Origin: a virus
Reading direction: 5' to 3' (one strand)
Length of the DNA stretch: 21,120 nucleotides
IMG/VR virus record: IMGVR_UViG_3300031999_001738
Coordinates: 1 to 21,120 of that record
Shown here: positions 1 through 21,120 of the stretch, piece by piece
How the letters are laid out: every line of letters begins with the position of its first letter
How positions within the stretch are numbered: the stretch's first letter is position 1
The notes under the pieces: generated by a model
What the model saw: the letters and a program-made list of their open reading frames with translations, nothing else
Told to the model about the DNA's origin: nothing
Databases searched by the model: none
Position numbers and translations under genes: made by a program

Positions 1-1
1 T

Positions 2-526
2 GCATTGCTTGGAGTTATCGGAACGAGCAGTCTTAACGATACTGGTTGTTGGTGGGATGGTGCAAAAAACATTTTACGAGGTCATATAATCCAAGGAGCA
101 AGAGAAAAGGTAGCTGGAGATGGTTTTCATTTAGTTAAAGGTCAGATAGGGTTCTTTGATGATATAGTAGCGGTTGATGGATTATGTATGATAACGTTAG
201 GCAAATATTTAAAACAAAGTGGAATAGATATTGACATACAAACTTATTCAGGAAACCATTTTTATGATCTTGATTTGTGTATGTGTTATTTATCTAAAGG
301 ATTTAAGGTAGGGATAGCAGATATTTTAGTCTACCATAAATCGGAAGGGGAAAGCAACCAACAAGAGGAATGGACAAAAGATAGAGATTCTTTTATTAAT
401 AAATGGAAATCTAAAGGAGTCGAATTTCCTGTAACGGTTGAGAGTATGAAATCATGGAGAGAAAAGAATAATATTGTAACTCCAGACCTTAACAAACAAC
501 CTCAAATTATAGAAATCGAGATCTAA
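2..526 (+). CDS. Glycosyltransferase, StrF-like (5' partial)
   Basis: This is the C-terminal part of a glycosyltransferase-like protein of the family-2-related type often labelled StrF domain. The reading frame is open to the left edge (it reads A-L-L-G-V-I-G-T from base 2), so the true start lies upstream. Visible family features are the GVIGTSSL segment followed by a W-rich stretch, the DGLCMITL segment (usually the acceptor-site D-G), and the FYDLDLCMCYLSKGFKVGIADILVYHKSEG block, which matches the H/F-YDxDLCxxxxxxGxxVG...V.H.S.G pattern of this family. It probably transfers a sugar onto a phage or host substrate, which cannot be told from sequence. The next gene starts one base after its stop, suggesting one transcript. 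The family call is from motif recognition; the substrate is unknown. Confidence 0.7.
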   Translation, partial: ALLGVIGTSSLNDTGCWWDGAKNILRGHIIQGAREKVAGDGFHLVKGQIGFFDDIVAVDGLCMITLGKYLKQSGIDIDIQTYSGNHFYDLDLCMCYLSKGFKVGIADILVYHKSEGESNQQEEWTKDRDSFINKWKSKGVEFPVTVESMKSWREKNNIVTPDLNKQPQIIEIEI

Positions 527-527
527 A

Positions 528-869
528 ATGGATAAAAAAGAATTGATTGATTTATTGAAGAAGTGGCAGGATGTACACACTAATATAGAAAAAATGATTA
601 TCGATCTTGAAAAAGCTTTAGCGTGTGATATTGTTGACAGTCAGCTATACAATATTTCATGGAAGAACTATGAGATATATACAGAAACAATTGCTATAAT
701 ATTAGCTAATCAATTCAATAAGAAAGTTGTTGATGTTTTAGATTGGTTGTCGTGGTATTGCTATGAGAATGATTTTGGTAAAAGAGGGTTTGAGGCCAAA
801 GCTGGTAATTGGAAGAGAGCAAAGAAAATAGGAAATCTGGAATCACTTTTAAAAATCATTGAGGCATAG
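528..869 (+). CDS. Hypothetical protein, 113 aa
   Basis: I do not recognise this protein. It is soluble and probably mostly helical, with a charged N-terminus (MDKKELIDLLKKWQ) and an aromatic central part (LDWLSWYCYENDFG). There is no signal peptide, membrane segment or metal-binding cluster. It starts one base after the glycosyltransferase stop and its own stop is followed directly by the clamp-loader start, so it sits in a tightly packed plus-strand operon. There is little Shine-Dalgarno sequence ahead of its start, so translation may depend on coupling to the upstream gene. Confidence 0.75.
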   Translation: MDKKELIDLLKKWQDVHTNIEKMIIDLEKALACDIVDSQLYNISWKNYEIYTETIAIILANQFNKKVVDVLDWLSWYCYENDFGKRGFEAKAGNWKRAKKIGNLESLLKIIEA

Positions 870-1271
870 ATGAATTTATTTGACCATCTAAAGGCTATAA
901 CCAATCCAAAAGCAGATTTAGATTTCTCTGATCCTGCTGTAGCAAAAGATTATGATTGCTATATGATGAATCGATATATTTCTATGTGCGAAACATTTCT
1001 TCCTATTTGTGCGCAGATGAATATGTTTGAGGTTCCTAAAGCACAACATTACAACTATTATAAATCATTATTGCCACAGCGTCAGATTTTCTTCCAGTAT
1101 ATTAAGAAAGAGAAAGATTTTACTTGGGAAGAGAAGAAAATATTAGCAAAACACTTCGGAGCAAATTTAAGAAAAATTGATGATATGATTGATATGATGG
1201 ATGAAAAAGAAACTAAAGAAATCTTAAACATTTATCGAGATCAAGACGGGGGATTTTCTTATGCAGAATAA
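870..1271 (+). CDS. Clamp loader small subunit (T4 gp62-like)
   Basis: This resembles the phage clamp-loader A (small) subunit family, which with the gp44-type ATPase loads the sliding clamp onto primer-template DNA at the phage replication fork. Recognisable features are the early MMNRYISMCETFLPICAQMN segment (families usually have a [MLF]NRxLSM motif here) and the LLPQRQIFFQYIKK segment, matching the conserved LPxxxxxxxYIKK pattern. At 133 aa it is shorter than T4 gp62 (187 aa), as in many divergent relatives. It follows the upstream gene without a gap. The ATPase partner and the clamp are not in this window. The call rests on motif memory, not on a profile search. Confidence 0.82.
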   Translation: MNLFDHLKAITNPKADLDFSDPAVAKDYDCYMMNRYISMCETFLPICAQMNMFEVPKAQHYNYYKSLLPQRQIFFQYIKKEKDFTWEEKKILAKHFGANLRKIDDMIDMMDEKETKEILNIYRDQDGGFSYAE

Positions 1272-1395
1272 TGAACAATTCGGGCGTAAACCAAAGAAAG
1301 TTAACGAAACTCTAATTCATAAACAACAGACTATTGAAGACCAACACATTATTAGAAAGGTACAGATTGATTATGGAAATTCAAAAAAAGATTAA
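1261..1395 (+). CDS. Small basic protein, 44 aa
   Basis: A short open frame (MQNNEQFGRKPKKVNETL...) overlaps the last codons of the clamp-loader gene and the start of the next zinc-ribbon gene. Its start has a convincing Shine-Dalgarno (GGGGGA about 8 bases upstream), and without it there would be an unusual 100-base gap in a packed operon. The product is basic and hydrophilic, has no cysteine clusters, and is likely disordered at the N-terminus. Function unknown. It could be spurious, but start context and spacing favour a real small gene. Confidence 0.55.
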   Translation: MQNNEQFGRKPKKVNETLIHKQQTIEDQHIIRKVQIDYGNSKKD

Positions 1396-1543
1396 ATGTT
1401 TGGCATGTGGTACTATTATTATTGTAACAGAAGGACAAAATACAAATTGTCCCTGTAAGAAAGTAGTAATAGTTGAGGGACATATCCAAGGAAATATTGG
1501 TACAGATTATGTTGATGTTTCACCTATACTCTTGAAAGAATAA
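1373..1543 (+). CDS. Small zinc-ribbon-like protein, 56 aa
   Basis: A short protein with cysteines at residues 9, 12, 26 and 28 (C-x2-C ... C-P-C), consistent with a small zinc ribbon, followed by a beta-rich tail. I chose the ATG at 1373; a TTG six bases upstream is equally well placed relative to the AGAAAGG at 1354-1360, and a TTG at 1334 lacks a good site. It overlaps the end of the 44-aa gene and lies three bases before the dNMP kinase start. Zinc-ribbon proteins of this size often bind nucleic acid or other proteins, but no role can be assigned. Confidence 0.65.
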   Translation: MEIQKKIKCLACGTIIIVTEGQNTNCPCKKVVIVEGHIQGNIGTDYVDVSPILLKE

Positions 1544-1546
1544 TCA

Positions 1547-2221
1547 ATGGAAACTAAATATTTGATTCTTATATCGGGGAAAATGCAAACAGGTAAGAAT
1601 GCGTTTGCTGATTTGTTTGAGAAGGAATGTTGGACGAAGGATTATGATGTTAAGATGGATTCCTTTGCTTCTGTTCTAAAAGAATGGTGTTGTGAGGAGT
1701 TTAAAATATTAACAGATTATCTTAATTCTTTTAGTGATGAAGTTAAGGCGAATATTCCTTTCTTTGGTGATATACGCTTTGAACAGACGAAAGATGCAAT
1801 TCATAATGTGATAAATAAGATTCAAACTAAAAGAGATAATTGGTTTAACGAAAAGAATGATATTACAAGATTGATATTGCAGGTAGTCGGAACCAATTTA
1901 TTTCGTAAGCACGTTGATAATGATTTTTGGATTAAGGAGTTGATTAAGAAAGTAAATAAATATCAAGAGAAATATGTTATTGTGACAGACGCAAGATTTC
2001 CAAATGAGATAGATCTTCCACATAAGCTTATTGAAAATCGAAGAATCATATCTATAAGGATGCAGAGAGATACAGCACAAACATCAACACATCCTTCTGA
2101 AACTGCTCTTGATACATATGCGTGGTTTGATTATACAATTGAGAACAATGGAAATCTTAAGATGCTTGAAGATTCAGCAAAGACGGTTTTTAACGACATA
2201 GAATCAACACTAACATTATAA
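1547..2221 (+). CDS. Deoxynucleoside monophosphate kinase (T4 gp1-like)
   Basis: Predicted to phosphorylate dNMPs (in T4: dTMP, dGMP and hydroxymethyl-dCMP) to dNDPs for phage DNA synthesis in the cytoplasm. The N-terminus holds a P-loop, ISGKMQTGKN (G11-x4-G16-K17, with Asn where Ser/Thr is usual). The segment LQVVGTNLFRKHVDNDFW matches the T4 gp1 region with QALGTDL...W, and VTDARFPNEI is the typical substrate-side TD-x-R motif. HPSETALD follows, again as in this family. Length (224 aa) is close to T4 gp1 (241 aa). Its stop codon lies inside a late-promoter octamer for the next gene. Confidence 0.87.
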   Translation: METKYLILISGKMQTGKNAFADLFEKECWTKDYDVKMDSFASVLKEWCCEEFKILTDYLNSFSDEVKANIPFFGDIRFEQTKDAIHNVINKIQTKRDNWFNEKNDITRLILQVVGTNLFRKHVDNDFWIKELIKKVNKYQEKYVIVTDARFPNEIDLPHKLIENRRIISIRMQRDTAQTSTHPSETALDTYAWFDYTIENNGNLKMLEDSAKTVFNDIESTLTL

Positions 2222-2224
2222 ATA
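2217..2224 (+). promoter_or_regulatory. T4-type late promoter
   Basis: TATAAATA, the exact T4 late promoter octamer, lies 17 bases upstream of the GroES-like start and overlaps the dNMP kinase stop codon. The flanking bases (AACATTATAAATA) are the same as at the late promoter near 19800. T4-type late promoters need only this -10-like element, read by RNA polymerase with gp55/gp33-type factors. Position and orientation support it, though the octamer also occurs by chance in AT-rich DNA. Confidence 0.65.
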
Positions 2225-2241
2225 TTAACATAGGAGAGTTT

Positions 2242-2652
2242 ATGGAACAGGAAAGTCAGTCAATAGTTTTTGCGGATGATAAGATGACAGTTGAGAATGT
2301 AACATCTTATATCCCAACAGGTAATAGAATCATTGGACAAGTTATTAACGATCCTCGAAAAGAAAAGATTCTTAAGAGTGGTATTATCCTTCCCAATGAT
2401 ATTCTCGGTGGTAAAGATCCATATATTACTGTTAAAGCAATTAAAGTTGGAAGAGGAACAATGAGTCATAATGGTATCGTTCCTTGTGAAGTTAATGTTG
2501 GAGATTTGTGTCTTGTGTTTAACGGTAAATGGTTTGAGCTTAAAGAAAAACCAGTAGTCGATGAAAAAGGCAATATAAAAGACGGTGACTCGTTTGTAAT
2601 TTTCTCTGAGAACGATATTGTTGCGCTCTATAAGGATCGGGAAAAGGAATAA
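2242..2652 (+). CDS. GroES-like cochaperonin (T4 gp31-like role)
   Basis: Matches the Cpn10 fold pattern: GNRIIGQV near residue 27, a mobile-loop-like segment ending SGIILP (the I-I-L at 48-50 corresponds to the GroEL-contacting I-V-L of GroES), then VKAIKVGRG, NG...P.EVNVGDLCLVF, and the closing FVIFSENDIVALYK, close to GroES LIMSESDILAIVE. In T4, gp31 replaces GroES so that host GroEL can enclose the major capsid protein; a similar capsid-folding role is likely here. At 136 aa it is longer than GroES (97) and gp31 (111), with an extended N-terminus and an insertion before the last strand. It has an AGGAGAG Shine-Dalgarno and a late promoter directly upstream. Confidence 0.8.
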   Translation: MEQESQSIVFADDKMTVENVTSYIPTGNRIIGQVINDPRKEKILKSGIILPNDILGGKDPYITVKAIKVGRGTMSHNGIVPCEVNVGDLCLVFNGKWFELKEKPVVDEKGNIKDGDSFVIFSENDIVALYKDREKE

Positions 2653-2656
2653 GAAC

Positions 2657-3004
2657 ATGGGTAATTTTCTTGGATTCTATTATGGCAAACCAGTATCTCC
2701 TATAGTTAAGGGAAAGAGTGGAACAATTGCTATAAAGGAATCAGAGTTTAATATTCTTGTAGAGAAGCTCGGTAAAGATTATAAATATATAGTAGAGACA
2801 GAAGAGTTTAAAAACAGTTGGGGGTATGGATATAAATACTCAATGGAAGATAGTTATTTACTTCTTCTTAATAAATACAAGGATGAAATAGATAATGATG
2901 ATTCTTTAGTTTATTTCGATGACGAGAACTCTTTCTCAAGAATCCAAGAAAATTTTCAAATTAATAGCACAGATAAACAATATAAGACCCTAGAGGAGAT
3001 TTAA
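2657..3004 (+). CDS. Hypothetical protein, 115 aa
   Basis: Unrecognised soluble protein. I place the start at ATG 2657 behind AAAAGGA, rather than at in-frame codons inside the cochaperonin gene. It begins MGNFLGFYYGKPVSP and has an acidic, aromatic C-terminal half. The gene is four bases downstream of the cochaperonin and two bases upstream of the next gene, so it probably belongs to the same late transcript. Two TATAAATA octamers occur inside it (2780 and 2831) but encode Tyr-Lys-Tyr stretches and are probably chance. Confidence 0.75.
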   Translation: MGNFLGFYYGKPVSPIVKGKSGTIAIKESEFNILVEKLGKDYKYIVETEEFKNSWGYGYKYSMEDSYLLLLNKYKDEIDNDDSLVYFDDENSFSRIQENFQINSTDKQYKTLEEI

Positions 3005-3006
3005 TT

Positions 3007-3303
3007 ATGAGCTTTAAAAACCATCTTTTATGTGAATCAGAAACAAAAGCACTTGCAGGAAAATTTGAGAAACTCTGCAAAGATATCGAAGGCAGTCTTG
3101 AAGATGTTGCAAAATTTCAGGAGCTTGATTCGGTTGTAGAGACAGGAAACATCAATGTTCTTTCACAGCTTAATAAACTCAAAGCAGTCCTTGGAGATGC
3201 CTGTAAAGAAATCTGTACTCTTGTAGCAATGGTATCTGTCAAAGAAGAAGTTCCAGAAAAACAAGAAACCAAGATGGCAGATTACCTACAGAAAAAGGAT
3301 TAA
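3007..3303 (+). CDS. Helical protein with possible capsid-targeting N-terminus, 98 aa
   Basis: Unrecognised, mostly helical and charged. The N-terminus MSFKNHLLCES resembles the starts of several proteins in the late minus-strand block (M-S-F-x-x-F/H-L...x-E) and, more loosely, the T4 internal-protein capsid-targeting sequence with cleavage after Glu. That would make it an internal head protein, but the match here is weaker than for 7923-9404 or 12645-12968. It lies downstream of the late promoter at 2217, two bases after the preceding gene. Base composition is visibly richer in GC than the surrounding genes. Confidence 0.7.
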   Translation: MSFKNHLLCESETKALAGKFEKLCKDIEGSLEDVAKFQELDSVVETGNINVLSQLNKLKAVLGDACKEICTLVAMVSVKEEVPEKQETKMADYLQKKD

Positions 3304-3306
3304 CGA

Positions 3307-3603
3307 ATGATAAACATTCTCGAAGACCTCGAAAGATTTATAGAAGCAGAAGTAGAAACTCCAGTTCCCGAAACAGAAACTAATGTAGGGGATGCTCCTG
3401 TTGAAGACGATGGAGTACTGAAGATTACTTTTAGTGATCTTAGTGATACCAAGCAATCAGAGATTAAAGATAAACTACTTAAAGACATGAACGCTACAGA
3501 TGATATTTCTAAAAGTAATTTAATTAAAACATTAAATGCTACACCGATCTTTGATGGAACTGTAGCTTCTTTTAGAGATCAATTAGGATTAGAAAACATT
3601 TAA
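3307..3603 (+). CDS. Acidic hypothetical protein, 98 aa
   Basis: Unrecognised. The first 45 residues are strongly acidic and rich in Glu, Pro and Thr, probably disordered, while the C-terminal half looks like a small folded domain (KITFSDLSDTKQSEIKDKLL...). It starts three bases after the previous stop and ends the gene cluster that begins at the late promoter; the next 93 bases carry a hairpin. No membrane segment or metal site is visible. Confidence 0.7.
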   Translation: MINILEDLERFIEAEVETPVPETETNVGDAPVEDDGVLKITFSDLSDTKQSEIKDKLLKDMNATDDISKSNLIKTLNATPIFDGTVASFRDQLGLENI

Positions 3604-3644
3604 AAATAACTCCACTTTTATTATTTTGCGTTTCTTCTAAATAT

Positions 3645-3682
3645 ATTTGAGAGAGGATGGAAATTCTTCTGTCCTCTCAAAT
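3645..3682 (+). other. Imperfect hairpin ahead of membrane-protein pair
   Basis: ATTTGAG (3645-3651) plus AGGA (3654-3657) pair with TCCTCTCAAAT (3672-3682), giving about 11 base pairs with a two-base bulge and a 14-base loop. It follows the end of one gene cluster and immediately precedes the AAAGGG Shine-Dalgarno of the next gene. There is no T-run after it, so it is not a clear intrinsic terminator; it could be a transcript-processing or stability element. Confidence 0.4.
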
Positions 3683-3696
3683 CAAAGGGAAATATC

Positions 3697-4062
3697 GTGC
3701 AAACAATTTTGATGATTATAGGTTTGTTGATGGCAGGTTTTATTTCATTAATATTTCTTTATGTCTTTATAAAAATCATACAGGCTTTAAATGGTTACTA
3801 CGAAGAAGATGATCCCGCCCCGAAAAAAATAGATCTTCCATCCTTCCAATCTGGTATGAGTCAAGGTCTTTTCTTAATTCAAATGGGTATATATAAGATG
3901 TGGGTTGATGGTGGAGAAACTGTTATTGTCGGCTCCTTCGATAATGTACAAGCAGAAATCCAACAAAACATATCACAATTCATGCAAGACAATACAAAAC
4001 TAATAGAGTGGAATCAAAAGCTTTTAAAATACGCAGAAACAAAGAAAGATACGCCAAAATGA
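3697..4062 (+). CDS. Membrane-anchored protein, 121 aa
   Basis: Starts at GTG 3697 behind a good AAAGGG site. Residues about 4-30 form one hydrophobic membrane segment (TILMIIGLLMAGFISLIFLYVFIKII), followed by an acidic and proline-containing linker and a soluble domain with a helical C-terminus. It overlaps the next gene by four bases (ATGA), and that gene also encodes a single N-terminal membrane segment, so the two probably act together. No lipobox cysteine is present in either, which argues against a classical spanin pair. Function unknown. Confidence 0.75.
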   Translation: MQTILMIIGLLMAGFISLIFLYVFIKIIQALNGYYEEDDPAPKKIDLPSFQSGMSQGLFLIQMGIYKMWVDGGETVIVGSFDNVQAEIQQNISQFMQDNTKLIEWNQKLLKYAETKKDTPK

Positions 4063-4415
4063 TAACAGCTATAACTATTGTACAGTCTATTTTATTTCTT
4101 TGGATTCTAATAGAAATTATTATGCTTAGAAGATGTAGGCAAGCGTTTGAAGAACTTATATTGAAGTTTGTAGAAGTAGGACAAACTCTTTATGATAGAC
4201 TTGACACACACAATAAAAAGCTTTCCGATAATATTGGTGGTCTTGGTAAATCAGTACAAAGTTCCTTGTCATTGAAGAACGATGTTAAAGTTTTAGAAGG
4301 AACTGTTAAAGACCTACAAGGAATTTCTAAATATATAAGAACTAGCGCATTAAAAGAATTTAAAGACGTTGAAGATGGAATTAAAAAACTTAAGAACATT
4401 GTGAAGGAGAAATAG
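4059..4415 (+). CDS. Membrane-anchored coiled-coil protein, 118 aa
   Basis: ATG 4059 overlaps the stop of the previous gene (ATGA), with AAGAAAGA upstream. A GTG at 4008 would extend it but into the upstream gene with no need. Residues about 3-21 form a membrane segment (TAITIVQSILFLWILIEII), followed by basic residues and a long helical, probably coiled-coil, region. With its neighbour it looks like a pair of inner-membrane proteins with domains on the same side. Candidates include a superinfection-exclusion or lysis-timing complex, but nothing in the sequence decides this. Confidence 0.72.
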   Translation: MITAITIVQSILFLWILIEIIMLRRCRQAFEELILKFVEVGQTLYDRLDTHNKKLSDNIGGLGKSVQSSLSLKNDVKVLEGTVKDLQGISKYIRTSALKEFKDVEDGIKKLKNIVKEK

Positions 4416-4418
4416 TTC

Positions 4419-4685
4419 ATGTCAATGATAGATTATAAATGTAATGAATGCAGCTTTGTTGACGAGTACATGACTGGATTTTCTGCACCAAAATGTATGC
4501 AGGTTCCTGATGTATGTCCTGTTTGTAAAAAAGGTATTATGGATAGACAATTCTCCTTGAGTACAAATGTTGCTTTAAATTTTATAGGTAGTGGTTTTTA
4601 CTGCAATGATTACGGAAAAAAGAATATTAGAGGAAGATCACAATCAGAACAAGCAGATATTTTAAATGGAAAGAACCCATATTAA
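4419..4685 (+). CDS. FmdB-type zinc-ribbon protein, 88 aa
   Basis: A four-cysteine zinc ribbon (C8-x2-C11 and C33-x2-C36) is followed by FIGSGFYCNDYGKK, very like the FKGSGFYxxDY segment that ends the FmdB putative regulatory protein family. Homologues are common in phages and bacteria but their role is poorly defined; they are presumed to bind nucleic acid or proteins. The start has a strong GAAGGAGA site and lies three bases after the coiled-coil gene, so the three genes from 3697 form one unit, ended by a new promoter at 4722. Confidence 0.75.
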   Translation: MSMIDYKCNECSFVDEYMTGFSAPKCMQVPDVCPVCKKGIMDRQFSLSTNVALNFIGSGFYCNDYGKKNIRGRSQSEQADILNGKNPY

Positions 4686-4721
4686 TGATATAATAAAGAT
4701 ATGAATAATAAAAGAAAAATC

Positions 4722-4750
4722 TTGACAACTAAAGAAATAAACGGTATACT
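4722..4750 (+). promoter_or_regulatory. Sigma70-type early promoter
   Basis: TTGACA at 4722-4727, a 17-base spacer, and TATACT at 4745-4750: a near-consensus sigma70 promoter in a gap between genes. It is positioned to drive the small-gene run beginning at 4774 and would be active as soon as DNA enters the host, since it needs no phage factor. Confidence 0.85.
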
Positions 4751-4773
4751 ATTACTACGAATGAAAGGGAAAA

Positions 4774-4914
4774 ATGCCAAGGATACACATAGCAGACCTA
4801 GAAGAACTAATGGACGAAGACGTTGAGTATGTTGATAAGAGAGAAGTAATCCGAGAAAAAGAAGCTAAGAATCGTTTCAAAGATAACATAGCAGATAGGA
4901 AACAGGATGTCTAA
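4774..4914 (+). CDS. Small charged protein, 46 aa
   Basis: First gene after the strong promoter, with GAAAGGGA just upstream of the ATG. The product (MPRIHIADLEELMDED...) is very rich in charged residues and probably one long helix. It overlaps the next gene start by eight bases, indicating translational coupling. Short, highly expressed early proteins of this sort are often host-takeover factors, but that is only an inference from position. Function unknown. Confidence 0.7.
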   Translation: MPRIHIADLEELMDEDVEYVDKREVIREKEAKNRFKDNIADRKQDV

Positions 4915-5176
4915 ACATAATGCTAAAGCTCTCCTTACAGAACTATTACAATTTTATGCGAGTATTCCAGACAGTAGAGAGAAACATGAATTGGATAGAA
5001 TAATAACTATGATGAGACTTGGCAAATCCGATCTCAAAACAATTCTTTTAATTATTAATAGAAACTTAGATAGAGAAAAATCCTCAAAAGGAAATAAAAC
5101 AGTAAGAGATATGAATATTCAAATTTGGAGTTATATCCTTTCAATTCTAACAAAATATTTAAGGAGTTCAAAATGA
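4907..5176 (+). CDS. Hypothetical helical protein, 89 aa
   Basis: Unrecognised. Begins MSKHNAKALLTELLQFYASIPDSREKHELDRI and is predicted almost wholly helical, with no membrane segment long enough to count and no cysteines. Its start overlaps the end of the 46-aa gene, with AGGAAACAGG upstream, and its stop overlaps the next start (ATGA), so three early genes are coupled. No function assigned. Confidence 0.72.
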   Translation: MSKHNAKALLTELLQFYASIPDSREKHELDRIITMMRLGKSDLKTILLIINRNLDREKSSKGNKTVRDMNIQIWSYILSILTKYLRSSK

Positions 5177-5442
5177 AAAAGCAGTTGAGTTTTAAAATGT
5201 CTGTTCCTGTTAATACTTGTGTAGACGTTGATACTGAAATTGATGTTGATGTTGTTGATCTGATGGATAATCTGGACGATGAAGAAATTGAAGAATATTA
5301 TGAGCAGAGATTTGGTGCTAAAGAAACAGAATATGATATTAAAGAAATGACAGACGCATATTTTCATGGTTCATTGGATCTTTCTAAACTATTTAAAAAA
5401 CTTGGAAAGAAAGTTGTACTCGAAATTCTTGAAGAGATCTAA
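5173..5442 (+). CDS. Acidic hypothetical protein, 89 aa
   Basis: Start set at ATG 5173, which has AAGGAG at 5161-5166 and overlaps the previous stop; an upstream in-frame TTG is not supported. The protein begins with a basic, beta-like stretch (MKKQLSFKMSVPV), then a strongly acidic segment (DVDTEIDVDVVDLMDNLDDEE), and ends with helices. Strongly acidic small phage proteins sometimes mimic DNA, but with only a modest acidic run this is speculative. Unknown function. Confidence 0.7.
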   Translation: MKKQLSFKMSVPVNTCVDVDTEIDVDVVDLMDNLDDEEIEEYYEQRFGAKETEYDIKEMTDAYFHGSLDLSKLFKKLGKKVVLEILEEI

Positions 5443-5451
5443 AATAAAATG

Positions 5452-5483
5452 CCAACGAACTGAGTATAACTATTCAGTGTTGG
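5452..5483 (+). other. Hairpin upstream of HTH gene
   Basis: CCAAC (5452-5456) pairs with GTTGG (5479-5483), and ACTGA (5459-5463) with TCAGT (5474-5478), leaving a two-base bulge and a ten-base loop. It lies in the 77-base gap before the HTH gene, without a following T-run. As inverted repeats ahead of a DNA-binding-protein gene, it may be an operator for autoregulation or an RNA leader structure. Confidence 0.45.
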
Positions 5484-5519
5484 AAATGTAGTCCCACTTT
5501 AATTGATGGAGGATTGTTT

Positions 5520-5693
5520 ATGAAGTTGACACCAGAACAGAAGAGAGCAGTAAAGATTGCAGAAGCTCGTCAGAAGATGTTTAATCGGAATGAAAAGATC
5601 CGAGATATGTACGAGACAGGAAAGTATTCCCATCGTACTCTCGCAAAGAAGGTAGGTCTTTCAAAGTCTCGTATTGGTGAGATTCTGTACTAA
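5520..5693 (+). CDS. Small helix-turn-helix DNA-binding protein, 57 aa
   Basis: A 57-aa protein whose C-terminal half, IRDMYETGKYSHRTLAKKVGLSKSRIGEIL, reads as a helix-turn-helix of the resolvase/MarR-like 'GxxxxxxLAxxxGLSxxxIxxIL' pattern. The N-terminus is basic. The start has a strong GGAGG site eight bases upstream. It is probably a small transcription regulator; the inverted repeats at 5452-5483 just upstream are a candidate operator. Its codon choice and GC content look higher than the AT-rich genes downstream. Confidence 0.75.
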   Translation: MKLTPEQKRAVKIAEARQKMFNRNEKIRDMYETGKYSHRTLAKKVGLSKSRIGEILY

Positions 5694-5699
5694 CCATTT

Positions 5700-5752
5700 G
5701 AAAGGAATTAGACAAGATGATTTAACGATTGTCTTGTCTAACTTTTATTATG
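5700..5752 (+). promoter_or_regulatory. Structured ribosome-binding site: hairpin between SD and start
   Basis: GAAAGGA (5700-5706) is the only good Shine-Dalgarno, but lies 43 bases before ATG 5750, and an ATG nearer to it (5717) meets a stop after two codons. Between them is a perfect 10-bp hairpin (5708-5717 with 5732-5741, 14-base loop). Folding the hairpin leaves a 9-base effective spacing. T4 genes 25 and 38 are known to use such hairpins. The alternative is an attenuator, since CTTTTATT follows the stem. Confidence 0.5.
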
Positions 5753-6148
5753 AAAAAACCAAAAAATCTCGAAGAAGTAATTAAACAAAAATATTCTTAC
5801 ATGGATCTTCCAAACTTTGAATTTGATGCAGGATGGAATAATCTAATAGCTGATCTGTGTGAGGAAATTTCGATTGCTGACAAAAGAAAAGAAGTTAGAG
5901 TTCAACAAATTAAAGAAAAATATTCTACTCTTAGGTTCTATACTAACAGCAGACTGAAAAGAATAAATAATATTATTACTAGGTATGAAAAGATATCAGC
6001 TAATACATGTGAGGTTTGTGGCAATGCAGGACATATCAGAGTTCTAAAAAACTTTCCTTGGTATAAGACTCTTTGCGATAGACATACAAAGAAGCTCGGA
6101 TATATTGATATAAAAGAAAAAGCCAAAAGAAAATCAAATAAAGAATAG
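5750..6148 (+). CDS. Phage zinc-ribbon protein of unknown function, 132 aa
   Basis: Belongs to a type often seen in phages: an N-terminal helical part (GWNNLIADLCEEI), the segment VQQIKEKYSTLRFYTN, then a zinc site TCEVCGNAGH...WYKTLCDRHTKK (C-x2-C plus C-x2-H). The combination 'KEK[FY]xxLRFY ... CexCG ... LCDxH' is recognisable, but no function is established to my knowledge. I chose ATG 5750; a TTG at 5729 lies within the upstream hairpin and has no Shine-Dalgarno. The C-terminal tail is very basic, suggesting nucleic-acid binding. Confidence 0.75.
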   Translation: MKKPKNLEEVIKQKYSYMDLPNFEFDAGWNNLIADLCEEISIADKRKEVRVQQIKEKYSTLRFYTNSRLKRINNIITRYEKISANTCEVCGNAGHIRVLKNFPWYKTLCDRHTKKLGYIDIKEKAKRKSNKE

Positions 6149-6157
6149 CATCATATC

Positions 6158-6607
6158 ATGTTACGAAAAAAGAATGTGATTGATTTCTTATATAATGTTA
6201 TTGAAGATGAAGCTATTGAGATATATCCATTCGTTAAATATGAATCTATGGATGAAAGAATTCCCTGCGCAAATAAAATATCGCACATACAAGCAGATTC
6301 AAATGTTAGAATATGTCAACTATCTTTAAATCGTAAATATTTTGGGGTTAAAAAAGACTCCAATTTTCTTAAAGCAATATTATTACACGAAATAGGTCAT
6401 GCTATAATGTGTAATAAATCCAAGATTGACAATGAATTATTTGCACATATGTGGGCCATTAAAAAGGCAGATAGCCTAAAATTAGATAAAGTAGTTCAAC
6501 AATTGATTATTATGATTTTAGAATGGGGGGAATGTTCATATAATGATTATAAAAGTCGTAGATATATAATGGCATGTAGAAAATTTATGAAGATAGTACA
6601 TATATAA
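6158..6607 (+). CDS. HExxH zinc metallopeptidase-like protein, 149 aa
   Basis: Contains ILLHEIGHA with the zinc-binding HExxH at residues 77-81, and a likely third ligand Glu 93 in NELFAHMWAIKKA, the spacing and context of small gluzincin-type peptidases. The rest is helical with a basic C-terminus. There is no signal peptide or membrane segment, so it should act inside the host. Possible targets are host regulators or phage assembly proteins; none is indicated. The start ATG 6158 has no strong Shine-Dalgarno. The gene is very AT-rich compared with the HTH gene upstream. It could also be a non-enzymatic relative. Confidence 0.65.
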   Translation: MLRKKNVIDFLYNVIEDEAIEIYPFVKYESMDERIPCANKISHIQADSNVRICQLSLNRKYFGVKKDSNFLKAILLHEIGHAIMCNKSKIDNELFAHMWAIKKADSLKLDKVVQQLIIMILEWGECSYNDYKSRRYIMACRKFMKIVHI

Positions 6608-6686
6608 TTTAAACATTACTATTTATAAGAGATGTTCATATAAAACATATATTTTTTAAATTCATGAAACTAATAGGTAAAATATT

Positions 6687-6914
6687 ATGATGCAAGTAGA
6701 CGAAGAAAGTCATCATTGGAGTTCTATAGAAATGTTTTTGAATTGGTTGTCTTTTATTGAAGATGGCACACTACAACAGAAATTAATTAAAGATTATATT
6801 AAAAAAGGATTTGAAAATTGTTTGAAGTTTGGTTATGATATAAGAAAATTTAAAGAAGATCCGCAGTTAATAATCTCAAATATTATTAAAAGGAGAAAAT
6901 ATGAAAATCTATAA
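6687..6914 (+). CDS. Hypothetical protein, 75 aa
   Basis: Unrecognised small soluble protein (MMQVDEESHHWSSIEMFLNWLSFIEDG...), helical with a basic C-terminus. Two tandem ATG codons begin it, with only a weak AGGT site. The 79-base gap upstream is AT-rich and holds no clear promoter or terminator. The end of this gene overlaps the start of the following 56-aa gene and carries that gene's strong AAAAGGAG site. Function unknown. Confidence 0.62.
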   Translation: MMQVDEESHHWSSIEMFLNWLSFIEDGTLQQKLIKDYIKKGFENCLKFGYDIRKFKEDPQLIISNIIKRRKYENL

Positions 6915-7071
6915 GTCTACCGATAATAATGGAATCTCATCTCATTTTGATTGCTATACCGATGTTCTTGAGGAATTTAAAATGTTCTTGGATAATGCTC
7001 TCGAAGGTGATGTAATGTCCTATGAGATTATTGATATGACCGAAGAGGACTTTAAATCTCTCCAAGCATAG
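6901..7071 (+). CDS. Small acidic protein, 56 aa
   Basis: A 56-aa frame (MKIYKSTDNNGIS...) with a strong AAAAGGAG site overlapping the end of the previous gene. It has alpha-beta character and an acidic C-terminus (EEDFKSLQA). Its last 20 bases overlap the end of the convergent minus-strand gene, so there is no room for a separate terminator between the two blocks. Function unknown; the start context makes it likely to be real. Confidence 0.68.
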   Translation: MKIYKSTDNNGISSHFDCYTDVLEEFKMFLDNALEGDVMSYEIIDMTEEDFKSLQA

Positions 7072-7921
7072 CACATAACTCCAGAGCGACATCTACAATA
7101 TCAATTCCAGATTTCTCAATGTTTGGTGCAGTATTAGATCTGGCAACATAGTCATTTTCTGAAACTTTGTAGATACGTCCTATTTCTTTGGTTCCTTCAG
7201 TATTGATCAAAGAGAAAGACCATACATTTTCCATGACAGGATCGAATTGTATGCGAGTATTCTCATCGATCTTATATAGCTTATCGGCTTGTATTTCTTC
7301 GTGATCTATAGATTCATTTATATCTTTATATTCTATTGGATCAAAACTAAAAACCGACTTTGGTATCTTAAGATCTTTAATTATATTCAATCCTTCATAA
7401 TCATTGTCCATAGCATCCCAAACAGTATAGCTTCCATCATTTCTAACAGCGAATTTTTCATTGGTTTTTTTAGAAATAACATAATACAATCCACTTTTAG
7501 AAGCATATTCCATGAAGTCAATATTTCCCCAAGTAGTACACCATTTTGTATTTGCTCCATATTTACAAGATGCTCTAAAAGTTAAAGGCTTTACGACAAT
7601 AGCTAAAGCATTTTCGTAAACTTTAATAGCTTCATTTTCTTTTATTTCAGTATCTTTTTCACTATTTGATTTTGTTTTTTCTGCTCTGTCTACTATTTCT
7701 TTTAATCTCATAGGATCTAAACTCATTAGGTCAACACCTTTAATTTTTTTCTTATCTGAAAGAATTTTAAATCTGTTAAGATAATCTTCTATGCCTATGG
7801 TATCTGTATAAGTAGATAATATTTTATTTTTAGCTTTAGTAATTGATAACTCAGATATCTCATTTAAACATCTATGAGTTCTTTTCAAATGAGAGAGTAT
7901 GAGACGATCTTGTAGTGACAT
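7052..7921 (-). CDS. WCT-motif protein, 289 aa (late block, last gene)
   Basis: I do not know a function. The middle holds FRASCKYGANTKWCTTWGN (about 115-133) followed by YYVISKKTNEKFAVRN, a pattern 'KYG..T.WCT ... F..Y...G.LYYVI' I have seen in various phage and bacterial proteins of undefined role. The N-terminal 110 residues are helical and charged, the C-terminal part is mixed. The start MSLQDRLILSHLKRTHRCLNE could be a poor capsid-targeting sequence ending L-N-E, but is not close to the others. It follows the CCA-adding-family gene by one base with AGGAGA upstream, and is the last gene of the minus-strand late block. Confidence 0.7.
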   Translation of the reverse strand: MSLQDRLILSHLKRTHRCLNEISELSITKAKNKILSTYTDTIGIEDYLNRFKILSDKKKIKGVDLMSLDPMRLKEIVDRAEKTKSNSEKDTEIKENEAIKVYENALAIVVKPLTFRASCKYGANTKWCTTWGNIDFMEYASKSGLYYVISKKTNEKFAVRNDGSYTVWDAMDNDYEGLNIIKDLKIPKSVFSFDPIEYKDINESIDHEEIQADKLYKIDENTRIQFDPVMENVWSFSLINTEGTKEIGRIYKVSENDYVARSNTAPNIEKSGIDIVDVALELCAMLGEI

Positions 7922-7922
7922 A

Positions 7923-9404
7923 TTAAAATCTCCTTAATAGTTCTTCTTTAGCTTTTTCTTTTGTTAATTCAGCACCATATTCATCTTGTAAGTCTTTAAG
8001 TATTTTCATAGCTCTGCCAACTTCTGTTCCTGTCTTAAGTCCTAACAGAGTCATAACTTCATCGCCTTTTAAAACTGGCTTCGGTATCTCGGCTCCTGCT
8101 TCTTCAATCTTTTTACGCAAAGCAGGAATATTATCAGATGGAGGTATTTTTCCTCTCTCGTCTGCGCTTGCTAGATTTAAGATAGCAGTAACAAGTTCAG
8201 TACTGCCAACATCTCGAATAAATCTTCTGATAGTCTTAGCATCTGCATTTATCCGAAGTAACTCATATGGTCTCATGTGGTATTTAACAACAGTCTTTAC
8301 CTTAGAAACTATATTGGGTTCTATATCATCTACAGCAAACATCTTCAATCTTTCTAAAGCCTCTCCTGCCATGATAGAACCAACAGAATCATGACCGTGT
8401 GAAATAATCTTATCGTCTTTGGTTGTCGTTACTTTTGCTTTGCCGACATCATGTAGAAGTGCGGCAAGCTGATTGAGTGCGCCCTTCTCGGCGTTCTTTA
8501 AAACCATGAGAGTATGAATATATGCGTCTCCTTCTTTATGATGTTCTGGATTCTGTTGAACACCTTTAAGAGCTTCGATCTCTGGCAGAATGTAATGCAA
8601 CAATCCTGTCTCATCCATCATCTTGACAGCAGTATACATTTTACCTGCATTCATTATCTTAAAAAGTTCTGTGCTTATTCGTTCATTGGAAATAGATGTG
8701 ATTCTTTCCACATTCCTCTTAATAGTTTCAATAGCGTCAGCAGGAGCAGTTAAATCATACTTTGCTTGGAACCTGATAAACCTAACCATTCTCAAAGCAT
8801 CTTCATCAATGATCTTGTCAAATGAAACATCTGGATTTCCTCGGATAATTTTATTCTTAATATCTTCTTTGCTATATCCTGTCAAGTCTACTATTTCACC
8901 AGTAGTTAAATTCTTGATAAGCATATTCATTGTAAAGTCTCTGCGCTCAATATCTTTTTTAAGAGAAGCATACCGAGTCTCTCTTTGTCTGGAATTTCTA
9001 TCTGGATAAAATTCTTCTTGAGTATCTGCAAATTCTATTTTAGCTCCAGAGGTTTTAAATGTTTCCCCTTTGTATTCAATATCGTCATTAAATACAATAG
9101 CCCAAATAGGATATGCCCCAAGTTGATATGGAGTTGTTACCTTATCACCTAACAGATCGTGAAGATAATGAGTCACCTTCTTTGCTCCGTCTTCCAGTTC
9201 AACAACAATATCCAAGTCATTCGGATTTATAGAAGGATCATTTAATAACTCTCTCCTATACTGATCCCTAACATATCCACCGACAGCATGAACCAAATTC
9301 TTATATGGAGTTGATGGCAATAGCTTCAATAGGAATCTTTCGACTTCTGTTTCGGCAGTTGCTTCAGTCAATAAGTGTGTTTCGTAAAATTCTCTAAAAG
9401 ACAT
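7923..9404 (-). CDS. CCA-adding enzyme / poly(A) polymerase family protein with HD domain, possible capsid-targeting N-terminus
   Basis: A class II tRNA nucleotidyltransferase/poly(A) polymerase family enzyme, adding nucleotides to RNA 3' ends. Visible motifs in order: VGGYVRD (41-47), the metal-binding DLD (63-65), RRDFTMN (153-159), IRG (186-188), EDALRMVRFIRF (200-211, the EDxxR nucleotide-recognition motif) and an HD-domain signature LLHDVGK (315-321). Whether it adds CCA, CC, or A cannot be told from this. Length 493 aa, larger than E. coli Cca (412 aa). The first 15 residues, MSFREFYETHLLTEA, precede the catalytic core and resemble a T4 capsid-targeting sequence with an L-T-E|A cleavage site. 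It starts one base after the preceding gene, behind GGAG. Confidence 0.9.
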   Translation of the reverse strand: MSFREFYETHLLTEATAETEVERFLLKLLPSTPYKNLVHAVGGYVRDQYRRELLNDPSINPNDLDIVVELEDGAKKVTHYLHDLLGDKVTTPYQLGAYPIWAIVFNDDIEYKGETFKTSGAKIEFADTQEEFYPDRNSRQRETRYASLKKDIERRDFTMNMLIKNLTTGEIVDLTGYSKEDIKNKIIRGNPDVSFDKIIDEDALRMVRFIRFQAKYDLTAPADAIETIKRNVERITSISNERISTELFKIMNAGKMYTAVKMMDETGLLHYILPEIEALKGVQQNPEHHKEGDAYIHTLMVLKNAEKGALNQLAALLHDVGKAKVTTTKDDKIISHGHDSVGSIMAGEALERLKMFAVDDIEPNIVSKVKTVVKYHMRPYELLRINADAKTIRRFIRDVGSTELVTAILNLASADERGKIPPSDNIPALRKKIEEAGAEIPKPVLKGDEVMTLLGLKTGTEVGRAMKILKDLQDEYGAELTKEKAKEELLRRF

Positions 9405-9405
9405 A

Positions 9406-9681
9406 TTATAGCTCCATGTCTTCTATAAATTGTTTCGGTAACACTCGGAGTAATTCAGCTTTGTCATTATCTGATAACTCTAAAAATTTCTTCTTAAGTA
9501 TCTTTCCATATGATAATGTATAGAATGGTTTGAGAAGCTCTTCTTTATCTTGAGACCTGTTAATAAAATATAGCATTCTTTTATTCCAGTATGGTTTCTC
9601 AAGCTTGAAATCAATAGATATTCCTTCATCATCTAAAACTCCATACGGCATCTCATTCAATACAAATTCTTGAAAATCCAT
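9406..9681 (-). CDS. Hypothetical 91-aa protein with possible capsid-targeting N-terminus
   Basis: Unrecognised. Begins MDFQEFVLNEMPYG, closely resembling T4 internal-protein starts (MKTYQEFIAEA), with a potential prohead-protease cut after L-N-E (residue 10). The remainder is a small mixed domain rich in aromatic and lysine residues. It has an AGGAGAATACT leader to its ATG and lies between the probable small terminase and the CCA-adding-family gene in the late block. Likely a packaged internal head protein, by inference from the N-terminus only. Confidence 0.72.
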   Translation of the reverse strand: MDFQEFVLNEMPYGVLDDEGISIDFKLEKPYWNKRMLYFINRSQDKEELLKPFYTLSYGKILKKKFLELSDNDKAELLRVLPKQFIEDMEL

Positions 9682-9690
9682 AGTATTCTC

Positions 9691-10257
9691 CTACTCGACA
9701 ACTTTAAATGTTGCATCTATCGCATTTACTGACGATGATTGCCGTGCTTTATCAATCATAGAAATAACTTGCTCGTGTGTTAGTGTTAAAGAGTCATCAT
9801 TACTTTTAGCATTTGGAGTAGCTTTATCTTTCATTGTCTGCACCTTAAAACGACAATCAAATATGTTCTTATTGATTTCTGCTAACTCTCTATAACTCTC
9901 TACAAGAACACTAGCACACTGAGAATATACTTGATGGCTAAAAGTTTTGCTACCTATTTTTATATCATCTTGAAGTTTCTGCATTACCTGTTCAAGATTG
10001 CTAATGACCGAGCGAAGACCATTCTTTATTTCTTCTTGATCATCTAATATTATAGACCCTTCAGCTTCTTTTTTAGCAACAATAGATTTTTTAGCGGCAA
10101 TAATCTCCAATTGTTTGTTAGCAACTGCCATGTCCTGCTCAAATGTTGTGTTAAGAACCTCTGATATCTTTTCCATTGATCCTTGAGGTTCCTTAGATTT
10201 AGATTCAATCTCTCCAAGAATTTCATTAATGTCATCGTCTTTCTTTTCTTCATCCAT
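9691..10257 (-). CDS. Probable small terminase subunit (T4 gp16-like)
   Basis: A helical 188-aa protein with acidic N-terminus (MDEEKKDDDINEIL), a central region NLEQVMQKLQDDIKIGSKTFSHQVYSQCASVLVESYRELAEINKNIF and a polar C-terminus. The central region fits the T4 gp16 pattern of a helical pair ending in '...N.eil.l', and it follows the gp15-like and PKD genes, as gp16 follows gp15 in T4. Small terminase oligomers stimulate DNA packaging by the gp17 motor. The gp17 gene is not adjacent here. The call rests on weak sequence likeness plus synteny, so it is uncertain; a scaffold or virion protein is the alternative. Confidence 0.5.
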   Translation of the reverse strand: MDEEKKDDDINEILGEIESKSKEPQGSMEKISEVLNTTFEQDMAVANKQLEIIAAKKSIVAKKEAEGSIILDDQEEIKNGLRSVISNLEQVMQKLQDDIKIGSKTFSHQVYSQCASVLVESYRELAEINKNIFDCRFKVQTMKDKATPNAKSNDDSLTLTHEQVISMIDKARQSSSVNAIDATFKVVE

Positions 10258-10316
10258 AATATAAACTCCTATTCAAATGTTGTTTATTCTAAACCAGAAT
10301 TACGTTACCCCCTTCA

Positions 10317-11108
10317 TCATATCACAAAACTATAAGAATAACCAAAGGTATATTCTTTTGAAGATGACCCACCCGCATTAGTAGCAGTCAACCTTACCCT
10401 TATTCTTCTAGCATTAACACTATAAAAGGGATCGGTAAAATGTTGGTGATAAACTGTAGCTATTAGAGAATCTAAAAAGACAAAATCTTGTGTCGTGCTT
10501 ATTTGTTCAAAAGCACTTGTTGTATAATTCCATGCTTCCCATAACCAAGATGTCGGTGTGTTTGTTGAATAATCTTTTAGAGAAATATTTTCTGAATAAG
10601 CAGTAAAAAAGATACGGTCTTGCCCAAATTGACCATAATTAACATAACCAACTTCCCTCCATTTAAAATCAGCGACAGGAGCAGAGACAGGACTACCTTC
10701 TGTTGTGACTATTTGAGATGATTCTGAAGTCACATTACCAATAGCAGACAATGAAACAGTATATGAAGTATTATAGTCAGCATATGTATGAATTGGATTT
10801 TTATCTGTACTTGTATTTCCATCTCCAAAATCCCATAGATAAGAAACAATATAACCACTACTATTATTAATAAACTGAACATCAACATAATTTGAAATAC
10901 TATATGTAAACGAAGAAATCAAAGCAATAGTATCTTGATAGCTTGTTCCATTTAAGAACCATACATATGATTGGTCAGAAGCTATTCCAGATACCGCTCC
11001 AGAAGTAAAGTAATCAACTGGAATAGCAGACAATGGGATATCAGCTACGGCACTAACATATGCTATTCCGATATTATTATATGTAGAAACTTTTACTGCT
11101 GTTGTCAT
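10317..11108 (-). CDS. PKD (Ig-like) domain virion protein, 263 aa
   Basis: Contains a clear PKD domain: VQFINNSSGYIVSYLWDFGDGNTSTDKNPIHTY (WDFGDG at 92-97) ending YTVSLSAIG. A second, degenerate PKD-like repeat follows (TSWLWE ... VRLTATNAGGSSS). The N-terminal 70 residues are Ser/Thr- and Ala-rich with beta character. PKD and Ig-like domains on phage virions usually mediate weak surface binding, for example as head or tail decorations. It overlaps the tail sheath stabilizer gene by one base (TAATG), so it is translated with a neck/tail protein and is probably a virion component. No catalytic domain is seen. Confidence 0.8.
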   Translation of the reverse strand: MTTAVKVSTYNNIGIAYVSAVADIPLSAIPVDYFTSGAVSGIASDQSYVWFLNGTSYQDTIALISSFTYSISNYVDVQFINNSSGYIVSYLWDFGDGNTSTDKNPIHTYADYNTSYTVSLSAIGNVTSESSQIVTTEGSPVSAPVADFKWREVGYVNYGQFGQDRIFFTAYSENISLKDYSTNTPTSWLWEAWNYTTSAFEQISTTQDFVFLDSLIATVYHQHFTDPFYSVNARRIRVRLTATNAGGSSSKEYTFGYSYSFVI

Positions 11109-11827
11109 TAGAAACTCCCAGAGGTTGCTATTGGATCTTCAGATGTATAGTAATTTGTTGTAATAGTTTTAACAATACCAGTACTTGATAGTGGACGATA
11201 TAAGTATCCTTCAACTGATAGACCTATAGAAGCATCAGCAGTTTTATATCCACTTGAGTCCTTATCTTCATTTATATTAAAACCAATAGATGTAATAGAT
11301 ACTTTTAGATCTCTGGCAATATTAACATCATTGAATTCTTTGACTGATATTTGTGCGCAAGGATTAAAGAAGACTAAGAATTGTTCAATAATCTCTGTTA
11401 AATGTAGCCATGATTCTGTTTTTATTTCTAATGTATAATCATAATTGTATGGAGTTGGATTAAGATTAGTCAAGGAACTATCTGCATTTGTTCCTGACGT
11501 TTCTATTGAATACCTAACCCACTCTGTTATAGCATTTGAATCGCTTTGTCTTCGAGAATCATATGACATACCAGTAAAACTTAAATTAATTCGTGGTTTG
11601 ATAACATAATATCTTTGATTTACTTCCGTGTTCTCAAAATCGAACCAGTGATTTACTAACCTAAACATATAGTCTTTTTCCGGGACATTAACAATACAAG
11701 GGACAGGAATAGTTTTAATAGGATTTCCAGAAGTGTCATAATTTACACAAACAATATCTTTTACAATATTAGCAAGTGCAATCGTAATATTTCGCATTGT
11801 GTGATTAAAAAAATATTGGTAGGCCAT
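11108..11827 (-). CDS. Tail sheath stabilizer (T4 gp15-like)
   Basis: Similar to T4 gp15, which caps the tail tube and sheath at the head-proximal end and joins to the neck. Shared features: YQYFFNHTMRN.. near the start (T4 GYFYNSSFRRY), PVPCIVNVPEKDYMFRL (T4 RVPITYASKEHFMMKL), IKPRINLSFTGMSYDSRR (T4 LPRINLHLVDFSYNAP), NPTPYNYDYTLEIKTESWLHLTEIIEQFLVFFNP (T4 NPSPIKMIYELSIFTRYEDDMFQIVEQILPYFQP) and ARDLKVSITS (T4 KRDIKIVLMS). Length 239 aa against 272 in T4. Preceded by a late promoter octamer and a GAAGGAGA site, as expected for a structural gene. Confidence 0.86.
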   Translation of the reverse strand: MAYQYFFNHTMRNITIALANIVKDIVCVNYDTSGNPIKTIPVPCIVNVPEKDYMFRLVNHWFDFENTEVNQRYYVIKPRINLSFTGMSYDSRRQSDSNAITEWVRYSIETSGTNADSSLTNLNPTPYNYDYTLEIKTESWLHLTEIIEQFLVFFNPCAQISVKEFNDVNIARDLKVSITSIGFNINEDKDSSGYKTADASIGLSVEGYLYRPLSSTGIVKTITTNYYTSEDPIATSGSF

Positions 11828-11849
11828 AAGTTAAGTCTCCTTCAACTAT

Positions 11850-11857
11850 ATTTATAA
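11850..11857 (-). promoter_or_regulatory. T4-type late promoter
   Basis: TATAAATA on the minus strand, 22 bases upstream of the gp15-like start and downstream of the preceding 93-aa gene's end. Position and orientation fit a late promoter for gp15, PKD, terminase and downstream genes. Confidence 0.72.
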
Positions 11858-11869
11858 TTGGTAGAGACT

Positions 11870-12151
11870 TTAATTTGCAGGGTGTTTAAATCGATTCCAC
11901 AGGTCTTCTCTTTTTTGTAGAGCAGATTGAAAGTCTTTAGCAACATAAGCAGACCCAGTTTTCAAATCATCAAACCAGTATAGATTATATCGATGACCGA
12001 GATATCTTGCTTTTAATGCTCTAGCAAATTTCTCTCCATCATTATCATTCAATCCATTATCTTTTTCAAAATCTTCTATAGAAGAACTTGGAGAAATCGT
12101 GGACGTTCCTCCAAGTTCCATCAAAACATACTCTTTAAATGTTTGTTGCAT
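11870..12151 (-). CDS. Hypothetical 93-aa protein with possible capsid-targeting N-terminus
   Basis: Unrecognised. Starts MQQTFKEYVLMELGG, which lines up well with T4 MKTYQEFIAEA (T-F/Y-K/Q-E-Y/F-V/I ... E), with potential cleavage after L-M-E. The rest is polar: an Asp/Asn/Ser-rich stretch, then a basic helical region (FARALKARYLGHRYNLYWFDDL). It overlaps the preceding gene by one base (TAATG). Likely a small internal or packaged protein, inferred from N-terminus and late block. A late promoter for the next gene lies directly downstream. Confidence 0.72.
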   Translation of the reverse strand: MQQTFKEYVLMELGGTSTISPSSSIEDFEKDNGLNDNDGEKFARALKARYLGHRYNLYWFDDLKTGSAYVAKDFQSALQKREDLWNRFKHPAN

Positions 12152-12624
12152 TAGTCCTCCAAATATTTATTGCCTCTGTCAACCATAGCAGATTCTGGAA
12201 GTTCTTCAGGAAGTTCTTCTCCAAGATGATCAGCTACTATTTCTCCTTCAACTTTAAAACCCATCTCTTCGAGTTTCTTAAGATATTCTTCAGACTTTAA
12301 TTCGTCAACAACACCACCAATAGTTGCCACACAGTCAGAAGGATTCTCTACAGTAGTCATATCAGCAGGTTGTCCTTGACATGTAATAAAAACTGAACAT
12401 ATTGGTTTACCGTCATATGTAATAAAATATCCATCATTGCCATCTGATTCCATTTCAAACCCAACATCAGTCATAGGAACAGCGGCATCCTCATCATCAA
12501 TATCATCAGGCATATCAGCAAGAGAAGTTAACTGCTCTTCTGCGCCTTCCATACCTTCAACGGGTTCATCTTCTTCATAATCTTCTTTGAGGAATTTGTC
12601 AAGATCAATAATTTTAAAAGCCAT
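12151..12624 (-). CDS. Acidic late protein, 157 aa
   Basis: Start set at ATG 12624, which has AAGGAG at good spacing; an upstream in-frame ATG at 12660 overlaps the previous gene and lacks such a site. The N-terminus (MAFKIIDLDKFLKEDYEEDE) runs into a very acidic, probably disordered stretch to about residue 50, then a beta-containing domain (YFITYDGKPICSVFITCQ...) and an acidic C-terminus. Highly acidic proteins in phage late operons may be prohead-core or packaged proteins, but I do not recognise this one. Confidence 0.74.
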   Translation of the reverse strand: MAFKIIDLDKFLKEDYEEDEPVEGMEGAEEQLTSLADMPDDIDDEDAAVPMTDVGFEMESDGNDGYFITYDGKPICSVFITCQGQPADMTTVENPSDCVATIGGVVDELKSEEYLKKLEEMGFKVEGEIVADHLGEELPEELPESAMVDRGNKYLED

Positions 12625-12644
12625 AAAATTCTCCTTGTTATTGT

Positions 12645-12968
12645 TTATTTCTTTTTCCATGAGTTAACTAGTTTAATTGCTTCGGGGCTTGTAGCTTCTT
12701 CTACTTCTTCGGGGGTCTCTTCTTTACATTTAAGAGCATCGGTATATTCTGTAGGATTTAATTTAAGATGAGCAGTAACTATGTCCATGAGAAATTCTTC
12801 TTCTGTCATAGGTAATTCAAGTTTATTCTCATCAGCCCATACTTTAAATTTGTTATATAATTCTTTGTGGATTGCTTCATCTTCAAGACCTAATTCAATT
12901 TCTTTAGGATCGAATTCTTCTTCTACTTTATCTTCCATTGTTTCTGTAAAAAACTGTTGAAAACTCAT
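12645..12968 (-). CDS. Acidic helical protein with possible capsid-targeting N-terminus, 107 aa
   Basis: Unrecognised. Begins MSFQQFFTETMEDKVEEE: the first 10 residues resemble the T4-type capsid-targeting peptide, with F-T-E as the possible cut site. The rest is strongly acidic and helical with an EEVEEATSPEAIKLVNSWKKK end. It has a GGGGGTC site a few bases upstream and a TATAAATA late promoter at 13011-13018, making it the first gene of its late transcript. Candidate internal head or core protein. Confidence 0.76.
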   Translation of the reverse strand: MSFQQFFTETMEDKVEEEFDPKEIELGLEDEAIHKELYNKFKVWADENKLELPMTEEEFLMDIVTAHLKLNPTEYTDALKCKEETPEEVEEATSPEAIKLVNSWKKK

Positions 12969-13010
12969 TTGAGACCCCCGAATAAATGTTAGTAAATTTG
13001 CTTCTAATAG

Positions 13011-13018
13011 TATTTATA
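13011..13018 (-). promoter_or_regulatory. T4-type late promoter
   Basis: TATAAATA on the minus strand, about 42 bases upstream of the 107-aa gene and just past the end of the HNH gene. Orientation matches the late block. Leader between it and the start contains the GGGGGTC ribosome site. Confidence 0.72.
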
Positions 13019-13027
13019 ATTTCTACA

Positions 13028-13321
13028 TCAAGATCGTTTATAATATAATATTTCTTTGTTGTCAATTATTGTATATTCTAAAACTTTACCTATCGTAGAA
13101 TCTAACCATCTTAATAGAATAATGCTATCTTTATTATATTGTGAATGGATTCCTATTTTCTCTGATGGAATAAAAACTTTAGTGTGACACGAAGGACATA
13201 ACATTATTCTATTATATGGTTTATTTGACCCTCTTTGAGACTTTGGTACTATATGATGATTTGCTATTTGTGTTCGAGAATCAGTGGAATACCTACAATT
13301 TGGAAATTCGCAATAAAACAT
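13028..13321 (-). CDS. HNH endonuclease, 97 aa
   Basis: Short free-standing HNH nuclease. Motifs: N-terminal CEFPNC (zinc ligands C-x4-C), ANHHIVPKSQRGSNKPYNRIMLCPSCHTKVF, which supplies the H-H (catalytic), the N of the HNH core and the C-P-x-C-H second zinc pair. Such proteins in phages act as homing endonucleases or as terminase-associated nicking nucleases. It is at the divergent end of the late block with its own late promoter (13351-13358) and an AAGGAG site. The late promoter and virion-gene neighbours favour a role in packaging or late DNA cutting, but homing is equally possible. Confidence 0.8.
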   Translation of the reverse strand: MFYCEFPNCRYSTDSRTQIANHHIVPKSQRGSNKPYNRIMLCPSCHTKVFIPSEKIGIHSQYNKDSIILLRWLDSTIGKVLEYTIIDNKEILYYKRS

Positions 13322-13331
13322 TTAATTCTCC

Positions 13332-13360
13332 TTGACTTTGATATTGCCATTATTTATATT
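13332..13360 (+). promoter_or_regulatory. Sigma70-type early promoter (divergent from late promoter)
   Basis: TTGACT at 13332-13337, a 17-base spacer, TATATT at 13355-13360, upstream of the 82-aa plus-strand gene. Its -10 shares bases with the minus-strand late octamer at 13351-13358. The same TTGACT-17-TATATT pair occurs at 16706. Confidence 0.68.
13351..13358 (-). promoter_or_regulatory. T4-type late promoter
   Basis: TATAAATA on the minus strand, about 29 bases upstream of the HNH gene. It overlaps the -10 of the plus-strand early promoter, so early rightward and late leftward initiation cannot both occur on one DNA molecule. Confidence 0.7.
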
Positions 13361-13377
13361 TAATGCAAGGAGATCAT

Positions 13378-13626
13378 ATGAAACGAACAATTAATATTGA
13401 TTTTATCTGTGAAGATTATCAACCTCGTACATCTATTCATGATACTTTCAAAGCAACCGTTAAAGGTTCAGAGACTAAATTTCCGACCTTTACCGGCAGA
13501 GATGATCATGAGGTCATTGGAAAAGCTTGTATCTATTTGAATAATATAAAAGATGTTGATGGAAATCCTGAATACATAGCAGAAATTGATTATTCTGATG
13601 CGATAGTTGGAAAATTTAAAAAATAA
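13378..13626 (+). CDS. Hypothetical protein, 82 aa
   Basis: Start at ATG 13378 (AAGGAGA seven bases upstream); an in-frame ATG at 13363 precedes the ribosome site and is less likely. The product (MKRTINIDFICEDYQPRTS...) is alpha-beta in appearance, soluble, with no cysteine cluster, membrane segment or known motif. It is the first rightward gene after the strand switch and is probably expressed early from the 13332 promoter. Function unknown. Confidence 0.74.
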   Translation: MKRTINIDFICEDYQPRTSIHDTFKATVKGSETKFPTFTGRDDHEVIGKACIYLNNIKDVDGNPEYIAEIDYSDAIVGKFKK

Positions 13627-13629
13627 TCC

Positions 13630-13658
13630 TTGCTTTTTATTTGCGCATCATATATTTT
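13630..13658 (+). promoter_or_regulatory. Possible sigma70-type promoter before DUF932 gene
   Basis: TTGCTT (13630-13635) with TATTTT (13653-13658) at 17-base spacing, or TATATT (13651-13656) at 15, in the 82-base gap upstream of the DUF932-like gene. Both elements are imperfect. The surrounding T-rich TTTTATTTGCG resembles sequence in the gap at 3611-3630. Confidence 0.42.
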
Positions 13659-13708
13659 GTTAGAGTTGATAAATTAAAGGTTCTAAACAATCATCAAAGG
13701 AGTCTCAC

Positions 13709-14572
13709 ATGACCACAGCAACAAAAATTAATCTCTCAAACACTTCAAGCCTTTCAGAAGCTTTGGAGACATTTAACTTTGAAGCGGTTCCTGTGGGATT
13801 GCTTCGTGCAGATGGTAAAGATGTAGCGTCTCATAAAGCCATTGTACGTTCCGATAATGGTTTGCAGCTTGGGATTGTCGGTAAAGACTATTCGATTATT
13901 CAGATGTTTGAAGCATCGGCAATGATCAAAACAATCTGCGAAGCTACCCCTGAAGCAAAGTTGAATCGTGCAGTGATCTTTGATGGTGGTCGCAGGTGTC
14001 ATCTTACAGCTTCTATCGGTGAGTTCCCTGTGATTGGTGGAAAACTCGTCAAAGACTCTGTGAGAAAGCTCATATCAGTAGTAAATTCCTTTGATGGGTC
14101 GAGTGGTTATTCGGTGATCTTTGAGACTGAACGGGTTGTTTGCTCAAATGGAATGCGCAGGAAAGTCAAAGATTCTCAGATTTCTCTCAGGCACTCAGGC
14201 GATGTTGAATATAAAATGGTTCAGGCCATGCGAATAATGAACCTTGCACAGAAACACTTCGATGACTTTGCGATAACCTGCAATACACTTGCAAATCAGA
14301 TTATGGACAAAAAACTTGTAGACGGTTTGATTGCCGCTGTTGTTGGAGAACTGGAATCAACTCGCTCAAAAAATGTAGCATCGGAAATCGAAAATCTTCT
14401 GAGCGGTGGTATCGAGACTTTTGGACAGACTCGCTACGATGCACTTAACGCCGTAACCGAATACTACGATCACCATGCAGGAAAAGATGAAGAGAAACGC
14501 CTTGCCTCTTCTATGATCGGCAACGGAATGAATAAAAAGATAACTGCACTCGAATATCTGATTCATGCTTAA
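13709..14572 (+). CDS. DUF932-like phage/plasmid protein, 287 aa
   Basis: Matches the DUF932 family found in phages and plasmids. Recognisable features: GIVGKDYSIIQMFEASAMI, FDGGRRCHLTASIGEFPVIGG, then LISVVNSFDGSSGYSVIFETERVVCSNGMRRK, and a rHSG turn. Length (287 aa) fits the usual family size. No biochemical function is established to my knowledge; its spread on mobile elements and early expression suggest a role in DNA replication or host interaction. It has AAGGAG before the ATG and a strong terminator just after its stop, so it may be a single-gene unit. Its GC content and codon use are higher than those of the 15521-16522 gene nearby. Confidence 0.82.
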   Translation: MTTATKINLSNTSSLSEALETFNFEAVPVGLLRADGKDVASHKAIVRSDNGLQLGIVGKDYSIIQMFEASAMIKTICEATPEAKLNRAVIFDGGRRCHLTASIGEFPVIGGKLVKDSVRKLISVVNSFDGSSGYSVIFETERVVCSNGMRRKVKDSQISLRHSGDVEYKMVQAMRIMNLAQKHFDDFAITCNTLANQIMDKKLVDGLIAAVVGELESTRSKNVASEIENLLSGGIETFGQTRYDALNAVTEYYDHHAGKDEEKRLASSMIGNGMNKKITALEYLIHA

Positions 14573-14584
14573 GCGTCAACGACA

Positions 14585-14620
14585 AACTCGAAGGGTATTA
14601 AAGCCCTTCGAGTTAATTTT
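14585..14620 (+). terminator. Intrinsic terminator after DUF932 gene
   Basis: AACTCGAAGGG (14585-14595) and CCCTTCGAGTT (14604-14614) form a perfect 11-bp stem with an 8-base loop, followed by AATTTT. It lies directly after the DUF932 stop and before the next gene's ribosome site. Confidence 0.78.
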
Positions 14621-14635
14621 AGTATAGGAGATCGA

Positions 14636-15262
14636 ATGATTTTAGTAGGCGATATACACGGACAATTTCATATTCTTCAAAAAATATTAGATATGAATAA
14701 GGATACTGTTATTCAGCTTGGAGATCTCGGAATTGGTTTCCCTGCAAAAAAAATAAATCCTTTATCTTTTTTCGATCTTAATCAACCATATACAATTTCT
14801 TATCTAACTAATTTTGAACATGAAAGACTAAAATTTTTAAGAGGAAACCACGACTCACCAAAGCTATGCAAGAAACATCCAAATTATTTAGGTGATTATG
14901 GGATGTTTAATAATATGTTTTTTGTATCTGGTGCTTGGAGCATTGATAGAGAATTTAGAAAAGAAGGAGTTGATTGGTGGGCTGATGAAGAACTATCAAT
15001 AATCAAATTAAATAAAATGCTTACTTTGTATGAAAAAGAGAAACCAGAAATTGTAATAACTCATGATTGTCCTCAAAGAATTCTATCAATTATGTATTCT
15101 CAAATTCATCCTACAAGAACTGGACAAGCCTTAGACTCTATGATGGATATTCATCTTCCGAAATATTTTTACTTTGCTCATCATCATAAAAGCTTTACAT
15201 ATGTGTATAAAAATATCTGCACCTTTCAATGTCTCAATTCAAACGAGGTAACAACAATATGA
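14636..15262 (+). CDS. Calcineurin-like metallophosphoesterase, 208 aa
   Basis: All core motifs of the family are present: GDIHG (5-9), GDLG (29-32), GNHD (69-72), a THDCP segment and a closing AHHHK. These bind two metal ions and hydrolyse phosphoesters. Related phage proteins include serine/threonine phosphatases such as that of phage lambda, and the segment GVDWWADEELS is common in phage members; the substrate here (protein, nucleotide or RNA) is unknown. Shine-Dalgarno AGGAGA is directly upstream. Its stop overlaps the next start (ATGA), so the two are coupled. It probably acts in the cytoplasm. Confidence 0.87.
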   Translation: MILVGDIHGQFHILQKILDMNKDTVIQLGDLGIGFPAKKINPLSFFDLNQPYTISYLTNFEHERLKFLRGNHDSPKLCKKHPNYLGDYGMFNNMFFVSGAWSIDREFRKEGVDWWADEELSIIKLNKMLTLYEKEKPEIVITHDCPQRILSIMYSQIHPTRTGQALDSMMDIHLPKYFYFAHHHKSFTYVYKNICTFQCLNSNEVTTI

Positions 15263-15471
15263 TAATCACACAAATATTAGTTTTCTTATTAACATTTTAT
15301 ATTTGTTCAAGAATATTTAAAAAGAAGAAAATATCATTGCCATATGAGAGACCTAATAATTTATGTGAGATTTGTAATGGAACTGGAAATGCTTTAAGTC
15401 CTCGAAGTGCTCATATAAAAGCAAAGATGAAATGTCTTGCATGTAAAGGTGAAGGTATTTTAAGAAAGTAA
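15259..15471 (+). CDS. Membrane protein with DnaJ-type CxxCxGxG zinc finger, 70 aa
   Basis: Starts at ATG 15259, overlapping the phosphoesterase stop, with GAGGTAA upstream; a more upstream in-frame ATG at 15229 lies within the phosphoesterase gene. Residues 2-20 form a membrane segment (IITQILVFLLTFYICSRIF), then CEICNGTGNA and CLACKGEGIL give two C-x-x-C-x-G-x-G units of the DnaJ zinc-finger type. Its C-terminal coding sequence is nearly repeated at the end of the next gene (see repeats). Confidence 0.72.
   Translation: MIITQILVFLLTFYICSRIFKKKKISLPYERPNNLCEICNGTGNALSPRSAHIKAKMKCLACKGEGILRK
15442..15470 (+). repeat. 29-base direct repeat, copy 1
   Basis: The 29 bases 15442-15470, coding for the end of the zinc-finger protein (CKGEGILRK), recur with two mismatches at 16493-16521, where they code for CKGECILRK at the end of the next gene. 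The weaker surrounding similarity (ATGAAA about 11 to 15 bases before each copy) suggests a common origin. Confidence 0.7.
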
Positions 15472-15520
15472 TTCGCTGTATAACATATTCGATATTTAAA
15501 CGAAAGAAAGCAAGGTGGTT

Positions 15521-16522
15521 ATGTATTTTGACGAGGTTCTTGAAATAGCAAAAAAATTTAAATGTGACCATATTGATGATAATTTTTTAATTAATTCACA
15601 AATTTTTAAAATCAATGAAGTGTTACAGGGAGATAGTGAAGAAGAAAGAATCGCAAAAATAACAAAAAAACATGTAATAGAAATGTATGAACAAGTTTAT
15701 AAAAAACCTATTTCTAAATTCGATACCTCGACTATTCCTTTAAGTCCATTGGTTAATGAAAAATTTAAATATTTTAATAACAGACCACCATATAATAATG
15801 TTTCCTTTTGCATTGGTTCACATGTTTATTGGGTAATATATGAGAATTATGATAATGCTAAAAATAACGAAAGAAGTGCAAGATTTACATTAATACCATT
15901 TGATATAATATGTCCTAAATTAAATATAAATTTTCCAGTAGCTTTTAATAATAAACTTAAAAATATGAATGCTAATAGTGATATTAAGATAGGTAGCGCA
16001 ACATCACAGTATCAAGAATTATTTCCTTTACACATCGAAAGAATAGATTTTTATGAAATAAACGGTGAAATAAATTTAGCAGAAAGTTATATTAAAAAAT
16101 TTAATGGTGATTCATGTCTACATTTTGGTGAACTCGAAATAGTAAAAAATCAGATGATAAATGATGTTCTTAAATTTATCAATCTTTTAAATTGTTCAAA
16201 TATTGAATATATTAAAAGCGACCCTTATTCTTTTAATAAACAAAAATCTCGTAGAAAAAAAGGAAAATTGCCTTTACTTTCTTATAAAACTTTAGTAATT
16301 AATTCAAATAAATTTATTAAAATAACAGGCAATAAAAAGGAACCAATATATTCTAATCGAATTCATTTGTGCAGGGGTCATTTTAAAAACTTTACTACAA
16401 AATTATTGTTCGGAAAATACTCTGGTCTTTATTGGTGGCAGCCATCGGTTCGAGGAAATAATAAAGAAGGGGTTGTTATGAAACGATATGAGTGTAAAGG
16501 TGAATGTATTTTGAGAAAGTAG
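15521..16522 (+). CDS. Conserved phage/bacterial hypothetical protein, 333 aa
   Basis: Function unknown, but the C-terminal part matches a known conserved pattern: the segments IHLCRGHFKNFT, FGKYSGLYWWQPSVRG and EGVV.K.Y are of the 'RxHxxRGHF ... GK..G.YWW...VRG....G...K.Y' type. The protein then ends in ECKGECILRK, not the usual KDY-type tail. Start set at ATG 15521 with AAGGTGG; GTG 15515 overlaps that site. The DNA is strikingly AT-rich with Lys/Asn-dominated coding (for example IKKFNGDS, NKFIKITGNKKEP), suggesting separate acquisition. Terminal duplication of its neighbour's sequence supports an insertion history. Confidence 0.75.
   Translation: MYFDEVLEIAKKFKCDHIDDNFLINSQIFKINEVLQGDSEEERIAKITKKHVIEMYEQVYKKPISKFDTSTIPLSPLVNEKFKYFNNRPPYNNVSFCIGSHVYWVIYENYDNAKNNERSARFTLIPFDIICPKLNINFPVAFNNKLKNMNANSDIKIGSATSQYQELFPLHIERIDFYEINGEINLAESYIKKFNGDSCLHFGELEIVKNQMINDVLKFINLLNCSNIEYIKSDPYSFNKQKSRRKKGKLPLLSYKTLVINSNKFIKITGNKKEPIYSNRIHLCRGHFKNFTTKLLFGKYSGLYWWQPSVRGNNKEGVVMKRYECKGECILRK
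16493..16521 (+). repeat. 29-base direct repeat, copy 2
   Basis: Second copy, 27 of 29 bases matching 15442-15470, ending at the same point relative to the stop codons (AAGTAA and AAGTAG). The two copies frame the 333-aa gene, about 1.05 kb apart. Confidence 0.7.
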
Positions 16523-16526
16523 TTGA

Positions 16527-16709
16527 CATTGTGATTGTTTCAAACTGATTCCAAAAGAAAGAAATAAAATTGAAGAAATTCAAGGTTTTGTTAATGACAT
16601 GGGAGAATTCTTGGATCGATTTGATGCACTCACAGAAGCTTCAAGATGCAATCAACTTATTTGGAAACATGCCCCATATAATCAACTAATGTCTGAAGAT
16701 TTATATTGA
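16527..16709 (+). pseudogene. Possible remnant of a small gene
   Basis: A frame of 60 codons without stops (…PKERNKIEEIQGFVND…, ending …NQLMSEDLY) is protein-like in composition, yet has no plausible initiation codon at its 5' end; the only ATG with any sense is at 16599, leaving about 36 residues and lacking a good ribosome site. It begins right after the second 29-base repeat, as expected if a recombination removed the start of the gene. It could also be a short real gene from 16599, or noncoding. Confidence 0.35.
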
Positions 16710-16734
16710 CTTTTACTTTTGAATCCGGTATATT
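16706..16734 (+). promoter_or_regulatory. Sigma70-type early promoter
   Basis: TTGACT at 16706-16711, 17-base spacer, TATATT at 16729-16734, identical in elements and spacing to the promoter at 13332. It lies about 40 bases ahead of the 122-aa gene and would drive the unit from 16775 through the VWA and PurA-family genes, unless the hairpin at 17161-17194 ends it. Confidence 0.82.
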
Positions 16735-16774
16735 GTATTATCTTGTAGTCTAACTTTAACAGTATGGAGGTTGT

Positions 16775-17143
16775 ATGGCAGATGGTACAGAAGCAATAAC
16801 ATCAGTAGCTCCGAAGCTTGAAGTTGCAGGTGCGTTTAGACAGTCCTTGACGAGGAATAACAAACAGATTCGTGATGATCGAGCAGTCGCAATCTGTGAA
16901 GACACACAGCTTGTTTACAAACGGAAGATCGAAGACCTCGAACTCTCTATCAAAAAGATGAAGAGGGAACAGGAAAACATGATCGATCTTTCTCCCACCA
17001 CTGCACAGAGTCTGATTCTGGCAAGTGATTTCGACTCTGCTATATATGTCAACAAGGACACTGACCTTGGCGTGAAAATAAGAAACGCTGAGATCACTCT
17101 TGAAATTGCTCGTAACAGGTATGGATATCTTTTTGGTGCATGA
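16775..17143 (+). CDS. Hypothetical helical protein, 122 aa
   Basis: Unrecognised. Begins MADGTEAITSVAPKLEVAG, with a central charged coiled-coil-like helix (YKRKIEDLELSIKKMKREQENMIDL) and an alpha-beta end (GVKIRNAEITLEIARNRYGYLFGA). No cysteines or membrane segment. The start has ATGGAGG six bases upstream and a strong promoter. GC content is higher than the preceding gene. It is followed by a perfect hairpin and the VWA unit; these proteins may act together, which is inference from order only. Confidence 0.74.
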   Translation: MADGTEAITSVAPKLEVAGAFRQSLTRNNKQIRDDRAVAICEDTQLVYKRKIEDLELSIKKMKREQENMIDLSPTTAQSLILASDFDSAIYVNKDTDLGVKIRNAEITLEIARNRYGYLFGA

Positions 17144-17160
17144 TATAAACTAATCAAATA

Positions 17161-17194
17161 AGATGGTGGAATAATCATAAATATTCCACCATCT
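17161..17194 (+). terminator. Perfect 13-bp hairpin, possible terminator
   Basis: AGATGGTGGAATA (17161-17173) pairs perfectly with TATTCCACCATCT (17182-17194), with an 8-base loop. There is no T-run after the stem (CTACTAACTTAAC), so an intrinsic terminator is not certain; it may instead protect or process the transcript between the 122-aa gene and the VWA unit. Confidence 0.5.
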
Positions 17195-17210
17195 CTACTA
17201 ACTTAACATT

Positions 17211-17230
17211 GGAGGTATCTAATGGGTGGT
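17211..17230 (+). repeat. Duplicated translation-start block, copy 1
   Basis: GGAGGTATCTAATGGGTGGT, holding a Shine-Dalgarno, start codon and Met-Gly-Gly, is repeated exactly at 17351-17370. After it, the codons stay similar (MGGNTYS here, MGGGTYC in the second copy). Confidence 0.85.
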
Positions 17231-17362
17231 AATACTTATAGCTTTAAAGGTTCTCTCGAAGAGCAAGCAGAGGCAATGGAAGCTTCTGAAACGACTCCTG
17301 TAGTTGTGGTTGACATGGTAGAAGCAATTCCTCAAGAAACAAAAAAGGACGGAGGTATCTAA
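17222..17362 (+). CDS. Small protein sharing the VWA protein's start, 46 aa
   Basis: Starts MGGNTYSFKGSLEEQAEAM behind a GGAGG site and ends at TAA whose last A is the A of the next ATG. The first seven residues and the ribosome site duplicate those of the downstream VWA gene, so it probably arose by duplication of the VWA 5' end followed by divergence. The remainder is acidic and polar with a VVVVDMV core. It may be co-expressed with the VWA protein as a partner or be a decaying leader gene. Confidence 0.68.
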   Translation: MGGNTYSFKGSLEEQAEAMEASETTPVVVVDMVEAIPQETKKDGGI

Positions 17363-17370
17363 TGGGTGGT
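17351..17370 (+). repeat. Duplicated translation-start block, copy 2
   Basis: Exact 20-base copy of 17211-17230, here serving the VWA gene. The 140-base distance equals the length of the 46-aa gene, consistent with a tandem duplication. Confidence 0.85.
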
Positions 17371-18234
17371 GGAACGTATTGTTCAACAGTTAGACTTGCA
17401 AGAGCTACCGACTTGGGATATTTCGATAAGCCTTCTTCTGAAATTTTTACACAGAGAAGTATCAACAACGCAATGAGTCCATACAACATTACCACACGAG
17501 AGTCAAGAGATTCTAAAGAGCATCCAAATTCTCTGGCTATTGTTTTGGCTCTTGACACAACAGGATCAATGGGTTCGATTCCAAATGCTCTTGTTAAAAA
17601 CGGTCTCCCCGCAATAGTGTCCAATATCATTCAAAAAGGTATCACAGACCCACAGATTCTTTTTATGGGTGTTGGAGATCATGAAGTTGATAGTGCTCCG
17701 TTGCAGGTTGGTCAGTTTGAATCGAGCGATGAACTTCTTGACAAATGGCTTACTACCGTTTATCTCGAAGGTGGTGGTGGTGGAAATGCAGGGGAAAGCT
17801 ATCTCTTGGCATGGTACTTCGCAGGTTTTAAAACAAGTATCGATTGCTTTGAGAAACGTAAACAAAAAGGTTTTCTCTTTACAATCGGAGATGAGCCGAC
17901 TCTTTCAGATATTTCGGTGAATGCAATCAAGAAGATAATGGGAGACGGACAATATCAAACGTTCACCGCACTGGAATTACTTGATAAAGCTCGTGAATCA
18001 TACCACGTTTTCCATGTTCATTTGAAAGAAACTGGTAGTGGTTCTCGTCAGTATGTCATTGATGGATGGAAACAGTTGATGCAGGATTCTTTGATTATTG
18101 CAGAACGGCATGATCAAGTTGCGAATCTGATTGCTGATAAAGTTATTGAGATTCAGAAGAATTATTTTAGCTCAGTAACTCCTACTGTCAATCCCTCATC
18201 TGACTCAACTCCTATAGATGGGATGATGCTGTGA
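17362..18234 (+). CDS. VWA-domain protein, 290 aa
   Basis: A von Willebrand factor A-like domain begins near residue 58 with ALDTTGSMG (MIDAS D65-x-x-x-S69), continues through PQILFMGVGDHE, FESSDELLDKWL, the YLEGGGGGNAGESYLLAWYFA block and LFTIGDEPTL. The N-terminus (SSEIFTQR....MSPYNITTRESRDSKEHP) is also typical of this phage/bacterial family. MIDAS sites bind a divalent metal and a protein partner; VWA proteins of this kind often work with an ATPase, none of which is visible here. The last 25 residues are Ser/Pro-rich. The stop overlaps the next gene's GTG start (GTGA). Confidence 0.82.
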   Translation: MGGGTYCSTVRLARATDLGYFDKPSSEIFTQRSINNAMSPYNITTRESRDSKEHPNSLAIVLALDTTGSMGSIPNALVKNGLPAIVSNIIQKGITDPQILFMGVGDHEVDSAPLQVGQFESSDELLDKWLTTVYLEGGGGGNAGESYLLAWYFAGFKTSIDCFEKRKQKGFLFTIGDEPTLSDISVNAIKKIMGDGQYQTFTALELLDKARESYHVFHVHLKETGSGSRQYVIDGWKQLMQDSLIIAERHDQVANLIADKVIEIQKNYFSSVTPTVNPSSDSTPIDGMML

Positions 18235-19346
18235 AAGCTGTAATTGGTTTAGGGTTTGGTGATGAGGGGAAAGGGACTGTGGTTGCATTTCTTTCCTCTC
18301 AAAATCCATTAGCAACAGTTGTAAGATTTTCTGGAGGACATCAGGCAGGTCATACTGTTGTCAAGGATGGCGGCTTGCGTCATATCTTCTCGAATTTTGG
18401 ATCGGGAACATTGACAGGAAATCGAACATACATATCAAAGTATTGTTTAGTATCTCCTGTCAATCTATGTAATGAACTTGTAGTTTTAAATCAAAAAGGT
18501 ATTATTCCCACTATCACTATTGATGATGAGTGCATGATAACGACACCATATGATTTTTACTATAATCGAATGAACAAAGAAACACAACAGCATGGTACTT
18601 GTGGTATGGGAATAGGTTCTACAGTTGCGAGAAACGAGGCGCATTATACATTGACGTTTGCAGATTTAAAAATTCCAAGTATATTTAATATTAAGATGAA
18701 TTTAATTCGTCAATATTATAAGTTTCCAGAACCATGTACGATTAAAAGTAAGTTTGATATGGAAGTGGAATCATTTAAATTAGCATGTGAAATTCTAGTC
18801 AACAAGATTCATGCTCCTATGAAAACTCATACTCATCCAAATGATATGATATTTGAAGGATCTCAGGGTCTTCTACTTGATCAGAACATAGGATTTTTCC
18901 CTCATGTAACAAGGTCTAATACTGGTTCAAAGAATATTACTGCAATAATGGGACATGTCCCTGAATACTGGTTAGTTACTAGAGCATATCAAACTCGTCA
19001 TGGAAATGGCCCTATGACCAATACCGAAAAGAAATATAAAATAGAATCTAATCCTAATGAAACCAACATCACAAATGAATATCAAGGTGAGTTCAGACGG
19101 TCTATGCTTGATTTAGATCTATTAAAATATGGATTAGATAAAGATGAAAATATATGTAGAAATAACCTTGTGATAACTTGTATTGACCATCTTAAAGAAA
19201 ACTATTCTTTTACTTATAATAACAAAATAGTTGTGTGTCCCACTAAAGAGAAATTTGCAAATGCTATTAAAGAAATTCTATTTTGTCTGAATGTTTATAT
19301 AAGCGATAGCGAAGAATTCAAAAACATTCGTAAAGTAGGAAAATAA
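18231..19346 (+). CDS. Adenylosuccinate synthetase family (PurA/PurZ-like)
   Basis: Joins IMP (or a related purine) and aspartate using GTP, giving adenylosuccinate. Key motifs: GFGDEGKG (8-15, P-loop and catalytic Asp11, matching E. coli GDEGKG Asp13), GGHQAGHT (His41), HGTCGMGIGS, FEGSQGLLLD, FPHVTRSNTGS, TRHGNGP, NEYQGEFRRSMLD and ITCIDHL, whose Asp matches the guanine-recognising TKLD of PurA. At 371 aa it is shorter than E. coli PurA (432) and nearer to archaeal and phage PurZ proteins. Phage PurZ enzymes make the 2-aminoadenine precursor from dGMP and usually have Ser in place of Asp11, so this copy looks IMP-type. It starts at GTG overlapping the VWA stop. Confidence 0.86.
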   Translation: MKAVIGLGFGDEGKGTVVAFLSSQNPLATVVRFSGGHQAGHTVVKDGGLRHIFSNFGSGTLTGNRTYISKYCLVSPVNLCNELVVLNQKGIIPTITIDDECMITTPYDFYYNRMNKETQQHGTCGMGIGSTVARNEAHYTLTFADLKIPSIFNIKMNLIRQYYKFPEPCTIKSKFDMEVESFKLACEILVNKIHAPMKTHTHPNDMIFEGSQGLLLDQNIGFFPHVTRSNTGSKNITAIMGHVPEYWLVTRAYQTRHGNGPMTNTEKKYKIESNPNETNITNEYQGEFRRSMLDLDLLKYGLDKDENICRNNLVITCIDHLKENYSFTYNNKIVVCPTKEKFANAIKEILFCLNVYISDSEEFKNIRKVGK

Positions 19347-19610
19347 ATGATAATAATTAATGAAAATTTCTCTGAATTCTGTGAGAACTGCAAAGTAGAT
19401 TGTGGAGAAACAGGACATCATTATTGTCATCGAGAAGTTCAAGAAATGGATACTACATTGGATTCTGTCAAGCTATTTAAAATACTTCAATTATGTCAAG
19501 ATACAGAGGGTTATATGTTGGAGAGTATAAAGCCTTGGGGCAAAGAAGAAAATGTTCTTAATGATTTCATCCGAGAGATATATAAAATTAGCCAAGGGGA
19601 AAAGCTGTGA
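19347..19610 (+). CDS. Hypothetical protein with N-terminal Cys cluster, 87 aa
   Basis: Starts directly after the PurA-family stop, with AGTAGGAAAATAA upstream. The N-terminus has CENCKVDCGETGHHYCHRE, a cysteine/histidine group that could bind zinc or an iron-sulphur centre; the rest is helical and acidic, ending EIYKISQGEKL. Its stop overlaps the next start (GTGA). Function unknown. Confidence 0.7.
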   Translation: MIIINENFSEFCENCKVDCGETGHHYCHREVQEMDTTLDSVKLFKILQLCQDTEGYMLESIKPWGKEENVLNDFIREIYKISQGEKL

Positions 19611-19804
19611 CTAAGGAAGATATTAAAAGAATTGAATTGCAAGCAGATGTTTCTTTTGCTAATGGTCAGATTATTGGAACTAAAGTTAAACAGGCAATTA
19701 AAAGATCCTCTATTTTTATATTTGTCATAGGTGCTTCGATTGTTGCTTCTGTATTGTTTTTTGTGTATGGATTTCTCGATCACAAACATAAGCCAACATT
19801 ATAA
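19607..19804 (+). CDS. Single-pass membrane protein, 65 aa
   Basis: GTG start overlaps the preceding stop, with AAGGGGAAAAG upstream. Residues about 35-56 form one membrane segment (IFIFVIGASIVASVLFFVYGFL), preceded by a soluble helical part with many Lys/Ile and followed by a short HKHKPTL tail. Its stop lies in the late-promoter octamer at 19800. Small membrane proteins like this may modify the host envelope or lysis, but there is no specific sign. Confidence 0.7.
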   Translation: MTKEDIKRIELQADVSFANGQIIGTKVKQAIKRSSIFIFVIGASIVASVLFFVYGFLDHKHKPTL

Positions 19805-19807
19805 ATA
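19800..19807 (+). promoter_or_regulatory. T4-type late promoter
   Basis: TATAAATA with the same AACATTATAAATA context as the one at 2217, again overlapping the stop of the upstream gene. It lies 36 bases before the 83-aa gene and could give late expression of the 83-aa, patatin-like and following genes. Confidence 0.65.
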
Positions 19808-19843
19808 CTATTATAGCACAATAAAATTCTCAAAGGAAACGCA

Positions 19844-20095
19844 ATGGATGATTTGATTCAGGTTGCGTTTGAAAACTTTTTGAAAGCACAAATCAAATAT
19901 TTTGAAGAATCTAAGTGGTATGAAGGAGAAAAAAGGAATTCAGACCCCGGTGATAATTATCTCAATGAAGAAATAAATAAACAAGCAGAGACATTTAGAA
20001 GAAGATGGGAACGCTCACACTGTAAAGATTGCGCAATAAGTTGGAAGTGCGGCAACCTCTTAAAAACTCAATGTCCAGAATTTAGACCAATATGA
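19844..20095 (+). CDS. Small protein with C-terminal zinc-binding Cys motif, 83 aa
   Basis: Starts at ATG with AAAGGAA upstream. The N-terminal helical part (MDDLIQVAFENFLKAQIKYFEES) is followed by an acidic/polar middle and a C-terminal C-x2-C-x5-C-x7-C cluster (HCKDCAISWKCGNLLKTQCPEF), probably a structural zinc site. First gene after the late promoter at 19800 and 58 bases before the patatin-like gene. Function unknown. Confidence 0.7.
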   Translation: MDDLIQVAFENFLKAQIKYFEESKWYEGEKRNSDPGDNYLNEEINKQAETFRRRWERSHCKDCAISWKCGNLLKTQCPEFRPI

Positions 20096-20153
20096 AAAGA
20101 TATTAGTACATGAAGGCGGTCAATACAAAAACAATTTATAAAGGCAACACATA

Positions 20154-21044
20154 ATGAAAAAACTTCTTGTATGCGAGGGTGGTGGAGTAAAAGGTTATAT
20201 GAGTTCCTTTGTTCTGAAAAGACTTGAAGAAGAACATGGAATGCTTGGTAGTTACTATGATCTTATGACAGGATCTTCAACAGGAGCTATATCAACTGCT
20301 CTTATATCTTCAATGCAATTAGACGCAAGTTCACTTAATTCTATGTATCCTGAAATGGTTAAGAGAGTCTTTGCGAAAACTTGGTATCCTCATCTTCCTC
20401 CGATTTATGATAGGAAAAATTTTGTAGCAGTATGGGAGCAATTGATAGATAAGAATTTTAAGATGAATGAATGCGCTTGTAAACTTATGATTACTTCTCT
20501 TAACTTATGCGATTCGATGACACATTTCTTTAAGTCATGGGAAAAAGTAGATGGCGAGACACCACTTATGGAAGCAGTAATAAAATCTGCATTATCTGCG
20601 CCACTCTACTTTGACCCTGTTGTTGATGAAGGAGATAAAGCAGTATGGAGTGATGGTGGTATGGGATATTATAATATGAATCTCGATACTGTTATTGTTG
20701 AATCTATTTTACAGGATTGGCTTAAAGAAGGAATAATGATTGATATTATTGGCTGTGGATACTCTTATAAAATATTCCCATTCGACAAAGTAAAGAAGTG
20801 GTCATTCATTAAAGAATTGTTTGATTACTTTCGTATGGATGATGGTGGAATAGCTCGATCAGTCGCTAAACAAGATCAGATTAGAAAGATGATGAAACTT
20901 GCCGATCATATCGAAATAAATTATAGATATTGGGATATAGCAATTCCTGAAAAGATTGACAAATTAGATGGTGTAAACTTCATTAAAGAATATGCAGAAC
21001 TTGGAAAGAGAATGGCCGAGAAACCTTTATTGGAGAAATTATAA
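20154..21044 (+). CDS. Patatin-like phospholipase, 296 aa
   Basis: Contains the three patatin signatures: the oxyanion loop GGGVKG (9-14), the nucleophile elbow GSSTG (40-44, Ser42) and the catalytic Asp in SDGG (Asp167, DGG). These make a Ser-Asp dyad that hydrolyses acyl lipids. There is no signal peptide, so it would act from the cytoplasm on the inner membrane or on lipid vesicles. Expression may be late (promoter at 19800) with AAAGG before its ATG. Possible roles are lysis aid, envelope remodelling, or blocking host membrane-based defences. The stop overlaps the next start (TAATG). Confidence 0.85.
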   Translation: MKKLLVCEGGGVKGYMSSFVLKRLEEEHGMLGSYYDLMTGSSTGAISTALISSMQLDASSLNSMYPEMVKRVFAKTWYPHLPPIYDRKNFVAVWEQLIDKNFKMNECACKLMITSLNLCDSMTHFFKSWEKVDGETPLMEAVIKSALSAPLYFDPVVDEGDKAVWSDGGMGYYNMNLDTVIVESILQDWLKEGIMIDIIGCGYSYKIFPFDKVKKWSFIKELFDYFRMDDGGIARSVAKQDQIRKMMKLADHIEINYRYWDIAIPEKIDKLDGVNFIKEYAELGKRMAEKPLLEKL

Positions 21045-21120
21045 TGGAAGCTAAAGAATATATCGAGAAACTAATTACAGAATCACAAACCGATTTAGAT
21101 TATAAAGAACTCCAATATGA
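21044..21120 (+). CDS. Hypothetical protein, 3' partial
   Basis: A frame beginning at ATG 21044, overlapping the patatin stop, with GGAG just upstream, is open to the right edge (MEAKEYIEKLITESQTDLDY...). The visible 25 residues are helical and charged. Too little is present for any functional guess. Confidence 0.6.
   Translation, partial: MEAKEYIEKLITESQTDLDYKELQY

What the first reader, a model, noticed from the sequence alone, without database searches (positions are those of the whole stretch)
7923..9404. A CCA-adding-family enzyme that may be injected into the host
Seen: the nucleotidyltransferase has full catalytic motifs plus an extra N-terminal 20 residues resembling a capsid-targeting signal with an L-T-E|A cleavage site, and lies in a block with T4-type late promoters. 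Inference: it may be packaged and delivered at infection to restore tRNA 3' ends, for example after host tRNA-cleaving defences, or to tail RNA, before any phage gene is read. I know of no described packaged phage CCA-adding enzyme.
Basis: partly seen in the sequence, partly recalled or inferred. Interest (0 to 1): 0.72.

Follow-up and report, generated by a model that had tools for sequence, protein, structure and literature searches.

The report
Phage tRNA-repair enzyme with head-packaging tag
A T4-like phage encodes a tRNA-end-repair (CCA-adding) enzyme that starts with the short removable tag T4 uses to load proteins into its head; distant phages put their own version of that tag on the same enzyme, so it is probably carried in the virus particle and injected into the bacterium, although nobody has yet looked for it in a particle.

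Summary
Window 7923-9404(-) encodes an intact class II CCA-adding/poly(A)-polymerase-family enzyme with an HD domain. It begins MSFREFYETHLLTE|A, matching T4 IPI (MKTFKEFT...TITE|A) and IPIII (MKTYQEFIAE|A). Three unrelated proteins in the same ten-gene late block carry the same tag. A T4-IP-derived pattern hits 4 of 10 block genes against 8 of 2,779 background N-termini; tag plus [LI]xE[AGS] occurs in 0 of 2,779.

Comparison goes further. Of 67 non-redundant phage homologues, 24 have a gp21-type [LI]xE[AGS] site just before the enzyme; none of 50 cellular homologues do. A looser LxE-type site sits at one position, 26 residues before the GG motif, in about 25 phage enzymes and the window. Each lineage uses its own tag, shared with unrelated neighbours (ADP-ribosyltransferase, Acb1 anti-CBASS, GNAT, lysozyme). 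Some enzymes are fused to other domains, with the tag or site at the junction. Phage G023 has a gp21 protease, gp23, T4-type tags on several unrelated proteins, and a tagged enzyme. Named isolates checked have untagged enzymes.

Best reading: head-packaged, trimmed and ejected. Not shown: presence in a virion, cleavage, or tRNA repair activity.

The parts
7923..9404 (-). CCA-adding/poly(A)-polymerase-family tRNA nucleotidyltransferase with HD domain, 493 aa
9363..9404 (-). Putative capsid-targeting propeptide, residues 1-14 MSFREFYETHLLTE, predicted cleavage LTE|A after residue 14
   Evidence: same layout as T4 IPI/IPIII; pLDDT <50 only at residues 2-13; joint motif 0/2779 background
8841..9287 (-). 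Nucleotidyltransferase head domain (residues 40-188), catalytic D63/D65, RRD
   Evidence: PF01743; invariant
8571..8729 (-). PolyA_pol_RNAbd domain (residues 226-278)
   Evidence: PF12627
8262..8522 (-). HD phosphohydrolase domain (residues 295-381)
   Evidence: PF01966; metal-ligand-type residues invariant
9406..9681 (-). Unrelated 91-aa protein with the same tag, MDFQEFVLNE|M
11870..12151 (-). Unrelated 93-aa protein with the same tag, MQQTFKEYVLME|L
12645..12968 (-). Unrelated 107-aa protein with the same tag, MSFQQFFTE|T
11108..11827 (-). gp15-like tail sheath stabiliser: marks a T4-superfamily phage and a late structural block
   Evidence: PF16724 1e-35; phrog_227
11849..11856 (-). T4-type late promoter TATAAATA, 22 nt before gp15; nearest one upstream of the enzyme
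13011..13018 (-). T4-type late promoter TATAAATA, 43 nt before the tagged 107-aa gene
13351..13358 (-). T4-type late promoter TATAAATA, 30 nt before the 97-aa HNH-like gene
7052..7921 (-). 289-aa protein directly downstream in the same operon, PHROG of unknown function
   Evidence: phrog_28193

Best explanation
The gene encodes a CCA-adding enzyme used as head cargo. It is made late in infection. Its first 14 residues act as a T4-type capsid-targeting sequence that binds it to the prohead core. The gp21-type prohead protease removes the tag at LTE|A, and the folded enzyme stays with the DNA and enters the next host at injection. There it rebuilds or repairs tRNA 3' CCA ends before any phage gene is expressed, with the HD domain clearing 2'/3' phosphates. 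Shown: the sequence layout, the intact fold and motifs, the conserved site position, and the recurrence of lineage-specific tags on this enzyme. Inferred: packaging, cleavage, ejection and tRNA repair.
For: 1) The tag matches T4 IPI/IPIII in spacing and cleavage site. In IPIII, residues 4 and 7 direct targeting, residues 8 and 10 direct processing, and the tag packages foreign proteins (PMC9026906). 2) Four tagged genes of ten in the block (1.4e-8); joint motif 0/2779. 3) AF2 mean pLDDT 92; only residues 2-13 fall below 50, ending at the site. 4) [LI]xE[AGS] before the domain in 24/67 phage and 0/50 cellular enzymes; a looser LxE-type site lies at offset 26 in about 25 phage enzymes and in the window. 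5) Lineage-specific tags shared with unrelated neighbours: MIKLKxLLxE, MNKIAxELLRIAR, LSKRA. 6) Junction sites in fusions: L016 SET-TopoIB-NTase with [LI]SKRA five times, L048 GNAT-NTase, L061. 7) Tagged neighbours are effector-like: ART-PolyVal, Acb1, GNAT, 2H, lysozyme. 8) Relative G023: gp21 and gp23, T4-type tags on several unrelated proteins including a ferritin-like one, tagged NTase MSFRQFLFES|A. The T4-type tag needs two separate placements on the enzyme tree. 9) G024: 43/43 tRNA genes examined encode CCA.
Against: No virion proteomics or enzyme assay exists. The window is a 21-kb fragment with no capsid or protease gene, so its own gp21 cannot be checked. Named isolates with this enzyme (RaK2, Atu_ph07, Vibrio D69, GAP31, Hena1, RHph_I1_18) and Lak phages lack the tag, so packaging is not general. 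The MNKIA/LSKRA lineages show no gp21 or gp23, so their tags are capsid tags only by analogy. A generic N-terminus similarity test was not significant for the window (p=0.096), though its null pool contained tags. The three neighbouring window tags have non-canonical P1' residues (M, L, T).
Confidence: 0.7

Rival explanations
1. The enzyme is packaged as described, but its main injected role is not CCA repair: it could tail other RNAs (poly(A)/C addition) or use the HD domain on nucleotide signals or damaged RNA ends.
For: Class II CCA enzymes and poly(A) polymerases share motifs; NCBIfam hits both, CCA best but below cut-off. PDB relatives include CCA-adding and poly(A) enzymes. Tagged neighbours include nucleotide-signal hydrolases such as Acb1.
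Against: Best family and fold matches are tRNA-processing and CCA-adding enzymes. No feature specific to poly(A) polymerase was found.
Confidence: 0.2
2. An ordinary intracellular late enzyme; the N-terminal resemblance is coincidental or a non-functional relic and the protein is never in the virion.
For: No proteomics. Many phage relatives lack a tag. Site conservation among homologues could partly be shared descent.
Against: Joint motif 0/2779 and four tagged genes in one block. Tags differ by lineage yet match the same phage's other proteins, and the T4-type tag appears in two separate branches. The site is kept at junctions of fusions. Cellular homologues 0/50.
Confidence: 0.15
3. The tag brings the enzyme to the prohead core, but its role is in assembly or incidental: it is degraded or retained and not delivered in active form.
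For: T4 core proteins gp67 and gp22 are cut to small fragments and gp68 is lost from the mature head (PMC9026906).
Against: The enzyme keeps intact catalytic and HD residues across distant phages; the predicted cut leaves the fold untouched; its relatives' neighbours are effector-like enzymes.
Confidence: 0.1

Closest known systems
T4 internal proteins IPI-IPIII and Alt (capsid-targeting sequence, gp21 processing, ejection)
   Same: Short N-terminal tag with two aromatics three apart and LxE/IxE|A cut; T4-type late block; unrelated mature proteins sharing only the tag; cargo recognised by its signal, as was done for T-even ip genes (PMC12373910).
   Different: Cargo is a CCA-adding enzyme. T4 cargo known so far are restriction inhibitors and an ADP-ribosyltransferase. 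Virion presence not shown here.
Class II CCA-adding enzymes / tRNA nucleotidyltransferases with HD domain (E. coli Cca type; tRNA-processing enzymes 3wfo-3wfs; T. maritima 3h38)
   Same: Head, RNA-binding and HD domains, motifs and fold.
   Different: N-terminal removable tag absent from 50 cellular homologues examined.
Phage CCA-adding enzymes of named isolates (RaK2 gp031, Atu_ph07 gp18, GAP31)
   Same: Same enzyme family; proposed tRNA repair or maturation role (PMC7824862, PMC3622015).
   Different: Untagged, starting almost directly at the catalytic domain; not reported as virion cargo in the text read.
Polyvalent proteins of phages and conjugative elements (Iyer et al. 2017, PMC5512222)
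   Same: Several enzymatic domains in one injected polypeptide, including ART, GNAT and peptidase domains; relatives L016 and L002 resemble this.
   Different: No CCA or poly(A) polymerase domain appears in that paper's text; here repeated tag/cleavage-like motifs separate the domains.

Membership tests
CCA-adding / class II nucleotidyltransferase | PolyA_pol head + RNA-binding domain above curated cut-off | tested here: met
   PF01743 51.1 bits (cut 23), PF12627 53.2 (cut 22)
CCA-adding / class II nucleotidyltransferase | Catalytic motifs GG..RD, DxD, RRD, EDxxR intact | tested here: met
   sequence and invariant columns
CCA-adding / class II nucleotidyltransferase | Adds C, C, A rather than poly(A) | not testable with these tools
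   NCBIfam CCA equivalogs best but below cut-off; needs an assay
T4-type internal (CTS) protein | N-terminal tag with aromatics at spacing 3 and L/IxE|A cleavage site | tested here: met
T4-type internal (CTS) protein | Same tag on otherwise unrelated proteins of the same phage | tested here: met
   9406-9681, 11870-12151, 12645-12968
T4-type internal (CTS) protein | gp21-type prohead protease in the same phage | tested here: inconclusive
   Window is a 21-kb fragment; present in relative G023 and in MIKLK-tag phages G013, G016, G018, G024
T4-type internal (CTS) protein | Late expression | tested here: inconclusive
   Late promoters in the block, none directly before this gene
T4-type internal (CTS) protein | Found trimmed in the virion and ejected | not testable with these tools
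   needs proteomics
Polyvalent protein | Several distinct catalytic activities in one polypeptide | tested here: not met
   Window protein has only the NTase/HD unit; relatives L016, L002, L046 and L048 do meet it

The most novel reading that the evidence does not exclude
Delivery of a CCA-adding enzyme in the virion is a recurrent strategy: several phage lineages have fitted their own head-targeting/cleavage tag to it, in some cases inside multi-enzyme cargo polyproteins cut at repeated tag motifs, so tRNA 3' ends are repaired at time zero alongside injected ADP-ribosyltransferases and anti-CBASS enzymes.
Probability: 0.5. Interest if true: 0.85.

Novelty: new variant of a known kind. Interest (0 to 1): 0.74.

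Why it matters
If true, tRNA repair belongs to the injected first wave of phage counter-measures, before any phage gene can be expressed. Tag reading would then also be a general way to list virion cargo in metagenomic phages: in these loci it already flags Acb1, ART-PolyVal, GNAT, ferritin-like and other proteins. The claim is directly testable in one proteomics run. It would also connect T4 internal proteins, the polyvalent proteins of other phages and the tRNA-targeting defence field.

Tried and rejected
Searching viral contigs with the single protein, and with gp15, found no relatives; an alignment was needed. The window has no tRNA or Rfam RNA, so no local tRNA substrate. The chance reading of the tag was rejected on background counts. 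The tag as part of the fold was rejected by pLDDT. The idea that every phage CCA enzyme is tagged was rejected by the isolates. A generic N-terminus similarity permutation was under-powered and its null contained tags; the window scored p=0.096 there, so I did not rely on it. TATAAATA count alone was weak; placement was used instead. The HNH-like gene at 13028 also matches the aromatic pattern (MFYCEF) but looks like a zinc-finger start with no LxE site, so it is not counted as tagged. L016's row in the tree was mis-trimmed (long branch), so its placement is ignored. Tag classes B and C were defined after seeing the data; only the T4-derived pattern and the [LI]xE[AGS] test are independent of it. 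Phage homologues are related, so counts are not independent events. Literature searches (open-access papers only) showed no packaged phage CCA enzyme.

Full report
The observation. Window 7923-9404 on the minus strand is a 493-aa ORF with PolyA_pol head, PolyA_pol_RNAbd and HD domains, all above Pfam cut-offs, and a match to PHROG tRNA nucleotidyltransferase at 3e-51. The catalytic residues (GG..RD, D63/D65, RRD 154-156, EDxxR) and the HD-domain H/D residues are almost all invariant across 21 phage homologues. An AlphaFold2 model from that alignment has mean pLDDT 92.3 and pTM 0.86. Its best solved matches are tRNA-processing enzymes of the 3wfo-3wfs group and CCA-adding enzymes. The phage belongs to the T4 superfamily: gp15 lies in the same block.

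The tag. Read from the T4 record, IPII and IPIII begin MKTYQEFIAE|A and IPI begins MKTFKEFTSTTTPVSTITE|A. The window enzyme begins MSFREFYETHLLTE|A. In IPIII the residues at 4 and 7 direct targeting and 8 and 10 direct processing, and the tag alone packages foreign proteins (PMC9026906). Ip1-3 share no homology other than this leader, and many T-even ip genes were found by it (PMC12373910). In the model only residues 2-13 have pLDDT below 50, so the unreliable stretch ends at the predicted cut 14|15. Three unrelated proteins of the same block carry the tag: MDFQEFVLNE, MQQTFKEYVLME and MSFQQFFTE. The T4-derived pattern is found in 8 of 2,779 background phage N-termini and in four plausible genes of ten here (1.4e-8). 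Pattern plus [LI]xE[AGS] is found in none of 2,779. Three of the four minus-strand TATAAATA sites lie 22-43 nt before start codons; none lies directly before the enzyme.

Comparison across phages. An alignment-based scan gave 80 viral loci, 28-49% identical. In 67 non-redundant phage enzymes, 24 have [LI]xE[AGS] in the segment before the domain, against 0 of 50 cellular enzymes. Counting a looser site ([LIVM]xE with any small or polar next residue), 25 occurrences lie exactly 26 residues before the GG motif, the same offset as the window. The tag itself varies by phage lineage: MIKLKxLLxE in T4-like contigs, MNKIAxELLRIAR and LSKRA in others. In each case unrelated neighbours share it. For the MIKLK group, an alignment of 46 proteins, mostly tagged neighbours plus a few NTase fusions, has the consensus MIKLKxLxxE followed by almost nothing. 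On the tree, the window enzyme sits among the MNKIA/LSKRA-lineage enzymes while L075, the other T4-type-tagged enzyme, sits among the MIKLK enzymes, so well-supported branches force at least two placements of the T4-type tag.

Fusions. In several phages the enzyme is fused behind other domains and the junction keeps the motif. L048 is GNAT-(IKLKEIIYES)-segment-(METKLNE|G)-NTase. L061 starts MIKLKSLLNES and has ELIME|A before the NTase. L016 joins SET, topoisomerase IB and NTase domains in 1,504 aa with [LI]SKRA five times, including just before the NTase, and the same LSKR starts neighbouring proteins. L002, the 735-kb phage, has NMLNE|A before the NTase behind a deaminase domain. This fits cargo polyproteins cut at tag-like sites; cleavage itself is inferred.

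A bridging case. Contig G023 (224 kb) has a gp21-type protease at 7e-38 and gp23 at 9e-143, T4-type tags on several unrelated proteins (for example MLTFEQFLSE|A, MKGFHQFLKE|S on a ferritin-like protein, MKSFQAFNE|A), and the tagged enzyme MSFRQFLFES|A. In G016 tagged small proteins lie around gp21 in the head-core module near the capsid gene. Tagged proteins near the enzymes include ART-PolyVal, Acb1, GNAT, 2H/LigT, lysozyme and peptidase domains.

Controls and limits. Enzymes of RaK2, Atu_ph07, Vibrio D69, GAP31, Hena1, RHph_I1_18 and Lak phages are untagged. The window fragment lacks capsid genes. MNKIA/LSKRA contigs show no gp21 or gp23, so their tags are analogues by inference. Tag classes B and C were defined after inspection, and homologues are not independent. 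No proteomics or assay was available.

Mechanism. The best-supported account is core targeting, gp21-type trimming at LTE|A, co-packaging with DNA and ejection, then 3'-end repair of tRNA. In G024, all 43 tRNA genes examined encode CCA, so in that phage the tagged enzyme is not needed to mature them, which favours repair. It could not by itself mend anticodon-loop cuts.

Novelty. Packaged T4 internal proteins, CCA-adding phage enzymes (PMC7824862) and injected polyvalent proteins (PMC5512222) are known. A head-tagged CCA-adding enzyme, recurring with lineage-matched tags, was not found in the open-access papers searched.

Noticed in passing
window 20154-21044(+): Patatin-like phospholipase resembling CBASS CapV-type effectors (NCBIfam CBASS_lipase 1.5e-20, below cut-off; PADLOC effector 1.7e-26) encoded in a phage.
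   Followed up: partly
window 18231-19346(+): Adenylosuccinate synthetase; scores far better as PurA than as PurZ.
   Followed up: partly
window 2242-2652(+): Weak GroES-like co-chaperonin, as in T4-type phages with gp31.
   Followed up: no
window 7052-7921(-): Protein downstream of the enzyme with a KYGANTKWCTT stretch, matching two PHROGs of unknown function.
   Followed up: no
L016:8123-12637 and 15372-18065; L017:3-7466: Very long multi-domain phage proteins with [LI]SKRA repeated at domain junctions and at N-termini of neighbours: possible cargo polyproteins.
   Followed up: partly
L151:16761-17351 (G023): Ferritin/Dps-like protein carrying a T4-type capsid tag MKGFHQFLKE|S: possibly packaged.
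   Followed up: partly
L130 and L131 (G024): 365-kb phage contig with a tmRNA and about 50 tRNA genes, 43 of 43 examined encoding CCA, together with a tagged CCA-adding enzyme.
   Followed up: partly
L022:9437-11446: NTase fused behind a domain starting LYHVTRARHLDDI that looks like an ADP-ribosyltransferase; Pfam gave no match for that part.
   Followed up: no
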